This document shows positions 1 to 64,000 of a DNA stretch of 64,000 nt, one piece after another. This stretch comes from a virus: positions 42,227 through 106,226 of the IMG/VR virus record IMGVR_UViG_3300044630_005137, one strand, 5' to 3'. Every line of letters begins with the position of its first letter. Position 1 is the first letter of the stretch. The translations under genes and the position numbers were made by a program. The notes beneath the pieces are model-generated. The model searched no databases. It saw only the letters and a program-made list of their open reading frames with translations, and had not been told where the DNA came from.

Positions 1-220
1 CAATCAGGTCTCTACTATCAGTCTTGTGAAGGTTTAAAAACTCTGCTGATCTTCCTTCTGTGTACTTGCTATAACATGCTTGGTCATCTGTATCTCCAAG
101 ATAATCTACAACATCTGGTTTAAACCACTTCATGACTTTGAACCAAAGTGCTATCATCTTATCATCCTGATATGGAAATTGTTGGTCGGATGAAATCATC
201 CACTTTAAATCGTTAGTCAT
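1..220 (-). CDS. Metallophosphoesterase-like protein, C-terminus cut by window edge
   Basis: The first 73 codons of a leftward gene are present and run off the window edge. The start ATG at 220 has AAGGG a few bases upstream. The N-terminus holds SSDQQFPYQD followed about 25 residues later by PDVVDYLGDTDD. This matches the D-x-(H/Q)...GDxxD metal-binding blocks of phage calcineurin-like phosphoesterases (typically SDxQxPY and LGDxxD). Such enzymes cleave phosphomonoesters or diesters with a di-metal centre. The substrate cannot be inferred. The remaining metal ligands would lie outside the window. Confidence 0.6.
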   Translation of the reverse strand, partial: MTNDLKWMISSDQQFPYQDDKMIALWFKVMKWFKPDVVDYLGDTDDQACYSKYTEGRSAEFLNLHKTDSRDLI

Positions 221-240
221 TAAAACCCTTAATATATATA

Positions 241-264
241 TTAAGCCACGATATCGTGGCTTAA
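241..264 (-). terminator. Perfect 24-nt palindrome, hairpin between genes
   Basis: A perfect inverted repeat (TTAAGCCACG-ATAT-CGTGGCTTAA) lies in the gap between the leftward gene ending at 311 and the next gene starting at 220. In leftward transcripts it forms a 10-bp stem with a 4-nt loop, followed by an AU-rich tract without a clean U run. It may be a weak terminator or a processing site. Confidence 0.45.
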
Positions 265-310
265 TGTTATAGTAATTGTAACATATTGGTGCAGTGTGTC
301 AATAGCAATT

Positions 311-748
311 CTATGAAGATGAATCTGAAACAGGCTTTCTACCAGCGCTTAGCCAATGAAATTCAACTTTTCCAGCTATACCTGTACTAGAATAAACATG
401 CAGCGTTGTAGTTCCACCTGAAGTTCCAGTACCAGTAATAGAATACCTAAGATCATTTTTTGATGGGTCCTGAAATCTTGGTGTTGCAACTACAAATACT
501 GCTTCGTATTCTGGCTCCCACGCAAGTGGTATGTTTCTTGAGTTTGATTTACCCTTACCTATGCCATTGTCAAAGCTAACAAAGCCCGCTCTTAAGTGCA
601 TCACGGCAAGTTTTGAAACATCGCCTGCGGTAGCCTTACTCAAGTCATAAGACTCATCAGATCTCATCTTGATGGCATCTATCTGATTTTGTAGGTTCTC
701 TAATTTTTTTGGATCTACTGGCTCTCCGTCTGCAAACGTTTCACCCAT
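311..748 (-). CDS. Small virion-associated protein, 145 aa
   Basis: The start ATG at 748 is preceded by TGGGGGAT and lies one base after the stop of the upstream gene, so coupled translation is likely. A longer frame from 775 would overlap that gene. The N-terminus (MGETFADGEPVDPKKLENLQ...) is a short helical segment. The C-terminal two thirds are beta-rich with Gly/Ser/Thr, ending FHWLSAGRKPVSDSSS. This is typical of small tail-tip or fibre accessory proteins of actinophages. It is the last gene of the distal tail operon. No enzymatic motif is seen and the function is unknown. Confidence 0.65.
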   Translation of the reverse strand: MGETFADGEPVDPKKLENLQNQIDAIKMRSDESYDLSKATAGDVSKLAVMHLRAGFVSFDNGIGKGKSNSRNIPLAWEPEYEAVFVVATPRFQDPSKNDLRYSITGTGTSGGTTTLHVYSSTGIAGKVEFHWLSAGRKPVSDSSS

Positions 749-749
749 A

Positions 750-938
750 TTATGAATCCCCCATCTTTGCTGCAATTTCTTCTGAATAAGAATCTAAAGC
801 TTTTTGCTTATCATCTGATTGATTAGATAGAACTGTTAGCTCTGCTCTTAGCATTGCAATTTGTAACTCATAATTAGCAGCAAGCTGGCCAATTCTTTCT
901 TGCATAGCAGATATTACTAGCTGAGATTTTTCTTCCAT
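750..938 (-). CDS. Short coiled-coil protein, 62 aa
   Basis: The product is Gln/Glu/Leu-rich with a heptad-like pattern over almost its full length (MEEKSQLVISAMQERIGQLA...). A single oligomerising helix is predicted, with no membrane segment and no catalytic motif. It lies between another short helical protein and the 145-aa protein in the operon downstream of the 1,166-948 gene. It could be a fibre-trimerising or chaperone peptide. This is inference from composition and context only. Confidence 0.6.
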   Translation of the reverse strand: MEEKSQLVISAMQERIGQLAANYELQIAMLRAELTVLSNQSDDKQKALDSYSEEIAAKMGDS

Positions 939-947
939 TTGTTTACC

Positions 948-1166
948 TTATTCTGCGATTAATGTTAATTCTGCGGCGAGAACAACTAGCTTTGCATTTA
1001 TATCTGCAAGCTGTGTATTTAGATCAGCAATTGTTGTTGTGTTTGGTGTGGACACAGCATTTTCAACCTTCAAAGATACCTGAACATTATACTTTGCATA
1101 TTCTAGTGATCTTGAATGCTGATTTATTACTGCTTCTTTTTCTTCATTTGTTAATTCATATGTCAT
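948..1166 (-). CDS. Short coiled-coil protein, 72 aa
   Basis: This is the first gene of the leftmost mini-operon, with a strong ribosome site (GAAAGGAGG) 7 nt before the ATG and a good promoter just upstream. The N-terminal half is charged (MTYELTNEEKEAVINQHSRS). The C-terminal half is a hydrophobic heptad helix (ADINAKLVVLAAELTLIAE). Its size and helix pattern resemble the neighbouring 62-aa protein, so the two may be partners. The function is unknown. Confidence 0.65.
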   Translation of the reverse strand: MTYELTNEEKEAVINQHSRSLEYAKYNVQVSLKVENAVSTPNTTTIADLNTQLADINAKLVVLAAELTLIAE

Positions 1167-1183
1167 TTTGTGCCTCCTTTCAT

Positions 1184-1213
1184 ATTATACCATTATCATA
1201 TACCATTTAGCAA
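1184..1213 (-). promoter_or_regulatory. Sigma70-type promoter TTGCTA-18-TATAAT
   Basis: On the minus strand TTGCTA (1208-1213) is followed after 18 bp by TATAAT (1184-1189). It lies directly upstream of the GAAAGGAGG ribosome site of the gene starting at 1166. The leader would be about 11 nt. Confidence 0.65.
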
Positions 1214-1247
1214 TATGATCAAAATTTAATTACAGATTAACTATTTA

Positions 1248-4200
1248 TTAAGATGGCCCTATTGCAGATGTGAAAGCCCCATTAGACCAGCCGCTAACCC
1301 CAGCAGAATTCCTTGCTCTAATAAACCAATAATATTGATTAGATATTGGAGCAGTAAATACTTCTGATGTGATAAGAGGCTGTCCAGGTTGTGGATAATC
1401 TATAGTCGCTGAGCTTGAAGGTTTTGTTGCACTTGTTCCCCAATACAACTCATAGCTAGTTGCTCCAGATACTGCATTCCAGGAAAGCTGTGTATTAGAA
1501 CCAGATAGGTAAGCTGTTAAACCTGTTGGAACTGCTGGTGTTGTAGACGGGAAGTGTGGTGGGAAGAACGGTGGGAAGTGTGGTGGGAAGAACGGTGGGA
1601 AGAACGGTGGGAAGTGTGGTGGGAAGAACGGTGGGAAGTGTGGTGGGAAGAACGGTGGGAAGAACGGTGGGAAGTGTGGTGGGAAGAACGGTGGGAAGTG
1701 TGGTGGGAAGAACGGTGGGAAGAACGGTGGGAAGTGTGGTGGGAAGAACGGTGGTGTATTTGCAGCTGTTGCAGTAATAGTATTTGTTGAAGAAACATAA
1801 GAAGATGTACCAGAAGAGTTAGTTGCTCTGGCAAAAGATCTGAATATATTTTCTGGCGAAATTGCATCATTTGATGTAATTGTATAAGAAGCAGATGTTG
1901 TTCCAGTTGCAACAACTGTACTTAAATCTGTTGGTATAGTAGGATAAAGCGCAGTTGTAATAATTGTTTCATACGAAGTTGGCGTTGGAGACCATCCAGA
2001 AGTTGCTGCGGATATAATACTTCCAACGGTTGATGTTCCAGTTAAAGTAACCGATCCTCCAGAAGGTATTGCCACTGTTGGATTTTGAACTGTAAACGTT
2101 GCAGTTGCTGTTCCGTTAGGAGAAATTCCATTTGATGCTGTTACAAAAAGTCTCCAGGAAAGTGCTGTGGTCCCTTGAGCTACAGTTGGAGAAAATGTAG
2201 ATCCTGTCGCAACTTCTTGCCAAGACCCATTGCTTAAAAATCTCTGCCAAGAATATGCATAAGTTATAGTTTGAGATCCACTCCATCCTGAAGTTGATGC
2301 AGTAAATGTTGTGGATCCGTATGTTCCGCTAGCTGGGCTAACCGATGCTGAGCCTCCAGTTGGTGCAAGTGCTGGGGGTACGTATGGCGTAGAGGTAATA
2401 ATATTTGAAGAATATGTTGGTGAGGTTCCACCTGAATTTGAAGCATATGCAAATGCAATAAACCGATCTGGAGTACCAGAAGCTTCAGAGTCTGTAATTG
2501 TATGTGAAACTTGAGTAGATGCAGACGAAGTGACTAGTGTGCTTGACTGTGTTGGGTTTGCACCAGTTGCCTTTCTTATTTCAATGTAAGATGAGGTTGG
2601 AGAATTTGTAAATGAAGAAGTTGCAGTTATTTGAGTACGTGCTTGAACTGTACCAGATGGAGAAATAGATACAGAACCTACTGGTGCAGATACTGGAGCA
2701 GAAACGGTTACGTCATTTGAATTAGCTGGTGTTGATCCCCCACCATTAATTGCTGTAACAACGCATCTTAATGTGTTTCCGTACAAGGAAACAAAATTTG
2801 CAGGTGGAGTATACGTACTTTGATTATTTGTGCCAGGTGCAGCTGGGTATATAACGCTTGTCTCCCTGTATCTCCATGAATACGTGTATCCAGTTGGGCT
2901 TCCACTCCATGAACCATTTGTCGTTGAGTATTGAGTAGAACCTGCAGTACCAGAACTAGGGGTTACCTCTGGTGCAGAAATAAGTGATGGTGCATTTACA
3001 AGACCAACAGTAATAGTATTTGAATCAACCGTTCCTTGATCATTTGATGCTCTTATAAAAACAGTATAGTCGTATCCAGCTGTTAATCCAGTAATTGTTG
3101 AAGGAGATGTTGTAACCTGTTTAGATGTAGGTCCTAAGATTGATGATGTTCTTAGGTAGTATATAACATCACTGCCTCCAGTATTTTTTGTTCCTCCGTA
3201 TATAATACTTGGAGTAAAAGTTGTTGCAATAGATGTTGAAGATGATTTTGTTGCAGTCAAAAGGCTAGGTGCTTCTGCTTTTGTGTTTATGTACGCTCCT
3301 GGTGCTGGTGAAACTTCACTAACAGAATATCCCTGTGCATTGTGTGCAAAAACTTTTGCCCTAATTGTATATGAATCTGGAAATGGGCCAGCCGTCATTG
3401 ATGTTGCTGCCCAAGTATCTGATAGAGTGTACCATGTACTTAAATCATAATCATAAGCATACTGAACCCTATAGTAATCTATCGCAGATCCTCCATTGTT
3501 TAATGGAGCTTCCCAGGATATAGATATCTGACCTTCACCATAACTTCTGAAAGCAACGTTTTGTATTGAAACATTTCTTGCTGGCCCAGGAGCAGTTAAT
3601 ATAACTTGTGTAGTTACTGATCCAGTTATTGAATCTCCAGGAGAAGATGAATTAAATGGTGTGATTCTATAGTAATATGTTGTATTACTAGGAAATGGTC
3701 CTACTGGTGTAAATGTTCTAGAAGATGTAAGTGTTGCAATTGTTCCATAATTTATAGTTGATCCATATTCAATTTCAACCGATGTTGTGTTTGCTCCAAA
3801 TACGACCCCAATAGACCAGCTTGATGTAGTTGAAGATGTTGTTATTGTTGGATCAGAAGGTTTATATTTAAGCACAGGAACAGATGTTGATGTATAAACT
3901 CCAGCGCTTGTTGCATAAATATTTCTTGCATAAACGATACCAGATAAGGTGTTTGATGTCTCGGTTAAAAAAGTGTAATCCCAATAGCTATTAGATATCC
4001 ACCCACTGTTAACATAGCTATTCGCACCTTGATTATTTACTTCATATTGAAAATAATATTCAGTTGGTAAATTCGTAAATGATGGAGCTGTAATTCTATA
4101 TGTAGATCCAGGACGCCCTGCAGGCCCCGCCTGTAAAGATAGTACTGCAGATACAGGAGTTGCTACTGGCGTTCTATCTGTTATGTCTAAAATAAATCCA

Positions 4201-5717
4201 TCTGAATATTCATCTCCTTCGTTATTGGTAGCTTTTATTTTTAGCTCATAAGATTTATTTGCCGTAAGTCCCGTAATTGTAGTTGGAGATGTTGTAATCA
4301 GTTTATTAAATTGGCCTGTGTCTGATGTGGCGTAAAGACGGTAGGTTGTTACAGACCCGCCATCTCCCTTATTGCCACCATAGTCCCACAGTGGGTCAAA
4401 GTATACAGAGATTGAGGTATTAGAAGCTTTTGTTGCATTAAGAATTACTGGTTTTTCCGCTTTAGTAGATGTAAGAATTTCGTTTGAAGTTACGCTTGTT
4501 AGGGTATAGCCAGCTGAGTTATGAGACCAAATCTTATGAGTAACAAAATACCCTCCATAATTTGCTGCATATGGGGAGCTAGTAATACTTGTATTTGGCC
4601 ATGTATCAGACAAAGTGTTCCATGTTACTCCGCCATAATTTCCAGAAGAATTAACGTAAGCATACTGAACTCTATAGTAATCAACTGCTTGAGGGTCTAA
4701 AAGTGGAGGGCTCCATGTTACAGTAATCTCTGCATTATTATAAGGTCTTCCCGAAGTTTGTGTTGCTACAACATTTCTTACTGGTCCTGGCAAAGAAACT
4801 CCTGTTGTAAAATCTACTCTCATAAAATCTTGTGTAGGATTGGCTGTTGATGACCAACCATCTTGACATATAACTGTAATTTCTGCAGTATACGTTACTC
4901 CAGTTTCTAAAAGAGTTGGTTCGTTTATAGTTATAGTTTGCTGATTAATTAACACATCATCGTCATATATAAGCTCATCAGTTTCATAATCATAAATTCT
5001 AATTGTTTGTTTAAATAAATCTTCAACTGGTGAATCTACAACATTTCCATCTAATGTCCAAGAAAACTTAGCTCCATATGAAGTCTCATTACTTACAGTA
5101 AATGTATTTATTATTGGGCCATGCGTCATTCTTGGCATTATTGCTTCTGTTATATATGTACCTTCAAGATTTTGTGCATTTGTTGCAACATGCTTAGTTC
5201 TATATGAGTATCCTTGCCTAACTCTTGATTTTGGTATAGTATATCTATTAGAGGCAAGTGGTGGGAATTGATCTAAACCATCTGAGGATAAGTATTCATC
5301 ATAATTTTTTATGTGTGTCTGTATCGCAGACCATGATCCGCCTGGAGGCTTTTCTTGTATTTGAATATTAAAGTTAATTGGCTCTTCCGCCCAGTATCCA
5401 CGAGTTGTATACAGCTTAGTATTTGGCTGGAGCATAGGGTTGTCTGGGTCTGTATTAACTGCAACAAGGTACGGGTATGGAACTAATGGTGCTGGTACAG
5501 ATAAGGAAGTAAATATTAAATCCCATAGTCCTGCGCCAGCATACCTCCAAGCAGTTTTTATTCTTAGCCAACCATCTACAATCCATGGATTTGAGCTCGA
5601 TGCAGAAGATATGGTATCCGAAATAGAAGCCTTTCTCCATATGCTTTGAATTTTGATCCAGCCATTAATATTATGAGAACCGTTATCTACTGCACTTGCT
5701 TTTCTCCACCAAGACAT
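1248..5717 (-). CDS. Large fibronectin type III tail/fibre protein with (H/F)FPP array, 1,489 aa
   Basis: The start ATG at 5717 overlaps the preceding stop in TAATG, so it is translationally coupled to the 1,068-aa tail protein. The N-terminus has repeated W-I-K-I-x-S-x-WRKA/WRYA motifs (residues 1-65). Multiple fibronectin III or Ig-like beta domains follow. Two of them are clear duplicates, starting [13 protein letters not shown] near residue 315 and [13 protein letters not shown] near residue 705, both with DYYRVQYAY and TLSDTW. Residues about 1321-1388 are a pure array of 16 FFPP/HFPP tetrapeptides plus a final HFPS. A last FnIII domain ([18 protein letters not shown]...) closes the protein. 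It is probably an exposed distal tail or receptor-binding component. FnIII domains in phage tails commonly mediate weak carbohydrate or surface binding. The array is a candidate substrate of the oxygenases encoded at 36.8-43.3 kb (inference). Confidence 0.8.
1552..1755 (-). repeat. Tandem repeat: 12-nt units, 60-nt higher-order unit, coding (H/F)FPP
   Basis: The 12-nt units TTCTTCCCACCG (FFPP) and CACTTCCCACCG (HFPP) alternate in a five-unit order (FF, HF, FF, FF, HF). The higher-order 60-nt unit is repeated exactly: 1561-1620, 1621-1680 and 1681-1740 are identical. The plus strand is G-rich (GGTGGGAAG steps) in an otherwise AT-rich genome. The same units recur at 44,190-44,557. Confidence 0.95.
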
Positions 5718-8700
5718 TAAGCTTTCCTACTTAATACTATGTCTCCAACAGAAAACGCTTTAGTTCCTTGCTCTTTTCCAGGGAATGAAGGAATATCGCC
5801 TCTAGTTAGTGCGTTTCCAGGATAATTATTTCCAGCATAAAAGAATGCTCTGCCAACTGTCAATGTTCCGTCCGCAGCCTGTACTATTGTTGGATCTCCA
5901 GCAGTTCCATCTCCATTATCTTGGACATTCATCTTAATTCTAAATTTAGATATAGCTTCGGCACCTGGATTAAATGTTAATGTAGATCCATCATAAGTAA
6001 TCATTCCTCCTGCTAGTCTAAAAGACCCCGCTGGTTTTGTTATTCCGTTTACAGATGGCAACATTTTGCTTGCACCTAATATAAAATCATTTGAAAAACT
6101 TTCTCCTGTTCCTAAAAATATATTAGATGCAACTAAATCTGTTTGAACATTAAAGGTTCCATTTGGATTTTGTGTAGTAGGTGTTGCATAAGTTATTTTT
6201 CCTCCTGCTAATCTAAATGCTCCAGTAGAAGATATGTAATCAACGCCTCCTGGGTTTCCGCTTCCTTCACCAGGGTAAGTTGTGTTCCAAACTGCAGGGT
6301 CCATAAAATAATGATTTGATCCAACTATGTTTCCACCAATAATAGATCCCTGGAGGCCATCAAGTTTTACTTTTGGAGTAGCATTTGGATTTTCATCAGA
6401 GTCCATAAAAGACTGTATGGATGGTCCATTTATCTTCCATCCGCTAGTTATCTTTTTGCTTGTTGTATTATATAATCCAAAATACCCAGCGCGGGCTTGG
6501 ATTACTCCATATATTGTTGCTTCCTTTGCAATTAAAGAACCACCATATGTTACTGAGAAATTAGGACCAGGTGTTCCTGTTCTACTTCCGCCTGCCCAAA
6601 TAGCAATATCTGATAAAGTTGTTGTATTATAAAAGCCAATATCTTCTCCATTATTAATTGAATTAGCATCAATAGTCCATCCGCCGATGCTTCCCTTCTT
6701 GGCTATAATTCCGTTAATAGGATCTAGTTGTGCGTAAACACCATTTGTTGTATTTGTTACTTGGATACCAGCCCCAACTGTGGCTCCAAGGCTTTGTGAA
6801 GATAATGTTCCTACCTCTATCTTTCCACCTGTTGTACCAGGAACGGTAACTCTTAACTGACCAGCCACTAGAGTATCCTGTCCATTAACTTTAATGGTTC
6901 CACCAATATCCATTGATCCCAAAATACCAGATGAAGCTTTTATTGTTCCACTAAGCTCTGCATCTATAGCTTTGACTAGTCCGTTTGTATTAACTTCAAA
7001 ATTAGATCCAACTTTTATAGTTCCGCCTAAAACATTTATATTTCTTGCTATAACAGATCCATCTGGCTTTACAGAAAATTTTGCATCTTGATTAGCATTA
7101 ACAGAATATCCTCCAGGTACTCCTGCGCCCGCCCAAAAAGAATAAGTACCACTAGGAGATAAACCAGTAAATGTTCCAGCGACTGCTCCAACGTTTGCTA
7201 TAGCGTTACCAGTATTTTCAATTTTACTAGTAGATATAATCCAATCTGCTATCTTAGCTTTTTGTGTAATAAATGTAGCAGGCGTTAGGTTTGGATATGC
7301 AGGATCATACTTTCCAATAATTTGGGTTGTTGGATTTGTTCCATTTAAATCGTTATCGTCATACAAGAATAAACCACGTTTGTTTATTAACATTCTTGCT
7401 CCAGATAAAACTGGATCATCATTTTCATCTAGCGTTCCCGCAAATATAGAACCCTCTGTTTTTATCTTGATTGGATTTTCAATTAAAGAAAGTGCTCCTA
7501 CATCAATTGGGGTTACTGCATGTGCGATAGATAGTGCTGATATACCTTCTTCGCAATTCCATAGTCCCTTTACCCAAACTTCAGTACCAGCATTTAGGTC
7601 ATCATAAATTGCTACGGGGCTTGAATTTGAAGAGCCAACTTGTGAATATGTACCATTTTCAGATGAGCTTTGATAGATTATAATTCCAGTAGCAGCTGCA
7701 TTAAAATTTGAAGAAACAGTATATCCATTAGCTGCTGGAGTAACAGATATTGTTGTAATAATTCCAGTAAGTGGGTTTGGTTTTACTTGAGTTGCTATAT
7801 TAGATATGGCAACCTGTGTTGTATTTTCATTTCTATATATATCTAAATCAGTTACGTAGCCGCCTGAAAAAGAGCTTGGGCTTTCTCCGAAAGATTCAAT
7901 AAGTTTAGCTCTGGTAATTTTAACTGAGGTAGAAGCAGAAGCTGCTGCAGAAACTGGATACTCAAAGGATCTGGTTTTTGTTCCAGATGTTAGGTGCACC
8001 TTTACATATGATGGAAGATTAATTGCTGGCATAGTAAATGAAACATCTAGGTCTCTTACGTTCCATGCTGCTAATGGATTTATAACTGGGTCTGGTGGAA
8101 TGTCATCAAAAACTATCTGGTCGTAGGCTTTTGCCTCAACAATAGCCGAGTCAACAGACTGGCAACCAGAATCCGACAAATGATTTAATTTAACATATAC
8201 AGTATTCAATGTGTATAAAGTTATAGATGCTGGTCCAAAGCCTGTGTATCTACGAACCCAATTATATGGAGATGCTGTTTCTGAAACATAAACTCTAGTT
8301 TCTCTATATGTTCCAAGCTTGGTTGCTGGGTCTTGCCATGAAACAATTATTCCGCTATCAGCGCTTATAACAGTTGGTGTAGCTGTTGCAGATACACATA
8401 CTGGATCAGTATAAACTGGTATAACAAATGGGCAATCATCAGATGAACCGTCTCCATATATACTTGTTATCTTTCCAGTTATTGTTGTTTGAAATACTCC
8501 GCCAAAGTTAGCCATGTTATTTGCTTGGCTAAGCGTATAACTATATTCATTAACGCCAGATTTTGCAGCGAAAGGAATAAAGATTGGCTCTTCACCAGCT
8601 GCCGTTAAGGTAAGTTGAAAAAGTTTTATCCTGTTGTCACGAGTTACATTGTCTGCTAAAAATGGTTTCTCCCAGGAAACCTTTAAGTCTGCAGTTGCAT

Positions 8701-8923
8701 CATTCCATACTGCAACAACATTGATTGGGCATGTTCTTCTTGGTCCAGGAGTTCTAAAGTTAAACCTATCAGAAAATTCGCTTGTTCCAGAAGACTTGTC
8801 ACTAAATATCCATGCTATTTGAAGGGCGTAGTCAGTACTACAATCTAAGTCTGGGATTACAACATCCCAGTAATCTCCATCTTGCTTTTGAGTTATTCCT
8901 AGATCTTCATATTGTTCTGACAT
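5717..8923 (-). CDS. Minor tail / central fibre protein with FnIII domains, 1,068 aa
   Basis: The N-terminal third (residues 1-300) contains fibronectin-III-like beta domains (PDLDCSTDYALQIAWIF, CPINVVAVWNDATADLKVSW). From about residue 480 to the end the protein is Gly/Asn/Thr-rich with repeated short beta strands such as GSIFAGTLDENDDPVLSG, AKIADWIISTSKIENTG and GGWTIDANSINNG. This pattern is typical of phage central tail fibres or baseplate proteins that fold as trimeric beta structures. It begins two bases downstream of the 286-aa tail gene and is coupled by TAATG to the next gene. It has no catalytic motif. A structural tail-tip role is inferred from domain style and gene order. Confidence 0.75.
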   Translation of the reverse strand: MSEQYEDLGITQKQDGDYWDVVIPDLDCSTDYALQIAWIFSDKSSGTSEFSDRFNFRTPGPRRTCPINVVAVWNDATADLKVSWEKPFLADNVTRDNRIKLFQLTLTAAGEEPIFIPFAAKSGVNEYSYTLSQANNMANFGGVFQTTITGKITSIYGDGSSDDCPFVIPVYTDPVCVSATATPTVISADSGIIVSWQDPATKLGTYRETRVYVSETASPYNWVRRYTGFGPASITLYTLNTVYVKLNHLSDSGCQSVDSAIVEAKAYDQIVFDDIPPDPVINPLAAWNVRDLDVSFTMPAINLPSYVKVHLTSGTKTRSFEYPVSAAASASTSVKITRAKLIESFGESPSSFSGGYVTDLDIYRNENTTQVAISNIATQVKPNPLTGIITTISVTPAANGYTVSSNFNAAATGIIIYQSSSENGTYSQVGSSNSSPVAIYDDLNAGTEVWVKGLWNCEEGISALSIAHAVTPIDVGALSLIENPIKIKTEGSIFAGTLDENDDPVLSGARMLINKRGLFLYDDNDLNGTNPTTQIIGKYDPAYPNLTPATFITQKAKIADWIISTSKIENTGNAIANVGAVAGTFTGLSPSGTYSFWAGAGVPGGYSVNANQDAKFSVKPDGSVIARNINVLGGTIKVGSNFEVNTNGLVKAIDAELSGTIKASSGILGSMDIGGTIKVNGQDTLVAGQLRVTVPGTTGGKIEVGTLSSQSLGATVGAGIQVTNTTNGVYAQLDPINGIIAKKGSIGGWTIDANSINNGEDIGFYNTTTLSDIAIWAGGSRTGTPGPNFSVTYGGSLIAKEATIYGVIQARAGYFGLYNTTSKKITSGWKINGPSIQSFMDSDENPNATPKVKLDGLQGSIIGGNIVGSNHYFMDPAVWNTTYPGEGSGNPGGVDYISSTGAFRLAGGKITYATPTTQNPNGTFNVQTDLVASNIFLGTGESFSNDFILGASKMLPSVNGITKPAGSFRLAGGMITYDGSTLTFNPGAEAISKFRIKMNVQDNGDGTAGDPTIVQAADGTLTVGRAFFYAGNNYPGNALTRGDIPSFPGKEQGTKAFSVGDIVLSRKA

Positions 8924-8924
8924 A

Positions 8925-9785
8925 CTAAACTCCGAACGATAGGTCTAGTTTAAATTCTATTGATGCTTCTCTTCCAATTACTTTGATCATGGTTGAATCT
9001 AAAATAGATCTAGCAATTAATCCGTATGCTGGATCAAAGGTGTCCTCATCATTGATTCTAAGACCATCCATTGATACAGATGTTTGAGCAGTTGTTGGTG
9101 TAACAACAATACCTAGCTTAACAACACTTTGTGGATTAAATGTTCCTGTTGATACTCCAGTAGACATATTTAAATTCTTTATATTATATCCAAGTGAATG
9201 TCCAGTAAATGTGAATTGCAAGTAATCCGTATCTGAGCTATACAACTTAACCTTTAATGATGAAAGATTTGCATCGTTTACCTTATAAGAAAATGATAAT
9301 GTATCTGATGGATTGTATCCAGATACATCCATTGTTCCAAGATCATATGTGTATTCTTTTGGCAACGCCGCATTTGATGTAAATATTAATGAGCTATCTC
9401 CAACTCTATAATCAGTTTGATCTAATGCTGGCTCTGGGCTCCATTTGTATGGCAATTCAAAATCAGACAAGAACTTGCTATCATATAAATTTCTTGTATA
9501 AGATTGCCCAGAGTATATTCCAATCTCATTAATTTTGCCTGCAATGTTTGTAGGAAGTGTAGCTGAATATATGACTGTATACTTTACTGGTGATACAGAT
9601 GTGTCTATATCTATTCCGCCTTGTCTAATTGGAACTCTATAAAATTCAAATCCTAATCTTGAGTTTGTATCAGATAAAGCATACTCGGCATTTGTTGAAA
9701 TTCCTAATGCCATCTCTTTTGAACTAAAAGAGGAATTGCCAGCAACAAAGTTGGTTAAGAATCTTTTTCCAAACTTAGTTATCAT
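8925..9785 (-). CDS. Minor tail protein, 286 aa
   Basis: The start (MITKFGKRFLTNFVAGNSSFSSKEMALGIS) overlaps the end of the preceding gene by four bases (ATGA). The N-terminal block resembles small baseplate proteins in which a short helix precedes a beta sandwich. The middle (residues 120-250) looks like a jelly-roll or concanavalin-like beta fold (SDTLSFSYKVNDANLSSLKVKLYSSDTDYLQF in two runs). It lies between a 112-aa tail protein and the 1,068-aa fibre, in the usual actinophage minor-tail region. The function is inferred only from position and fold pattern. Confidence 0.65.
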   Translation of the reverse strand: MITKFGKRFLTNFVAGNSSFSSKEMALGISTNAEYALSDTNSRLGFEFYRVPIRQGGIDIDTSVSPVKYTVIYSATLPTNIAGKINEIGIYSGQSYTRNLYDSKFLSDFELPYKWSPEPALDQTDYRVGDSSLIFTSNAALPKEYTYDLGTMDVSGYNPSDTLSFSYKVNDANLSSLKVKLYSSDTDYLQFTFTGHSLGYNIKNLNMSTGVSTGTFNPQSVVKLGIVVTPTTAQTSVSMDGLRINDEDTFDPAYGLIARSILDSTMIKVIGREASIEFKLDLSFGV

Positions 9786-10120
9786 TCTGTTCCCCCTTGA
9801 GCATCTGCTATTGTTATTGCATAAAGGAAGCCATCTATTGCTTCTTCACTTGAATTATAAATTCTAAACTTTGCTTTTGCTCTTTGCATTCCAGATGAAT
9901 CTTCATACAACTCAAAACCTTTTAGAACTATGTCCGAAAGCTGTGGCCTTTTGCCTTCCTTTGGGTCTGGATCTCCACCGTTGTCGCCCTCTGAATTTCC
10001 AGTTGAAAATGGAAATGGCCTGGAAAGTGTTCTTGTTTCTCCGACCTTACCCTTCCATACTGTAGCAAGGCGTGGGTCATCGTCAAATATGACCGCAATT
10101 TTTCCTACTTCAATTCCCAT
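9782..10120 (-). CDS. Small minor tail protein, 112 aa, probably leaderless
   Basis: The ATG at 10,120 lies exactly seven bases after a TATAAT (10,127-10,132) on the minus strand. No Shine-Dalgarno sequence is present, so the mRNA is probably leaderless. The protein begins MGIEVGKIAVIFDDDPRLATVW. It has a Pro/Gly-rich middle (NSEGDNGGDPDPKEGKRPQLSD) and a beta-rich C-terminus (AKAKFRIYNSSEEAIDGFLY). It overlaps the next gene by four bases. No known catalytic motif is seen. A tail role is inferred from context. Confidence 0.6.
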   Translation of the reverse strand: MGIEVGKIAVIFDDDPRLATVWKGKVGETRTLSRPFPFSTGNSEGDNGGDPDPKEGKRPQLSDIVLKGFELYEDSSGMQRAKAKFRIYNSSEEAIDGFLYAITIADAQGGTE

Positions 10121-10126
10121 TTATTT

Positions 10127-10132
10127 ATTATA
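10127..10132 (-). promoter_or_regulatory. -10 box TATAAT of a leaderless promoter
   Basis: On the minus strand TATAAT is followed by AAATAA and then ATG. The predicted start point (seventh base after the hexamer) is the A of the start codon at 10,120. No strong -35 is seen. Confidence 0.55.
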
Positions 10133-10143
10133 CCATTACGTTA

Positions 10144-13100
10144 TTAGATTGCTCTACACGAAATTGAGGTACTTAGCCCCTCCCTATACTCTAAAGTACA
10201 TTTAGTTATTACATACTTATTGCTAGACTGAGTCATTCCTAATATCGGATAATTTATGCTAACAATATCCCCAGCAGATAAAATTGGATTTCCAAAGACT
10301 GTCATATCAACAAATCTACCTTTATTTAAAGAGTTTGATTTAATCCAATTTGCAAGCTTTTCTGCGTCCTGTTCATTTTGAATCCATGAGGAATCAAATA
10401 TTACAGACTCTTTATTTTTAGGGTCATCTGACTGATCTGTATTATAATCTATGGCGGAGGATCTACTAATACTATTTCCAAGTATATAGAAGGTTGTATA
10501 ATTACTATCGTGTAAAACAACTGAAGTAGAGGTGTTGTTTAAAACGTATGCCTCAGCTGTAAATGGCTGCAACCTTTTATCAAGTACTGTGACGTAAGGA
10601 TTATTGGGAGTTCTAACCATAATAGGCAGGGCTGGCCTGTCGTCATAAGGAACTTTTATTTTTCTTATTTCTCTTGCAGTTGTTCCAAACTCCATAAGGC
10701 CCACCTCCTGTTCAGGAGTAGTGTCCGCATCATTATAAATTATATCTCCATATAACATAGAAATTGTATCGTCAGAATAATTTCCATTGTGCCTGTATGA
10801 CTGCAAACTACTATTTTTTTTATAAAGATCTTCATTGATACTTTTCCCGTATAAGAAATCAAAGAAGGCAATTCCCTGCCCACAATGCAGCGCTAAATTT
10901 TTTGTTATACCAATTGGTGGGATATATTGATTAAAAGAATCATTTCCCTGATCAACTGCTACTATCTTAAACCCATTAATAAAAACAGTAATTGTATTTT
11001 TAACTAATTGCCCCGACGTGGTTTGCGCCTTAACAAGCACGTCTATGCTGTAAGAACTACCTGCCATTATTCCACTCAGCTTTGTTGAATCAGATTGTTG
11101 ACTATCTTTTAAAACAGTAAGTTTATTATTTTGAATCTTGACAATCATTATATCTTTTTCTAATTTTGCAAAAGCTGATGTACGAACTATTACATAATAA
11201 CCATTTTTGCCAGTTGAGTCTAGGCAAAATCCTATGCCTCCAACCTGTTCTGGGCTCATAGCCTGACTATCAAAAAACATTCTAGTACCGCAAGCCATGT
11301 ATAAAGATCCTGTATTAATTGAATTAAATGGCTTCAACACCAAGCTATACATTTTTTTATCTCTGTCTAAATTTGATACCATAAGAAAGCTTTTGGACAG
11401 TGTATCAAATTTTGAATTTGCTGGTGCAGTTATATACCCTTCACGAACTTTTAATTGTGCAACATCTGGAGTCGCTAACGTAACTGTGTACCTGTTAAAT
11501 TTATTCGCATCTGTTTCGCCTGGATTATTAATGTAAGAGGATAAACTTTTTTTGTGATTCTTTTTAGATGTTTTAAAAGCTTCCCTTGTTTTAATATTAT
11601 ACTCCCCAGTTGGATAAAAATTTTTATATCCTGGTTTTGCCAAAGCTTGATACTTCCAAAAATCTGACTGGGTTTTCATTAGAACTCTAACTGGAGGCTT
11701 GTCACGTGCTGGAGTAAAAGAGTAATCTTTTTCTGCGGGAACATATTGATACCAAAGTCCGTCGTACTCAATGATCTCGTCATTAATTAAAACGTATCCG
11801 CTAAAAGCATCAAGGACCTTGTCAATTCTTGCTGAATTTATTGTGTTTGGAGTTAGCTTAAATGTTGTACTATTGTCATTAATATCTTCATCAAGTTTTC
11901 CAGCTCCAAGAAAAGAATCTGCTGAAGTCCAAAGTGGCGAGCTAGAATTACTATTTACAGCAACAGATGCCGAAGAGTATCTAACTGTAACTTGATTTGC
12001 AGAAAATATTTCTCTAGATGATAAATCAATTATATTTGGGGCATAGTCAAGAACATTTGCAGTTTTAACTTCTTCGCTTGTAAACACCCATTTAGGAGCA
12101 ATTGTGTTGTCGTATATAACATTTCTGCTGTAAAAATTTAAAACATTATTTTCATCTACAAATGCATTCATTTGAATATCTCTGCATAGCTCTTGCAATG
12201 TTTCCCAAACCGTTTTGTCTCCGTCACACCACCAGTAAAGTAAAGATGTAATTGAATCATCATCAGCTTTTCCATCGGTCATTTTTATATTAAATTTATA
12301 TGTGGAAAAACCAATCGAGTCAAGTATTCTTTTTATTACTGAAGTTACTGGTGAATCTTGAACTAATAATTGTGGGCACATAGTATCTTGTAATATTTTT
12401 GCTGCATCAGTTGCATCAATAGATACGTCTCCAAACTCAGAAATTGTCCAGGAGTTAGCATAAAATACACCTTGTTTTATTTGTTCTAGCGATACGCCTT
12501 CTCCAAGATATACGTATGGTTCTATGATGGTGTTTTTAAATAGATAAACCTTAGTATCGTCTATAATGGGATCTTTTATGTTATATTCTAAAATTGATCT
12601 AGATGTAGGAGAATGAGGTTTAAACAAAGCTAAGCTCAAGTAGTTTGCTGTAATCACTCCAACTGGAACAATTGAATTATCATCTGCTGTTGTTTCTTTA
12701 TTAACAGAAAATGATACTATGTCTGAGTCTATTGGTTTTACCCATCTTGGACTAAATTCGATTACCCCTAATAGTTTACCCGCTTTTGAATTAACTGCAG
12801 TTAATGTTATCTTCTTTAAATATTCCGTTGTTGTATATGTAGGAGGCTTGCTTGTTGACCATCCAGTTCCATTATAATATATTATTGCTTCCCCGTTAAC
12901 AAGTGTGGTTCCAGTGACAGATATAGTTGTATTATCTGCCCTAACCCCAGTTATGGTCCATGAAGTTGGGCTGGAGTGATTAGTTTCAAACCTTGCAATA
13001 ATTTTATTTGCAGGAACTAGCTTTACTGTAGTCTTTGCTTCATCTAAAAAATATTCTAAAGAAACACTAATGTCTTCATCTTTAGGTGCCAGCCAATATT

Positions 13101-13455
13101 TATACACCATGCTTGGGCCAGGATAATATAGTCTTGGCTTGTCTCCAATAGCTACGTCTCTAGGCTTTTCATAAAAACTCTGGTCTGGTGTGTCTGTCTG
13201 CTTGCCAGTTATAGGATCTTTTGTATAAACTAAATATTTAATTCCTGGGGCTAGAGGTCTAAATGGCTTATAGATTGTATCGATTGGAAATAGTTTTTTA
13301 TATGCATCTGTATAAGTATGTTTTGCAGCTGTAGATGTTGCTTTTATATATTCAACCATAGAGTTTAAGTTATACTCCATTGTTGCACCTGCTGAAGTTT
13401 TTATAGATGACCCCTTTTTAAGCAAGTCTTTATTTGAAGCGTTTATGGATATCAT
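10144..13455 (-). CDS. Tail hub / baseplate minor tail protein, 1,103 aa
   Basis: This is the second gene after the tape measure, overlapping the 201-aa protein by four bases. The N-terminus (MISINASNKDLLKKGSSIKT) is short and helical. The body is a long beta-rich chain with W-x-F/Y motifs. The C-terminus (GRFVDMTVFGNPILSAGDIVSINYPI...KYVITKCTLEYREGLSTSISCRAI) has the pattern of tail hub proteins, where a distance between site and flow is described by GDIV and the chain ends in a beta strand. Large proteins with this ending follow the tape measure and distal-tail genes in many actinobacteriophages. It probably forms the tail-tip hub that carries fibres. No lytic enzyme motif was recognised. 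Confidence 0.7.
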   Translation of the reverse strand: MISINASNKDLLKKGSSIKTSAGATMEYNLNSMVEYIKATSTAAKHTYTDAYKKLFPIDTIYKPFRPLAPGIKYLVYTKDPITGKQTDTPDQSFYEKPRDVAIGDKPRLYYPGPSMVYKYWLAPKDEDISVSLEYFLDEAKTTVKLVPANKIIARFETNHSSPTSWTITGVRADNTTISVTGTTLVNGEAIIYYNGTGWSTSKPPTYTTTEYLKKITLTAVNSKAGKLLGVIEFSPRWVKPIDSDIVSFSVNKETTADDNSIVPVGVITANYLSLALFKPHSPTSRSILEYNIKDPIIDDTKVYLFKNTIIEPYVYLGEGVSLEQIKQGVFYANSWTISEFGDVSIDATDAAKILQDTMCPQLLVQDSPVTSVIKRILDSIGFSTYKFNIKMTDGKADDDSITSLLYWWCDGDKTVWETLQELCRDIQMNAFVDENNVLNFYSRNVIYDNTIAPKWVFTSEEVKTANVLDYAPNIIDLSSREIFSANQVTVRYSSASVAVNSNSSSPLWTSADSFLGAGKLDEDINDNSTTFKLTPNTINSARIDKVLDAFSGYVLINDEIIEYDGLWYQYVPAEKDYSFTPARDKPPVRVLMKTQSDFWKYQALAKPGYKNFYPTGEYNIKTREAFKTSKKNHKKSLSSYINNPGETDANKFNRYTVTLATPDVAQLKVREGYITAPANSKFDTLSKSFLMVSNLDRDKKMYSLVLKPFNSINTGSLYMACGTRMFFDSQAMSPEQVGGIGFCLDSTGKNGYYVIVRTSAFAKLEKDIMIVKIQNNKLTVLKDSQQSDSTKLSGIMAGSSYSIDVLVKAQTTSGQLVKNTITVFINGFKIVAVDQGNDSFNQYIPPIGITKNLALHCGQGIAFFDFLYGKSINEDLYKKNSSLQSYRHNGNYSDDTISMLYGDIIYNDADTTPEQEVGLMEFGTTAREIRKIKVPYDDRPALPIMVRTPNNPYVTVLDKRLQPFTAEAYVLNNTSTSVVLHDSNYTTFYILGNSISRSSAIDYNTDQSDDPKNKESVIFDSSWIQNEQDAEKLANWIKSNSLNKGRFVDMTVFGNPILSAGDIVSINYPILGMTQSSNKYVITKCTLEYREGLSTSISCRAI

Positions 13456-14057
13456 ACTTGCTCCAGGCTTATGTTAACACTCCAAAAGGGTTGTATGCCT
13501 CTTTTTATTACAGTAAAGTCGCATGAGGTAAACATCATATTGTAAGTATATTTATTTGCCAAGAGGCCAGATGATTCCTCTATCATATCTACTGGAAATA
13601 CTGTTGGGTTTAATTTAATTAAAAATGCACCTTGACCAGCTGCGCTTTCATAAAAAGTTTTTAAATCTTCTGCTCCCCATCCACCATCAACTGTTTCATT
13701 TCTAAATGACGGTATCATTGCCCAAGATATGGATAGGTTTAGTTTATCAGCAATAAAATACTTTCTTAATGTTCCATTTGACATTCTTTGGCTATTTTCA
13801 ATTCTATTTGTACTTATAGAAAGAGGATCTCTATTGTGCTCTGTAACTCTTCTAAATTTTGTTGCAGTTGTTTTATCGCTAGTTGCAAGACCGTTTTTAG
13901 CTGCTGTATGAAAATCATATATATTTCCTGGTGCTGGAATATTTACTCCCTTATAATCAAAAGTGTTGTTAGCTGTATCAATTGCAAGTGGGTCGGGTGC
14001 TTGTATATAGAGAATTGATCCCTTTGATAAATTTTGAAACAATGGGCTCTGTGTCAT
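13452..14057 (-). CDS. Distal tail (Dit-like) protein, 201 aa
   Basis: It lies immediately downstream of the tape measure gene (shared base at 14,057) and upstream of the large hub protein, the usual site of the distal tail protein. Seen motifs are FRRVTEHNRDPLSISTNRIE, a Trp-containing block (ISWAMIPSFRNETVDGGWGA) and a beta C-terminus ending QPFWSVNISLEQV. The length is within the usual 200-300 aa. The Dit role is from synteny and is not proven by a diagnostic motif. Confidence 0.6.
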   Translation of the reverse strand: MTQSPLFQNLSKGSILYIQAPDPLAIDTANNTFDYKGVNIPAPGNIYDFHTAAKNGLATSDKTTATKFRRVTEHNRDPLSISTNRIENSQRMSNGTLRKYFIADKLNLSISWAMIPSFRNETVDGGWGAEDLKTFYESAAGQGAFLIKLNPTVFPVDMIEESSGLLANKYTYNMMFTSCDFTVIKRGIQPFWSVNISLEQV

Positions 14058-17000
14058 TATCCATTACCTACTCTTCTATTTACTCCCGCTGCCATTTCTT
14101 TTAATCTCATTTCTTTATGTATTTGAGTTGCAACATCTTGTGCTGTTACATTAGTTCCATTTAATTCTACACTAATATTATATACTGAACCTGATACAGC
14201 CGCCGATGCATTTGGATTAAATGGGTTCATATTGGCTGGAATTACTGCTTCATTTTTATGAAGCATTGCCAGCATATTTGCAGGAACCATATTGATTCCA
14301 TTTTCAAACATTGGAACACCTAGATTTGAAAGAGAATTAACCATTCCACCATTTGCAAATTTTGGTCTAATTGAACCAAACTCAAGCAATTTTTTAAAAG
14401 TATTATTAATAGCATCCATGAATGGAAGGTTCCTGCTATGTAAATCCGTTTTCATTAATCGGGATAAATCATGTGGGTAAATTCCTTGGGGCAAAGCCGC
14501 GCCTCTAACTACAGAGTAGAATTCATCTGCAGTGTTAGCTCTTTGTGGTCCAGGTGTTCCCCTCTTGTCCCCTCTTACAGTAAATTTTTTGCCCCCAACT
14601 GCAATTCTTTGTCCTCCGCCAAGTAATTCTACTAATTCTGGGGGTAAGGTTGATGTAAATTCATCATACATTCCACCAATAGAAAGTGGTGTCGGAACTT
14701 GTTCTGGGAGTACGTCTATCTTATAAAGACCAGCATTGCTTCCACCCATCCAGTTTCCTGCTTTATCTCCTGTAAGGTTTAAATGAGCATCGCTAGCATA
14801 GTGTGCTGCCATTTTTGAAGACAAACTCCAGTATCCACCAAGCTTGCTATGTGCTTCGGTAGCTTTATACATTGCAAGGGGTTGATTTGGATCTAGTCCG
14901 TGGGCTGCGGCGTATGCTTTATTTGCAGCTTTAGAAAACTCCGTGGTGACTGTTTCTGCAGTTTCAGCTCTGCTAATTTGTCCTTTACCCATTAAGCCTA
15001 GCATTGTCATAAAATATTCTTTTGACACGTCTTTAATTGCTGGGTCTCCGTTTTTGTTTAATATTTCCCACGCTTCTCCCCAATAATAATTGTAAGCTCT
15101 AGACAAATCTGTTCCTGGCGGACTAAAAAATGTAGTTGGGGCATCAGTTAGTGCACGATCTCCAGATAAAACCATCTCTGGAATAGAAGCTCCCCTTGCT
15201 TCAGCATACTCCATTGCTTTTTTCTGTAAGTTTCTAATAATTGTTTTACTTGCTTTAGAGGATTTCATTGATGAGACAGCAGGTCCGCCAGCACCAGTTG
15301 TAGCATTTGCCAAACGTGCAGAGTTTGCTACACCAGTAGCTCCCATTCCAACTCTTGCGCCGAGACCAAATCCCATAAAATTAAATGGCAGCAATGATGC
15401 AGATAAGTTATCTCCCTCTCTGCTTTGGCCAGTAGCTTTTCTTAAAGCAGCAACTGCTCCAAGTGGGTCTGAGGCCATCCATGAAGTAAGTGGTGATCTA
15501 GAAAGAATTGCTTGAGCTTCATCTTGTGATTCAGTTAATCCAGATACATATCTTTGTAGCCAATTTTGTTTTTTAGATGTTGGCTCTCCATACTTATGCT
15601 TATGTCCTACTGGACCACCTTTGTGGAATCGCTTAGCGTTCATTTCAATAATCTTGGCTCGCATTGCGGTCTTAGATAAATCGTTAAGGATTTGGCTTGC
15701 TACCTCACTTGCAGAACCCATGCCAGCATCTACGTACTTATACTTATCGTGTCTACTATAGCCTATAGTTCCATCGCTACCTAGCCACGAGTATGCAGGA
15801 CCGTCAGAAACTTTTATTGGCTTAGTAAGTTTAGCAGCAGTCTTTGCTGCCCCTCCGTAGTTCCTAGCCATTTCGTATGCGTACTTAGCATAGGCAGTAG
15901 TACCTTTACGAGGTGCTTGTATTAGTGTATTTGTAAGAGCGTCATGAGGATGTGGATGGACATAGCCACCGTCGTGCATACCAACCGTAAATCCTCCGCC
16001 GCCGCCTAACAATCCGCCAGACCATGCAGATGCGCCAGAGCCAATTAGTGGAGGAGTATACTTGTCTATACCCATTCCTGGAGACTTGAATTTCTTTCTC
16101 TTCTTAGGCCAAGAAGGAATGCCTGGTCCGCCACCTTCGCCAAAGGCTTGAACCATTCCTCCACCTGCAAACTTTTTAGGGATATTTATCCTACTGCCTT
16201 TGTAAACTGTATTGCCTAAAAGATAATCAGGATTTAATTCAGCAAGTACTTTTGAATCAATATTAAGACTTTTTGCAATTTGTGATAAAGTTTGATCTTT
16301 TTCTACCACATGAGTTGTTCGTTGATTTACAGCTGCAGATATAGCATCTTCAATTGCTGTAAGTGGAGAAGGCATAAAGTTGGGTCTTGCATAGGCTACT
16401 AGGGCATTGTCCCCTACAGATTCTTTTGTTAAGTAATACCCACTTTGGCTAACTCTGTCTCTTATATTTCCATCAACAGTAGATATACTAAATTGTTCTA
16501 CGCCGCTATAACTCTTTTCTCTTTTAACTTCAGTTGCAATTGCGGCATGTCTTATTCTATTCGTATCAGAATCAGAACTTTGCTGAGCCCAATTTAAATA
16601 CATAATGTCGCCAGGCTTTGGAGGATTTTTTAAAATCCTAGCCCAGCCAGCTTTTGCTTTATCCTGTTTAGATTTTTCTCTTTTTGCTTGATAGGCATGA
16701 TATTTTTTATAATACTCATCCGCAGCTTTTTCATACCTTTCAATATCTTTTGGATTCCCATAGTATTTTCCAGTATCATAATTTACTCCAACGTTAAAGT
16801 CAGAAGCTCTTGGCGATTCGCCTACATCATCCGAAGCAGATCGATCATCTATTTTTGTTGGTATTGTTGTAGCAACATCTACAAGCTGACCTAATCCTGC
16901 AAAACTTTTAGCACCGTCTGCTGTATAAAAAGTATCTGGTATTTTAACGCCAGACATGTGTGCGGCCCACTGAACAAATGTTCCACACCATGCAAATGCT

Positions 17001-20000
17001 TTTGCTCCAAGGTCTTTTATGCTATTGAGCCATCTTGAATATTTTGTTATATTATTACCCTCTGCGCCATATGTTTTGCCCATTACTTCTTCTTCAGTTC
17101 CAAGTTGAGAAATTGCTGTATCTATAAATCTTTTAGCAGTACCAAGTGGTGATTTAACATCTTTTAATGTTGGATCTTTACCTATTTCTTTTAGTAATGC
17201 TTGTCCGCCAGTTGAAAATTTTTGAACTTGGCCTCCATTTGCAAACCGACCAGCATTTATATCATCCATTGCTTTTACGCCATACTTTGCAACAGAAGAT
17301 GCCTTGATCACATATTCTCCATGTGAAAGCATCGCTGGAATAGAGTCTGATGTTGCAGTTCCTGGACCTCTAACCTTACCTCCGCTAGCATATGTTGGAC
17401 TGATATCTCTTTGGTACTGAATACTTCCATCATTTAAAACTAAGAATTGTTTTTTAACTCCATTAGCTTCTTCTAAAGTAAATTGTTGTCCTGGTTTATA
17501 TCCCTTTTTTGCTGCAAAGTACTTTACTGCGCTTCTATCATTAAATAATGGTGTGTTCCAATCAATATATTTTTTACCTACCGCGTCCTTTGCGGTTCCA
17601 GCATTTATTGGATCTTTATAAGTTCCGCCACCACGAATTGCTGCAACTATTTCTTCGGTCATTTTCTTTATTGAGTACCCCTTGCCACCAGTAATCTGAT
17701 CAGCAAACTTTGTTACTGCGGCAACATCTCTATCAAATATAGAAAGTGTGTCTTTATTTACAGATACTCTTGGAACTATTCCTGCAGTGCCAGCGTCTGG
17801 CAATCCAGCAGGTTTAGATTCTACATATACTTTCTTTACAGTTCCATCTTTATTAAAATATTCAGCAAAGGCTGATCTTATGTCCTTTGCAGTTTGGCTA
17901 TTTCCAGTTCCTGCCACACCAATTTGTTTAAGCAAATTATCAAGTCTGCCCAGAAGTTGTACCTCTGAATCTCTTTTTGCTTTGCTATCTGGTAACAGAT
18001 TATTTGTTATTCTTAGTGTAGTTATCTCATCATAAGTATCTTTAAAGCCTTTAATTAGATCTGCAATTTTAGTTGCGCTTGCTGCGCCATCTTGCGCTCC
18101 CTCGAACTTTTGGGCTGCTGCATCGGCTTTTGCTTGTTTTGCATCTATTTTCTTTTGCTCAATAGCCTTTAGTCTAGCTGCTTCGTCCTCTATTGCTTTT
18201 TGAGTTAGGTCAAACTGTCTATTACTAGTAAGTTGATCTATTTCTATTCTTGCTCTAGCTGCGCCAGCCTGATCTCCACGAGATATAGCGTCTGCATATT
18301 CTATTTGAAGCTTTTGTAATTCTAACGCATAGTTTGATGCATCTTGAGTTGCTCTTAAAGACTCTAATTTTTTATTTTTTTCATCTTCAATAAGACTAAT
18401 TTTTTTAGCAATTAATTTTAATTCTTCTTGAATATTTTTCTGTGTGGCAGCAGCAGCTTTTTGTGATGCGGCGGAAGTAGCTGCAATTGATTTTTGTAGC
18501 TTATTTAATATCTTTCCAACAGATCCATATGTGCTTCCGTCCCCAGCGGCTTTAGTTAATCCATCAATTCCTTCTCCAACTGCTGCAGTAAATCCAGCTA
18601 GCTTTATAGCTAATTCGCCATCAAGGTACTTAAGGTCTAGACCGATTCCAGAAGTAGATAGTTTTATTTTTGCTAAAATTGATTTTATTGAATCAAATTT
18701 ATTTGTAATTTTTGCTAACTCTGGACTCATATCTTGTATTACTTTAAAAGTTTCTTCTCCTATTGCAGCATTAAAATTAGGAACATCTTTTTCTAGATTT
18801 GCTAAAGATATTTGATATGCCTCATACTCATCAATGACTTCACCAGTTGCATTCTTTGTTCCAATAAGTGCTTTAGTACTAGAGTCAAATGTACTTATAA
18901 CACTTTCAAGACCAGATATAACACCCTTCTTGTATGCATTAGTATCTGCAAAAGCATTGGCATATCTATCAATTAGGCCAATGAATGTTAAATCTACGCC
19001 TCTTTCAAATAAGTTATTTTCTTCCTTCCATTGCTTAGTAAACCACATTGGTTGTTTTGCAAGATTATACTCAAAAGATCCCTTTGACCAACCAGTTTTT
19101 GGTTCAGGCTTTAATGTTTCTAGTAAATTTTTAACAGCAAACTCAGCCGCTGTGGCTTTATCTGTAATTGCACCAAATCCGCTATTGGCCAACAATTCAT
19201 AAGATTTTGTGGCTTTCTCGCTATTAGCAATTGCTCCGTAAATCATTCTATTTGCTTGCTCTACACTCAAGCCTCCTGCAATAAATTGTGCTTTTTGGTT
19301 GTTTATTAAAGTTTGAAGCTCTCCAGTGCTTGAAGTTCTATTAATTGATTCAATTAAATCTTTAAGAGCCGCGCCTTCTTCTTTTGCTTTCTTCATGTCT
19401 TCTACTGATTGTGGTATACCAGGCATTCCTATGGAGCTGCTTCTTCCTCCTTGTGCCGCAGCATTTGCCAATTTTTGTTTTTCAATATACTCTGTAAGGT
19501 AGTTATTAAGATTAAAGTATGATATTCCAGCTTGTTCAGCACCGTCTTTAGTAATGCCCAAAGACATTGCGGCATCCTGTTGAGCATTATTATATTTCTT
19601 CCAAACATCAAAGCCAATTAAAAGAACTGATATGACTACACCAACACCTTTAAGAATTTTAATATATTTACCTAATTGTGCTCCTAACTTAGATATTGCA
19701 TCTTTAAAGCCTTTAGCAGCTTTAATTGCAGCCATAGTTGCACTAGTGGTTGTTTTTATTTTGTTTCCAACTGTTAACCATGGGACCATAGGGATTATAG
19801 TTGATGCGGCCATAATACCTAATCCAGCATTCATTCCAGACATTTCCATGCCAAGCATATTAACTTTTTCCTGCTGCATCATGTACATTCCGCCCATGTT
19901 GCCAGCCATACCGATACCCATCTGGGCACCCATTCCCATTCCGCCTCTTATTTTGGTATCAAGCCCTGCTGCTTGTGCAGACTTTTTATCATGGATATAT

Positions 20001-23000
20001 CCGTCGGCGTCCATGTACTCACGTTTTCTGTAGCCCAAGGTTCCAACTTTACGGCTCTTTGTTCCATCTTGCCCAGTCTCTTTCCAATCGCCAACCATTC
20101 CAGGACCAGACATAGATATTGGCATAATTTGGCCAGGTCCCATTAGATAGTTTGCACCTGGATATGCAGCCGAATAGCTTCTAGCTTGATGTCTTAATAT
20201 ACCGTCCTTAATATCTCTTGTATTTGTTTTTACCCAATTAGAAAGGAATGAAGCATTTAGTCTTGCAGATGCTACTTGGGATTTTGCAAAATCTCTATAT
20301 GCGCTATTAATGTGAGTTGCTGATGTTGCAATTCCATATCTTAAACCTACTGTGCCGACCTTAATTGATTTAGTTAAAGAATCAAACGCTCTAGTTACTC
20401 CTGCTGGTAGCTGACCTATTTGAGAAAGCTTTAAGGTATCTATAATCTGTTGAGATTGACCAGTTGCTACTGAACCAAAAGCGTTACCAGCAACTCCAGA
20501 TCCTCCAACATAAGGAACTCGGATGACCTGCATTTGAGGGTTTCCTGAAGATGTGTATCCAGATCCAGATGGAGGATTATAAGATGCAGTTCTTGCTGCT
20601 CTTAATCTATCATCTTCAGCTCTTTTTGCTGGGTTTCCTGATCTCTGTGACCCTTTTTTATTCTTAGCGCCATATGCATATCTTCCTGATCTAACTGGGC
20701 CTCCGCCGATTGGGCCACCACTATTTCTTTTAGCTGCAACATGAACTGCATGCAGCGGACCAAAATCAGTTGCATCATCCATTCCATTTTCAAATCTTTG
20801 TAGCAATTTGATATATGGGGCTCTGTCTTCTCTCGGCAACGTTGCAACAAACTTAATAAGTTTTGGATGCATCTTTTTCATTGCGGCTTTTATTTTTCTG
20901 TTATACTGCTTAGATGTCATTCCTGCAGCAATTGGTGCTGTGTTTACTGCAAAGTCTTTCCTGGCTCCGCCTTTAACTCCAAGCAGATTTATCATAGCTT
21001 GATCTATCATAGAAGGAAGAGACTCTGCGTGTGCGGTATTGCGTGAAGCTTTAGGGAATACTCCTGCTGCTCCGACATCTGCCAAAACATTTCCATAAAC
21101 ATTGCTTGGAGATAAATCCTTATTATTCATAACTAAAGATGCAATTGTTTGTCTAATCATTTCATCTTCGGTAAAGACTGTTCCTCCAGTAGTAAACCTT
21201 TTATCAAACGGTGACTCAACACCGAGCAACTTTGATTTGCCACTTGGGTCTAATGGATTTGATATTGTTTTAATTGTTTGCTCAGGAGCATCAAGCCCAA
21301 ACACTTCTCTAGCCATTCTAGTTCCGTATACCTCAGCTTTAGCAGATATTTCATTTGGAACACCCTTAAAGAACTTAAGTCTACCTTCGGAGTCTCTGTA
21401 TAATCCAGAAACACCAGGTATTGGATAACTCATTCCAGAGCTTGGTGAAACCATGTGTCCATATTTAACGGGAGGCAAATCTTTAAACGATCCAGTTGCT
21501 GTAGCCCTTGACATTTCACGAGATTGCTCTAAAATATCAAGTTGCTTACCTGGCGGTAATAATTTTAACAATGGGGATATGCTAGTCCCTCTATCTCTGC
21601 CCGCTACTGCTTCTTTAATCCACGGGTACTTAATCATATCGGCTTCACGCTTTTTAGCATATTGAGCTTGCTGAGCCAATCTAATAGACTCTAGTCTTGC
21701 AGAGAGTGGAGGAACCACTCCGTATGAAAATCTACCTGGAGATACAGATCCACCTGGAATCATACCTCCCATGTTAAGTTTAGCAAGTACTGGTGTCATT
21801 ATAGGAGGTCTTCCTCTAGGGATTAACATCCATCTCTTTCTTTCCATAACGGCTTCAAGGAACATCTGAAGATCGTTTCTTTGCTTTGGTGTTGCTCTTA
21901 CAACTGAACCAGATGCAATTTGTTCTTTAGTTTTAAACAAATTATTTTCTTCAAGCGCTGTAGCAATATCATCTACTGTTGTCATCTTGTGCATTCCAAC
22001 AGATTTAAGTGCTATCTGAAAATTCTTTCTAGCATCTTCTCCGCTCAAGTGAAGTATGTCTGGAGATATTCCTATATCTTGAAGTCTAGCCATTATGCTG
22101 TTAATACCGTTTGGAATTACTGCGGCAACTCCCATGTGACCGCTAGTGGCATACCCAACATTTCCATGACGTGTAATATGGCCTCTAGCATGCAAGCCTT
22201 CTATATAAGGCATGCCCTTTGAATTCTTAAGATCAGTAGGAGTAACCCCTTCAATCAAATCAAATACATCTTTAAACTTTCGATTCTTAAGCATAGCGGA
22301 TCTTACATTATTTAGTTCATAGTTTAGGGCTGTGCTTCCGCCAGTGCTTCTAGTATTTGTAGGATCATTTAGCTTTAATCCAGGGAATTTAAGATTACCA
22401 TTAGCATCTTTAGCTCCTTCTAAACCTTGAACCTGTTTAATTCTTATGTCTATAAACTTCTCAATAGATCCGCCTGATTTTCCTATAGCTTTATCAAAGT
22501 TACTAGTTGCAATATTAATAGCTTTATCAATAGGCATTTTAGCTTTGCCTGCTAATTCAGCAGCATCTAACATGATCATTCTTACTCTAATGTCGTCTGC
22601 GTATCTTGGGTTATTAATAAATCTTAGATATTCTCTTAGCCTTCTCTTATAATAGGCTTTATTTTCTACTTGTGGAGTTTTGCCTGTCTTCTTTCCATAT
22701 CCAGTAACTCCATTCATTATCTGCCCGCCGAAATTGTAACCGCTATTTGCGGCATCTACAGCTGCATACAGTTCAGGCATTCTTTGAATCTTAGGACCAA
22801 ACACTACTTCCCGTGGTGTGAGTGCTGCTGTTATCTCTCCACCATTTTCATATGTAGCAGAAGCCATTGCAACAAGCGGTGCATTTGCTGGGTCCATAGA
22901 TGCTGATTGGTTTAATACGTATCCACCAACTGGAACACTTCCAAGTCTATCGTCATAGTTAATAGAAGATGGACCAGAAACCATAGTCTTGCCTGGGCCA

Positions 23001-25729
23001 AATGATTCAATGTCTCCACCAGTATTAAACTTAGGCATTCTTGTTGTCTGCATGCTATACGGAGCACCAAACGTTCTGATTCCACGCAGTCTACCAAACT
23101 CGGTCATTACAGCTGCGTTATTTTTTTTCTTATAAAGATCTCTTAATGTAAATTGACCATTTGCATCAACAACTGGTTGATCCATCATTGGGGCTCTTGT
23201 TAAATCAAGGCTTCTTCCACGTCCTGCAGCGTACATACTTACAGCAGCGCCCATGTCTGCTTCTATCTGTGCATTTAAAGCAATAATTCTTGCCTTTGCT
23301 TGATCAACTGTTATTTCTGCACTTCTCATTTGCTGAACTATTAATCCAGACTGTGTAGCTGCACTATCTGCAAATCTTTGAGTTATAGGAAGAATGTCAT
23401 CAAATGTGTCAAGGAGTTCTCTACTGACTGTTCCGCCCATCATAATTGTTTTCTTTAATGCTGCAATTTCTTGCTCTGTTTGCATTCCAAGTGTTGCCAT
23501 TAATGCATGGAACTTGGCTGCTTCTCCTGGAACAATTCCTGTAGATATTCCCTTTACGCTTGTTAGACCTTCAATGTTAGGTAGTCTATCATGCATATAC
23601 ATTTGAGGAGTTCTTGATATTCCTCTATTTACTGGTATTGCTCCTGGTACCCCGCCAAATATTGTTGCTGGCTTATTTGGGTCTCTAGGATTAATATGAG
23701 ACATTGCTCTTGTGTTAGGATCTCCTACATAAGGATCGTTAGGGTCAACAACTCTTCTTCCATGAGCAGGAGCAACAATTGTATTTCCAGCAACAGTAGA
23801 GACTCCTGCGTTTACTGGAACTGCACCCTTCATTGATGCTGCTTGAAGATTTTGATAATCTAAAACAAGTTTTTGAAGTGCATTGTGAAGAACTTGAGCC
23901 GCAGCTGCATCAGAATAAAATGCATTCTCGACTAGCTCTGCTGCTTTTTGTGCGGCAATAATTTCTGGAGTAAGCATCTTCCAGCCATTTGCTTTCATAA
24001 AGAATGCTCTTAGCTGGACAACACCCTTAGTTATATATCCAAAGAAGTTTGCGAGTAAACCAGTTAACATAATAAGTGGTCCAACTAATGCTGTAAATCC
24101 AGCAAGGAAGGTCAATCCTTTTTTAATTGGGTCTGGCAATTTAGTAAAGAAATCTAAGATTTTTGTTGCTGCGCTTATAAGCTTAGTTGCAACTCCAAGA
24201 AATTCCTGTCCTACATCTGCAAGCTCTGCTTTTAGTCCTTCTATGGCTCTCTTGTATTTACCAGATGCAGACTCTGTAACCATTTTTAATTCTCGGCTTG
24301 CTATATCTGCTAAATCTCCAGTACTTGCTTTCATCAATTCTAAAACTTGAAGCGTCTGGCTACCCTGTTTACCTAGATTATTAAGCAATGCGCTCATTCT
24401 TGCAAACTGGAACTTTCCAAACATTTGCTCCATTGCTCTTGCTTTACTTAGTGGGTCAAGGGAGTCTAAAGCTTTTTGCAGATCCATCAATAAACCAGTA
24501 GTGTCTCCAGTATTTTTTGCAACCATGCCCATAACATCTATGCCAAAATCTGACATCATCCCTACGGTTTGTTTTGTTGGGTTAATAAGAGATGCTAAAC
24601 CAGACTTCAAAGCGTTGGCACCTTCTGAAGCGCTAACACCACCTTCACGCATTGCAGTTAGATATAGGGCTAAGTCTTTAACATCTCCACCTAGCTGCTG
24701 AATCACTGGACCAGCTTTTGGAATTGCTTCTACTAGGTCATTAAGAGTTGTTGATGTCTGGTTTTCAACTGCGTTTAGAAAGTTAATAGATTCTGTTAGC
24801 TCTTGAGTATTTTGCTTAAAAGCTGTTTGAATTGATAATGTTGCTTTCATTGCATCTTGTCTATCAACTTCACCCAGAATAGCAAGTCTTGTTGTTTCTG
24901 CAATTGATCCTAGAAGTTCGTTTCCAGTTTGTCCTGTTGCTGCAATATCAGCACCTAATGCAATAGTATCCTTAAATGATGCACCCATTGTTTTAGATAA
25001 TGTTTTTGCAGTCTCAACAACTTCTTCTCTAATTGCTTTTAAATCTGAAGCAGATGTAGCTGCAAGACCACCGTAAACTTTTGTTAATCTTACAAGCTCT
25101 TGGTCTGCTTCTTTAAATGCTTTACCAGCTGCTGCTCCAAACATTGTGATTGGCACAGTAAGTCCTACAGTAAGCTGTCTACCAGCCCACTGAGTATTCT
25201 TACCCCAGTTAATTAAAGATCCTGCTCCCTCAGACAATGCACGATTCATAATCTGCATTTCCATTCGAGCTAGTTTTCCACTATTTGCTACAGCATCTAA
25301 TCCTCTAGGAATCATTACGTTATACTGCATTAACCCCTGAGCATTTCTACCTAGTGGTTGCAGTACTGAATTTTGAAGCATTACCTGTTCTTTGGCAAGC
25401 TCCCTGATCATACCCTTTTGAGTAGTAGTATGCTCTCTAAATGTAGAAAAATAATTTTTAAGCTTTAATCTACCAGCATCTAAGTTCTTACCGAACTTGT
25501 CTACATCAGAATTAAGGTTTACAAAGTGACTGGAGAACTGTCCGCTTCCAGTTAATGTATCTCTAAATAAATTGTTTGCTAATTTTGTTGAAGAAGAAAT
25601 TGCTTTGTTTGATGCAAGAAGCTCTCTTTGTAATTGTTGGAGACTAGAACTAGCCCTGTGTACTTCAGACACAAGGCTAGACAAGTCGGCTTTGGCGACT
25701 ATACTGGTTACAATTTGTTCGTCAGCCAC
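14057..25729 (-). CDS. Giant tape measure protein with CHAP, LysM, kinase-like and ART-like regions, 3,890 aa
   Basis: The tape measure spans the tail tube, sets its length and enters the host envelope. Residues about 230-390 carry the typical phage tape-measure core (LSKTMGASFKDTIALGADIA, VENQTSTTLNDLVEAIPKAG). Membrane-like stretches occur near 535-563 and about 2000-2050. Residues about 1435-1670 resemble a HipA/PI-kinase fold, with a Lys near 1455 and an N-x-D-x4-N motif (NKDLSPSN) near 1535. A long charged coiled coil spans about 2430-2550. Residues about 2856-3113 form a CHAP/NlpC-like peptidase, with Cys2915 in AWCGTFVQWAAH and His3061 in IRHAAIATEV. LysM (peptidoglycan binding) follows at 3140-3183. 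Residues about 3500-3730 contain a block resembling ADP-ribosyltransferase folds (MYKATEAHSKLGGYWSLSS). The start overlaps the chaperone stop at 25,729. Confidence 0.9.
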   Translation of the reverse strand: MADEQIVTSIVAKADLSSLVSEVHRASSSLQQLQRELLASNKAISSSTKLANNLFRDTLTGSGQFSSHFVNLNSDVDKFGKNLDAGRLKLKNYFSTFREHTTTQKGMIRELAKEQVMLQNSVLQPLGRNAQGLMQYNVMIPRGLDAVANSGKLARMEMQIMNRALSEGAGSLINWGKNTQWAGRQLTVGLTVPITMFGAAAGKAFKEADQELVRLTKVYGGLAATSASDLKAIREEVVETAKTLSKTMGASFKDTIALGADIAATGQTGNELLGSIAETTRLAILGEVDRQDAMKATLSIQTAFKQNTQELTESINFLNAVENQTSTTLNDLVEAIPKAGPVIQQLGGDVKDLALYLTAMREGGVSASEGANALKSGLASLINPTKQTVGMMSDFGIDVMGMVAKNTGDTTGLLMDLQKALDSLDPLSKARAMEQMFGKFQFARMSALLNNLGKQGSQTLQVLELMKASTGDLADIASRELKMVTESASGKYKRAIEGLKAELADVGQEFLGVATKLISAATKILDFFTKLPDPIKKGLTFLAGFTALVGPLIMLTGLLANFFGYITKGVVQLRAFFMKANGWKMLTPEIIAAQKAAELVENAFYSDAAAAQVLHNALQKLVLDYQNLQAASMKGAVPVNAGVSTVAGNTIVAPAHGRRVVDPNDPYVGDPNTRAMSHINPRDPNKPATIFGGVPGAIPVNRGISRTPQMYMHDRLPNIEGLTSVKGISTGIVPGEAAKFHALMATLGMQTEQEIAALKKTIMMGGTVSRELLDTFDDILPITQRFADSAATQSGLIVQQMRSAEITVDQAKARIIALNAQIEADMGAAVSMYAAGRGRSLDLTRAPMMDQPVVDANGQFTLRDLYKKKNNAAVMTEFGRLRGIRTFGAPYSMQTTRMPKFNTGGDIESFGPGKTMVSGPSSINYDDRLGSVPVGGYVLNQSASMDPANAPLVAMASATYENGGEITAALTPREVVFGPKIQRMPELYAAVDAANSGYNFGGQIMNGVTGYGKKTGKTPQVENKAYYKRRLREYLRFINNPRYADDIRVRMIMLDAAELAGKAKMPIDKAINIATSNFDKAIGKSGGSIEKFIDIRIKQVQGLEGAKDANGNLKFPGLKLNDPTNTRSTGGSTALNYELNNVRSAMLKNRKFKDVFDLIEGVTPTDLKNSKGMPYIEGLHARGHITRHGNVGYATSGHMGVAAVIPNGINSIMARLQDIGISPDILHLSGEDARKNFQIALKSVGMHKMTTVDDIATALEENNLFKTKEQIASGSVVRATPKQRNDLQMFLEAVMERKRWMLIPRGRPPIMTPVLAKLNMGGMIPGGSVSPGRFSYGVVPPLSARLESIRLAQQAQYAKKREADMIKYPWIKEAVAGRDRGTSISPLLKLLPPGKQLDILEQSREMSRATATGSFKDLPPVKYGHMVSPSSGMSYPIPGVSGLYRDSEGRLKFFKGVPNEISAKAEVYGTRMAREVFGLDAPEQTIKTISNPLDPSGKSKLLGVESPFDKRFTTGGTVFTEDEMIRQTIASLVMNNKDLSPSNVYGNVLADVGAAGVFPKASRNTAHAESLPSMIDQAMINLLGVKGGARKDFAVNTAPIAAGMTSKQYNRKIKAAMKKMHPKLIKFVATLPREDRAPYIKLLQRFENGMDDATDFGPLHAVHVAAKRNSGGPIGGGPVRSGRYAYGAKNKKGSQRSGNPAKRAEDDRLRAARTASYNPPSGSGYTSSGNPQMQVIRVPYVGGSGVAGNAFGSVATGQSQQIIDTLKLSQIGQLPAGVTRAFDSLTKSIKVGTVGLRYGIATSATHINSAYRDFAKSQVASARLNASFLSNWVKTNTRDIKDGILRHQARSYSAAYPGANYLMGPGQIMPISMSGPGMVGDWKETGQDGTKSRKVGTLGYRKREYMDADGYIHDKKSAQAAGLDTKIRGGMGMGAQMGIGMAGNMGGMYMMQQEKVNMLGMEMSGMNAGLGIMAASTIIPMVPWLTVGNKIKTTTSATMAAIKAAKGFKDAISKLGAQLGKYIKILKGVGVVISVLLIGFDVWKKYNNAQQDAAMSLGITKDGAEQAGISYFNLNNYLTEYIEKQKLANAAAQGGRSSSIGMPGIPQSVEDMKKAKEEGAALKDLIESINRTSSTGELQTLINNQKAQFIAGGLSVEQANRMIYGAIANSEKATKSYELLANSGFGAITDKATAAEFAVKNLLETLKPEPKTGWSKGSFEYNLAKQPMWFTKQWKEENNLFERGVDLTFIGLIDRYANAFADTNAYKKGVISGLESVISTFDSSTKALIGTKNATGEVIDEYEAYQISLANLEKDVPNFNAAIGEETFKVIQDMSPELAKITNKFDSIKSILAKIKLSTSGIGLDLKYLDGELAIKLAGFTAAVGEGIDGLTKAAGDGSTYGSVGKILNKLQKSIAATSAASQKAAAATQKNIQEELKLIAKKISLIEDEKNKKLESLRATQDASNYALELQKLQIEYADAISRGDQAGAARARIEIDQLTSNRQFDLTQKAIEDEAARLKAIEQKKIDAKQAKADAAAQKFEGAQDGAASATKIADLIKGFKDTYDEITTLRITNNLLPDSKAKRDSEVQLLGRLDNLLKQIGVAGTGNSQTAKDIRSAFAEYFNKDGTVKKVYVESKPAGLPDAGTAGIVPRVSVNKDTLSIFDRDVAAVTKFADQITGGKGYSIKKMTEEIVAAIRGGGTYKDPINAGTAKDAVGKKYIDWNTPLFNDRSAVKYFAAKKGYKPGQQFTLEEANGVKKQFLVLNDGSIQYQRDISPTYASGGKVRGPGTATSDSIPAMLSHGEYVIKASSVAKYGVKAMDDINAGRFANGGQVQKFSTGGQALLKEIGKDPTLKDVKSPLGTAKRFIDTAISQLGTEEEVMGKTYGAEGNNITKYSRWLNSIKDLGAKAFAWCGTFVQWAAHMSGVKIPDTFYTADGAKSFAGLGQLVDVATTIPTKIDDRSASDDVGESPRASDFNVGVNYDTGKYYGNPKDIERYEKAADEYYKKYHAYQAKREKSKQDKAKAGWARILKNPPKPGDIMYLNWAQQSSDSDTNRIRHAAIATEVKREKSYSGVEQFSISTVDGNIRDRVSQSGYYLTKESVGDNALVAYARPNFMPSPLTAIEDAISAAVNQRTTHVVEKDQTLSQIAKSLNIDSKVLAELNPDYLLGNTVYKGSRINIPKKFAGGGMVQAFGEGGGPGIPSWPKKRKKFKSPGMGIDKYTPPLIGSGASAWSGGLLGGGGGFTVGMHDGGYVHPHPHDALTNTLIQAPRKGTTAYAKYAYEMARNYGGAAKTAAKLTKPIKVSDGPAYSWLGSDGTIGYSRHDKYKYVDAGMGSASEVASQILNDLSKTAMRAKIIEMNAKRFHKGGPVGHKHKYGEPTSKKQNWLQRYVSGLTESQDEAQAILSRSPLTSWMASDPLGAVAALRKATGQSREGDNLSASLLPFNFMGFGLGARVGMGATGVANSARLANATTGAGGPAVSSMKSSKASKTIIRNLQKKAMEYAEARGASIPEMVLSGDRALTDAPTTFFSPPGTDLSRAYNYYWGEAWEILNKNGDPAIKDVSKEYFMTMLGLMGKGQISRAETAETVTTEFSKAANKAYAAAHGLDPNQPLAMYKATEAHSKLGGYWSLSSKMAAHYASDAHLNLTGDKAGNWMGGSNAGLYKIDVLPEQVPTPLSIGGMYDEFTSTLPPELVELLGGGQRIAVGGKKFTVRGDKRGTPGPQRANTADEFYSVVRGAALPQGIYPHDLSRLMKTDLHSRNLPFMDAINNTFKKLLEFGSIRPKFANGGMVNSLSNLGVPMFENGINMVPANMLAMLHKNEAVIPANMNPFNPNASAAVSGSVYNISVELNGTNVTAQDVATQIHKEMRLKEMAAGVNRRVGNG

Positions 25730-26396
25730 TAATTACTCCTAGAATATCCTAACCCTGCTCCAATTCCAAATCCAGCTTGCGCCGCTAAGGGCCCTTGTAA
25801 ACCAACAACATCATCTGGTGATGCATTTATTCCAAGTGCTCTTCTTTGGATATCTTCAAAGGTAGAACCTTTTTTTTCTTCTTCTACATCATCATCTAAT
25901 TGTATCCCTTTTAGTGATGCTGCAAACTTTCTTTGGTTGTGCTCTCTTTCATTTATCGCTGTAATTGTTTGAATCAATTCTGGCAGTGATAAAGTTTCTT
26001 CTAGTTCTTCGTAATTCTTCCAGTGACCCAGAAGAAAAACTTGACCCTCTAAAGCGGCTAAATCTAGTTCTGGCCAGCCAGTACCGCTGCCGCTATCAGG
26101 TTTGGGTCGTCCATCTTAATTCCTCCGCAAACTTCAAGGATGCGGTTAATTGTTGGAACATCTAATGCTTCTTCAAGCTTCTCTATGTCTTTAACAAGAT
26201 CAGGTAGTTGAACTTCCAATGCTACTCCGCATGCTTCAACTAAAATTCCAAGTGTTGCAGCTTCGTCTTCTGCGTCTTGTACTTTCTTAATTACTTCCAT
26301 AAACTTTCTTAGTTGTTTGATTGAGAGAGGCTTAAGCTTTACATTAGCTCCGCTTTGTAGCTGAATCTCTTCTACATCATATACTGTTGTTGCCAT
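25729..26396 (-). CDS. Tail assembly chaperone, long frameshifted product (gpGT-like), about 222 aa
   Basis: Ribosomes that slip -1 at CCCAAAC (26,106-26,100) leave the 110-aa frame after residue 98. They continue through a frame that stays open to 25,729, giving about 222 aa. The added part reads KPDSGSGTGWPELDLAALEG, then a Trp/Glu-rich helix and QTITAINEREHNQRKFAASL, ending in the 82-aa segment up to LGYSRSN. Two-form chaperones made by frameshifting and encoded just before the tape measure are a conserved feature of long-tailed phages. They coat the tape measure during tail assembly. The downstream part has only a weak TTG (25,977) as a possible independent start, which supports expression by frameshifting. 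Confidence 0.85.
26064..26396 (-). CDS. Tail assembly chaperone, short product (gpG-like), 110 aa
   Basis: The start ATG at 26,396 has a strong ribosome site (TTAAGGAGGATAAA) and its own promoter. The product begins MATTVYDVEEIQLQSGANVK, has a basic-hydrophobic helix (LKPLSIKQLRKFMEVIKKVQ) and ends AAAVLAGQN. Its size, acidic-helical character and position between the major tail protein and the tape measure identify it as the gpG analogue. The slippery heptamer lies 12 codons before the stop. Confidence 0.85.
   Translation of the reverse strand: MATTVYDVEEIQLQSGANVKLKPLSIKQLRKFMEVIKKVQDAEDEAATLGILVEACGVALEVQLPDLVKDIEKLEEALDVPTINRILEVCGGIKMDDPNLIAAAVLAGQN
26100..26106 (-). promoter_or_regulatory. 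-1 programmed ribosomal frameshift site CCCAAAC
   Basis: In the zero frame the codons read GAC-CCA-AAC, so the heptamer fits X-XXY-YYZ (C CCA AAC) exactly. After a -1 slip the frame reads CCC-AAA-CCT and remains open for 123 further codons. It lies in the tail-chaperone pair, where such shifts are expected. Confidence 0.85.
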
Positions 26397-26424
26397 TTTA
26401 TCCTCCTTAAGGATTGTCTAAATT

Positions 26425-26453
26425 ATTATAGCATAACCATTATACGGATACAA
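26425..26453 (-). promoter_or_regulatory. Promoter TTGTAT-17-TATAAT for tail chaperone/tape measure operon
   Basis: On the minus strand TTGTAT (26,448-26,453) is separated by 17 bp from TATAAT (26,425-26,430). It lies between the terminator after the major tail gene and the chaperone ribosome site. The leader would be about 20 nt. Confidence 0.65.
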
Positions 26454-26457
26454 CAGC

Positions 26458-26485
26458 AAAGCCCCCAATTTCTTGGGGGCTTTGA
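26458..26485 (-). terminator. Hairpin terminator after the major tail protein gene
   Basis: AAAGCCCCCAA...TTGGGGGCTTT forms a stem of about 11 bp with a short A-rich loop, about 20 bases after the stop at 26,504. It insulates the highly expressed major tail gene from the chaperone promoter. Confidence 0.75.
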
Positions 26486-26503
26486 TATTAATTATTAATA
26501 TAA

Positions 26504-27265
26504 TTAAATTGCTAGAACGCGGTCAATAATCTTACCGTACTCTGAACCAATATGGTCTGAATTACCAGATGGTAGAAGACGGAATGTTACTGGGAATGTT
26601 GTTGCTGCTGTACGAGCCAAAGAGAACTGTGACTGTTCTACAGACAAAACACGACGTGCATAGTATACACGCTCAGTTGATACTGCTTCTGATGTTGGAG
26701 CCTGTCCAATTGCAATTAGCTGACGCTCTGTTGGAGCTGCACCTAGTGCACCTGCTTCCAAACCTAGTGTGTCAACTGCTGTTAGATCAGAGCCTGTTGA
26801 TGTAAGTGTTGATCCCTTTTGACCAAATACTGCAAGAACGTTCTCTAGAGTACCTTCTGCCATTTCTGTTGAGATCTGAACCATCATTGCAGACTTAAAC
26901 AGCTTAGCTGTATCTAGCAACTGATCAACAGTTACTGAGTCAAATGTTGGCTGGTAGCTGATCTGAAGACCATTATTTGTGTAACCTACGTTGCGGTAAG
27001 CTCCACCAATTGCTGGTGTTGATTCTGTAGGTGTTGCTGTTTGAGTAGCACCTGTTGTTGTTAAAACTTTGTTTAGTGTTGTAGTATAAGACTCTCCTTG
27101 TAAGAATGCTGGTACAAAACGATTCTTTGATGCAACGAAAGCGTTTGCGACGCCTGCATCCATGCTTGAATCATAACCTCCTACTGTTGAATCTTCTACT
27201 GACAAAAATAGTGGTGATGCGCCAACAAGAATATTCTTAGCGTCACCTGTATTTTGATATGCCAT
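26504..27265 (-). CDS. Major tail protein (tail tube), 253 aa
   Basis: The ATG at 27,265 follows AGGAGGAAATACAATT. An upstream in-frame ATG (27,289) lies before that ribosome site and is rejected. The product (MAYQNTGDAKNILVGASPLF) is beta-rich with many Thr/Ala/Gly. It has the pattern of siphovirus tube proteins, including a long loop (NKVLTTTGATQTATPTESTP) and ARRVLSVEQSQFSLARTAAT near the C-terminus. It stands alone between a promoter and a terminator, and lies between the tail terminator and chaperones, exactly as in siphoviruses. Confidence 0.8.
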   Translation of the reverse strand: MAYQNTGDAKNILVGASPLFLSVEDSTVGGYDSSMDAGVANAFVASKNRFVPAFLQGESYTTTLNKVLTTTGATQTATPTESTPAIGGAYRNVGYTNNGLQISYQPTFDSVTVDQLLDTAKLFKSAMMVQISTEMAEGTLENVLAVFGQKGSTLTSTGSDLTAVDTLGLEAGALGAAPTERQLIAIGQAPTSEAVSTERVYYARRVLSVEQSQFSLARTAATTFPVTFRLLPSGNSDHIGSEYGKIIDRVLAI

Positions 27266-27338
27266 AATTGTATTTCCTCCTGATTTCATATGAAATTGAT
27301 ATATCTATTTGGCTGGCTAGGCCCTTTCCTCTGTTCTA

Positions 27339-27367
27339 ATTTTACTCTACTACATTATAAAAGGCAA
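27339..27367 (-). promoter_or_regulatory. Promoter TTGCCT-17-TAAAAT for the major tail gene
   Basis: On the minus strand TTGCCT (27,362-27,367) and TAAAAT (27,339-27,344) are 17 bp apart, upstream of the major tail gene. The -35 hexamer is identical to that of the prohead protease promoter and lies inside the preceding terminator stem. Confidence 0.55.
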
Positions 27368-27386
27368 ATCAGGAAAATCTGCCTTT
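27360..27386 (-). terminator. Hairpin with U tract at end of the tail-terminator gene
   Basis: AAAGGCA...TGCCTTT forms a 7-bp stem that overlaps the last codons of the gene ending at 27,369. In leftward RNA it is followed by TTTTATAATG. It is a plausible short intrinsic terminator. Confidence 0.45.
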
Positions 27387-27878
27387 ACCATCTGTTATTC
27401 TAGAGTATTTTACCTCTAATATTACATCTGCTCCATAGAATCCTTGTATCTCTTCTGATGGGGCTGTAGATGATATGTCTGCTATATGGATGCTATGAAA
27501 CTTAAATTTATTAGATAGCCCCGCCCATTTATTAACATCCCTTGCAGACTCATCCATTCTTCTAAACTCATCAGTTAGGAAGTTTCTTATTTCAACAATA
27601 TCAAGCAGATCTGGTGAATATAGGGTCAATAGGATTTGTTCGCAACATATCATCCAGTTATTCTCATAAGACGTTCCTATCTTATCATAGACTATGTGCT
27701 TCTTCCCGCTCAAAAATTGATTCATTTCTGGCTGTTGCTGTACTGGAACAATTGGAACAAGGGTTTCATTAAGGTTGTCGGAGTAGTAGTCATCTGCATC
27801 AAATATGCTGACGGCTGTAAGTCTACTCCATAAGAATTTTCTTATTTCAAACATAGCATCTAATTTGTAATTAGCCAT
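27369..27878 (-). CDS. Tail terminator / tail completion protein, 169 aa
   Basis: The start overlaps the preceding gene by eight bases. The protein (MANYKLDAMFEIRKFLWSRL) has an alpha/beta pattern with KHIVYDKIGTSYENNWMICC and ends in a beta strand with DGKGRFS. It is the last gene of the head-tail connector series before the major tail protein. In siphoviruses this position is held by the tail terminator that caps the tube and binds the head completion protein. The assignment is by synteny and size. Confidence 0.6.
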   Translation of the reverse strand: MANYKLDAMFEIRKFLWSRLTAVSIFDADDYYSDNLNETLVPIVPVQQQPEMNQFLSGKKHIVYDKIGTSYENNWMICCEQILLTLYSPDLLDIVEIRNFLTDEFRRMDESARDVNKWAGLSNKFKFHSIHIADISSTAPSEEIQGFYGADVILEVKYSRITDGKGRFS

Positions 27879-28662
27879 TTGCTAACCTCGCAAATGCTGC
27901 TGATGTTGCGGCGTCGGCTTCATTTGCTAACTGATTTGCAGAGAAGCTGTACTTAACCGTCTTAACTTGTGCTGGAACTCCTAGAGCTCTAGATAATGAT
28001 GAATTAAAAAGTCTTTGGAATCCCGATTTTTTTATAGACATATTAACTAGCTGACCAGTAAAGAAATATCTGTAAGCAGAAAAGAAAGAATTTTTAACTC
28101 CTGCCCCGCCTGGCTTTCTGACAGTAACAGATTCTCCCTTTGGCATAAAAACTGTATATCCATCTACATCAAACACTAGTCTTTCTGAGAACCTAGGTGC
28201 AATAACTACAGTCTTTCCATCTTCCATAACGGAGGCTTTTTTTACAAATACGTGTTTGTTATTAGAATTTTCAGATGGTACAAATGACTTAGAATCAATT
28301 AGTTCATAGTTAACCTTTAAAGATAGGCCATCGGCTGGAAGCTTTTTTAGTTTAAATAGTCTAGCTTCATCTTCTCCAATTCTACCCCATTCATAAACAT
28401 GATGAAAAGACTTTGGAGATGTTCTTGATTTTGCATCTACATAATCTCCAAAATCAACTTGAAGCTGATCAAATATTACATTTCTAAATGCAGATTGAAA
28501 TTGTGCATTTGATGCTAATTTTGCCATGACATTTGTTTTGTAAAACAGTGCAGCAGATATCTGTGCAACTGTACTGTCTTTTATTGCACCACTGGCTGGC
28601 CTATTAGACATTAAGTTAACTAATCCGCTTGCTGCTCTAATTGCTAAAATTTCAGATGCCAA
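27871..28662 (-). CDS. Neck / minor capsid-type connector protein, 263 aa, probable TTG start
   Basis: A TTG at 28,662, which overlaps the preceding stop closely and has GGAG 12 bases upstream, gives (M)ASEILAIRAASGLVNLMSN. An ATG at 28,704 would lie 53 bases inside the upstream gene and is less likely. The product is Lys-rich, with helices at the N-terminus and a beta middle (VEDGKTVVIAPRFSERLVFD). It lies between the head closure and tail terminator genes, so it probably belongs to the head-tail interface (HK97 gp10-like position). No specific motif proves this. Confidence 0.55.
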   Translation of the reverse strand: MASEILAIRAASGLVNLMSNRPASGAIKDSTVAQISAALFYKTNVMAKLASNAQFQSAFRNVIFDQLQVDFGDYVDAKSRTSPKSFHHVYEWGRIGEDEARLFKLKKLPADGLSLKVNYELIDSKSFVPSENSNNKHVFVKKASVMEDGKTVVIAPRFSERLVFDVDGYTVFMPKGESVTVRKPGGAGVKNSFFSAYRYFFTGQLVNMSIKKSGFQRLFNSSLSRALGVPAQVKTVKYSFSANQLANEADAATSAAFARLANG

Positions 28663-29077
28663 TTTGCTGATTCTCCGCTCTTTGTAGTGATGAGTTATAT
28701 CCAACTACATTTCCAAATGGTTCTGCTATTGGAGTTGTTCCTACAACATCAAAGACTGTGTCTGTATCATTTGGGTAATTTAGCTCATACCAAATCGGTT
28801 TGCCATTTACATCAACAATATTCTTAACTTTATCTCTAGCAGTTAGTCTTTCAGATGTTCTAACTTCTATATACTGGTTGTTTGAATATTTATTTGAAAA
28901 CTTTTGGCTATCATTTGACCTATTTCGGCTTTCTGTAATTACTCCTCTAGCGTAGCAATCTATTGTTTTAATATAAGAAAACTCTCTAATCATTGCACCA
29001 GTGTTTGGGTCTTGCCGTTCAGATTGACGATAGACATCCATTTTCATGGTCATTAAACCATCAACTATTTCAAACAT
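28652..29077 (-). CDS. Head closure / head-tail adaptor protein, 141 aa
   Basis: The start ATG at 29,077 overlaps the previous stop. The beta-rich product has KMDVYRQSERQDPNTGAMIR and YIKTIDCYARGV, then RLTARDKVKNIVDVNGKPIW, resembling SPP1 gp16-like stoppers with a small beta barrel. Gene order (connector, then this, then neck and tail terminator) supports a head-closure role. Confidence 0.6.
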   Translation of the reverse strand: MFEIVDGLMTMKMDVYRQSERQDPNTGAMIREFSYIKTIDCYARGVITESRNRSNDSQKFSNKYSNNQYIEVRTSERLTARDKVKNIVDVNGKPIWYELNYPNDTDTVFDVVGTTPIAEPFGNVVGYNSSLQRAENQQIGI

Positions 29078-30060
29078 TACACCAATACCATTTGTGTTAT
29101 AACATAATCTGCTAGAAGTTTATCTGCGTAAGAAGATCCAGTTCCACCAAAGGCCTCTGAAGAATATTCAAAATCCCAGTCTGTTGTAGATATCTTTTTA
29201 ACATATCTTTCTCTCCATATACGATCTTTTGCAAAATACATCTTCATTAGTTCAACTGCTGCATCTCTAATTTCATTTGGAATATAATCCCAACCAAATC
29301 TAGCATAAACCTTATAAGACTTTGATCTTCTAAAAATATTTGGAGATGAATCATTAATAGAGGGAGGAACCATTCCATTTGCAATATATACATCATCATT
29401 GATGCCAGCAAAATGATTGGCTCTTATTCCAAATCCACTTACTGTATTTTCAACAGTTATGCCTAAGTTATTAATACCATTGATATTGTCTATAAGCAAT
29501 TCATCATTGGCATATAGAGTATGTAGCCTATTTATTTTTTTAGGCATTGAAAGTGTATCTGAATCACTTCCTATTGTAAAGAAGCTATCATCATGCAAAT
29601 AAAACTTTTGTCCTGTGTGCCCTTCAATTATATTTCTAGCATATCTTTCAGCTAGCTTTAATTCCTGGAATGTTTTATGATTTGGATCATTTGCATCTGA
29701 ACCAAGACCCATCTCTTGAGCTGCCTCTTGAATATCAACGTATGGAGTAACAATATCTAGGTAGGTTGTAGTTGAGTATGCAACTGAGTTGAACTGCCAA
29801 TCCCATACTAACTTAAACTTTCTATTTCTTGTTGCATTCTGGACTGGCAGATAAACACTAAACGATCCTTGATCAACTTCGCTTGCTTCTGCTGTTACAG
29901 TTGCAATAATTGATGAAGGATTAATCTGTGGAGAAACAAGCGGATCGCCAGTTATGTCATAAAATTTTACAACTACTGATGATGTTGGCGTTATAGCTTC
30001 ACCTTTTACGTAAAGTTTTGTTGTTGCTGCCGTGCTTGTGTTTATGTATATCTCTGCCAT
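29077..30060 (-). CDS. Head-tail connector with N-terminal Ig-like domain, 327 aa
   Basis: Residues about 1-100 are an Ig-like beta domain (KLYVKGEAITPTSSVVVKFY, KFKLVWDWQFNSVAYST). Residues 105-160 are helical (PYVDIQEAAQEMGLG...ELKLAERYARNIIEGHTGQK), resembling gp6-type connector helices. The C-terminal part (IRDAAVELMKMYFAKDRIWR) is again helical. An N-terminal Ig-like extension on a connector is unusual and may decorate the neck. It follows the capsid and SAP-type gene and precedes the head-closure gene. Confidence 0.6.
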   Translation of the reverse strand: MAEIYINTSTAATTKLYVKGEAITPTSSVVVKFYDITGDPLVSPQINPSSIIATVTAEASEVDQGSFSVYLPVQNATRNRKFKLVWDWQFNSVAYSTTTYLDIVTPYVDIQEAAQEMGLGSDANDPNHKTFQELKLAERYARNIIEGHTGQKFYLHDDSFFTIGSDSDTLSMPKKINRLHTLYANDELLIDNINGINNLGITVENTVSGFGIRANHFAGINDDVYIANGMVPPSINDSSPNIFRRSKSYKVYARFGWDYIPNEIRDAAVELMKMYFAKDRIWRERYVKKISTTDWDFEYSSEAFGGTGSSYADKLLADYVITQMVLV

Positions 30061-30069
30061 GTGTTAGGC

Positions 30070-30468
30070 TTAGTTGTAGTACTCCTGTACTTCTCTAGGT
30101 GTAGCCAATCTAAACCCTTCCTCCTTATCAAAAATTTCTTGAGCCAAATCTGGCTTCATTGCTACAAATGGGTGCTCAATCGTAAATGTAAATCCAAGTG
30201 CATCATATCTGTAGTTTGGTCGATCCATCTTTACAAGAACCATATCTTCATCAAGCTTTTGATTTGGATCTAGTCTAGGAAGAATTTCATCTGCATCTTC
30301 TTTTGCGTTCTCTATGTTTTTAAGTGTGCCTTGGTATACTGACCAAGTTACTCCTTCTTCTGTTAGGGCTGCAATAACATCTGCTTTATTTTTTAGGCCA
30401 TCAACATCAACTGCGAAGTCCGCTGCTAATGTCTTTAGTTCCTTGACCTTAAGTGTGTCAAATGACAT
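30070..30468 (-). CDS. SAP/LEM-like domain head-module protein, 132 aa
   Basis: The ATG at 30,468 has AAAGGAG eight bases upstream. A more upstream in-frame start (30,495) precedes the ribosome site and is rejected. Residues 5-42 (LKVKELKTLAADFAVDVDGL..KADVIAALTEEG) match a SAP/Rho-N type helix-extended loop-helix fold that often binds DNA. The rest is acidic, then beta, ending TPREVQEYYN. Comparable small SAP-domain proteins lie just downstream of capsid genes in many actinophages. Its role in head assembly is unknown. Confidence 0.65.
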   Translation of the reverse strand: MSFDTLKVKELKTLAADFAVDVDGLKNKADVIAALTEEGVTWSVYQGTLKNIENAKEDADEILPRLDPNQKLDEDMVLVKMDRPNYRYDALGFTFTIEHPFVAMKPDLAQEIFDKEEGFRLATPREVQEYYN

Positions 30469-30495
30469 ATATATACTCCTTTGGTATGTATACAA

Positions 30496-30524
30496 ATTAT
30501 AGCACTATAAAATTAAAATGAAAA
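30496..30524 (-). promoter_or_regulatory. Promoter TTTTCA-17-TATAAT downstream of the capsid gene
   Basis: TATAAT (30,496-30,501) with TTTTCA (30,519-30,524) 17 bp upstream on the minus strand. The -35 overlaps the U tract of the capsid terminator, so transcription stops and restarts at the same place. It serves the gene starting at 30,468. Confidence 0.55.
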
Positions 30525-30550
30525 GCCCCCAAAATTAATTGGGGGCCTTT
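30521..30550 (-). terminator. Strong intrinsic terminator after the capsid gene
   Basis: The leftward RNA forms GGCCCCCAA-TTAA-TTTTGGGGGC-like pairing (about 9-10 bp, GC-rich), followed by TTTTCATTTTAATTTT. It lies just after the capsid stop at 30,572. Confidence 0.8.
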
Positions 30551-30571
30551 CGGTAGTTATTTCTTATTTAA

Positions 30572-31621
30572 TTAAGAAGCAACCTTAACGTCTTTTACGA
30601 CTACCCATGCATCTGCCTGCTCAATTTGGGTACCCACGCGAGTATACATTGTATATTCGATTGAGTCCTTCTTTGGCCAGAAGAAGCGGTAAACAGTTAC
30701 ATCACGCTTGATACCAATAACAACGTTATTTGGGAATGTCAAGTGGACGTCTCCGTGCTCTCCTGTTGGTGTTGCATATGATCCTACCTGAGTTTCCTTA
30801 AGTAGTGGAACTTCAACAATTGGAATACCAAATGCAAATGGTGCAACATATCCTGCTGGACCACCTAGACCACCCTGGTCTCCACGGATGATGCTTGAAG
30901 CAATATCCTGTGGGTTAACGTTCTGGATGTTCTGTGAAGTTGAATACAAGTAATCTTGTATAAGGTTTGAGCCTGCAAGGAAGCGTAGGTCTGGACGACG
31001 TTGCTTGTACTTACGTGGCATTGCCTTTAGAGCCTTGTTGAAGATGTCACGAGACACTGCTGCGCCCGCTCCAGCTACTACACGACCATTTGTCTTTGCA
31101 ATCTTGACAATACCATCAAATGCCTTGTAAAGGTTATCTGAAGATAGTGCTGTGTTACCGTTAAGGACTACGTCCTCTAGGTCGTTACCAGCCTGTGTTG
31201 CCATAAGTCTTGCAATGTGATCTTCTAGGTCAGCGCCTTCAATATTGTCTTCTAGAGACTCAGTTGAAAGTTCCCAATCTAGGCGAAGCTTCTTTGTTGT
31301 GAGAGAAATCTTTGAGAACTGTACGGCTGAATTTGTGCCAGTGTTCTCTGCTTCGGATGCAAGCTTCATAAGCTTCTCTCCGACGCCGATACGATCAATC
31401 TCTGTAGTGTCAGCTCTCATTCGAACTGTACGTGCTACTTTACCGATTACTGTTGCATCGAACATGTAATCTAGGAATCTTGCGGATTGCTCAGGATTGA
31501 GCAAGCCTCCCTTACCCTCGGAACCTACGTGAATTCCGTCTGTAGGGGATGCAGCGCCAGTCATTCCACCTGTTAGTGTTGTGCCTGCTTCTGCTGCTTT
31601 TGCTAATAGTTCATTACTCAT
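30572..31621 (-). CDS. Major capsid protein (HK97 fold), 349 aa
   Basis: Features of an HK97-type capsid are the N-terminal flexible arm, AVQFSKISLTTKKLRLDWEL (spine helix/strand), STESLEDNIEGADLEDHIAR (E-loop and spine region), then KAMPRKYKQRRPDLRFLAGS and a P-domain ending WPKKDSIEYTMYTRVG. The length is typical. It directly follows the protease/scaffold gene and precedes a strong terminator, consistent with high expression. Codon use looks less AT-rich than in neighbours (many GCT/CGT/GGT and ACC-type codons), as expected for an abundant protein. Confidence 0.88.
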   Translation of the reverse strand: MSNELLAKAAEAGTTLTGGMTGAASPTDGIHVGSEGKGGLLNPEQSARFLDYMFDATVIGKVARTVRMRADTTEIDRIGVGEKLMKLASEAENTGTNSAVQFSKISLTTKKLRLDWELSTESLEDNIEGADLEDHIARLMATQAGNDLEDVVLNGNTALSSDNLYKAFDGIVKIAKTNGRVVAGAGAAVSRDIFNKALKAMPRKYKQRRPDLRFLAGSNLIQDYLYSTSQNIQNVNPQDIASSIIRGDQGGLGGPAGYVAPFAFGIPIVEVPLLKETQVGSYATPTGEHGDVHLTFPNNVVIGIKRDVTVYRFFWPKKDSIEYTMYTRVGTQIEQADAWVVVKDVKVAS

Positions 31622-31638
31622 TAGTTTTCACCATACCC

Positions 31639-32955
31639 TTATTTTGTTAATTCGCTAACGGAACCGAGGAAAGTGCCGTTCCATTTTGATTTTTTGATTG
31701 TTACTCCTGTTGACCCGCCAAGGTCAGAGGACTTCTTGATTGCAGTGTCTGATTCTACTGCGTCTACTCTTTTTTCAACTGTGTCCATTATAGACTTAAT
31801 TGAATCAACTGCTGTTGAGAGTTCTGTGTGCTTTTCTGCTAATTCTGAAATTCTCAAATCGACATTCTTGCTAAAAGCTTCGACTGTCTCCTTGATTGTT
31901 GAAACCTGAGCAGCGTTTGCCTCAGAGGCCTTTTCCAAAGTCTCTGAGAAGAAACCCTTAAGGTCGCCTAGCATTTTAACAAAGTCAGGTGACTCCTGAG
32001 CTGTTAGTTCTGCTGATTTTTCCAGAACTTCGGCAGAAGTTACTTCAGCTACAATTTCAGCAGAATCTTGTTCTACTGGGGCAACTTCTTCAATAATTTC
32101 TGCAGGTGCTTCTGGAGCTACTGCTTCTTCTACTACTGGAGTTGCTTCTGTTACATTAAGCTTTTCCACTTCATTTCCTCCTTCTGCAATTGCCGTATTT
32201 ATATTTTGTGTTTCAGGCAATGTTTGCAATCTTGATCTACGTGAATCAAGAATCTTCTCTATTTCTTTTCCTTTGTTTACGTCGTTTGATTCTACCCACC
32301 CAATAAGCTCTGTCTTTTTGCCAGTAACTGGAGATAGGTATTCTGATTCTGTTGACATAAAAACAGAATCGCTGTCTGCACAATAAAAAATATTTTCCAT
32401 TTTAACATCTGCTGCGATGCCTTTAAAAATCATTTGTCCGTTTACTTTTTCAATAGAAAAAATGTTACATAGTTCGTTTGCTGGTGAATCAACGATTGAT
32501 AGTTCAACTAGTGCATAATCTTTAATAAATCTTACTGATGCTCCTGTTGATTTGTTTACTTCGTTATCTGATTCAAGAATCTTTCCGCCAATTGAGAATC
32601 CAGTGAGAGTTCCGTCTAAAACTTTCTCCCATGTATCCTGAGCGCCTTTTGAAATGTATGCATCAACGTAAACTCCGTTGTAAAATTCTTTTGTTATTGG
32701 GTCGTAAAAAGTTTCTGGTCTGAATGAAGCAACCTTGCCAACTGCAAGTGGCTGATGCATTTCTCTTAGGTTTCCTCTGAAACTTTCAAATGCTTTCATA
32801 CTTGCTTCTTGTGTAACGACGTCACCAGTCTGATCCAGGTTGTCTAATGTTGCAAAACCCGAGACTGTTCTTTTTTCTCTATTGACCTTTGTAAATGGAA
32901 CTGATAAATTAATAGCATTTCCATTAGAAGACCAATGTGACTTTTCTATGATCAT
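31639..32955 (-). CDS. Prohead protease (S78-like) fused to scaffold/coiled-coil region, 438 aa
   Basis: Residues 1-165 match HK97-type prohead protease (NREKRTVSGFATLDNLDQTG), with a likely catalytic His67 (REMHQP), Ser121 (GFSIGGK) and a following ELSIVDSPANE block. The C-terminal half is acidic and Ala/Glu-rich, with heptads (MLGDLKGFFSETLEKASEAN, SEL..STAVDSIKSIMDTVEK), as expected for a scaffold or delta domain that is cut during maturation. The start at 32,955 has almost no leader and no Shine-Dalgarno sequence. Confidence 0.8.
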   Translation of the reverse strand: MIIEKSHWSSNGNAINLSVPFTKVNREKRTVSGFATLDNLDQTGDVVTQEASMKAFESFRGNLREMHQPLAVGKVASFRPETFYDPITKEFYNGVYVDAYISKGAQDTWEKVLDGTLTGFSIGGKILESDNEVNKSTGASVRFIKDYALVELSIVDSPANELCNIFSIEKVNGQMIFKGIAADVKMENIFYCADSDSVFMSTESEYLSPVTGKKTELIGWVESNDVNKGKEIEKILDSRRSRLQTLPETQNINTAIAEGGNEVEKLNVTEATPVVEEAVAPEAPAEIIEEVAPVEQDSAEIVAEVTSAEVLEKSAELTAQESPDFVKMLGDLKGFFSETLEKASEANAAQVSTIKETVEAFSKNVDLRISELAEKHTELSTAVDSIKSIMDTVEKRVDAVESDTAIKKSSDLGGSTGVTIKKSKWNGTFLGSVSELTK

Positions 32956-32964
32956 ATGTTATAT

Positions 32965-32993
32965 ATTATAGAGATTGTTGTATCAAAAGGCAA
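32965..32993 (-). promoter_or_regulatory. Promoter TTGCCT-17-TATAAT for protease/capsid
   Basis: TTGCCT (32,988-32,993) and TATAAT (32,965-32,970) are 17 bp apart on the minus strand. The predicted start point at about 32,958 leaves a leader of about 3 nt, so the protease mRNA is effectively leaderless. Confidence 0.6.
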
Positions 32994-33011
32994 ATAACCA
33001 GTTGAGTAGGA

Positions 33012-34592
33012 CTAGTTGACTTGTCTTCCATCTCCCTTTGCATTTCTGCCCTCCCCAGATTTATCTGGTGAATTAGCAGATCTTTCTTGATCACGGGTTC
33101 TGCTTTGGGTTGCTTGGGCTTTAATTTCTGCGGCTTGGGCTGCAAGATCGACTGGTACGTCCCCGCCTTCTCTTGGGACCATGCCCATTCTAACTCTAAT
33201 TTCATTTGGAGTTATTACCTGGAATCTAAGATATCTTTCATCTATTTTAGACTGTGTGTCCGCATCAGTTAAACTTAATTCATTAAATTTAAGTTCTAGG
33301 GCATCAGTCATTTCCTGGATTATTTTATTTAATTTCTTTTCTAGGTTTTCCTGTGCTGGTCTGCAAACCTGCTCTTTAAATGTCTTATCTGCGTCTCTAG
33401 CAGCAGCTAAATTAATTCCTGCTGGTGTGCCAATTTTATTAATTGGGACTCTGTGAGCCATCAATATTTCATCTCGATTTGAATTTCTGTACTTTTCAAA
33501 AGAGCCTTCTTGTGCCCCTGCTTCAATTGGCTCCATTTTAAATTCAGTTTTTGAATCTGATGAGTCTGGTGGGAGTGGAATATACAGGGATCTATGATTT
33601 TTTCCTTTAAGCCCAACCTGAAAAAATTCAAGCAATTTACGCTCTGACTCTGGGGAAAGCTTTGCCCCCTTTACTGTAATAATATATCTTGGTACCGCTT
33701 TATTTTCAAAGTAGTCCAGATTATACTTACCAGCAAATTCATTGCCTGCCATAGCATTTTGTGCAGCAATAATATCTGGGATTCCATAATAATTATTTTT
33801 TGGAGTGTACTTCTTTAAATGAATAATTTCATTAGGTCTATCCTCTTGGCCAGCAATTGGGTTTACGGTTTCTGTGTCTCCGAAGTTTCTAAAGAATACT
33901 GCCTTACCATATAGAAGCTGTATAAAACCGTCTCTGAGGCGCCTCACACGCATTGTCTTTGAAGGTATATGACCGATGTACCCTATCTTGCCAGTCGTTG
34001 TTCTACCGACCTCCAGATAGCCATTACCAGTAGCCTCTATGTCAGTGTAGAATTTTATAAGTGTTTCTTTAAATGTTTCATCTTCGTTGCAATCTTCTAG
34101 CCAACGATGTAGGTCTTGCTTAATTCTATTTAGCTTTTTACGTGCTCTTTCTAATTGCTTTTCATCTTCGATATCTTCAAGAGTGTCTGTAGTTTTTTTT
34201 GATTCAATAAAGTCAAATCCTAAACCTACAATATTAGCAACCTTTGCATTTATTGCTGCGTAGTTGTAAGGTGAAATTTCATAAATTGTTGAAAGATAGT
34301 CTAAGTTGTATTCTGGTTGAATTAAGTCAAATGTTGCGTACCCGCTAACTGCCTGTTGATGTTGAAGTTGCTGGCTTACAGAACCATCTTTTCCAGTAAA
34401 AGCTTTTTGCAAGTCTCTCGATACTTTTCTTCTAAATGAAGCTCCAAGGCCTGAAAGCTTTAATACTTCTTCTGCATCTATATCAAACAGGTCGTCAGAC
34501 TTTTGAGTCGTAGGGTTATTAAATCTTACCCAGTCTGCTGCATTTGAAATGTCAATATTTTCGCTAAAAATTTCGTCTTTAGATTCAATCAT
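33012..34592 (-). CDS. Portal protein (PBSX/HK97-type), 526 aa
   Basis: Characteristic segments are TIYEISPYNYAAINAKVANI, YTDIEATGNGYLEVGRTTTG, NEIIHLKKYTPKNNYYGIPD, AMAGNEFAGKYNLDYFENKA, GSFEKYRNSNRDEILMAHRV and AAARDADKTFKEQVCRPAQE. All are typical of the PBSX/HK97 portal family. The last about 50 residues are charged and low complexity (AQAAEIKAQATQSRTRDQER). It forms the dodecameric DNA channel at one capsid vertex. It overlaps the preceding 114-aa gene by four bases. Confidence 0.88.
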   Translation of the reverse strand: MIESKDEIFSENIDISNAADWVRFNNPTTQKSDDLFDIDAEEVLKLSGLGASFRRKVSRDLQKAFTGKDGSVSQQLQHQQAVSGYATFDLIQPEYNLDYLSTIYEISPYNYAAINAKVANIVGLGFDFIESKKTTDTLEDIEDEKQLERARKKLNRIKQDLHRWLEDCNEDETFKETLIKFYTDIEATGNGYLEVGRTTTGKIGYIGHIPSKTMRVRRLRDGFIQLLYGKAVFFRNFGDTETVNPIAGQEDRPNEIIHLKKYTPKNNYYGIPDIIAAQNAMAGNEFAGKYNLDYFENKAVPRYIITVKGAKLSPESERKLLEFFQVGLKGKNHRSLYIPLPPDSSDSKTEFKMEPIEAGAQEGSFEKYRNSNRDEILMAHRVPINKIGTPAGINLAAARDADKTFKEQVCRPAQENLEKKLNKIIQEMTDALELKFNELSLTDADTQSKIDERYLRFQVITPNEIRVRMGMVPREGGDVPVDLAAQAAEIKAQATQSRTRDQERSANSPDKSGEGRNAKGDGRQVN

Positions 34593-34933
34593 TTTTGAGG
34601 ACCCCTAAGTTTAGCCATCTCTTCCTTGTGAACTCCTATGTCCAACGGATCTGGGGTAAGACCCCATCTTAATCTTTGCTTCTGGTATTCAAACTCTTCT
34701 TCATCAATTTGTCGGCTTCCTTCAATAAATTTAGGCTGGCCTTCTTCAATTCCATAATGAGCAACCGCTTTTGCTAACAAATCAATTCTTTCTTTATTGC
34801 CCAGCATTGATTGTATAGACAAGAAGTTGTTGTCTTCGTCGCCAATCCATCTGCCGTCAGGCATCTCCCAGACATAGACTCCTAATCTAGTCTCGCCAGA
34901 TTTCATTTGAGCGTTAATTCTTTTTATGTCCAT
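34589..34933 (-). CDS. Conserved protein upstream of portal, 114 aa
   Basis: The product (MDIKRINAQMKSGETRLGVY) has a beta-rich N-terminus with VWEMPDGRWIGDEDNNFLSI, then helices and a C-terminal RLRWGLTPDPLDIGVHKEEM. It couples to the portal start by a 4-base overlap. Proteins of this size and motif precede portals in some actinophages. The function is unknown. No ribosome site is visible and a -10 box lies nine bases upstream of the ATG. Confidence 0.6.
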   Translation of the reverse strand: MDIKRINAQMKSGETRLGVYVWEMPDGRWIGDEDNNFLSIQSMLGNKERIDLLAKAVAHYGIEEGQPKFIEGSRQIDEEEFEYQKQRLRWGLTPDPLDIGVHKEEMAKLRGPQK

Positions 34934-34941
34934 AGTTAATT

Positions 34942-34947
34942 ATTTTA
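34942..34947 (-). promoter_or_regulatory. -10 box TAAAAT with 2-nt leader
   Basis: TAAAAT on the minus strand lies nine bases before the ATG at 34,933. With a start point seven bases on, the leader is about 2 nt. The -35 is weak. Confidence 0.4.
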
Positions 34948-34996
34948 CCATTCTTATATCCATAAGTCCAGCTTTTTGTCACTCAACCTGACAAAA

Positions 34997-36760
34997 TTAT
35001 ATAATCTGGAACACAACCCTGTCTCTAGAGTAGGTTGAGACTGAGTCTTCTGTCATGCTCATTGACGAACCCCTCCCAACAGATAAAGTTTTGCCTGTGT
35101 AAAGGTCATAATGCTCCTGGTGGCTAACTAATGGGTCTGAGTATAGGGCAATATTCTGATAAAGGTTATCATCAAGCACACCAGATCTCACTCCTAATAG
35201 TTGCTTTCCGTTAAACCAAATTTGTCCACTTATTACAGAATCTGTTTTTATAAGTATATAATTGGGCTCATCTATATATAAGTATGAGGATATGTTTGTT
35301 GCTGAAGATGCATCTTGCCCATTTATATAGATATTACTAATGTTGGATTTTGATATCACCCCGCCTGCCGCCCAGGAGAGTGAGGTCTCTGTAGATCCAG
35401 GTTTGTTGAATATCAAATGTCCGCTAGACAATGATTTTGGAGTAAATATCATTTCAATATTTCTAACATCATTTGATGAGTTTATAAAAAATGCTGAAGA
35501 CTTTGGTCTTATTCCATTATCATAATTTCTAGTTCTAACTGGATATTTATTATTTGATATGTCAAAATCCCAGATAGTTCCAGTAGTGGGCTGTGATGTA
35601 GACAAGATGCCGCTACCGTTGTGAGAAAACATTTTCTTTTCAGAATGAAAATAAATTTTTAAATAATATAGCTCTGGAATGTATCTGTCTGAATTAGTTG
35701 ATGAAAAAACTACTTTAAAATACAATATTTTTTGTGAAGAAAAGCTAGAGCCCTGTGTAAATCCTGGTATAGATGATCCATTTACACATATAGTCCATGG
35801 GCCAGTCTCGGATGTTTCTGATACATATACCGAAACCCCTTTTGATGCCATCCATTCTATTTTTGAAGATACATATTCATTTGTAATATTTAATACTAAA
35901 TCTTCTACAAATTCTCCAGTAGTAAATCCTGAATTTAAATACAAACTATTGTTAATTGAGTTGTAAGCCAATGCCTCATTGTCGTATATAAGATCTTTCC
36001 ATAATATTTGAACGGGATAAACATATCTGGTCTTTATATCTTGATATCTTTCTGCGCCCCTAAATAGCTCTCCCAGATCTGGTCCTGGGATTTGCTCATC
36101 ATTAATTAAAAATAAATTATTGTAGTGAGATAATATTGAATTTGCAGAAAGAGCATATCTATAAACCGCTGGGCAATCAATTAAAAAATATTGATCTCCT
36201 GTGGCTGGGCCACATGACAAGGTTATGCTTGTGTTTGTAAAAGATATTGATATCGTCTTATTTGCAACTAGCAATCCGTCTACATACAAACTCATTGAGT
36301 CTACTGAATATACACCAACAACATGAATTACTCTATTTGAATTAGGAACAGAGTAATCAACTCTTTCATTTTCTAATTTAAACACTACATTGCCATTATC
36401 CCAATACAAACCAATGCCGTCAGAATCTGCAAATATTGGAGTTACTGATGTTAATGTTTTTGGATGAAACCATGCCTCGAGGGTAAAATCTTTATCAGAG
36501 GTTGAAACGGTTGCAAATCCTCCAGTACCAGTGGTGCCAGAAAAATCTTTTGAAATAGCAAACTGTATTGATTTAGAGCTATCTATTTTATTTGTGTGTG
36601 TGCCACCATCAACTATTGGCATTCCAGATATTCCAATTCCACCTACATACGATCCGTTATTTCCACATCCAGAACTATCATAGGCTACAGACCCAGATGT
36701 CTCATCTAGCTTCCATAAGCCAGTAGGAGAATCTTTTATTACATCAAGGTAGTAGGACAT
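34997..36760 (-). CDS. LamG/concanavalin-like adhesion protein, 587 aa, leaderless
   Basis: Residues 8-210 form a laminin-G-like sandwich, with the hallmark SPTGLWKLDETSGSVAYDSS, KDFTLEAWFHPKT and VGVYSVDSMSLYVDGLLVAN. A second beta domain follows near 245-370 and a third, possibly LamG-like, near 390-560. Such domains bind sugars or surface polymers, so this is probably a virion adhesin or decoration protein. It lies between the oxygenase cluster and the head genes and has its own leaderless promoter. It has no catalytic motif. Confidence 0.7.
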   Translation of the reverse strand: MSYYLDVIKDSPTGLWKLDETSGSVAYDSSGCGNNGSYVGGIGISGMPIVDGGTHTNKIDSSKSIQFAISKDFSGTTGTGGFATVSTSDKDFTLEAWFHPKTLTSVTPIFADSDGIGLYWDNGNVVFKLENERVDYSVPNSNRVIHVVGVYSVDSMSLYVDGLLVANKTISISFTNTSITLSCGPATGDQYFLIDCPAVYRYALSANSILSHYNNLFLINDEQIPGPDLGELFRGAERYQDIKTRYVYPVQILWKDLIYDNEALAYNSINNSLYLNSGFTTGEFVEDLVLNITNEYVSSKIEWMASKGVSVYVSETSETGPWTICVNGSSIPGFTQGSSFSSQKILYFKVVFSSTNSDRYIPELYYLKIYFHSEKKMFSHNGSGILSTSQPTTGTIWDFDISNNKYPVRTRNYDNGIRPKSSAFFINSSNDVRNIEMIFTPKSLSSGHLIFNKPGSTETSLSWAAGGVISKSNISNIYINGQDASSATNISSYLYIDEPNYILIKTDSVISGQIWFNGKQLLGVRSGVLDDNLYQNIALYSDPLVSHQEHYDLYTGKTLSVGRGSSMSMTEDSVSTYSRDRVVFQII

Positions 36761-36766
36761 ATTTTA

Positions 36767-36796
36767 ATTATATCAGAGGGTATTAGTTAAACCCAA
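36767..36796 (-). promoter_or_regulatory. Leaderless promoter TTGGGT-18-TATAAT
   Basis: TTGGGT (36,791-36,796) and TATAAT (36,767-36,772) are 18 bp apart. The seventh base after the hexamer is the A of the ATG at 36,760, and no Shine-Dalgarno sequence is present. Confidence 0.65.
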
Positions 36797-37332
36797 TGAC
36801 CTATTGCAATGTATCTAGAATTACCATAAGCTGGATCTGCAGATACCTGCATTTCTGATGGGGCTATAATTATGCTGCCCGCTTCAGGCTTAAACTTAGG
36901 CTTTCCAGGTATTAAAATCTCTCCATTTGAAAAAGAATCATTAATGTACATTCTGGCCGTATACTTTCCATTTGCCCCGCAGTTGTTCTTTACTTGGCCC
37001 TCATCATGCTTTCTTACAAAGTACTTCGTGCTTAAGTTAACCTGCTCTTCTATGTTATTAAACAGCCTATATTGACTAAAGCAATGATGAAATGTGGCTT
37101 TTAGATTATTAATTATAAAAAGACTACGAGTATCTACGGTTTCTGTTTCATTTGAGAAATCAGAAGATATTCTTTTTTCATAACCATATTCTGTATCGTG
37201 CCACTTACTAATTAAGTTGGTTGTATTGTTTTCGCTTTCTTCAAGGAAGCTTATATAATTCCCAATCTCTTGAAGACAATATGTAAAATAAAATGTCTTT
37301 GGTGCAATTTCTTGAAAAACGTACATTGCCAT
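36787..37332 (-). CDS. Degenerate 2OG-Fe(II) oxygenase-like protein, 181 aa
   Basis: The C-terminal half aligns by eye with the neighbouring oxygenases: YFVRKHDEGQ, YTARMYINDSFSNGEILIP, FKPEAGSIIIAPS and SRYIAIGHW. The iron site looks broken. The first His of H-x-D is Lys108 (K108-H109-D110), and the distal His is replaced in SEMQVSADP (residues 159-167). The 2OG-binding basic residue (Arg173) is retained. It may be a non-catalytic partner, or a binding protein evolved from a hydroxylase. It is translated 12 bases after the stop of the next gene upstream, with an AAAGAG ribosome site. Confidence 0.7.
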   Translation of the reverse strand: MAMYVFQEIAPKTFYFTYCLQEIGNYISFLEESENNTTNLISKWHDTEYGYEKRISSDFSNETETVDTRSLFIINNLKATFHHCFSQYRLFNNIEEQVNLSTKYFVRKHDEGQVKNNCGANGKYTARMYINDSFSNGEILIPGKPKFKPEAGSIIIAPSEMQVSADPAYGNSRYIAIGHWV

Positions 37333-37344
37333 AATTAACTCTTT

Positions 37345-38061
37345 CTAGTTTGGAATAAAAACGCCATCTACGAATTTACCAGTGTTAAGCCAAAACGAAG
37401 GAACCATATATTTAGATCCGCCTTTTATAAGGTGTGCTGTATGACTATATGGATCTGTTGAAGGAAAGATTATTACGCTTCCAGCCTTCGGCTTAACGTG
37501 AAACATAATTCTATCATGATTAAGTGGGCTATCAAAATCTTCTGCAGCGGCATCATCTGTAGAAGTCAATACTCCATCTTTTACATTAAAAGATATTTCT
37601 CCGCCTTCGTAATCATCATTTAAATACATTACCATAGAATACCTAAGTCTTCTATCCCCCTCTTGCTGATCAAAGTGGGATCCCATAAAAGTTCCAGGCA
37701 TGTATTTTTTAATTGCTGTATCTGTCATTAAAATTATCTCAGCATCATCACCGATTTTTGAAGCATAATCTTCACAGACATTTTTCATACCATCAAATAT
37801 CTCATTGAAAATATAGTTGCAATCATCTATAACATCTTCGGATATATTTTTTTCTATATCTTCAGAAGACAAACACTTTATTCTTTTGTGTGATCCATAA
37901 ATGTACATTTGTCCACTACATGCACCCCACTCTTCCCAGGGGGTGATGAAGCTTGAGTATTTATCAGATTCTGTTGATTCGATTAAATCAACAAGCTTTT
38001 TAGGCTCCTTTATAACATCAGTGTAGTAATACACCTTATCAAATAATTCTTCGCTTTTCAT
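37345..38061 (-). CDS. 2OG-Fe(II) oxygenase (prolyl-4-hydroxylase type), 238 aa
   Basis: An apparently complete double-stranded beta-helix dioxygenase site is present: His129-x-Asp131 (GSHFDQQ), distal His207 (YSHTAH) and Lys217 (GSKYMVPSFW), which would bind the 2OG carboxylate. The signature YLNDDYEGGEISF lies between them. Enzymes of this family couple 2OG decarboxylation to hydroxylation of protein Pro, or other residues or small molecules. The ribosome site AGGAGGAAGT precedes the ATG. It is the closest paralogue by eye of the 269-aa enzyme next to it. Confidence 0.88.
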   Translation of the reverse strand: MKSEELFDKVYYYTDVIKEPKKLVDLIESTESDKYSSFITPWEEWGACSGQMYIYGSHKRIKCLSSEDIEKNISEDVIDDCNYIFNEIFDGMKNVCEDYASKIGDDAEIILMTDTAIKKYMPGTFMGSHFDQQEGDRRLRYSMVMYLNDDYEGGEISFNVKDGVLTSTDDAAAEDFDSPLNHDRIMFHVKPKAGSVIIFPSTDPYSHTAHLIKGGSKYMVPSFWLNTGKFVDGVFIPN

Positions 38062-38106
38062 ACTTCCTCCTACTTATAACTTTTGTAATAATTGTACCAG
38101 ATATTG

Positions 38107-38916
38107 TTACTTAAATAAATCTTCTTTATCTGGGTAAACAAACTCTGGCTCCCAATTGGGATCTTGCTTAAACAAAACATCTTCTCCAGTTGGATCTATC
38201 CAAAACATCGGAAGCATGTATTTCCATCCTGATTTTACTTCATGCGCTGTATGACTAAATGGTGAGGGTGATGGGAATATAACTATGCTACCAGCTTCTG
38301 GTTTAATATAGAAGTCGTACAATCCCTCATTAGCAGGATGCATAAGGTCACCCTGCAAAGAAAGTTCTGTGGCAGTCAAAACTCCTTCTTTTATAGAAAA
38401 AGAAAGCTCTCCGCCTTCATAGTCATCATTTGGCCAAACTACTAAAGAATAAAGAAGCCTTGTGTCACCTTCTTGAGAGTCGTGATGAACTCCCATATAG
38501 TTGCCAGCCCTATATCTATGAACACCAAACTGTTCTAATAGGGTAAGTTCTTTATCTATGCCTTGTTCTTTTTTATAATCTTCACATACATATCTTATGG
38601 CATTAAATAATGGGTCTCTTATTTTAATAAACATTTCTTTTGTTTCTTCAGAAACGTCTTTATCTATGTTATATACATTATTTAATAAACATAATTTTTT
38701 ATATCCATAAACATATGGGTGCCCCATAGATCTGTTTTCGTCTACATCCCACTGATTCCACGGTGTTAATACAGGGTATATATCAGGATTATTTTCAGAA
38801 TCATTTACAAGATCTAGCCATTCTTTTACATTAGGAATAGCATTTCTATAATAATAAACTTGCGGGTGAAGCTCTTCTCTAATCATTCCGTTTTCTAATA
38901 CAGTCGTTTTTATCAT
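38107..38916 (-). CDS. 2OG-Fe(II) oxygenase, 269 aa
   Basis: The metal triad His144-x-Asp146 (GVHHDSQEGD) and His222 (FSHTAHEV), with Lys232 for the cosubstrate, is present. It has the motif WPNDDYEGGELSF and IKPEAGSIVIFPS. The N-terminal half (YYYRNAIPNVKEWLDLV) is the variable, probably substrate-selecting region. It overlaps the 250-aa oxygenase by four bases (ATGA). Its close similarity to the 238-aa neighbour suggests tandem duplication. Confidence 0.88.
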   Translation of the reverse strand: MIKTTVLENGMIREELHPQVYYYRNAIPNVKEWLDLVNDSENNPDIYPVLTPWNQWDVDENRSMGHPYVYGYKKLCLLNNVYNIDKDVSEETKEMFIKIRDPLFNAIRYVCEDYKKEQGIDKELTLLEQFGVHRYRAGNYMGVHHDSQEGDTRLLYSLVVWPNDDYEGGELSFSIKEGVLTATELSLQGDLMHPANEGLYDFYIKPEAGSIVIFPSPSPFSHTAHEVKSGWKYMLPMFWIDPTGEDVLFKQDPNWEPEFVYPDKEDLFK

Positions 38917-39665
38917 TCTATCTCCAATGCTACTTCTTTTTTAGCAGTTTGATCTGGTCCAGGCTTTAGTCTTTCACCTCTTGCTTTAAGTTCTGCCCAA
39001 AGCTCTGCGTCCTCTGCCTGTCTTTTTCTTTGATCTGCTATATCGGTTTCCCACATAGCCTGCTTTTCTTCGCTATAAACAGCCTCTTCATTATCCCAAA
39101 ATGATCCTATAGTTATTCTTGTTCCTTTAGTAATCATTTGTACTTCATGTATATTGTGATGACCTCCAGCAAATGCTGCTAGCATTCCAGTTTTTGGCTG
39201 CAAAGAAATATCATGATCTCTAAAGTTTAAAACGCCACCTTCAAAATCATCATTTAAATAAAGAAATGCTGCCCACTTGCTTCTTTCAAAAGAATTATAC
39301 TCTGGTGAGTCTATTGGTGTATTGTCTGAATGATAACCAGCGTATGCTCCCTCTACCCATTTTTGTGCATGATAGCTAACTAGTCTAACTTTATCACCTC
39401 TACATATCTCTGTAGCTTCCTGTATTTTATCTTGAAGTGTAATAAAAAAATCAGGCGATAAACCAAACTTTTCTTTATCTTCATCGTCTGGCAAGTTAGA
39501 TGCAAATGAGTCATAAAATGATATTGGTGCCCACGGAAGAGTTCCTTTTTCTACAGAATGTTCCCAGTATTTAATAACTTTTTCGCAATCTTCTGGACTA
39601 AGAAAGTTTTCAAAAAACACTATGTCTTCTTTAATTCTATTTTGATTTTCTAAATTAAATGTCAT
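38913..39665 (-). CDS. 2OG-Fe(II) oxygenase, 250 aa
   Basis: His112-x-Asp114 (GYHSDNT), His173 (HHNIHEV) and Arg183 (GTRITIGSFW) form a full site. The motif LYLNDDFEGGVLNFRDHD is present. Here Arg rather than Lys binds 2OG, as in several P4H-type enzymes. The C-terminal 60 residues are a charged helical tail (AMWETDIADQRKRQAEDAEL) not seen in its neighbours. That tail may dock it to a partner protein. It overlaps both adjacent oxygenase genes. Confidence 0.87.
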   Translation of the reverse strand: MTFNLENQNRIKEDIVFFENFLSPEDCEKVIKYWEHSVEKGTLPWAPISFYDSFASNLPDDEDKEKFGLSPDFFITLQDKIQEATEICRGDKVRLVSYHAQKWVEGAYAGYHSDNTPIDSPEYNSFERSKWAAFLYLNDDFEGGVLNFRDHDISLQPKTGMLAAFAGGHHNIHEVQMITKGTRITIGSFWDNEEAVYSEEKQAMWETDIADQRKRQAEDAELWAELKARGERLKPGPDQTAKKEVALEIE

Positions 39666-40509
39666 TTAAATTAATCCTTTCTAGCTTTTTAAGTTCATCA
39701 TAGTTTATTGTTTGATAAGCTCCAGACTTTCTTTCTTCTTTAGTTCTGGCAATTTCCATTTCTTTCCATATCTCTTTACCATAAAGCTTTTCGTTTTCTA
39801 GCCATTCTTTCGAGCCAGGATAAAATCTTACCCAATGATTTCTTACAAAATATTTAGGTGTGCCCTTTACCTTTTCAACTCCATGCATATAGAATTGACC
39901 AGCATCAGAAAGGAAATCTGGGTCTCCTGCTGGGAACAAAAGTACATCACCCTTTTCTGGCTTGTAATAGAATGTTTTGTTGTCTACCAAGAATGTCAGG
40001 CCACCGCCTTCGTAATCTCCATTTAAATACATTGTACATGTAAATGTAAACTTGTATCCTCTAAAGTCATGATAATCTCTCTGATAGTCTGTGTGTACAT
40101 GCATAGCGAGATCGGACTCTTCTATACCGCCTTCAACTTCATACTTGCATATAGAAGGACCCATTCTTTTCCATAGTTGAGTTAGAGATCCTTCTTCTTC
40201 ATTAAAAACTTCAGCATCACGATCAATTGGTACACCAAATGTTTCTGCATACTGATTTGTTGTTTTATCAAATACTTCAATTAGCTCTTCCCAGCAAAGT
40301 CTTTCTAGTGATGTTCTTTCAGAAGATTCAACAGAGTTGTCAAACTGATCCGCCTCTTTGCCAAAAGTATACCAACCATGCCAATTTAAAGCAGATCCTT
40401 CTGGGTTCTTTTCAGAATCCATAATTGTTTTTGTTAACAAATCAATATCTTTCCAGGGATTTTTGAATACCCATATTTTTGGGTATATCTCTCTATATTT
40501 AAGTGTCAT
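39655..40509 (-). CDS. 2OG-Fe(II) oxygenase, 284 aa
   Basis: The site is His139-x-Asp141 (HVHTDYQRDY) and His209 (FYMHGVEKV), with a basic residue in GTPKYFVRNHW (Lys219 or Arg223). A long insertion (EEEGSLTQLWKRMGPSICKY) precedes the first His. The N-terminus starts YREIYPKIWVFKNPWKDIDL. The C-terminus carries about 60 extra mostly charged residues. It overlaps the next gene upstream by four bases. Confidence 0.85.
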   Translation of the reverse strand: MTLKYREIYPKIWVFKNPWKDIDLLTKTIMDSEKNPEGSALNWHGWYTFGKEADQFDNSVESSERTSLERLCWEELIEVFDKTTNQYAETFGVPIDRDAEVFNEEEGSLTQLWKRMGPSICKYEVEGGIEESDLAMHVHTDYQRDYHDFRGYKFTFTCTMYLNGDYEGGGLTFLVDNKTFYYKPEKGDVLLFPAGDPDFLSDAGQFYMHGVEKVKGTPKYFVRNHWVRFYPGSKEWLENEKLYGKEIWKEMEIARTKEERKSGAYQTINYDELKKLERINLNDI

Positions 40510-41195
40510 GGCTTTATATCACCAGTATGCTCAAGTATCTGCCAAAAGAATGGTGACGTATATCTTCCTCCAGAAATAATTGGTCTAACTCCGTGAATAT
40601 AACCTTTATCACCTGGGAAAAAGTATGCTGATCCGCCAACGGGTTTAAATTCTATTCCTTGAACAGGGAAAAACAATTCTCCTCCTTCGTAATCATCGTT
40701 AAAATAAAATAATGAAGCGATATCGTAATGAGGAAAATCATTAGGTGTACCTGCGTCTGGGCCTTCATGCAGCTCTTTGTCTGCATGAGGATCTTGTCTT
40801 GATCCTACAGGCCATCTAACAATTGCTGGTCCTGTAGCCTGAACCTTTACATTAAAAAACTTTTCTACCTCTACTTGCAGTCTTGATATAAGATTATCAA
40901 CAACATATACAATATCTGGATCTGCGGAAATTTCCATAGATTTACGTGTGCAAACTCTATCGAACCATGCGTTTGCATCATAGATTACTGTACCATTTTC
41001 ATTTACGTGAGAATCAGTAATATCCCATGTTTTATTGGTTTTTGCAAAGTTGGTGAGTCTTGTTCTTTCTTGGTCTGTTAAAAAGTTTTTTAGCTCTACA
41101 ATATTTTCTGGACCTGTGCCAAAAAAGCCAGATGGTGTTATGGACCCTAGAGATCTGTAGTCATGAGTGTTATTAGTATTTAATCTTTGTTCCAT
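40506..41195 (-). CDS. 2OG-Fe(II) oxygenase, 229 aa
   Basis: The ATG at 41,195 follows GAAGGAAG and the stop of the upstream gene. A longer frame to 41,297 lies inside that gene and is rejected. The site is His137-x-Asp139 (RQDPHADKEL), His201 (GYIHGVRP) and Arg211 (GGRYTSPFFW). Notable motifs are FYFNDDYEGGELFF and VRWPVGSRQDP. Its N-terminal region (VELKNFLTDQERTRLTNFAK) is typical of collagen-type P4H-like phage enzymes. Confidence 0.87.
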   Translation of the reverse strand: MEQRLNTNNTHDYRSLGSITPSGFFGTGPENIVELKNFLTDQERTRLTNFAKTNKTWDITDSHVNENGTVIYDANAWFDRVCTRKSMEISADPDIVYVVDNLISRLQVEVEKFFNVKVQATGPAIVRWPVGSRQDPHADKELHEGPDAGTPNDFPHYDIASLFYFNDDYEGGELFFPVQGIEFKPVGGSAYFFPGDKGYIHGVRPIISGGRYTSPFFWQILEHTGDIKP

Positions 41196-41196
41196 A

Positions 41197-41916
41197 TTAT
41201 TTATACTTCCTTCTTGTCCAAAATCTTTTTTTATAGACTCCACCTTCTGGTGTTCTAAAAATTTCTGATGTTTCCATTGCTTTTTGCATAATATCAATTG
41301 GCTTATGAAATATCAACTCTGATTCCCAGTCTTCCCTTTTAAATGGTATTATCTGCAAATATGGTGTTCCTGCAGGTACAATCCCAGCAAATCCATTTTT
41401 TATAAAAAATGGTATTAATCCAGATGTTGTAACCTTATCACTGTCTATTATACCACCGACTGTAAGCCAAGGTAAGTCAAAATGATTTATCGGCTGTATG
41501 TATAAGGAGCTATATCCTTCTGGAAGCTGTGGAGCCCAATTGGCATACCAATGAAAATGATTTTTTTCATAACCAGGAGGAACTTGAAATCCAGTAGACT
41601 CTGGTCTTTCTCCTACAAAATCATCAAATTTTAAAGGCACCTTTGCTTTTATCCTATTGTTTTTTTCATAAAATTCTATGTCGCATGGGGTTACAAGTGT
41701 ATATCCAGATGTAAATGTATCTAGCATGGCTGGACATGCTTTAAAGTTTAGCATTTTGCCGCCGTCTTTATTTGCATTAGAAACTGGATTCCCATAAAAA
41801 TCTTTTATATATATGTCAGCATCTTGCCACCACTTAGGAATAACTCTTGCAGCTGGGCATGGAGCGGTTTCGACATCATTGTAATGCTTGTTTGAATGAA
41901 ATATTATTTTGTTCAT
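41197..41916 (-). CDS. Unknown protein in oxygenase cluster, 239 aa
   Basis: The sequence starts MNKIIFHSNKHYNDVETAPC, with RVIPKWWQDADIYIKD and FKACPAMLDTFTSGYTLVTP-CDIEFYEKNN. It later has TTSGLIPFFIKNGFAGIVPA and a basic C-terminus (GGVYKKRFWTRRKYK). It shares a pattern (SGY/LGW...P-x-DIEF...IPFF/AW...IPANTP/VPAGTP...IIP) with the next gene, so the two are distant paralogues. Similar proteins appear near 2OG oxygenase genes in other phages, to my recollection. No catalytic residues can be named. It overlaps the upstream gene by four bases. Confidence 0.6.
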   Translation of the reverse strand: MNKIIFHSNKHYNDVETAPCPAARVIPKWWQDADIYIKDFYGNPVSNANKDGGKMLNFKACPAMLDTFTSGYTLVTPCDIEFYEKNNRIKAKVPLKFDDFVGERPESTGFQVPPGYEKNHFHWYANWAPQLPEGYSSLYIQPINHFDLPWLTVGGIIDSDKVTTSGLIPFFIKNGFAGIVPAGTPYLQIIPFKREDWESELIFHKPIDIMQKAMETSEIFRTPEGGVYKKRFWTRRKYK

Positions 41917-42647
41917 TGGGGTATTCCACAGCCTTCTGGTCCAGTTAAAGAAGTTTCATCATTTTTTAATCGTAACGATTTTACTTCATGAGATCCTATT
42001 TTATTGTTTTTATGGTCTACAGCATTTCTGTAAAAATCAGTCCACTTTCCAGATTTATTAATATCGCTAACAATTTTGCCATAGTCTTCTTTTGGAAAAA
42101 AATCTATTGGTAAATCCTTATATCCTTTTATTGTTGCTACTGAATTGTTTAAATTAGATAAAGATATTGGGATAATTGATGCAACTGGAGTATTTGCTGG
42201 AATAGTAATAACTTCATTGGCCTTTGTTATTCTCCATGCAATTGGAAAAGTGCCTTTAAAAAACGAAGTGCTTATTAGTGTTGTAAAAGGCCAAACACCA
42301 TCTATTGGCCAGTTTGGTGTTGGCATTGCTAGCATGCTTACATTTTCTTCAGTTTTTATAACTAAATTTGTATTAAAGCTAATTGTTGCATTGGCTCTTG
42401 ATGTTGAAACGTAATCCTTACCTTTTAAAACTTTAACGTGAGTGTCTGTTGAATCTGATATGCCGTCCCAAATAAATTCAATATCTACTGGAAAAGAAAC
42501 TCCCCATCCCAAGGTATTTGAAAGGCTTACTGGAAAACAATGATAGGCATGCTTATCAGATGTTTCATCCATCCATTCTCTTTTTACTCCTAGAGGCTGA
42601 ATATCTGCTGATTGATTTGGATAAACTTTGTATACATCAAAGTTCAT
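41913..42647 (-). CDS. Unknown protein (DUF6065-like), 244 aa
   Basis: The chain begins MNFDVYKVYPNQSADIQPLG with REWMDETSDKHAYHCFPVSL, then GWGVSFPVDIEFIWDG and VITIPANTPVASIIPISLSN. This resembles, from memory, the DUF6065 pattern of short beta-rich proteins with W-M-D and HCxP motifs. It is a distant relative of the 239-aa neighbour. It is co-translated with an oxygenase upstream (TAATG). A role in peptide or hydroxylated-substrate handling is speculative. Confidence 0.55.
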   Translation of the reverse strand: MNFDVYKVYPNQSADIQPLGVKREWMDETSDKHAYHCFPVSLSNTLGWGVSFPVDIEFIWDGISDSTDTHVKVLKGKDYVSTSRANATISFNTNLVIKTEENVSMLAMPTPNWPIDGVWPFTTLISTSFFKGTFPIAWRITKANEVITIPANTPVASIIPISLSNLNNSVATIKGYKDLPIDFFPKEDYGKIVSDINKSGKWTDFYRNAVDHKNNKIGSHEVKSLRLKNDETSLTGPEGCGIPQ

Positions 42648-43288
42648 CAGTACCCATCTTTCATTGATTTATCAGACATAAACTGTCTATAAAAAGACTC
42701 TGTATGAGTTGCATCGTTATAATCTGTCATAGTAACAATTGAATATTTTAGTCCAGATTTTACTGGAAGGGCGGCATGAGAGAACAAATATGTAGATGGG
42801 AATATATACAGATCTCCAGCCTTTGGCTTAATAGTTAAATCCAGTTTATCAAATCTTAATCCGCCTTCTTCATAATCATCATTAATATAAGCAACCATTG
42901 ATACTGTTGATATATATGACCAACCATGATCTGAATGATAAGAGAAATGTTGACCTTCTCCATATTTAATAAAATTCATTGCTTCCCAATATTTTAATTC
43001 AATATTGTAAAAAGAAGAATAATCATTTAATGCAATTGCCTGTGCATCATAAACATCTTGCCAAATTGCATCTACTTCTTGATTGTATTTATCAGGAATA
43101 TGGTTTTCAAATTTTTTCCATTTAAAGTCTACACAGTCTCTATAGTCAGGCATTTTTTCTCTATATCCGACGGTTGCTTCTTTCCAAGTATGCATTCCTT
43201 TAGAATCAAGTATTGCACTTTCAAGCCTGTTGATTATATCCATTTCTGGAGTAATTACATTTCTATAAACCCAAAGTCCTGGGAACAA
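42647..43288 (-). CDS. 2OG-Fe(II) oxygenase, 213 aa
   Basis: This is the shortest intact enzyme of the main cluster. The site is His118-x-Asp120 (FSYHSDHGW), His171 (FSHAALPV) and Lys181 (GLKYSIV). The motif YINDDYEEGGLRF is present. The start appears to be TTG at 43,288, four bases after the previous stop and behind AAGAAGAG. No ATG is available at that position. It begins (M)FPGLWVYRNVITPEMDIINR. Confidence 0.85.
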   Translation of the reverse strand: MFPGLWVYRNVITPEMDIINRLESAILDSKGMHTWKEATVGYREKMPDYRDCVDFKWKKFENHIPDKYNQEVDAIWQDVYDAQAIALNDYSSFYNIELKYWEAMNFIKYGEGQHFSYHSDHGWSYISTVSMVAYINDDYEEGGLRFDKLDLTIKPKAGDLYIFPSTYLFSHAALPVKSGLKYSIVTMTDYNDATHTESFYRQFMSDKSMKDGY

Positions 43289-43295
43289 CTCTTCT

Positions 43296-43538
43296 TTATT
43301 GTAAATTTTCTTTTCCCCATTTTCCTACAGGACATTCAGCTTCGGCAAGTTGAACTTTGATTGGCATAATACAATTACATTTTGAACATTGTGTAGTTTT
43401 TAAATAAAATTCGCAGCCTTTACAAATACTTAATCTATTTTCAGCAATCTTATTGTCTGAAACATGCCTATTGGGATCAAATATGTGCCATGGGCGTGTG
43501 TCACCTACGGCTTTTTTCCATTCTTCCCATTTAGACAT
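43296..43538 (-). CDS. Zinc-ribbon-like small protein, 80 aa
   Basis: The ATG at 43,538 overlaps the upstream stop (TAATG). The product (MSKWEEWKKAVGDTRPWHIF) contains PNRHVSDNKIAENRLSICKG, then C-x2-C/C-x2-C-type pairs (ICKGCEFYLKTTQCSKCNC) and AEAECPVGKWG. Four or five Cys can form a zinc ribbon. This pattern resembles the DUF6171 family seen near phage structural genes. It lies directly upstream of an oxygenase in the same operon, so a role in the modification system is possible. Confidence 0.65.
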   Translation of the reverse strand: MSKWEEWKKAVGDTRPWHIFDPNRHVSDNKIAENRLSICKGCEFYLKTTQCSKCNCIMPIKVQLAEAECPVGKWGKENLQ

Positions 43539-44026
43539 TATGCTGTGTAGGTAAAGTTTGTGCCGTCCCAAATGTAACCAACTGTTACGCTTGCGTCTTG
43601 ATCTATTTTTTTCAATGTTACATTTCCAGAAAATGCAGCTTCAAACTTTTCATCAAGTATGCTGCCTTTGATTGGAGCCATCATAAAAAATACTTTATTG
43701 TTGCATAACAAAGTATATCCAGAAAGAATTGATGTTCCATCTATAGAAGAATATCTTACCCCAGACTCCCCTTCAGTTCCTATAAATTCTTCTGGAATAG
43801 GATTTGGCAATGTAAAATTTAATCCATCCCATGTACTACCAATTAATAATCCAGGCTTTTCATTTGCTGCTTGGCCAACAATAGTGTAACCAGAGTTTAG
43901 GGCTTCATCAATCCTGCTAACTCTTTCTAAAGATTCTGGCGTTTCGTCTGAAACTCTAATAACATGAAAAACTTCATAGTTGTTATTATCAATTTCAACT
44001 AACATAGCGTATTTATGTACAGTCAT
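43538..44026 (-). CDS. Structural accessory protein with duplicated W-D-G motif, 162 aa
   Basis: First gene of the oxygenase operon, with its own strong promoter and ribosome site (AAGGAGA). The chain has two similar beta halves containing GSTWDGLNFTLP (residue about 64) and GYIWDGTNFTYT (C-terminus). The W-D-G-x-N-F-T motif is typical of short phage structural domains that follow fibre genes. There is no catalytic motif. A virion-related or tail-fibre accessory role is inferred. Confidence 0.55.
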   Translation of the reverse strand: MTVHKYAMLVEIDNNNYEVFHVIRVSDETPESLERVSRIDEALNSGYTIVGQAANEKPGLLIGSTWDGLNFTLPNPIPEEFIGTEGESGVRYSSIDGTSILSGYTLLCNNKVFFMMAPIKGSILDEKFEAAFSGNVTLKKIDQDASVTVGYIWDGTNFTYTA

Positions 44027-44053
44027 TTAATCTCCTTAATTATTATATAGTAC

Positions 44054-44083
44054 ATTTTACTATATATTTAATATTATTGTCAA
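44054..44083 (-). promoter_or_regulatory. Strong promoter TTGACA-18-TAAAAT for the oxygenase operon
   Basis: On the minus strand a perfect -35 (TTGACA, 44,078-44,083) and a good -10 (TAAAAT, 44,054-44,059) are 18 bp apart. It lies just after the (H/F)FPP-array gene and drives the leftward operon from 44,026. A leader of about 20 nt contains AAGGAGA. Confidence 0.75.
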
Positions 44084-44095
44084 TAGCGGTACTAT

Positions 44096-45169
44096 TTAGA
44101 ACTCGCATTGACATCCTCCAGTATAGAATCCAGACCATCCTGATCCGTATACTGCGGCACAGTTTCCACCGCAACCTCCGCCAACAAAGTGTGGTGGGAA
44201 GAATGGTGGGAAGAATGGTGGGAAGTGTGGTGGGAAGAACGGTGGGAAGTGTGGTGGGAAGAACGGTGGGAAGAACGGTGGGAAGAATGGTGGGAAGAAC
44301 GGTGGGAAATGTGGAGGGAAGAACGGTGGGAAGTGTGGTGGGAAGAACGGTGGGAAGAACGGTGGGAAGAACGGTGGGAAGAACGGTGGGAAGTGTGGTG
44401 GGAAGAACGGTGGGAAGTGTGGTGGGAAGAACGGTGGGAAGAATGGTGGGAAGTGTGGTGGGAAGAACGGTGGGAAGTGTGGTGGGAAGAACGGTGGGAA
44501 GAACGGTGGGAAGTGTGGTGGGAAGAACGGTGGGAAGAACGGTGGGAAGTGTGGAGGTGTAAATGTTTCTACAGTTCCAGTTGTTGTACCTAAAGATTGT
44601 CCATTTGCATTTGATGCGTAAACAGTATAAGTTTCAGAGTTTGGAGATGCTGTATCAAATGGAGATGTTGCTGCTGAGGATAAAGATCCCCGAATACTAG
44701 AAGTAATTTGAAAAGTAGTTATTGCGCTTCCACCAGTAGCATTTGCAGAAAAAGTAATTCTGTCATTTCCAGAAGCTGGGACTGGGCTTGGCCCAGGGGT
44801 ACTTGTTGAAACAGTTGCACTTGGAGCTTGTGGAACTGTGGTGGCAGTTATTGATCCAGATGTTGTTGCTTGAGATGAGCCAGCAGCGTTAGAGGCAACA
44901 ACTGTAAATGTATATGCCGTTGCACTTAATAATCCTGTAAAGGTATAACTAGTACTAGAAGTAGTTTGTGTTGTTGTTGCTGGGGTTGATGTAATGGTAT
45001 AAAGTGTTGCTGGGGGTGATGCGGCTGGCAAAGACCATGTAAGAGATGCTGCGCCATTATTATATGCCCGCCCAGTACCCACATTTGTTGCAGTTAAGGA
45101 AGTAACTGCACTTGGTTCTAAGAAATTATCCTGTGCTGAGGATTTTCTACCTATTTTCTTATTTGCCAT
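44096..45169 (-). CDS. FnIII-(H/F)FPP-array protein with Cys/Gly tail, 357 aa
   Basis: Residues about 15-110 and 110-205 are two fibronectin-III-like domains ([40 protein letters not shown]). Residues about 205-325 are 30 consecutive tetrapeptides FFPP or HFPP. The C-terminus is Gly-rich with five Cys ([17 protein letters not shown], then GGCQCEF). The array would give an extended, polyproline-II-type aromatic rod. The Cys could cross-link or bind metal. It lies directly upstream of the main oxygenase operon. Its units match those at 1,552-1,755 codon for codon. It is a candidate hydroxylation substrate (inference). Confidence 0.8.
44190..44557 (-). repeat. Tandem 12-nt repeat coding 30 (H/F)FPP units
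   Basis: Units TTCTTCCCACCG/TTCTTCCCACCA and CACTTCCCACCG run without interruption. Pro before His is coded CCA and Pro before Phe is CCG, with rare single changes (GGAGGG at 44,311 and GAATGG variants). The G-rich strand is the plus strand. The same DNA units occur at 1,552-1,755. Confidence 0.95.
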
Positions 45170-45197
45170 TTATTTAGCCCCTATCTTTATTTTTTAA

Positions 45198-47780
45198 TTA
45201 TGCTGTCAAGTCTCCAGCTAGCAACCAAGTATTTATCGCTACCTTGGTAAGTGTTGCTGATGAATGTGTTGTTCTTAGTGTTAATCCTGGTGTGCGAAGA
45301 ATTGTAACTGTACCATCTGCTGCTACAAAGTTTGCGCCAGTTCCTGATGCTTGGTAAAAATCAATTGATGTACCAATTGGGAAGGCTGTTGTTGCATTTG
45401 TTGGTATTGTAATTGCTCGTGCACCTGCAATTGGGATAAGCTGATCTCTTAGAGCAAGGCCACCTGTTGATAGGTTATATGCTGCTGAGATTTCAGTTCC
45501 AATTGTTGTAAGTGATGGGACACCAGCTTTTGTTTGAGTTCCATCTGTAAATGCTACTCCTGCTGCGGCAACTGTCACTGTACCAGTAAATGTTGGTGAG
45601 GCAAGTGGTGCTTTTAGGCCAAGACTTGTTGTTACAGATGTAGCAAAGTTTGCGTCATCTCCAAGTGCTGCAGCAAGTTCATCAAGTGTGTTAAGTGCTG
45701 CTGGAGCAGATGCAATTACTGCATTTACTTGTGCTGTTGCATCTGCAATTGCTTCTGCCTTAGCAGTTGCAATTGCTGAAGCCTGTGCTGTAGATACTGG
45801 TTTTGCTGTATCAGCTGTATTGTCAACAGATCCAAGCCCAACCATAGTTTTTGTAATTCCTGATACTGTACCAGTAAATGTTGGTGAGGCAATTGGGGCT
45901 TTTGCAGCAAGATCGGATGTGAGGCCTGAAATCTTAGACTGGGCAATTCCTGCTGAAGCGTTAATATCTCCATCTACGATTGTTCCGTTTGCAATCTTAG
46001 CTGAAGTTACTGCGCCATCTGCAATCTTTGATTCAGTAACTGAATCAACTGCAAGTTCTGAGCTAGTTACCGATGCTGCAATAATTTCTGCAGTTCCAAC
46101 TGAATCATCTGACATCATTGATTGAGTAATTGTATTTGCAGGAAGTGTTACTGTTCCTGTAAATGTTGGGGAAGCAAGTGGTGCTTTGGTATCAATTTGA
46201 GTCTGAATAGATGATGTTACTCCATCAAGGTAACCAATTTCAACATCTGAAACGTTGGCAACAACTGGCTGCTTAGTATTTAATTGAGTTTGAATTGCTG
46301 ATGTTACTCCATCAAGGTAGCCAATTTCAACATCTGAAACGTTAGCTACAACTGCCTGCTTGGCATCTAGTTGTATTTGAAGACCAGAAGTTACTCCGTT
46401 TAGGTAACCTATTTCTAGGTTGCTAACATCACCGATTGAGGTTGATCCTGGAAGTGTTACATTTCCAGTAAATGTTGGTGCTGCAAGTGGTGCGTAAGTT
46501 GAAGCAGCTGTTGCTGATGCTAACTTAGCATCAATTTGCCCCTGAATACCAGAGGTTACTCCGTTAACATATGCCAACTCAACGTTGCTGACATCACCGA
46601 TTGAGGTTGTTGCTGGAAGAGTTACTGTGCCAGTTAGTGTCGGTGAAGCAAGTGGTGCGTAAGTTGAAGCAGCAATTGTAGTTTCCAGCTTTGCATCAAT
46701 TTGTCCCTGAATACCAGATGTTACTCCGTTTAGATACCCTATTTCTAGGTTGCTAACATCACCGATTGAAGTTGATCCTGGAAGTGTTACTGTGCCAGTT
46801 AGTGTCGGTGAAGCAAGTGGTGCTTTAGCATCTAGCTGTACTTGAACACCAGAAGTTACTCCGTTTATGTATCCTAACTCAACGTTGCTGACATCACCGA
46901 TTGAGGTTGTTGCTGGAAGAGTTACGTTTCCAGTGAATGTTGGTGATGCTAATGGAGCCTTTAAGCTAAGAGCAGTTGTAACAGTTCCTGCAAAATTTGC
47001 GTCATCATTAAGAGCTGCTGCTAATTCGTTTAATGTATTAAGCGATTCTGGTGAAGCAGATGTAAGTATACTTACAGCTGCATCCGCATAAGCTTCAGCT
47101 TGAGTTTTTGCTGTTGCGATTGCTGTAGCAGTTGCGGTTGAAACAGGCTTATTTAAATCAGTTGTATTGTCAACATTTGCAAGGCCCACATCTGACTTAG
47201 TAATTCCAGTAGGGGTATTTATTACTGGAGATGTAAGAGTCTTATTTGTAAGAGTTTGTGATCCTGTTGTAGTTGCAAGGATGCTTGTATCCGCAATACC
47301 GTGAACAGATGTTGTATCTGCTTCATGTGTTGCAATTGCGGCTGAGATGGCTTCTGTTGCTGAAATAACTTTCCAGTTACCATCAGTGCTTGCAGGTGAT
47401 GCAGACAAAACATATGTTGTTCCAGTATCTGACTGAATTGCAATGTCTCCAGATTCTGCTGTTAATGCTAATCTTGCTGCCTGGTTTGCAACAGCACTAA
47501 CTGTTACTTTGGCAAGTGGGGGAAGTTGTGCTGAAGGGATAAATCCTGATGAATCCAGTGAAGCAACACCATTTGCAACACCTTTTGTACTTAAAAGAAT
47601 ATAATCGTCTACTGTTTGTGAGAGAGCATAACTTAGTGAGTTCCAAGCAGTGCTTCCATCTCCAAATTTAAATGTATTAGTATCTGTTTCAATACCAATT
47701 TCTCCAGCTGCTAGGGTTGGATTTGCTGCGACCCATTGAGCTTCTGTGCCTCTTCTTAACTGCAATCTTACTGTTGCCAT
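45198..47780 (-). CDS. Long tail fibre with (A)PLASPTFTG repeats, 860 aa
   Basis: The N-terminus (MATVRLQLRRGTEAQWVAAN, then GEIGIETDTNTFKFGDGSTA) is the well-known phage fibre N-terminal block, seen in major tropism determinant-like proteins. About 11 repeats of 40-60 residues follow, containing APLASPTFTGTVTLPATTSI, GDVSNVELGYLNGVTS and TQLDAK, and they should fold as trimeric beta-spirals. The C-terminus (GARAITIPTNATTAFPIGTS...TWLLAGDLTA) resembles a fibre-tip beta domain. It probably contacts the host surface. Confidence 0.8.
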   Translation of the reverse strand: MATVRLQLRRGTEAQWVAANPTLAAGEIGIETDTNTFKFGDGSTAWNSLSYALSQTVDDYILLSTKGVANGVASLDSSGFIPSAQLPPLAKVTVSAVANQAARLALTAESGDIAIQSDTGTTYVLSASPASTDGNWKVISATEAISAAIATHEADTTSVHGIADTSILATTTGSQTLTNKTLTSPVINTPTGITKSDVGLANVDNTTDLNKPVSTATATAIATAKTQAEAYADAAVSILTSASPESLNTLNELAAALNDDANFAGTVTTALSLKAPLASPTFTGNVTLPATTSIGDVSNVELGYINGVTSGVQVQLDAKAPLASPTLTGTVTLPGSTSIGDVSNLEIGYLNGVTSGIQGQIDAKLETTIAASTYAPLASPTLTGTVTLPATTSIGDVSNVELAYVNGVTSGIQGQIDAKLASATAASTYAPLAAPTFTGNVTLPGSTSIGDVSNLEIGYLNGVTSGLQIQLDAKQAVVANVSDVEIGYLDGVTSAIQTQLNTKQPVVANVSDVEIGYLDGVTSSIQTQIDTKAPLASPTFTGTVTLPANTITQSMMSDDSVGTAEIIAASVTSSELAVDSVTESKIADGAVTSAKIANGTIVDGDINASAGIAQSKISGLTSDLAAKAPIASPTFTGTVSGITKTMVGLGSVDNTADTAKPVSTAQASAIATAKAEAIADATAQVNAVIASAPAALNTLDELAAALGDDANFATSVTTSLGLKAPLASPTFTGTVTVAAAGVAFTDGTQTKAGVPSLTTIGTEISAAYNLSTGGLALRDQLIPIAGARAITIPTNATTAFPIGTSIDFYQASGTGANFVAADGTVTILRTPGLTLRTTHSSATLTKVAINTWLLAGDLTA

Positions 47781-47833
47781 TTTATTACCCCTTATATATT
47801 TTATTTATACTGCTTATTGTATCATTTATTGCT

Positions 47834-48199
47834 TTAAGATATAGATCCAGAGTCAAAAACCATTGAAACGTCAGCATCTGTAGATGATGGGGATCCACCA
47901 TCTACAAACTTGCTTGTTCCATCAGGAGTAACTCCATTTGCCTGAACTGTGTATATTGGCTGTCCGTTATAGTCAATGGCTAGACCAATATCCATAAAAG
48001 TAACCTGTGTACTTGTATCTGGAATATCTGAATTAAAAGCTATTGGAACCCATGTTCCATTTAGCTGTATTTGTAGCTTGTTTGTTGCTGTATCAAATCT
48101 AAGGGGTGTTGTTCCTAAAACGACGTTAGACCCAAATGTGGCAGTGCCTGCTACATTGAGTCCATTTTTTACTTTAAAATTCTTATTATCTGTTGCCAT
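47834..48199 (-). CDS. Short fibre-family protein, 121 aa
   Basis: The start (MATDNKNFKVKNGLNVAGTA) is nearly the same as that of the 574-aa fibre (MATVNKNFRIKNGLIVEGGT). A shared N-terminal attachment motif is implied. The rest has NKLQIQLNGTWVPIAFNSDI and GGSPSSTDADVSMVFDSGSI. It probably attaches to the same virion socket as its larger relatives, or is a decoy or adaptor. The distance to the fibre before it is small and both are leftward. Confidence 0.65.
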   Translation of the reverse strand: MATDNKNFKVKNGLNVAGTATFGSNVVLGTTPLRFDTATNKLQIQLNGTWVPIAFNSDIPDTSTQVTFMDIGLAIDYNGQPIYTVQANGVTPDGTSKFVDGGSPSSTDADVSMVFDSGSIS

Positions 48200-48222
48200 T
48201 TAAGTTCACATATCCCCTAAGT

Positions 48223-48258
48223 GTTTTGGTGGGGGATTTTTAAGGAATCCCCCAAAAC
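48223..48258 (-). terminator. Hairpin between fibre genes
   Basis: GGGGGATT and AATCCCCC form an 8-bp stem, extended by GTTTT/AAAAC with a bulge, around a loop AAGG. In the rightward sense it is followed by a TTT-rich run, in the leftward sense by CACTTAG. It may attenuate expression between the 574-aa and 121-aa fibre genes. Confidence 0.4.
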
Positions 48259-48268
48259 CTTTATTTAA

Positions 48269-49993
48269 TTATTTAATTAGTGTTCCAACAACGACAACTT
48301 CAGTGTTAGCGTTTGCTGGGGTTACTCTAATTCTTACATCTGATCCAGAGTAATCTGCTGTTACTGCAGCTAATTCTGTTCCGTTTGAATATGTAATTCC
48401 ATATTCAGAAACTGCTACATTGTTTGCAGTATCAAGTGTTACTACTAAGTCTGAGACCTGAGTATGCACACCATTCTTTACTTTAACTACAAACTTAGCG
48501 CTTCTGTAGTCTGCTGCTACCCATGAGATAGCTGTTGTTTCTGCTGCCACTGCAATGTTTCCAGTTGTTGCTGCAACCTGCTTAGCAACAGAGTTGTAAT
48601 TAATTGCTGTAAATGATGTAGTTCCATTTTGCTGAGCAGTATTAGCTGCTGCTGCGGTTGCTTCTGCTGCTGCCTGAGCTGCGTTAGCCTTAGTTGTTGC
48701 ATCTGATGCGGCTGTTGAAACTGCTGTTGCTACGTTTGCTGTAGTTGCTAGAAGTGAAGTATCTGCAATACCGTGAATGTTTGTTGTATCTGCACTATGT
48801 GCTGAAAGAGCAGAGGCTGCGGTTGCTTCTGCTGCTGCTTGAGCTGCGTTAGCCTTTGAAGTAGCATCTGTTGCTGCTGCTGAGATAGCTGCTGCTTGGG
48901 CTGCGTTAGCCTTTGAAGTTGCATCTGCTGCTGCGGTTGCTTCTGCTGCTGCTTGAGCTGCGTCTGCTTCACCCTTAGCAAATGCTGTAGTTGCAATTTG
49001 AGTTGTATTGGTATCTGCTGCTGCAGTTGGTGCAGTAGGTGTGCCAGTAAGCGCTGGGGAGGCAAGTGGTGCCTTTGTTCCAAGAGCTGTTGTAATAGTT
49101 GTTGTGTAATTAGCATCATCATTTATTGCTGCTGCTAATTCATTTAATGTGTTAAGAAGTGATGGTGCTCCATCAACAAGGCCATCTACTGCGGTTGCAA
49201 TTGCTGTGCCAGCTGCTGTTGCGGCTGCTGAGATAGCGGCTGCTTGTGCTGCGTTGGCCTTAGTTGTTGCGTCTGCTGCTGCTGCTGAGATAGCTGCTGC
49301 TTGAGCTGCGTTAGCCTTAGTTGTTGCGTCTGCTGCTGCGGTTGCTTCTGCTGCTGCTTGTGCTGCGTTAGCCTTTGTAGTAGCATCTGTCGCTGCTGCT
49401 GTAGTTGCTGCTGACTGGGCTGCGTTAGCCTTAGTTGTAGCATCTGATGCTGCTGCTGAGATTGCTGCTGCTTGTGCTGCGTTAGCCTTAGTTGTAGCGT
49501 CTGCTGCTGCGGTTGAAACTGAAGCTGCGTCGCCTGAAACTCTAAGTGCTGCTTCTGCTGCTACCTTAGTTGTTGCATCTGTTGCTGCTGCTGTAGTTGC
49601 TGCTGACTGTGCTGCTGCTGCTGAGCCTGCTGCATCGTATGCTGCGGCTGTTGCTGAAAGTGCACGAGCATCTGTAAAATATTTGTTTGCTGCATTTTCT
49701 GCAAGATCCGCTGTGTCATGATTTGAAAGACTTGAAACTGTACCTGTTACATCACCAGTAAGATTACCAACAAATGTAGCAGTAATTGTTCCTGCAGCAA
49801 AGTTGCCATTGGCATCGCGTTTTACTACGGTATTTGCTGTATTGGCTGAAGTTGCTGTACCACCAATAAGACCAACAATGTAGTCTTGGTCTGCTTGGGC
49901 CTTGGTTAATACACCAAAACCGTTAACGGTAGCTGTGCCACCCTCAACGATAAGACCATTTTTAATTCTAAAGTTTTTGTTTACTGTTGCCAT
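48269..49993 (-). CDS. Alanine-rich helical fibre protein, 574 aa
   Basis: The N-terminus carries MATVNKNFRIKNGLIVEGGT, then GVLTKAQADQDYIVGLIGGT and a short beta block. Residues 115-460 are an almost pure Ala-rich helix of repeats like ATTKANAAQAAAISAAASDA, with some PLASPALTGTPTAPTAAADT inserts. The C-terminus (AISWVAADYRSAKFVVKVKN...EVVVVGTLIK) is a compact beta domain. It should form a long trimeric coiled-coil shaft with a binding tip. The codons (GCT/GCA/GCC) vary, so amino-acid rather than DNA repeats are conserved. Confidence 0.75.
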   Translation of the reverse strand: MATVNKNFRIKNGLIVEGGTATVNGFGVLTKAQADQDYIVGLIGGTATSANTANTVVKRDANGNFAAGTITATFVGNLTGDVTGTVSSLSNHDTADLAENAANKYFTDARALSATAAAYDAAGSAAAAQSAATTAAATDATTKVAAEAALRVSGDAASVSTAAADATTKANAAQAAAISAAASDATTKANAAQSAATTAAATDATTKANAAQAAAEATAAADATTKANAAQAAAISAAAADATTKANAAQAAAISAAATAAGTAIATAVDGLVDGAPSLLNTLNELAAAINDDANYTTTITTALGTKAPLASPALTGTPTAPTAAADTNTTQIATTAFAKGEADAAQAAAEATAAADATSKANAAQAAAISAAATDATSKANAAQAAAEATAASALSAHSADTTNIHGIADTSLLATTANVATAVSTAASDATTKANAAQAAAEATAAAANTAQQNGTTSFTAINYNSVAKQVAATTGNIAVAAETTAISWVAADYRSAKFVVKVKNGVHTQVSDLVVTLDTANNVAVSEYGITYSNGTELAAVTADYSGSDVRIRVTPANANTEVVVVGTLIK

Positions 49994-50020
49994 TGATATG
50001 ACTCCCTTTTACTGCTTTTT

Positions 50021-50572
50021 TTATGCTTTTAGTGCTGTTCTAAAATATCTTACTTTTATTGATCCTGAAACAGGTGTTACGCATAGACTTATTATACCGC
50101 TATTTTCTTCAAAAGTAACTGTAGCTAGTGATAAATCTGTGTTTGATACTATGTCTGATTCTGATATGTAAACATTGGTTCCATCGTTAAGCAAAACAAT
50201 AGTTGAAGTATGTGTTAGATTTCCAACAGACTTATCAATCTGCAATGTATATCTAACTGTCTTATACACTGTCTTGGAAAATGAGTCTATAGTTGTTTTA
50301 TTTTCTATGCCGTCTATAGTAAGATCGTTGTTTCCGTCCAAACCTAGTATCTCTGAAGCATTTTCTGCATCTAGAGTTGCTAGGTTTGCCTGAAGCTGAC
50401 TTACTTTATAGTCTATAGAGTTTACATCTGTTGATCCGTTGACACCAAGTTTGTTTTCAATTGCCTCAATTGCATCATTGACGTTACCATGCAGCGTTGC
50501 ATGGCCTTCCATTGATTCGGTAGCGGCAGGATTTGTAAGGTTATCTTTTGATGTTGGGTAGCTAGTTGCCAA
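50021..50572 (-). CDS. Fibre-associated protein, 183 aa
   Basis: Begins MATSYPTSKDNLTNPAATES, then HATLHGNVNDAIEAIENKLG. This N-terminal motif is common in phage fibre and baseplate accessory proteins of large actinophages. A coiled-coil (VSQLQANLATLDAENASEIL) links to a C-terminal beta domain ending VRYFRTALKA. The start overlaps the 125-aa gene by about ten bases. It probably oligomerises on the fibre shaft. Confidence 0.65.
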   Translation of the reverse strand: MATSYPTSKDNLTNPAATESMEGHATLHGNVNDAIEAIENKLGVNGSTDVNSIDYKVSQLQANLATLDAENASEILGLDGNNDLTIDGIENKTTIDSFSKTVYKTVRYTLQIDKSVGNLTHTSTIVLLNDGTNVYISESDIVSNTDLSLATVTFEENSGIISLCVTPVSGSIKVRYFRTALKA

Positions 50573-50939
50573 TTTGTCCTCCGTCCAACAGTGTTAATTC
50601 TGTATAGCTTGCATTTGCGTACGATGATGTTGGAGTGCCACCGTCTAGACCAATTATAGCAGGATTAGTTTCTAAAACGCTTGCATTATTGTTAACATCT
50701 TCAGAAAAGTTTATTGTTTCTTGAAGATTAACTGTATGTACATTTCCATCATAAGAGTGAGTGTGCATATAAAATGGAGCGGGATCAGAAGAGCCAGGAG
50801 TTAAGTCAACCCACACTGCACCGTTGTAAATCTTAATGTTTTTACTTGTTACATTAAAATAAACATCTCCAGTTGATCCGCTCAAAGGATCTTCTGCAAG
50901 TGTAAGGAGATTTAATAATGACTTGAACTTTTTGGCCAT
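50562..50939 (-). CDS. Short fibre-family protein with K-F/L-S-L N-term, 125 aa
   Basis: N-terminal MAKKFKSLLNLLTLAEDPLS, GDVYFNVTSKNIKIYNGAVW is the short beta block also seen in the 426-aa gene (GQIYYNTGTNILYFYNGTEW). The middle has PFYMHTHSYDGNVHTVNLQE with several His. No repeats follow. It is probably a small member of the appendage set. Confidence 0.62.
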   Translation of the reverse strand: MAKKFKSLLNLLTLAEDPLSGSTGDVYFNVTSKNIKIYNGAVWVDLTPGSSDPAPFYMHTHSYDGNVHTVNLQETINFSEDVNNNASVLETNPAIIGLDGGTPTSSYANASYTELTLLDGGQIGN

Positions 50940-50948
50940 TTGAAATCC

Positions 50949-52229
50949 TTATCCTATTACAACTACTCTATATTCTCCAGATGCTGGTGCAACTGCAAAT
51001 TTGATAGTTACAACTGAATCTGATGTATGCTCAACATCTGCCTCTATTTGTGCATATGGTGAAGCAACTTCATAAATAGCAGTCACTATATCTTTTGTAC
51101 CCAAATTGTGAGTTACTGTATAAGATGTTGCTGATGTGTTAAGGGTTGTCTTATACTTTCTTGTTATCTCATGATAATTTGTGCCGTCATTTGTTAATGT
51201 CCATTGGTCTGCCGCCTCATTCCATAAAACTTCTACATCTGCAGAGGTTCCACGGTTTACCTTAAGACCAGCATCTGCTGATGGAGCTCCAGTAACATTT
51301 GTATTAAGAACAACTTTATTGTCAACAATATTAACTTCTGTTGTGCTTATAGAGTTAATAGATCCTTGAACATCAAGGTTTCCGCCAATGCTTAAGTTAC
51401 CAGTAACTGTTACATCATCTGGCAAGCCAATAGTTACTGCTGCTGATTCTGATCCAGATCCTGAAACTGTAATTTCTCCAGATGTTCCAGCAATTGTTGA
51501 AACATAGCTTCCAGTCGTGTCAGTACCAAGAGCAACTGAGTTTGGCTCAATTGTTGTTGATATTGTAACATCGCCCAAATTGGTCATTGTTGCAGAACCA
51601 GTTACATCTCCTGAAAGTGTAATTACTGGATCTTTATTAAGAGATACCGCTCCTGCTGTAACTGTAAAATCTGTTGAGCTAAATGAAGCAACACCCTTAT
51701 TTGTGTATGTTGCATCTTCTGCAGATACTGTAATTGTGTTATTTGTTACCGCTACGTCAATTCCCTCTCCGCCAGCTACTGTAATAGTATCTGTAAGAAG
51801 GTCAACTGTATCTGTTCCTGTATCTCCAGCAACTGAAAGATTAGTTGCTACGTTTACTGTTCCAGCTGCAGTCAAACGACCTTGAGCGTCAACTGTAAAT
51901 GTAGGAATTGCTGTTGTTGATCCGTATGATCCAGCAGTTACTGCTGTATCATTAAGCTTTAATGTTGTTGTGCCTGCGGTATCGTCGTATGTTGCGGTTA
52001 AAGCTGTTCCTGCTAATACGGACGAACCAATAATGTCTTGAATTACTTCTGTAGAACCAGATGCAGGTGTCCACTCTGTTCCATTGTAGAAGTAAAGAAT
52101 GTTTGTGCCAGTATTGTAGTATATTTGACCAGATACTGGATTTGAAGGCGCTGAGCCTAAGTTTTGTATTCTAGCATTGAGCAACTCATTCTTGTTGAGA
52201 TCAACGCTAACTAAAAATTTTCTTGCCAT
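50949..52229 (-). CDS. Fibre protein, 426 aa
   Basis: It starts MARKFLVSVDLNKNELLNAR and has SGQIYYNTGTNILYFYNGTE, then GTEWTPASGSTEVIQDIIGS. The middle is a series of short beta repeats (TFTVDAQGRLTAAGTVNVAT, GSATMTNLGDVTISTTI). The C-terminus, KTTLNTSATSYTVTHNLGTK and DSVVTIKFAVAPASGEYRVV, is a compact beta tip. Ribosome site AAGGAGATAG. It is one of several paralogous appendages whose N-terminal blocks are alike, so it may dock at the same site as its neighbours. Confidence 0.7.
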   Translation of the reverse strand: MARKFLVSVDLNKNELLNARIQNLGSAPSNPVSGQIYYNTGTNILYFYNGTEWTPASGSTEVIQDIIGSSVLAGTALTATYDDTAGTTTLKLNDTAVTAGSYGSTTAIPTFTVDAQGRLTAAGTVNVATNLSVAGDTGTDTVDLLTDTITVAGGEGIDVAVTNNTITVSAEDATYTNKGVASFSSTDFTVTAGAVSLNKDPVITLSGDVTGSATMTNLGDVTISTTIEPNSVALGTDTTGSYVSTIAGTSGEITVSGSGSESAAVTIGLPDDVTVTGNLSIGGNLDVQGSINSISTTEVNIVDNKVVLNTNVTGAPSADAGLKVNRGTSADVEVLWNEAADQWTLTNDGTNYHEITRKYKTTLNTSATSYTVTHNLGTKDIVTAIYEVASPYAQIEADVEHTSDSVVTIKFAVAPASGEYRVVVIG

Positions 52230-52240
52230 TTGCTATCTCC

Positions 52241-52681
52241 TTATGACAGGTATGCTGTCCCTGAAAATGGTTGAGCCATAGTCAGTGTTAATTGATTAGT
52301 ACTATTGTAGTCTATTCCAGTTTCCAAAATATCTCCTGCACTAGATTTGACGGTAACGTTTGGTTGGTATCCAAGACCGTGACTAATGACAACAGAATAT
52401 ACTCCTAACGCTGGTCCAGTAACTTGAGCAAGTTCCCAAGCATAGGCCAGAGTGTTATTTGTTAAGAATATCTTATTCGATCCTGACCAAGATGAGTCAG
52501 AAATTTTTGGACCGTGAAAAGCTGCAGATGTTGTATCAAAATAAAAATCTCCAGTAAGGCCTAAATTTGCTGCTGGGTCTCCAGAACCATTTAGGATTGT
52601 TCTTCCTCTTACTCCTTGCGGGCCTGGGGAAGATACTATAACTTTATTTATTTGCTCTTTAACAACTACGGACTCAACCAT
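52241..52681 (-). CDS. Fibre protein with short collagen-like turn, 146 aa
   Basis: The start overlaps the preceding gene by one base. It has GPQGVRG then RTILNGSGDPAANLGLTGDF, the standard fibre motif where a few Gly-X-Y triplets precede a GDFYFDT beta unit, and VVISHGLGYQPNVTVKSSAG at the C-terminus. Only two collagen-like triplets are present. It is probably a trimeric short fibre or a fibre base. Confidence 0.68.
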   Translation of the reverse strand: MVESVVVKEQINKVIVSSPGPQGVRGRTILNGSGDPAANLGLTGDFYFDTTSAAFHGPKISDSSWSGSNKIFLTNNTLAYAWELAQVTGPALGVYSVVISHGLGYQPNVTVKSSAGDILETGIDYNSTNQLTLTMAQPFSGTAYLS

Positions 52682-53028
52682 TATATAGTTACCGATCTAT
52701 TTAGGGTAATAAACCCTTCAAGGAGCTTTATTTTATTCGCATTAGAATCTACGACCATAATGTCATATACTGACTTTGGATAAAAGAGTTTGTTTGTTTG
52801 TGTTGGTGTAAGGGTTACAGTTAATTTACCAAGGTAACCATTTATTACAATGCCGCCACTTGGAGATGTTAAAGTTACTGCTAACTTAGTTCCACCTTTT
52901 ACGTCACGTACCTGCATTTTTGCAGATGCGCCAGTTAGATCAATCGCATTCTCATTTTCGTCTTTATATTCTACTACAAAGCTGAATGTTGCATTTTGAT
53001 CTACTTCGAAATTCTTTTGTCCTGCCAT
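52681..53028 (-). CDS. Ig-like baseplate/fibre attachment protein, 115 aa
   Basis: MAGQKNFEVDQNATFSFVVE, then YKDENENAIDLTGASAKMQV and GGTKLAVTLTSPSGGIVING form an Ig-like beta sandwich, like the N-terminal domain of phage upper baseplate proteins. The small size and its position as the first gene of the fibre block suggest that it attaches fibres to the virion. It has a leader after a hairpin. Confidence 0.65.
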   Translation of the reverse strand: MAGQKNFEVDQNATFSFVVEYKDENENAIDLTGASAKMQVRDVKGGTKLAVTLTSPSGGIVINGYLGKLTVTLTPTQTNKLFYPKSVYDIMVVDSNANKIKLLEGFITLNRSVTI

Positions 53029-53049
53029 TTGCCATAGTCTCCTAAATAG

Positions 53050-53085
53050 GAATACTCCTGTACTAATTTTAGCACAGGAGTATTT
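53050..53085 (-). terminator. 11-bp stem terminator between holin-like and fibre genes
   Basis: AATACTCCTGT (53,051-53,061) pairs perfectly with ACAGGAGTATT (53,074-53,084) with a 12-nt loop. It is followed by CCTATTT in leftward RNA. It separates the holin-like gene from the fibre operon. Confidence 0.65.
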
Positions 53086-53099
53086 CTAATTGACTGTTT

Positions 53100-53333
53100 T
53101 TACTTTTTAGTGAAACCAAACGATGCTTCGTTCGGATTAAGTGCTTTCAAAATTACGGGTGCTGTGGCAGCAAATCCGCCCAATAGTAGGTCTCTTGGAC
53201 TAGTGTTGCCAGTCATATATAGAGCAATTGCTGCTCCTAGAAAATGACGTCCATAACTTGCTAGTGCTGCTAGAATTTTCTCTTGCATTGTAACCTTTCC
53301 ATCTCCATTAAGATCTTCTTTAGCTTTTGCCAT
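53100..53333 (-). CDS. Holin-like protein (r1t type) with EF-hand loop, 77 aa
   Basis: Residues 7-18 (DLNGDGKVTMQE) fit the 12-residue calcium-binding EF-hand loop exactly (D, N, D, G, T, E at the ligand positions). One or two membrane segments follow (ASYGRHFLGAAIALYMTG, DLLLGGFAATAPVILKAL). The C-terminus NPNEASFGFTKK resembles the typical (R/K)-x-LNPxDxAFG tail of r1t-like phage holins. It is single-gene, with ribosome site AAGGAGGATC. A holin would permeabilise the membrane for lysis. The EF-hand suggests calcium control. Confidence 0.7.
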   Translation of the reverse strand: MAKAKEDLNGDGKVTMQEKILAALASYGRHFLGAAIALYMTGNTSPRDLLLGGFAATAPVILKALNPNEASFGFTKK

Positions 53334-53405
53334 TTTTGATCCTCCTTATTTCTAAGCGGGAAGCCTAGGAATTTTGAGCCTTAGCCCAATTCTATAATTG
53401 TACCA

Positions 53406-55496
53406 CTATGCGCTAATATCTACCAATTCGCAATTACCATCAGAGCTACATGCAAGCGTTGCATTTGTAGAAGTACCATCTTCTAGCTCGTAGAAAGATA
53501 AATCTTCCCATCTAATGCTTTTAGGCATCTTTGATACCAGATCTTCATATTCTTCTTTTGAAACCTCTTGGTATGGGGCTTGCTTGTAAGAGTGATCAGA
53601 GTATGGAAGAAAAGAAATTCCAGAAAGATCGTCAAAGTTTTTATATACCCAGGAACCCACTTCCATCCACTCTTCGTCTTTTACAGATACTGTAATTGAT
53701 GGCTTATGATCGCACCAAGCCTTTTGGTATATCATCCAAAGCTCAAGGTGCTCTATGGCTGTAAGGTCTTTTCTAAGTGTCGCACCTTCTGGTGCCTTTA
53801 CAGGAAAAGAAAAAACATAAGTTTCGGTTGGCTTCATAACATCGTCTTCTACTGGTATTCCAATCTCTTTAAGAAAAATTGAAATTGGATCTCCCTTTGA
53901 GCCACGAACTGTTCTTATGTAATATTCTGAGTGCCAAGGATGCATGCCAGAAGAAACTCCAGTAAGCTGTGAAACTGTTCCAGAAGGCTTTACACATGTA
54001 ACAGAGGCAGAAGGATTTATGCCAATATTTAATGCCTCTTTTTTATTTGCTTCGTTAGCTCTGATCTTTAGTCTTTGTAGAGCATGTTCTAGGCGAAGGT
54101 GATCATCTTCTTTAATGTGATCTAAATTTTTGCAATTTCCAGGACATGCGTACCTACATGTATAACCTTCTTTTTTATGGGCTTGATATTTTCCAGAAAA
54201 ATAAGAATTTCCAAATTGACCAGTTAAAGATACGCCAAGCAGTCTTTCTTCTTCTGTATTTTTTCTCCAAACATCTCTTATGTACTTAAAGTTTGTTAGT
54301 GTAGATTGCCATGTACCAAGTATTGAAGCAAGCTCTACTTTTCTAGAAACAGACTCTTCATTATCATCTTCACGAATAACAACTTCTGACAAGTTACAGA
54401 ACTGATTTGGTCTTAATATGATTTCTGAGCAGGGATTAGTTCCATAGTGTATCTCTGGGTCTCTCCCGCTCAATGCAGCTTGTTTTTGTGCTGCTGCAAC
54501 ATTATAGATTCCTCGCTCTCCAGATTTTGAATCGTATAGCGATTTCCATTCAGAAATAAATTGCTCCATATCTGGCTTTCTAGAATATGCTACAGAATTA
54601 TTTGAAAGAGCACGTTGTGGATTGTGTTCCCACCAGTTTCCAGATTTTGCTTGAGCCATTTCTATATCGTTTATATTAGAAAGAGAAATCATAGCTGATC
54701 TGCGAACTCCTCCAACAACAACAACCTCGCCAATCTTACACATTATGTCATGCGCTTCAATTGGCTTAAGTTGTCTTCCTGCTGCATTTTTAAACTTTGC
54801 AATAGTAAAATCAAATAAGTTTACAAGAGGCTGCGGTCCAGATGATCTTCCGCCCATGGTTTTAAGCCTTGCACCAGCTGGTCTAACTTTTGTAACATCA
54901 AAGGATGGAATCTTTCCGTCCCATAGGCTTTTTAAAAGCATCTTGTAGGCTGTTGCCCAGCCTGTTTTAGAATCTTCTACAACAATAACATCAGAAACTT
55001 TTTCCAAAGTTTGAGGGATTGAAGGAAGCTTATTAATGTACTTATACTCTACTGAAAAACCAACTCCAGAGCCACACATCAATATATACATAGTTTCGTC
55101 AAATGCTCTTGGGTGATCAACTGGCAAATACGAACAATTGTATCCAGCAACGTTATCTCTTTCTAGGGCGGGACCAGAAGTCATAACAGCTCTCATAGAA
55201 GGCATTACATTTCTCTTGTATACAGCATCTTTAAGATTTGAAAGAAGTATATCGTCTGGAGTATAATCAAAATTTTCTTTTAGGTTGTTTAGCATAAAAG
55301 AAAAATATCTATCTACGGTTTCTTTCCATGTTTCTCTTCTATTTAAATCTGGTATCCATCTAGCATATCTAGAAATAGCTATAAAATTTTCGTATGGGTT
55401 TTCTATTAAAGCGCTATCTGCATTTGGCTCAAGTAATACCATTGGCTTCTCATCAAAGTAATCTGAGGATTTTTTAAAGTTTTGAATTTTTGTCAT
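53406..55496 (-). CDS. nrdJ: Adenosylcobalamin-dependent ribonucleoside-triphosphate reductase (class II), 696 aa
   Basis: It makes deoxyribonucleotides by radical chemistry using coenzyme B12. The thiyl-radical Cys356 lies in NPCSEI (residues 354-359), with Asn354 and Glu358 beside it. Partner cysteines Cys121 (GYNCSYLP) and Cys367 (QFCNLSEV) match the redox pair of the monomeric enzyme. A C-terminal shuttle pair C683/C689 (LACSSDGNCEL) accepts electrons. VTCVKPSGTVSQLTGVSSGM is conserved. There is a local insertion with three Cys (TCRYACPGNCKNLDH, residues 446-460) that could bind zinc. It is a single leftward gene that brings nucleotide supply to infected cells. Confidence 0.88.
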   Translation of the reverse strand: MTKIQNFKKSSDYFDEKPMVLLEPNADSALIENPYENFIAISRYARWIPDLNRRETWKETVDRYFSFMLNNLKENFDYTPDDILLSNLKDAVYKRNVMPSMRAVMTSGPALERDNVAGYNCSYLPVDHPRAFDETMYILMCGSGVGFSVEYKYINKLPSIPQTLEKVSDVIVVEDSKTGWATAYKMLLKSLWDGKIPSFDVTKVRPAGARLKTMGGRSSGPQPLVNLFDFTIAKFKNAAGRQLKPIEAHDIMCKIGEVVVVGGVRRSAMISLSNINDIEMAQAKSGNWWEHNPQRALSNNSVAYSRKPDMEQFISEWKSLYDSKSGERGIYNVAAAQKQAALSGRDPEIHYGTNPCSEIILRPNQFCNLSEVVIREDDNEESVSRKVELASILGTWQSTLTNFKYIRDVWRKNTEEERLLGVSLTGQFGNSYFSGKYQAHKKEGYTCRYACPGNCKNLDHIKEDDHLRLEHALQRLKIRANEANKKEALNIGINPSASVTCVKPSGTVSQLTGVSSGMHPWHSEYYIRTVRGSKGDPISIFLKEIGIPVEDDVMKPTETYVFSFPVKAPEGATLRKDLTAIEHLELWMIYQKAWCDHKPSITVSVKDEEWMEVGSWVYKNFDDLSGISFLPYSDHSYKQAPYQEVSKEEYEDLVSKMPKSIRWEDLSFYELEDGTSTNATLACSSDGNCELVDISA

Positions 55497-55643
55497 TTTG
55501 TCTCTTTTCCGCCCAACGGCACATAAAATTTAGTAAGAGTCTTATTCTACCAAAGTTCTTTATAGAAGGGAAGCGTTTAATAAAAAACAACAAAAACTAA
55601 TTGTTTATTAGTTAACTAGAATATATAAAGTATTATATTTGGG
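55497..55643. other. Divergent intergenic region between nrdJ and the lysozyme-like operon
   Basis: AT-rich. No gene, riboswitch or strong palindrome seen. The only clear signal near it is the rightward promoter at 55,644-55,673. The nrdJ leader has a weak ribosome site (GGAAAAGAGAC) and a possible TAGAAT -10. Confidence 0.5.
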
Positions 55644-55673
55644 TTGACATGTAACAATAATTAATGGTATTCT
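55644..55673 (+). promoter_or_regulatory. Promoter TTGACA-18-TATTCT for the lysozyme-like operon
   Basis: Perfect -35 TTGACA (55,644-55,649) and TATTCT (55,668-55,673), 18 bp apart, upstream of ribosome site TTGGAGGAA and the ATG at 55,707. Confidence 0.65.
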
Positions 55674-55706
55674 TATAGTTCGTTATCTCTATTGGAGGAA
55701 ATGCCT

Positions 55707-56267
55707 ATGGAGAATATAAAAGAAAAGCTTAGCGATGTTTTACATCACTATGTTGCAATATCAGTAGCTGTATTGTTTTTATTTACTGGTCAACCAGAAA
55801 TAATTCAATCAGCATCTGCTCTGGTTGTAAAACCAGATGTAAAAACCGAAGCACAACTTAACAAGGAAAAGCTGAAGCAATTCAGTAATACTGTGTGGAA
55901 ACCATCTGAATCTTTAACAGATACAGAATTGGTTGAACTCCTCGAAGCCGTAGGCTTTGAGGGTAGCGCCCTTAAAATGGCGTGGGCTGTGGCTAAAAAG
56001 GAGTCTAATGGACGCCCAATGGCTTATAACGGCAACAGGAAAACTGGAGACAGTTCCTACGGAATTTTTCAGATCAACATGTTGGGAAACCTAGGTGATG
56101 ATCGTAAAGAAAAATTCAAACTGGACAGTAACTACTCGTTATTTGATCCAGCAATCAACGCAGAGATAACGTATTATATGACCAATGGCGGTCAAGATTG
56201 GTCGTCATGGAAAGGTTTAACCGCTAAGACAAAAGAGTGGCTAAACAAATTTCCATCTAAAAGTTAG
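55707..56267 (+). CDS. Membrane-anchored lysozyme/transglycosylase-like protein, 186 aa
   Basis: The ATG at 55,707 lies eight bases after GGAGG. A TTG (55,692) and an ATG (55,701) are too close to it. Residues 15-33 (YVAISVAVLFLFTGQPEII) form a signal anchor or a signal peptide. The C-terminal domain (about residue 68 on) contains AWAVAKKESNGRPMAYNGN and GDSSYGIFQIN, the lysozyme-like / SLT pattern with a likely catalytic Glu99. It should cleave glycan in peptidoglycan and may act as the endolysin. The export segment would let it leave the cell without a large-hole holin. Confidence 0.8.
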   Translation: MENIKEKLSDVLHHYVAISVAVLFLFTGQPEIIQSASALVVKPDVKTEAQLNKEKLKQFSNTVWKPSESLTDTELVELLEAVGFEGSALKMAWAVAKKESNGRPMAYNGNRKTGDSSYGIFQINMLGNLGDDRKEKFKLDSNYSLFDPAINAEITYYMTNGGQDWSSWKGLTAKTKEWLNKFPSKS

Positions 56268-56279
56268 TAAGGAGTTAAT

Positions 56280-56492
56280 ATTAAGATACAAATAGTGTCT
56301 GAGTATTTAGCTCTGTCAAGAGAAGGCCTTGTGTCAGAGATGGTTTGTCCATTAGACCAAGGTCTTCTCTTTTCAAACCAAGACGGTGAAGAAGATATCT
56401 TCCTATACTGTCTTTCCTGCCAGTATAAAAGCTATATTGGTAGCGCTATATACTCAAAAATGTTAGAAGGTTTAAAGAATGCCACTAAATAA
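56280..56492 (+). CDS. Small zinc-ribbon-like protein, about 70 aa, ATT or GTG start
   Basis: The ribosome site AAGGAG (56,269-56,274) lies five bases before ATT (56,280), which gives (M)KIQIVSEYLALSREGLVSE. The next GTG (56,295) is 20 bases away and would not be served by it. The chain holds EMVCPLDQGLLFSNQDGEED and YCLSCQYKS, a C...C-x2-C pattern that can bind zinc. Its role is unknown. It is co-transcribed behind the lysozyme-like gene. Confidence 0.55.
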   Translation: MKIQIVSEYLALSREGLVSEMVCPLDQGLLFSNQDGEEDIFLYCLSCQYKSYIGSAIYSKMLEGLKNATK

Positions 56493-56682
56493 TGAATTTG
56501 ATGAGGCTTTAAGAGCTAAAGTTGCTAGAAATATTCCATGTATGCATATGCCTGGTTTGCTTCTTGCAGAAAAAGCTCTTATTGTAGTTAAAGAATATGC
56601 TGAAGAAGCTAAATCTAGAGGTTTAACAACCATTGATGAATTGCTTGAAGACATGAAAGTAAAAAATGGACAAGCCGAGTAA
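56479..56682 (+). CDS. Small helical protein, 67 aa
   Basis: The ATG overlaps the previous gene by 14 bases. The chain is helical throughout (MPLNNEFDEALRAKVARNIP, ...LLLAEKALIVVKEYAEEAKS, TIDELLEDMKVKNG). No motif is recognised. It is coupled to the next gene by 17-base overlap. It probably belongs to the host-takeover or accessory set. Confidence 0.55.
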   Translation: MPLNNEFDEALRAKVARNIPCMHMPGLLLAEKALIVVKEYAEEAKSRGLTTIDELLEDMKVKNGQAE

Positions 56683-56869
56683 TAACTTAGAAGATAACCT
56701 ACCTATGGTTAACTACATAATGCTTCATAGAATATATGACGTATTGTGTTTAATTGCTAAAGGAAGTGTAGGTAGCAATGAGATCGAAAAAATGGTAAAA
56801 TATCATGAAGAGGGATTTTTGCTGGGACCCTCCCCAGCATTTAGAGCGGAAGATGAAAAGAATGAATAA
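56666..56869 (+). CDS. Small helical protein, 67 aa
   Basis: Reads MDKPSNNLEDNLPMVNYIML, HRIYDVLCLIAKGSVGSNEI, EKMVKYHEEGFLLGPSPAF. It is acidic-helical with one hydrophobic stretch. It overlaps both neighbours. The function is unknown and the gene is supported by coupling and coding pattern only. Confidence 0.5.
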   Translation: MDKPSNNLEDNLPMVNYIMLHRIYDVLCLIAKGSVGSNEIEKMVKYHEEGFLLGPSPAFRAEDEKNE

Positions 56870-57059
56870 AGATAAAGAATCTGTAGTGCAACTTATGGTT
56901 GCAGTTTATGAAAGTATAAATACAAAAATGGCATTGATGTCTGGAATGACTGAAGAAGAAGTAGAAACAAAAACTCAAGAAGCAAATCCAGCAATGATTT
57001 ACTATATGAGTGAAATTTACAACAAACTTGATGAAAATGACATTATAAAATACGAATAG
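56862..57059 (+). CDS. Small acidic protein, 65 aa
   Basis: The ATG at 56,862 has GGAAG nine bases upstream and gives MNKDKESVVQLMVAVYESIN. A longer frame from 56,805 lies inside the previous gene. The chain is helical (KMALMSGMTEEEVETKTQEA, MIYYMSEIYNKLDENDIIKY). No motif is known. Confidence 0.55.
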   Translation: MNKDKESVVQLMVAVYESINTKMALMSGMTEEEVETKTQEANPAMIYYMSEIYNKLDENDIIKYE

Positions 57060-57061
57060 TG

Positions 57062-57067
57062 TATAAT
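57062..57067 (+). promoter_or_regulatory. -10 box TATAAT of a leaderless promoter
   Basis: Seven bases after the hexamer is the A of the ATG at 57,074, and there is no ribosome site. A possible -35, ATGACA, lies 19 bp upstream (57,037-57,042). Confidence 0.5.
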
Positions 57068-57073
57068 TAGATT

Positions 57074-57238
57074 ATGCCTAGATACCACACGAAAAGAATG
57101 TACGGACCATATTTCCCATGGGATCATGGAACTAAACATCCTTTAGAAGAAGTTAAAGTGTGGAAAAAAGAGCATAAAGTAACTATACTACAAAAAATTA
57201 AAAACATAATAAAAAGAATTAACTCTAGTCGAGCTTAG
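57074..57238 (+). CDS. Small basic protein, 54 aa, leaderless
   Basis: MPRYHTKRMYGPYFPWDHGT, KHPLEEVKVWKKEHKVTILQ and KIKNIIKRINSSRA. Rich in Lys/Arg/His and aromatics. The C-terminal helix is amphipathic, so nucleic-acid or membrane binding is possible. It is the last gene before a strong bidirectional terminator. Confidence 0.55.
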   Translation: MPRYHTKRMYGPYFPWDHGTKHPLEEVKVWKKEHKVTILQKIKNIIKRINSSRA

Positions 57239-57267
57239 GCTCCTAAAGTTAAGCACGTAAGTGCGAT

Positions 57268-57305
57268 AAACCCCAATCGGATCCGCCTCTGATTGGGGTT
57301 TTTAT
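57268..57305. terminator. Bidirectional intrinsic terminator
   Basis: AAACCCCAATC and GATTGGGGTTT form an 11-bp stem with a 12-nt loop. It has TTTTTATTTT after it in the rightward sense, and GTTTATCG in the leftward sense. It ends the small rightward operon and the leftward oxygenase gene that stops at 57,302. Confidence 0.82.
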
Positions 57306-57871
57306 TTTCTGTCTTCATGCACAAAAGCTGCATAGACTATTCTTTCTCCATTGTAAAATTTATTTACAGCATGAGAATAATCAAGATTTCCAGGATGAAC
57401 AAGTAAAGAACCAGCTTTTGGCTTAATCGATATATCTTTATTTACATATACTATTTCTCCACCATCAAAATCGTCAGTAATAAAAATAACAATTCCATGA
57501 GATACAAAGGTCGGTCCTTTTTGATCTTCTTCCCAATCATATGAGGCATCATCCTGATGAGGTTGCATCAAATATTTATCATTAGGGTTATCTGAAGTAT
57601 GCCTGTATTTTGTAAAATCTATTTGTTCAGTAGAAGGTATTCTAATTTTTCTATTATTAGACTCTAACATAGTCTTTAATTTTTCAATATACTCAAACCA
57701 TAAATCTATAACATCTTTATTTTTTCCTACTTTAAGCGTAAGATGAACTGGATGCTCGTTGTCTTCAATATATGAATTATTGTTTATTTCATTTATAAAT
57801 AGGACTAAATCTTCTTTAGATATAAAGTTTTCTATATATATAATATTTTCATCGATATCAATCTTATTCAC
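57302..57871 (-). CDS. 2OG-Fe(II) oxygenase, 189 aa, probable GTG start
   Basis: A GTG at 57,871 lies seven bases after AGGAG. A TTG at 57,874 is closer. The site is His105-x-Asp107 (QPHQDDAS), His167 (YSHAVNKF) and Arg177 (GERIVYAAF). Motif VIFITDDFDGGEIVY and VNKDISIKPKAGSLLVHPGN. The N-terminal half (DIDENIIYIENFISKEDLVL) is short. It overlaps the 250-aa oxygenase by eight bases and ends in the bidirectional terminator. Compact, probably free-standing enzyme. Confidence 0.85.
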   Translation of the reverse strand: MNKIDIDENIIYIENFISKEDLVLFINEINNNSYIEDNEHPVHLTLKVGKNKDVIDLWFEYIEKLKTMLESNNRKIRIPSTEQIDFTKYRHTSDNPNDKYLMQPHQDDASYDWEEDQKGPTFVSHGIVIFITDDFDGGEIVYVNKDISIKPKAGSLLVHPGNLDYSHAVNKFYNGERIVYAAFVHEDRK

Positions 57872-58616
57872 CAAAGATCTCCTTTTTCTTTTTTTCTACC
57901 GTTTCTAAATTATAAAAATCATTTGTGATATTTTCTGGAACCTCAACCTTTTGTGACCCATACGGCACAAATCCTTGAGATGGTCCCATTCTCCAAAAAT
58001 GTGGAGTTATGTATTTAATACCTATATTAGGAACTGCTTCGTGTTCATTATCTAGGTCGCAGGATTTAAACATAACTATACTTCCAGGCTCTGGCTTTAT
58101 TTGTAAATTATAATTTGGGAAATTTAAATATCCATCAAAATAATCATCATTATAGTATATGACAAATGAGTGCTCTAAGTCGTCATAAGGACAATCTGTA
58201 TGCAAACCCCTGGATTGCATAGAGCCGTATCTACCAATAACATATCCAGGCGATGGTATTCTGGGATTTAAGATAGTATCTATACCTAAAATTTTTGCGT
58301 ATTGGTTTGAGCATTCTACAACAGCGTTGTTAATAGATTCAAACACCCAATGACTTTCAATATTTTTCTTATTTGGGTCATATATATTTGGGTCATATAT
58401 GCATTTAGCTAAACCAAAATCTTCTGGTGTAATTCCTAATAATTCCCAGCCTCTTTTTTGTTCTAATGAAAACGCATATTGATTTCCCCACGGAAGCCAA
58501 TCAGTTATAATATCACTTGAAACAGAATCTATATATTTAATAATGTCATTTGAGTTAGGTATTGCATTCTTAAAATAAAAAACTTTATCGTTGTATATTT
58601 CAACTTCTATAGACAT
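57864..58616 (-). CDS. 2OG-Fe(II) oxygenase, 250 aa
   Basis: The site is His139-x-Asp141 (GLHTDCPYDD), His192 (NEHEAVPN) and Lys201 (GIKYITPHFW). The signature YYNDDYFDGYLNF lacks the usual second Gly. Before the first His it has NPRIPSPGYVIGRYGSMQSR. Ribosome site AAGGAGATAT. It lies in the second oxygenase group with the 189-aa and 239-aa enzymes. Confidence 0.86.
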   Translation of the reverse strand: MSIEVEIYNDKVFYFKNAIPNSNDIIKYIDSVSSDIITDWLPWGNQYAFSLEQKRGWELLGITPEDFGLAKCIYDPNIYDPNKKNIESHWVFESINNAVVECSNQYAKILGIDTILNPRIPSPGYVIGRYGSMQSRGLHTDCPYDDLEHSFVIYYNDDYFDGYLNFPNYNLQIKPEPGSIVMFKSCDLDNEHEAVPNIGIKYITPHFWRMGPSQGFVPYGSQKVEVPENITNDFYNLETVEKKKKEIFGE

Positions 58617-58668
58617 AATATATCTCCTTATTGATTGTTAAAAAGTGCGGCGAAAAGTGAGCCGAAAA

Positions 58669-58818
58669 TTAGAGACCATCATTTTCATCTTCGTATAAAC
58701 TTCTCAAATACTCCATATTAGCTAGACGTTGTTCCTCAGACCCTATTTTATGCTCTACTATAACACCTGCCCACATAATAAAAAGGAGGGTCGAAATAGG
58801 AACATCATAAGCTACCAT
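58669..58818 (-). CDS. Small membrane protein, 49 aa, leaderless (55 aa if started at 58,836)
   Basis: From the ATG at 58,818: MVAYDVPISTLLFIMWAGVI then VEHKIGSEEQRLANMEYLRS and an acidic end LYEDENDGL. One membrane segment (residues 5-20) precedes a cytosolic helix. The ATG is exactly seven bases after TATAAT. The earlier in-frame ATG at 58,836 lies inside the promoter. No function is known. Confidence 0.5.
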   Translation of the reverse strand: MVAYDVPISTLLFIMWAGVIVEHKIGSEEQRLANMEYLRSLYEDENDGL

Positions 58819-58824
58819 ATTAGT

Positions 58825-58853
58825 ATTATACTCCATGTTTCACGTGAAACCAA
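58825..58853 (-). promoter_or_regulatory. Leaderless promoter TTGGTT-17-TATAAT with parS-like spacer
   Basis: -35 TTGGTT (58,848-58,853) and -10 TATAAT (58,825-58,830), spacer 17 bp on the minus strand. The predicted start is the A of the ATG at 58,818. Most of the 14-bp palindrome GTTTCACGTGAAAC lies in the spacer, and the rest overlaps the -35 box. Confidence 0.6.
58836..58851 (+). promoter_or_regulatory. parS-like palindrome TGTTTCACGTGAAACC
   Basis: 15 of 16 bases match the bacterial chromosome centromere parS consensus TGTTTCACGTGAAACA, the ParB binding site. The inner 14 bp are a perfect palindrome. The site spans the -35/spacer region of a phage promoter, so ParB or another protein binding here could also control transcription. 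Confidence 0.65.
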
Positions 58854-58859
58854 GTAGGC

Positions 58860-58964
58860 CTATATATTAAACAATAGGAAGATCGATATAGCAAGAAAGC
58901 AAAGAGCAATAAATCTGATCTTCTTTTTTCTTGGCCATTCAGATGGCACTCTTACATTATCCAT
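58860..58964 (-). CDS. Small membrane protein, 34 aa
   Basis: MDNVRVPSEWPRKKKIRFIA then LCFLAISIFLLFNI: a basic N-terminal stretch and one membrane helix ending at the C-terminus. Ribosome site AAAGGAG is eight bases before the ATG. It lies between a tRNA and the parS-like element. The function is unknown. Membrane orientation by the positive-inside rule puts the N-terminus in the cytoplasm. Confidence 0.55.
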   Translation of the reverse strand: MDNVRVPSEWPRKKKIRFIALCFLAISIFLLFNI

Positions 58965-58978
58965 ATTCTACTCCTTTG

Positions 58979-59053
58979 TAGGCCTATTGGGATTTGAACC
59001 CAAAGTCGATTGCATATAAGACAATTGCTTTAACCAGGTTAAGCTATAGGCCC
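58979..59053 (-). tRNA. tRNA-Ile (anticodon UAU)
   Basis: A full cloverleaf is present: acceptor GGGCCTA/TAGGCCT (one G-U pair), D-arm GCTT...AAGC, anticodon stem ATTGT/GCAAT with loop CTTATAT (anticodon TAT), variable CGACT, T-arm TTGGG-TTCAAAT-CCCAA. It has 75 nt including the discriminator and no encoded CCA. It reads AUA directly, a codon that is common in this AT-rich genome. Confidence 0.88.
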
Positions 59054-59058
59054 TTATA

Positions 59059-59136
59059 TTAGCCTATTATCTGGTATATGATACCAAGGATAAAAGTAAT
59101 GACAGCTATTATGGCTACTGCAATAAGAGTCTTCAT
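59059..59136 (-). CDS. Very small membrane protein, 25 aa
   Basis: MKTLIAVAIIAVITFILGII YQIIG (one membrane helix, 19 hydrophobic residues). Ribosome-like GGCGGGATAG precedes the ATG. The gene ends five bases before the tRNA 5' end, so both may be in one transcript. Support is the helix and start context only. Confidence 0.4.
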   Translation of the reverse strand: MKTLIAVAIIAVITFILGIIYQIIG

Positions 59137-59368
59137 CTTTCTATCCCGCCTTTTCTTATGTATTTTCTTTATGTTTTTTAATTTTTTATCTGGGGATATT
59201 AGATTTTAGGAAAGCCCCCCTACCCCCCAAATTTTTTCTTTTTGGAAAGATAGAGAAGCACTCCTAAAACGATATTCTCAGATGTTATCTGGTACATATT
59301 GAGTTTCAGGGTAAGCCCCCACAAAGCAAACTTAGTGTAGCATTTTTTATTTTACAAAGTCAATAGTT
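59137..59368. other. AT-rich gap with C-runs, no gene seen
   Basis: Between the 25-aa gene and the 239-aa oxygenase. It has two C6 runs near 59,214-59,228 and a run of T. No open frame with a ribosome site, no clear promoter and no terminator was seen. Confidence 0.5.
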
Positions 59369-60088
59369 CTATAAATATTTATGTGGAGTTGTGTAAAATC
59401 CTTCAGGCAAATCATCTTCCCCAAATATTCCATTTACAGCACTAGACATTTTAATTGAATCTATGCCTTCATATAGCTGATCATTTTTTCTTAATTCCTC
59501 AGCTTCAGGAAGTGATGCAAATCCAGCTACAATATATCTGACTTTATCGCCTCTTACATCTTCTGTATAGTGTGCATATTCTTCCCATCCAGGATGTAAC
59601 AGCAAATCTCCTTTTTGTGGTTTATATTGAAAGCCAATATTTGGATAAGATATTTCACCACCGTCAAAATTGCTTATATAATGAGTAACGCCAAATACGC
59701 ATTTATTGTCCATCCCCATTGATTCCACCAAATTATCTGCATGTAGGAACATAGACTGGCCTTTGGTCATTCTATGAACAGAGTTCATGCTTTCGACCCA
59801 AAGCTCTTGTCTAAAGAGCTCCTGTAGCCTTATACGCATATGTTTTAGCTCTGCGTCCAACTCTTTATCTTCTACAAAGAAGAATTTCCCATGCCACCAT
59901 TCTCGCTTGTTTTTGTCCCACCAAATATCTTCTCCAAAAGATTCTACATGGCTTACAAGCCTATCGCATAGATCATCTGATAACCAGTTTTTTAGTACAA
60001 CAATGTTTTTCTCAATTAGTACCGCATTAGGTTCTTTTTCTAATATTTGAGAAAGTTGTTTCTTAACTATAGATGCATATGGTTCCAT
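59369..60088 (-). CDS. 2OG-Fe(II) oxygenase, 239 aa, leaderless
   Basis: The ATG at 60,088 is exactly seven bases after TATAAT. A GTG at 60,103 lies in the promoter and is rejected. The site is His116-x-Asp118 (FLHADNLV), His173 (YAHYTEDV) and Arg184 (DKVRYIVAGF). The signature is HYISNFDGGEISYPNIGFQY. The N-terminal block (VVLKNWLSDDLCDRLVSHVE) is like collagen-type P4H-like proteins. It is the farthest upstream of the leftward oxygenases. Confidence 0.86.
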   Translation of the reverse strand: MEPYASIVKKQLSQILEKEPNAVLIEKNIVVLKNWLSDDLCDRLVSHVESFGEDIWWDKNKREWWHGKFFFVEDKELDAELKHMRIRLQELFRQELWVESMNSVHRMTKGQSMFLHADNLVESMGMDNKCVFGVTHYISNFDGGEISYPNIGFQYKPQKGDLLLHPGWEEYAHYTEDVRGDKVRYIVAGFASLPEAEELRKNDQLYEGIDSIKMSSAVNGIFGEDDLPEGFYTTPHKYL

Positions 60089-60094
60089 GCTCTT

Positions 60095-60122
60095 ATTATA
60101 CACCGCCCTATATTCTAGTCAA
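60095..60122 (-). promoter_or_regulatory. Strong leaderless promoter TTGACT-16-TATAAT
   Basis: TTGACT (60,117-60,122) and TATAAT (60,095-60,100), spacer 16 bp on the minus strand. The start point predicted from the hexamer is the ATG at 60,088. It is back to back with the rightward control region at 60.2-60.3 kb. Confidence 0.7.
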
Positions 60123-60228
60123 CTGCTTTTTAAGATCTATAAAAATGTTAATATATTTTTTACATGTATGATACACAATTTGGGCAAAACGGACATTTCG
60201 GATAGTGCGCCCATGTTTTAGGGTGTTT

Positions 60229-60244
60229 TGTGATGTATCTCACA
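60229..60244 (+). promoter_or_regulatory. CRP/GlxR-type site TGTGA-N6-TCACA (site 1)
   Basis: TGTGATGTATCTCACA is a perfect palindromic half-site pair for CRP-family regulators (GlxR in Actinobacteria). Its centre is 86 bp from the -10 centre of the promoter at 60,320. A near match TGTGACTTACACCACA lies at 60,254-60,269. Confidence 0.7.
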
Positions 60245-60302
60245 CGATTTTTTTGTGACTTACACCACAATGTCCGAATTATACGCATTTTGAATTAGAC
60301 AT

Positions 60303-60325
60303 TTGTCAGACCCCCATGCTATGCT
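60303..60325 (+). promoter_or_regulatory. Early-type promoter 1: TTGTCA-N11-TATGCT
   Basis: TTGTCA (60,303-60,308) and a -10-like TATGCT (60,320-60,325), 11 bp apart. The leader that follows contains AACGAAAGG. This layout recurs at 60,562, 61,568, 62,682 and 63,141. Confidence 0.6.
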
Positions 60326-60360
60326 TAAGGTATAACAAACAAACGAAAGGTAATCATCTA

Positions 60361-60507
60361 ATGAATACACTAGAACGAATTAGAAAAGAACAACAAGAAC
60401 GCTATGCGATACAGCGTGAAAAGGATAAGGCTAAGATAGAGGCTATGTTTTCTAATAACCCTCGCCCTTTAAATAACGCTTACCTACTAGCGAAAGAGGA
60501 AAACTAG
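60361..60507 (+). CDS. Short charged coiled-coil protein, 48 aa
   Basis: The ATG at 60,361 follows CGAAAGGTAATCATCTA. An upstream ATG (60,316) lies in the promoter. MNTLERIRKEQQERYAIQRE then KDKAKIEAMFSNNPRPLNN: a strongly charged helix with Arg/Lys and Glu. Probably a small regulator or nucleic-acid binding peptide. No known motif. Confidence 0.6.
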   Translation: MNTLERIRKEQQERYAIQREKDKAKIEAMFSNNPRPLNNAYLLAKEEN

Positions 60508-60523
60508 TGTGACTAAGGTCACA
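60508..60523 (+). promoter_or_regulatory. CRP/GlxR-type site (site 2)
   Basis: TGTGACTAAGGTCACA, perfect TGTGA-N6-TCACA, starts right after the stop of the 48-aa gene. Its centre is 66 bp from the -10 of promoter 2. Confidence 0.7.
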
Positions 60524-60561
60524 AAAATACTTTTGCGACACACCCCCCTAACCTCCCCAAT

Positions 60562-60584
60562 TTGTCAGACCCCCATGCTACAAT
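60562..60584 (+). promoter_or_regulatory. Early-type promoter 2: TTGTCA-N11-TACAAT
   Basis: TTGTCA (60,562-60,567) and TACAAT (60,579-60,584). The 20 bases TTTGTCAGACCCCCATGCTA are identical to promoter 1. The leader contains CAACGAAAGG. Confidence 0.62.
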
Positions 60585-60616
60585 TACAACATAACAACAA
60601 CGAAAGGTCAGAATAA

Positions 60617-60730
60617 ATGACACTAGATGAATACAAGCAAATGGTAGAGGCTCAACGCCTTGCCTCCCTCGCAATCGCCCTAGAGGCGCTAACTAAGTCA
60701 AACGCTATTGCTAAGGAGATGAATAAATAA
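60617..60730 (+). CDS. Short helical protein, 37 aa
   Basis: Starts after CGAAAGGTCAGAATAA. MTLDEYKQMVEAQRLASLAI ALEALTKSNAIAKEMNK: an amphipathic helix. Its stop overlaps the next ATG (TAATG), a sign of translational coupling in this four-gene operon. Unknown function. Confidence 0.6.
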   Translation: MTLDEYKQMVEAQRLASLAIALEALTKSNAIAKEMNK

Positions 60731-60912
60731 TGTCATACGCATACTCATACGAAACTAACTCAATCTCTAAATGGGACACCATTCAAGAAGATGTCGCAGA
60801 CGCATACGCCTACCTTGATGAGGTAGATGAGGAACAACCTCCACTAGATGACTTCAATGATGAAGATACAGATGAACTAGCAAAACTATACGAACTAACT
60901 TGGGAGAACTAA
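60730..60912 (+). CDS. Acidic small protein, 60 aa
   Basis: MSYAYSYETNSISKWDTIQE DVADAYAYLDEVDEEQPPLD: strongly acidic (Asp/Glu) with several Tyr and no basic patch. Acidic phage peptides of this type often mimic DNA or bind host RNA polymerase or nucleases, but no family is recognised. Coupled to the 37-aa gene. Confidence 0.65.
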   Translation: MSYAYSYETNSISKWDTIQEDVADAYAYLDEVDEEQPPLDDFNDEDTDELAKLYELTWEN

Positions 60913-60914
60913 TA

Positions 60915-61064
60915 ATGACTATCACTTACTCACTATGGGACGGCGCACAATTCTTGGGTTTCTTTACCGCAACTAGCGCAGACGAAATGAACAAGACAGT
61001 AAAAGATTTACAATCAATCTCTAAAAATGTAGTAGCACACCTACGAAAGGTAGAACAGAACTAA
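60915..61064 (+). CDS. Small protein, 49 aa
   Basis: MTITYSLWDGAQFLGFFTAT, then SADEMNKTVKDLQSISKNVV. The chain looks alpha/beta with an amphipathic C-terminal helix. Its stop overlaps the next ATG (TAATG). No motif. Confidence 0.58.
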   Translation: MTITYSLWDGAQFLGFFTATSADEMNKTVKDLQSISKNVVAHLRKVEQN

Positions 61065-61264
61065 TGACTATTGAACTAAATGAATACGGCTTAATGCTTG
61101 ACCTAGGGGACTTCCTCTATCTATCCCTATCATGGGCTTTCCTTATCTTGTTCGCCGTTGTTTTTATCGGTTATAAGATTTATAAGAGAGTGCAAGCGCA
61201 TAGATGGGCATCTCTAATTAAAAATGAACTAGATGAATTACCTAATGATGAATGGGGTATCTAA
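61064..61264 (+). CDS. Single-pass membrane protein, 66 aa
   Basis: Residues 15-42 (DFLYLSLSWAFLILFAVVFI) are one membrane helix, followed by a basic turn (GYKIYKRVQAHRWAS) and an acidic C-terminus (IKNELDELPNDEWGI). The basic residues after the helix suggest that the C-terminus is cytoplasmic. It could modulate membrane or transport of the host. Coupled by overlaps at both ends. Confidence 0.65.
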   Translation: MTIELNEYGLMLDLGDFLYLSLSWAFLILFAVVFIGYKIYKRVQAHRWASLIKNELDELPNDEWGI

Positions 61265-61383
61265 TGAATAGACTACTAACTACTCTAGTGCAATTAGCCC
61301 TTATCGTTCCCGCCCTTATCATGGGGCGCATGATGTGGCGCGAGATCGTAGCCGACTATAGAGAGTGGGCTAACTCACACTAG
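61264..61383 (+). CDS. Small membrane protein, 39 aa
   Basis: MNRLLTTLVQLALIVPALIM then GRMMWREIVADYREWANSH: one membrane helix (residues 4-21) and a charged C-terminus. The ATG overlaps the previous stop. It is the last gene before the repeat with DnaA boxes, so it may form a pair with the 66-aa membrane protein. Confidence 0.6.
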   Translation: MNRLLTTLVQLALIVPALIMGRMMWREIVADYREWANSH

Positions 61384-61435
61384 CCTAACGGCGTGTCGGC
61401 TTGACATTGTCTAGCTGGCCCGCAAAAGAGCGGGG

Positions 61436-61465
61436 TTATCCACAGGGTTACGGGGGTTATCCACA
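61436..61465 (+). promoter_or_regulatory. Two perfect DnaA boxes, 21 bp apart (copy 1)
   Basis: TTATCCACA at 61,436-61,444 and again at 61,457-61,465, same orientation, 21 bp start to start (two helical turns). The second lies in the loop of GGGGGTT/AACCCCC. Candidate DnaA binding region of a replication origin or a DnaA-responsive promoter. Confidence 0.75.
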
Positions 61466-61503
61466 ACCCCCAGGTTTTGCAAGCACGACACGCCCGAGAT
61501 CCG

Positions 61504-61519
61504 TGTGATTTTTATCACA
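61504..61519 (+). promoter_or_regulatory. CRP/GlxR-type site (site 3)
   Basis: TGTGATTTTTATCACA, perfect TGTGA-N6-TCACA, centre 76 bp from the -10 of promoter 3. Confidence 0.7.
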
Positions 61520-61567
61520 TGACTTGAGCGTCTCACATCATGGACTTACTCGCTAGTAAGTATCTTT

Positions 61568-61590
61568 TTGTCGGTGGTATCGGCTATAAT
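61568..61590 (+). promoter_or_regulatory. Early-type promoter 3: TTGTCG-N11-TATAAT
   Basis: TTGTCG (61,568-61,573) and TATAAT (61,585-61,590), 11 bp apart. The leader carries AACGAAAAAGAAAGG before the ATG at 61,622. Confidence 0.65.
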
Positions 61591-61621
61591 TGCGGTATAA
61601 CGAAAAAGAAAGGTGGTCACC

Positions 61622-61798
61622 ATGACTACACTAAACACACTATGCAAGGCGCATGAGCCTCTTGTTTCCGCTATCTCCGAAATTGGAGATGAACAATTTA
61701 CCCTATGCATGATTTGCGATAGCAACATTGAGCGTTATTACTACGATAGCGACCCTGAGCAATTTCCTACATGGACAGATTGGTATGTGACTAAATGA
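61622..61798 (+). CDS. Small Cys-containing protein, 58 aa
   Basis: ATG at 61,622 after GAAAGGTGGTCACC. MTTLNTLCKAHEPLVSAISE, IGDEQFTLCMICDSNIERYY: Cys and C-x2-C with two further acidic patches. May form a zinc knuckle. It overlaps the next gene by four bases (ATGA). Confidence 0.6.
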   Translation: MTTLNTLCKAHEPLVSAISEIGDEQFTLCMICDSNIERYYYDSDPEQFPTWTDWYVTK

Positions 61799-61917
61799 GT
61801 ATTTGGACAAGGTTCGCTACTGTAAGCGATTACCCTAAAGGTATGATGAACGAGTGCGTGTGTGGGCAAGTAGTCCTAGCACCTAAGACACGACATGAGA
61901 ATTGCGAGAATAAATAA
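61795..61917 (+). CDS. Small Cys protein, 40 aa
   Basis: MSIWTRFATVSDYPKGMMNE CVCGQVVLAPKTRHENCENK: C-x-C and one more Cys near a His. It may be a tiny zinc-binding protein. Overlaps at both ends (ATGA, TAATG) with its neighbours. Confidence 0.5.
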   Translation: MSIWTRFATVSDYPKGMMNECVCGQVVLAPKTRHENCENK

Positions 61918-62081
61918 TGAGTACCTATGTACCAATTAAATCCGTATGTGGTGCGGTATCCACCACAATTAAAATGAACGACTATGACTTAAACCCTCAT
62001 GGCGTTATCTGTTGCGATAATTGCGAAAGCATTTTGTTATGCCGTAAGGCGTGGGACTTTCTTTATAAGGGGAATAAATAA
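61917..62081 (+). CDS. Small Cys-rich protein, 54 aa
   Basis: MSTYVPIKSVCGAVSTTIKM then NDYDLNPHGVICCDNCESIL LCRKAWDF. It holds five Cys, with CC-x2-C in a compact zinc-ribbon-like cluster (VICCDNCES). Its start overlaps the previous stop. Confidence 0.55.
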   Translation: MSTYVPIKSVCGAVSTTIKMNDYDLNPHGVICCDNCESILLCRKAWDFLYKGNK

Positions 62082-62221
62082 TGCCAGTTTTTAATTTTGA
62101 TTTATCCGTAACCATTGAGGACGATAATTTTGAGTCTGCCTTATCATGGTTAAAGGTTATTCCATTGGAACGCCTTGATTTTATTGTTGTCGATTATACA
62201 GAATTAGAGGTTAGCGAATGA
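62081..62221 (+). CDS. Small acidic protein, 46 aa
   Basis: MPVFNFDLSVTIEDDNFESA LSWLKVIPLERLDFIVVDYT ELEVSE: predominantly acidic, beta-alpha-beta pattern. Unknown. Coupled to both neighbours (TAATG, ATGA). Confidence 0.52.
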   Translation: MPVFNFDLSVTIEDDNFESALSWLKVIPLERLDFIVVDYTELEVSE

Positions 62222-62412
62222 AATCACAATTTGAGAAAGATTTAGAAATCAAAGAAAGTTTTATTGATTTACTAAATGAAATTTATCCAACTGTAAAAAT
62301 TGGTTATTCAACTTTTACACCCGCCGAAATCTTAGAGTGTTGCGACCCTGTTGCTTTTGCGATTGGTTTAGTAGAGCATGAAGATTATTTAGCAGAAATG
62401 GAAAATGAATAA
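62218..62412 (+). CDS. Small acidic protein, 64 aa
   Basis: MKSQFEKDLEIKESFIDLLN EIYPTVKIGYSTFTPAEILE CCDPVAFAIGLVEHEDYLAE. It is helical and acidic with a CC pair. No recognised motif. Possibly binds a host protein. ATGA start. Confidence 0.58.
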   Translation: MKSQFEKDLEIKESFIDLLNEIYPTVKIGYSTFTPAEILECCDPVAFAIGLVEHEDYLAEMENE

Positions 62413-62507
62413 TGGATTTTTTTGGATTTGAAAAAGCAATTGAAATTGATCATCTTACCGATGAGCAAATCTTAAAGCTTGAAGAAATTTTTAAAGATTT
62501 CGAATAA
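62412..62507 (+). CDS. Very small acidic protein, 31 aa
   Basis: MDFFGFEKAIEIDHLTDEQI LKLEEIFKDFE: an amphipathic acidic helix. Last gene of its operon; its start overlaps the previous stop (TAATG). Support comes from coupling and coding pattern. Confidence 0.45.
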   Translation: MDFFGFEKAIEIDHLTDEQILKLEEIFKDFE

Positions 62508-62557
62508 GTAACGGCGTGTCGGCTTGACAAAGCTGATGCGCCCGCAAAAGAGCGGGG

Positions 62558-62587
62558 TTATCCACAGGGTTACGGAGGTTATCCACA
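62558..62587 (+). promoter_or_regulatory. Two perfect DnaA boxes, 21 bp apart (copy 2)
   Basis: TTATCCACA at 62,558-62,566 and 62,579-62,587, same orientation and the same spacing as in copy 1. Confidence 0.75.
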
Positions 62588-62618
62588 ACCCCTGGAATTT
62601 GCGACACGCCCGAGATTT

Positions 62619-62634
62619 TGTGATTTTTATCACA
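62619..62634 (+). promoter_or_regulatory. CRP/GlxR-type site (site 4)
   Basis: TGTGATTTTTATCACA, identical to site 3, centre 75 bp from the -10 of promoter 4. Confidence 0.7.
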
Positions 62635-62681
62635 CGACTTGAGCGTCTCATTATTTGGAATTACTGGCTAGTAATTATCTT

Positions 62682-62704
62682 TTGTCAGTGCTATCCGCTA
62701 TAAT
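62682..62704 (+). promoter_or_regulatory. Early-type promoter 4: TTGTCA-N11-TATAAT
   Basis: TTGTCA (62,682-62,687) and TATAAT (62,699-62,704), 11 bp apart. The leader contains CAACAAACGAAAGG. Confidence 0.68.
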
Positions 62705-62736
62705 TGCTACTATCAACAAACGAAAGGTGACAACTA

Positions 62737-62949
62737 ATGTCAGCAAATGTCTATTCAATAGAAAGCCTACTTATAGGAAAAACTTATCACTCACGCACTT
62801 TAACAGGCGAAATAATTGACGCAGAAAAGTCTGATGTCTTTTATGGCGCAGGTTTGGAAAGTTATCGGGTTCAGGTTCGCCCACACTATCCCTCAGTATT
62901 TAATCTAAAAGATACTTATCGCTATCTATCAGTTAAGGTCAGTGACTAA
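62737..62949 (+). CDS. Small beta-rich protein, 70 aa
   Basis: MSANVYSIESLLIGKTYHSR, TLTGEIIDAEKSDVFYGAGL, then VQVRPHYPSVFNLKDTYRYL: an SH3-like or OB-like beta pattern. Its start follows CGAAAGGTGACAACTA. It is coupled to the next gene by TAATG. No function known. Confidence 0.6.
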   Translation: MSANVYSIESLLIGKTYHSRTLTGEIIDAEKSDVFYGAGLESYRVQVRPHYPSVFNLKDTYRYLSVKVSD

Positions 62950-63140
62950 TGATTAAAGAATACATTGACGAAAACGAATTTTATTTTATTAAAGATGAAA
63001 TAAAAATCTGTTGTGATGAACAACAGTTTATCCATGTCTGCAAAGCGCATGGCGAGCAACAAGGTTGCTACTTTTGCGAATTTAACCCTTATGAGAATTG
63101 CGAGTGTGAAGGCTTATTCGATAGCCCCGAAGCCGACTAA
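62949..63140 (+). CDS. Small Cys-rich zinc-binding-like protein, 63 aa
   Basis: MIKEYIDENEFYFIKDEIKI, CCDEQQFIHVCKAHGEQQGC YFCEFNPYENCECEGLFDSP. Eight Cys and two His occur in 45 residues, including C-x2-C and C-x-C. A zinc-binding fold is likely. Coupled to the 70-aa gene. Confidence 0.62.
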   Translation: MIKEYIDENEFYFIKDEIKICCDEQQFIHVCKAHGEQQGCYFCEFNPYENCECEGLFDSPEAD

Positions 63141-63163
63141 ATGTCAGTGGGCTAGGCTATAAT
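63141..63163 (+). promoter_or_regulatory. Early-type promoter 5: (A)TGTCA-N11-TATAAT
   Basis: ATGTCA (63,141-63,146) and TATAAT (63,158-63,163), 11 bp apart. It starts right after the stop of the previous gene and lacks a CRP-type site, since the upstream region is coding. Leader AACAACAACGAAAGG. Confidence 0.58.
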
Positions 63164-63191
63164 AAGCAATAACAACAACGAAAGGAAAACT

Positions 63192-63317
63192 ATGATTAAC
63201 TCAGTAATGACGATAGATTGTAAAGATTGCCACGGATACGGCATAATCTTTTTTGGTAATGATAATGACTATGATTGCGAGCCATGCGATTGCGTGGAAG
63301 AATTGGAGAACAACTAA
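63192..63317 (+). CDS. Small zinc-ribbon-like protein, 41 aa
   Basis: MINSVMTIDCKDCHGYGIIF, then DYDCEPCDCVEELENN. Two C-x2-C pairs (CKDC and CEPC) about 20 residues apart form a likely zinc ribbon. CKDCHGYG also resembles a DnaJ-type C-x2-C-x-G-x-G half-repeat. Start after CGAAAGGAAAACT. Confidence 0.6.
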   Translation: MINSVMTIDCKDCHGYGIIFFGNDNDYDCEPCDCVEELENN

Positions 63318-63523
63318 TGTATAAACTAACTTGCGCTTATGACTCAAATGCTCCGCATTGGTCAGCGGAATACGAAAACGAATTTGGTGCGTGGGAAAAC
63401 TTTTTCCTATTTACCGATTGGGGATTTGCTGATGAATACGCAACTGTAAATCTTTACACGCCAACAGGCAAATGCCACACAAAAATTTTTTACCGAGAAG
63501 GTCGAAAGGTCGTAATTAAATGA
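63317..63523 (+). CDS. Small beta-rich protein, 68 aa
   Basis: The ATG at 63,317 overlaps the previous stop (TAATG). MYKLTCAYDSNAPHWSAEYE NEFGAWENFFLFTDWGFADE YATVNLYTPTGKCHTKIFYR: beta strands with many aromatic residues. No family recognised. Four-base overlap with the next gene. Confidence 0.6.
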   Translation: MYKLTCAYDSNAPHWSAEYENEFGAWENFFLFTDWGFADEYATVNLYTPTGKCHTKIFYREGRKVVIK

Positions 63524-63678
63524 AAACTTTTGAATTCCTAACCTACATAAATGTAGAAGCAGAAAACTATGATGAGGCTATTGATGTATTTCAATTTCAA
63601 TTAAAATACGGAATAAATAAAAATAATGTCTATGTCGCAGACATAACAGATTTAACTATCGAAAGCGTAGAGGTATAA
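63520..63678 (+). CDS. Small protein, 52 aa
   Basis: MKTFEFLTYINVEAENYDEA IDVFQFQLKYGINKNNVYVA: a beta-alpha-beta pattern that resembles half of a ferredoxin-like fold. Unknown function. ATGA start overlap. Confidence 0.55.
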   Translation: MKTFEFLTYINVEAENYDEAIDVFQFQLKYGINKNNVYVADITDLTIESVEV

Positions 63679-63680
63679 AA

Positions 63681-63872
63681 ATGATGACACGAAAAGATTA
63701 TGTCGCTACCGCAGAAATTCTAAAGTATGCTAGCGATAAAACTCACCCTGCTGTATTTTCTAAAATGGTAAATGATTTCGCTGAAATGTTTGCGAAAGAT
63801 AATGAGCGATTTGATGTAAAGCGATTTCATGAAGCGAGTGGGTATCATGTCCCAAAATTCACTTCGAGATAA
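63681..63872 (+). CDS. Small phage protein with FHEASGY C-terminus, 63 aa
   Basis: MMTRKDYVATAEILKYASDK, VFSKMVNDFAEMFAKDNERF, DVKRFHEASGYHVPKFTSR. This is a known style of short actinophage/cyanophage protein with the tail F-x-x-A-x-G. It is helical and its function has not been described, to my knowledge. A second Met (63,684) is an alternative start. Confidence 0.65.
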   Translation: MMTRKDYVATAEILKYASDKTHPAVFSKMVNDFAEMFAKDNERFDVKRFHEASGYHVPKFTSR

Positions 63873-63978
63873 GGTAAAGCGAATTCAGGAATTGCGTCGC
63901 AGTAATGCGGCGCAACCTGTTCGCAATAAGAAAAAATATTTTAGAAAGATCAAACATAAAAATAAAATTGCAGAGTAA
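63847..63978 (+). CDS. Small basic protein, 43 aa
   Basis: MSQNSLRDKVKRIQELRRSN AAQPVRNKKKYFRKIKHKNK IAE: about 17 Lys/Arg, so a probable nucleic-acid-binding peptide. It overlaps the previous gene by 26 bases in another frame. Confidence 0.5.
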   Translation: MSQNSLRDKVKRIQELRRSNAAQPVRNKKKYFRKIKHKNKIAE

Positions 63979-64000
63979 TGCATAGTTATGCAGCCCGCAA

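Follow-up and report, generated by a model that had tools for sequence, protein, structure and literature searches.

Two copies (A and B) of a DnaA-box element lie in the window analyzed here, a 64-kb stretch comprising bases 42227-106226 of a 106,226-base IMG/VR virus contig. Judged from sequence comparison, each copy is best read, with a probability of about 0.6, as the modular upstream control region of an early-type phage promoter that would draw on DnaA and PafBC of the host and on a CRP-type regulator. Each copy is about 100 bp long, begins a few bases past the stop codon of the preceding gene, and is followed on its 3' side by a CRP-type palindrome, a symmetric palindrome, a promoter, a ribosome-binding site, and a tiny ORF, in that order (Table 1).

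Element anatomy and genomic setting

Every part listed in the sequence-only reading was found in both copies, namely GGCGTGTCG, the hairpins, a pair of perfect TTATCCACA boxes spaced 21 bp, and CGACACGCC in inverted orientation, and the claim that the element is repeated and kept as a unit while the intervening DNA drifts was borne out. The element was correctly reported but its extent was set too short, since the CRP palindrome and the promoter downstream are repeated as well. GGCGTGTCG occurs exactly four times in the 106-kb contig, once in each arm, and four of the five exact TTATCCACA boxes in the 64-kb window are those of copies A and B. In the palindrome between the CRP site and the promoter both halves differ together between the copies (ACTTACT/AGTAAGT in A, AATTACT/AGTAATT in B).

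Table 1. Features of the two element copies and associated loci (positions refer to the window unless a locus is named)
Feature	Position	Strand	Remarks
Element copy A	61390..61494	+	
Copy A GGCGTGTCG	61390-61398		
Copy A hairpin H1	61399-61415		
Copy A TTGAC	61401-61405		
Copy A hairpin H2	61419-61434		CCCGC-AAAAGA-GCGGG
Copy A DnaA boxes	61436-61444, 61457-61465		
Copy A inverted CGACACGCC	61486-61494		
CRP/GlxR-type palindrome TGTGATTTTTATCACA (copy A)	61504..61519	.	65 bp before promoter motif
Palindrome ACTTACTCGCTAGTAAGT (copy A)	61544..61561	.	
Promoter TTGTCGGTG-N8-TATAAT (copy A)	61568..61590	+	RecA-NDp/PafBC-type
Tiny ORF, MTTLNTLCKAHEP...	61622..61798	+	58 aa; 3' of copy A; conserved cluster of 5
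Element copy B	62513..62610	+	
Copy B GGCGTGTCG	62513-62521		
Copy B hairpin H1	62522-62533		
Copy B hairpin H2	62541-62556		
Copy B DnaA boxes	62558-62566, 62579-62587		
Copy B CGACACGCC	62602-62610		
CRP/GlxR-type palindrome TGTGATTTTTATCACA (copy B)	62619..62634	.	64 bp before promoter motif
Palindrome AATTACTGGCTAGTAATT (copy B)	62659..62676	.	Counterpart of ACTTACTCGCTAGTAAGT
Promoter TTGTCAGTG-N8-TATAAT (copy B)	62682..62704	+	RecA-NDp/PafBC-type
Tiny ORF, MSANVYSIESLL...	62737..62949	+	70 aa; 3' of copy B; conserved cluster of 10
Further PafBC-type promoter	60303..60325	+	CRP-type palindrome at 60229-60244
Further PafBC-type promoter	60562..60584	+	CRP-type palindrome at 60508-60523; CGACACACC at 60536-60544
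Further PafBC-type promoter	63141..63163	+	No element or CRP site
2OG-Fe(II) oxygenase-type genes	37345-43288 and 57302-60103; L002:6351-8300		
Inverted DnaA-box pair TTATCCACA-N15-TGTGGATAA	L379:33727-33759		Yaboi (NC_048730)

The contig very probably belongs to a phage of actinobacteria, on account of its gene content and of portal and capsid proteins with 57-62% identity to those of Stanwilliamsviridae Streptomyces phages, and the phage probably infects freshwater members of that group. Its genes include those for polymerase III alpha, a DnaG-type primase, a DnaB-type helicase, RecA, and a ribonucleotide reductase. The 2OG-Fe(II) oxygenase-type genes form an unusual expansion, with about ten in one phage genome, and a tryptophan-halogenase-type gene of the phage (L003:2132-3655; Pfam PF04820, E 2e-103) adjoins a GlcNAc-transferase-type gene.

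The element is widespread among viruses. At least 78 viral stretches match an exact 21-mer of it, at least 119 match GGCGTGTCGGCTTGAC, and 13 related genomes (105-117 kb) each contain one to four GGCGTGTCG-NN-TTGAC units. Within a genome these matches lie on one strand and within about 4 kb, the strand exception being the distant record G012, and where the phage is of the same type as that of the window, they make up arrays of same-strand promoters 5' of tiny genes. In about 2.1 Mb of related loci the pooled counts were 871 for GGCGTGTCG and 590 for the DnaA box, against 3 and 11 for the reversed patterns; both counts are biased upward by the use of parts of these strings in fetching the loci. 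A blastn comparison of the element with cultured phages returned no match. The composite element pattern had 0 matches in GTDB genomes, and thus no element-bearing prophage was found there.

The downstream promoter

Both copies precede a TTGTCRGTG-N8-TATAAT promoter, which agrees with tTGTCRgtg-8nt-TannnT, the RecA-NDp consensus published for the DNA-damage response that does not depend on LexA (PMC5656591). The activator of this response is PafBC (PMC8223512), which is triggered by single-stranded DNA (PMC11804915). Six of the seven matches to the motif in the contig stand at the starts of tiny plus-strand genes around the element region, and the minus strand of the contig has 0 matches. Across loci totaling about 2.1 Mb and chosen independently of the motif, 1315 matches were counted versus 3 for the reversed motif (300 versus 1 with the strict consensus). 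The resemblance to actinobacterial RecA-NDp/PafBC promoters extends to both sequence and spacing; the difference is that the promoters described here are located in a phage, stand in tandem before tiny genes, and are joined with CRP-type sites and DnaA boxes.

A candidate source of PafBC is present in the putative hosts. An adjacent pair of WYL genes was found in all nine of the streamlined freshwater-type actinobacterial genomes considered as candidate hosts, and in one of them a PDB sequence search matched the pair, in order, to PafB and PafC of 6sj9; NCBIfam gave the pair no PafBC name. The WYL gene was absent from the three phage genomes checked. The promoter is read as probably served by PafBC.

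CRP-type palindromes and helical phasing

The palindromes upstream of the promoter have the form TGTGAN6TCACA and were assigned to the CRP/GlxR type on the basis of the GlxR consensus (PMC4254451). Among 551 non-redundant related promoters, such a palindrome was located 30-90 bp upstream in 302, compared with 1 after shuffling, and 267 of the 302 deviated by no more than 1 bp from a 10.5-bp register. Their starts are 34, 43-44, 54, 64-65, 75, and 86 bp upstream of the promoter, and an out-of-phase subgroup is found at 49-50 bp. The Rayleigh R at 10.5 bp was 0.67 (n = 201 exact sites), and since the p-values of circular tests overstate independence among related loci, the six distinct distances in 10-11 bp steps are the safer evidence. 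Phasing of this kind indicates a protein constrained to one helix face relative to the polymerase and favors double-stranded DNA as the working form. CRP/GlxR class I type promoters likewise have TGTGAN6TCACA upstream at positions separated by 10.5-bp steps, but here the site is coupled to a PafBC-type promoter and one subgroup is out of phase.

DnaA boxes and the question of an origin

The earlier proposal that the element is a compact DnaA-binding origin or a DnaA-titration element fared unevenly: a real repeated element is present and very probably binds host DnaA, and the origin is disfavored. Among the same 551 promoters, 37 of 43 same-strand adjacent box pairs are spaced 21 bp, and inverted pairs are 23 bp (33 times) or 24 bp (4 times) apart. 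The distance from the last box to the CRP site is 20-23 or 38-49 bp, on a 10.5-bp register. No such register was seen for the distances from DnaA boxes to the promoter, so a contact between DnaA and the polymerase is not implied.

The boxes are also exchanged. Among the orthologues of the gene that follows copy B, a DnaA-type element lies upstream in four phages (that of the window, L189, L190, and L194) and a GGCGTGTCG-type element in six (L188, L191, L193, L196, L197, and L200), and GGGGTTATCCACAGGGTTACGG and GGGGTCGGGCGTGTCGTTACGG swap at the same spot. Such swapping of protein sites as modules is more in keeping with a regulatory region than with an origin.

An origin at which host DnaA on the paired boxes would open the DNA or load helicase is accordingly regarded as unlikely, although the boxes are perfect, their 21-bp spacing recurs between dnaA and dnaN (the candidate oriC) of candidate host L358, and the element is near the divergence of two gene blocks. 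Several copies are present per genome, in tandem and every one before a promoter; each has only two boxes, and orthologous copies have none; the phage also encodes a polymerase III alpha, a primase, and a helicase of its own. No strongly AT-rich stretch that could serve for unwinding adjoins the boxes, the richest 60 bp (82% AT) being near 62226, about 0.3 kb away. Candidate host genomes L347 and L348 have four to five boxes upstream of dnaB (gene identity was checked in L348 only), and the host DnaA-box clusters share with the phage element the TTATCCACA boxes and the 21-bp direct pair (oriC of L358, dnaB of L348), whereas the phage element has a single pair, lacks the adjoining AT-rich unwinding stretch, and has its boxes replaced by GGCGTGTCG boxes in orthologues. 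The L347 region, matched to dnaB by similarity to L348, also carries a RecA-NDp-like TTGTCAGTG-N8-TATACA.

The origin reading gains some weight from the cultured Streptomyces relatives, in which an inverted DnaA-box pair is kept in a non-coding divergent region of about 900 bp (Stanwilliamsviridae phages L379 and L380-L383). The spacing of this pair is 12 in Wofford, and one box is altered in StarPlatinum; the conserved pair is a candidate for either an origin or a control region. Yaboi, a relative by portal and capsid, resembles the window phage in this pair and in its many tiny early-type genes with their own hairpin and promoter, but neither a PafBC-type motif nor an exact CRP palindrome was present in the 46 kb examined.

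Titration of the datA type, in which extra high-affinity boxes would pull DnaA off the host oriC and block host initiation, is rather improbable. It would account for perfect boxes in one to several pairs per genome and would need no precise position, but the sites are few before phage replication, and the fixed 21-bp spacing, the exchange with GGCGTGTCG boxes, and the tie to a promoter are left unexplained.

The GGCGTGTCG box and its possible readers

In 84,980 species genomes, GGCGTGTCG-NN-TTGAC-N17-TAnnnT was found in 65 stretches, mostly of Microbacterium or Agrococcus, and 16S rRNA, where located on the same stretch, begins mostly 263-302 bp downstream. In these two genera the rRNA promoters are marked by a conserved GGCGTGTCG directly before the -35 (L201, L207, L222, L223, and others). 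GGCGTGTCAGATTTGAC was found in two small Microbacteriaceae genomes, where 16S starts 281 bp past TTGAC. The Nanopelagicales were considered as a source of the rRNA-type box and rejected, the candidate genomes, assigned to that group by size only, having CGATTTGAC without GGCGTGT. Copies A and B share the upstream part, GGCGTGTCG-NN-TTGAC, with the rRNA operon promoters of Microbacterium and Agrococcus, but differ in being composite phage elements with no -10 17 bp past TTGAC. In other actinophage-like contigs (L166 and L179), GTAAC-N6-GTAAC (MtrA-like) and CGAAC-N4-GTTCG (LexA-box-like) were noted by eye beside GGCGTGTCG promoters.

The same promoter architecture might instead be read by phage regulators, such as a phage WhiB, acting at the promoter and the GGCGTGTCG boxes. 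All 14 genomes, the contig included, encode one WhiB; GGCGTGTCG contains GTGTC, which on the other strand reads as the WhiA core GACAC (PMC3781837); and WhiA and WhiB act together in Streptomyces (PMC4850268). This alternative is nevertheless quite improbable, as the promoter agrees with a host consensus (PMC5656591), the shortness of WhiA sites precludes a firm match, and GGCGTGTCG stands at cellular rRNA promoters, so that some host protein reads it there at least. WhiA itself was not accepted as the reader of GGCGTGTCG, the agreement being limited to the 5-bp core, and is kept as a weak idea.

Hairpins and RNA structure

Folding of the element is strong on either strand, with z-scores of about -4.1 to -4.6. 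Hairpins H1 and H2 co-vary across relatives, in that swapping halves between relatives weakens folding, and the native energy was reached by 0/1000 (H1) and 8/1000 (H2) permutations. A hairpin over the second DnaA box is perfect in the first copy and mismatched in the second. The inverted outer repeats reported earlier are present, but the GGCGTGTCG/CGACACGCC arms show about 20 one-sided variants and 0 compensated ones; they are therefore interpreted as protein sites in opposite orientation rather than as a stem. The three-way RNA junction suggested in the sequence-only reading was rejected, its closing stem showing only these uncompensated changes. A structured RNA or single-stranded DNA junction as the functional unit is thus very improbable despite the z-scores and the co-variation of H1 and H2, as the DnaA boxes match exactly and are replaced by GGCGTGTCG boxes in orthologues, and an Rfam search gave nothing significant. 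H1 and H2 are probably hairpins in the transcript of the upstream gene, acting as a terminator or in protection of the mRNA end; termination is a guess, because neither hairpin has a T-run.

Proposed mechanism and implications

If each copy is a promoter control region, host PafBC activated by single-stranded DNA would bring in the main RNA polymerase of the host, and a host CRP/GlxR-type protein on the right helix face would aid its recruitment. Host DnaA on two boxes two helical turns apart would tune the output to the replication and growth state, as would a host protein at GGCGTGTCG. Taken together, these inputs would let the phage switch the genes according to the replication, damage, and nutrient state of the host. 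The downstream genes would be early ones, to judge by their position and small size. The literature searched contained no description of phage use of sigma adaptation via such control regions, and nothing relevant was found on actinophage early promoters with DnaA boxes and CRP sites. The broader proposal, that a widespread family of freshwater actinophages computes early expression via DnaA, a CRP-type regulator, an rRNA-promoter factor, and PafBC activated by single-stranded DNA, is tentative and falls somewhat short of even odds.

The analysis yields specific sites, open to testing, in phages of freshwater bacteria that are abundant, together with several hundred naturally occurring CRP-to-promoter spacings as a data set, and it highlights the 9-bp rRNA-promoter motif GGCGTGTCG as a putative protein site. 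If the reading is true, hundreds of uncultured freshwater phages would share a control logic that taps host PafBC and DnaA.
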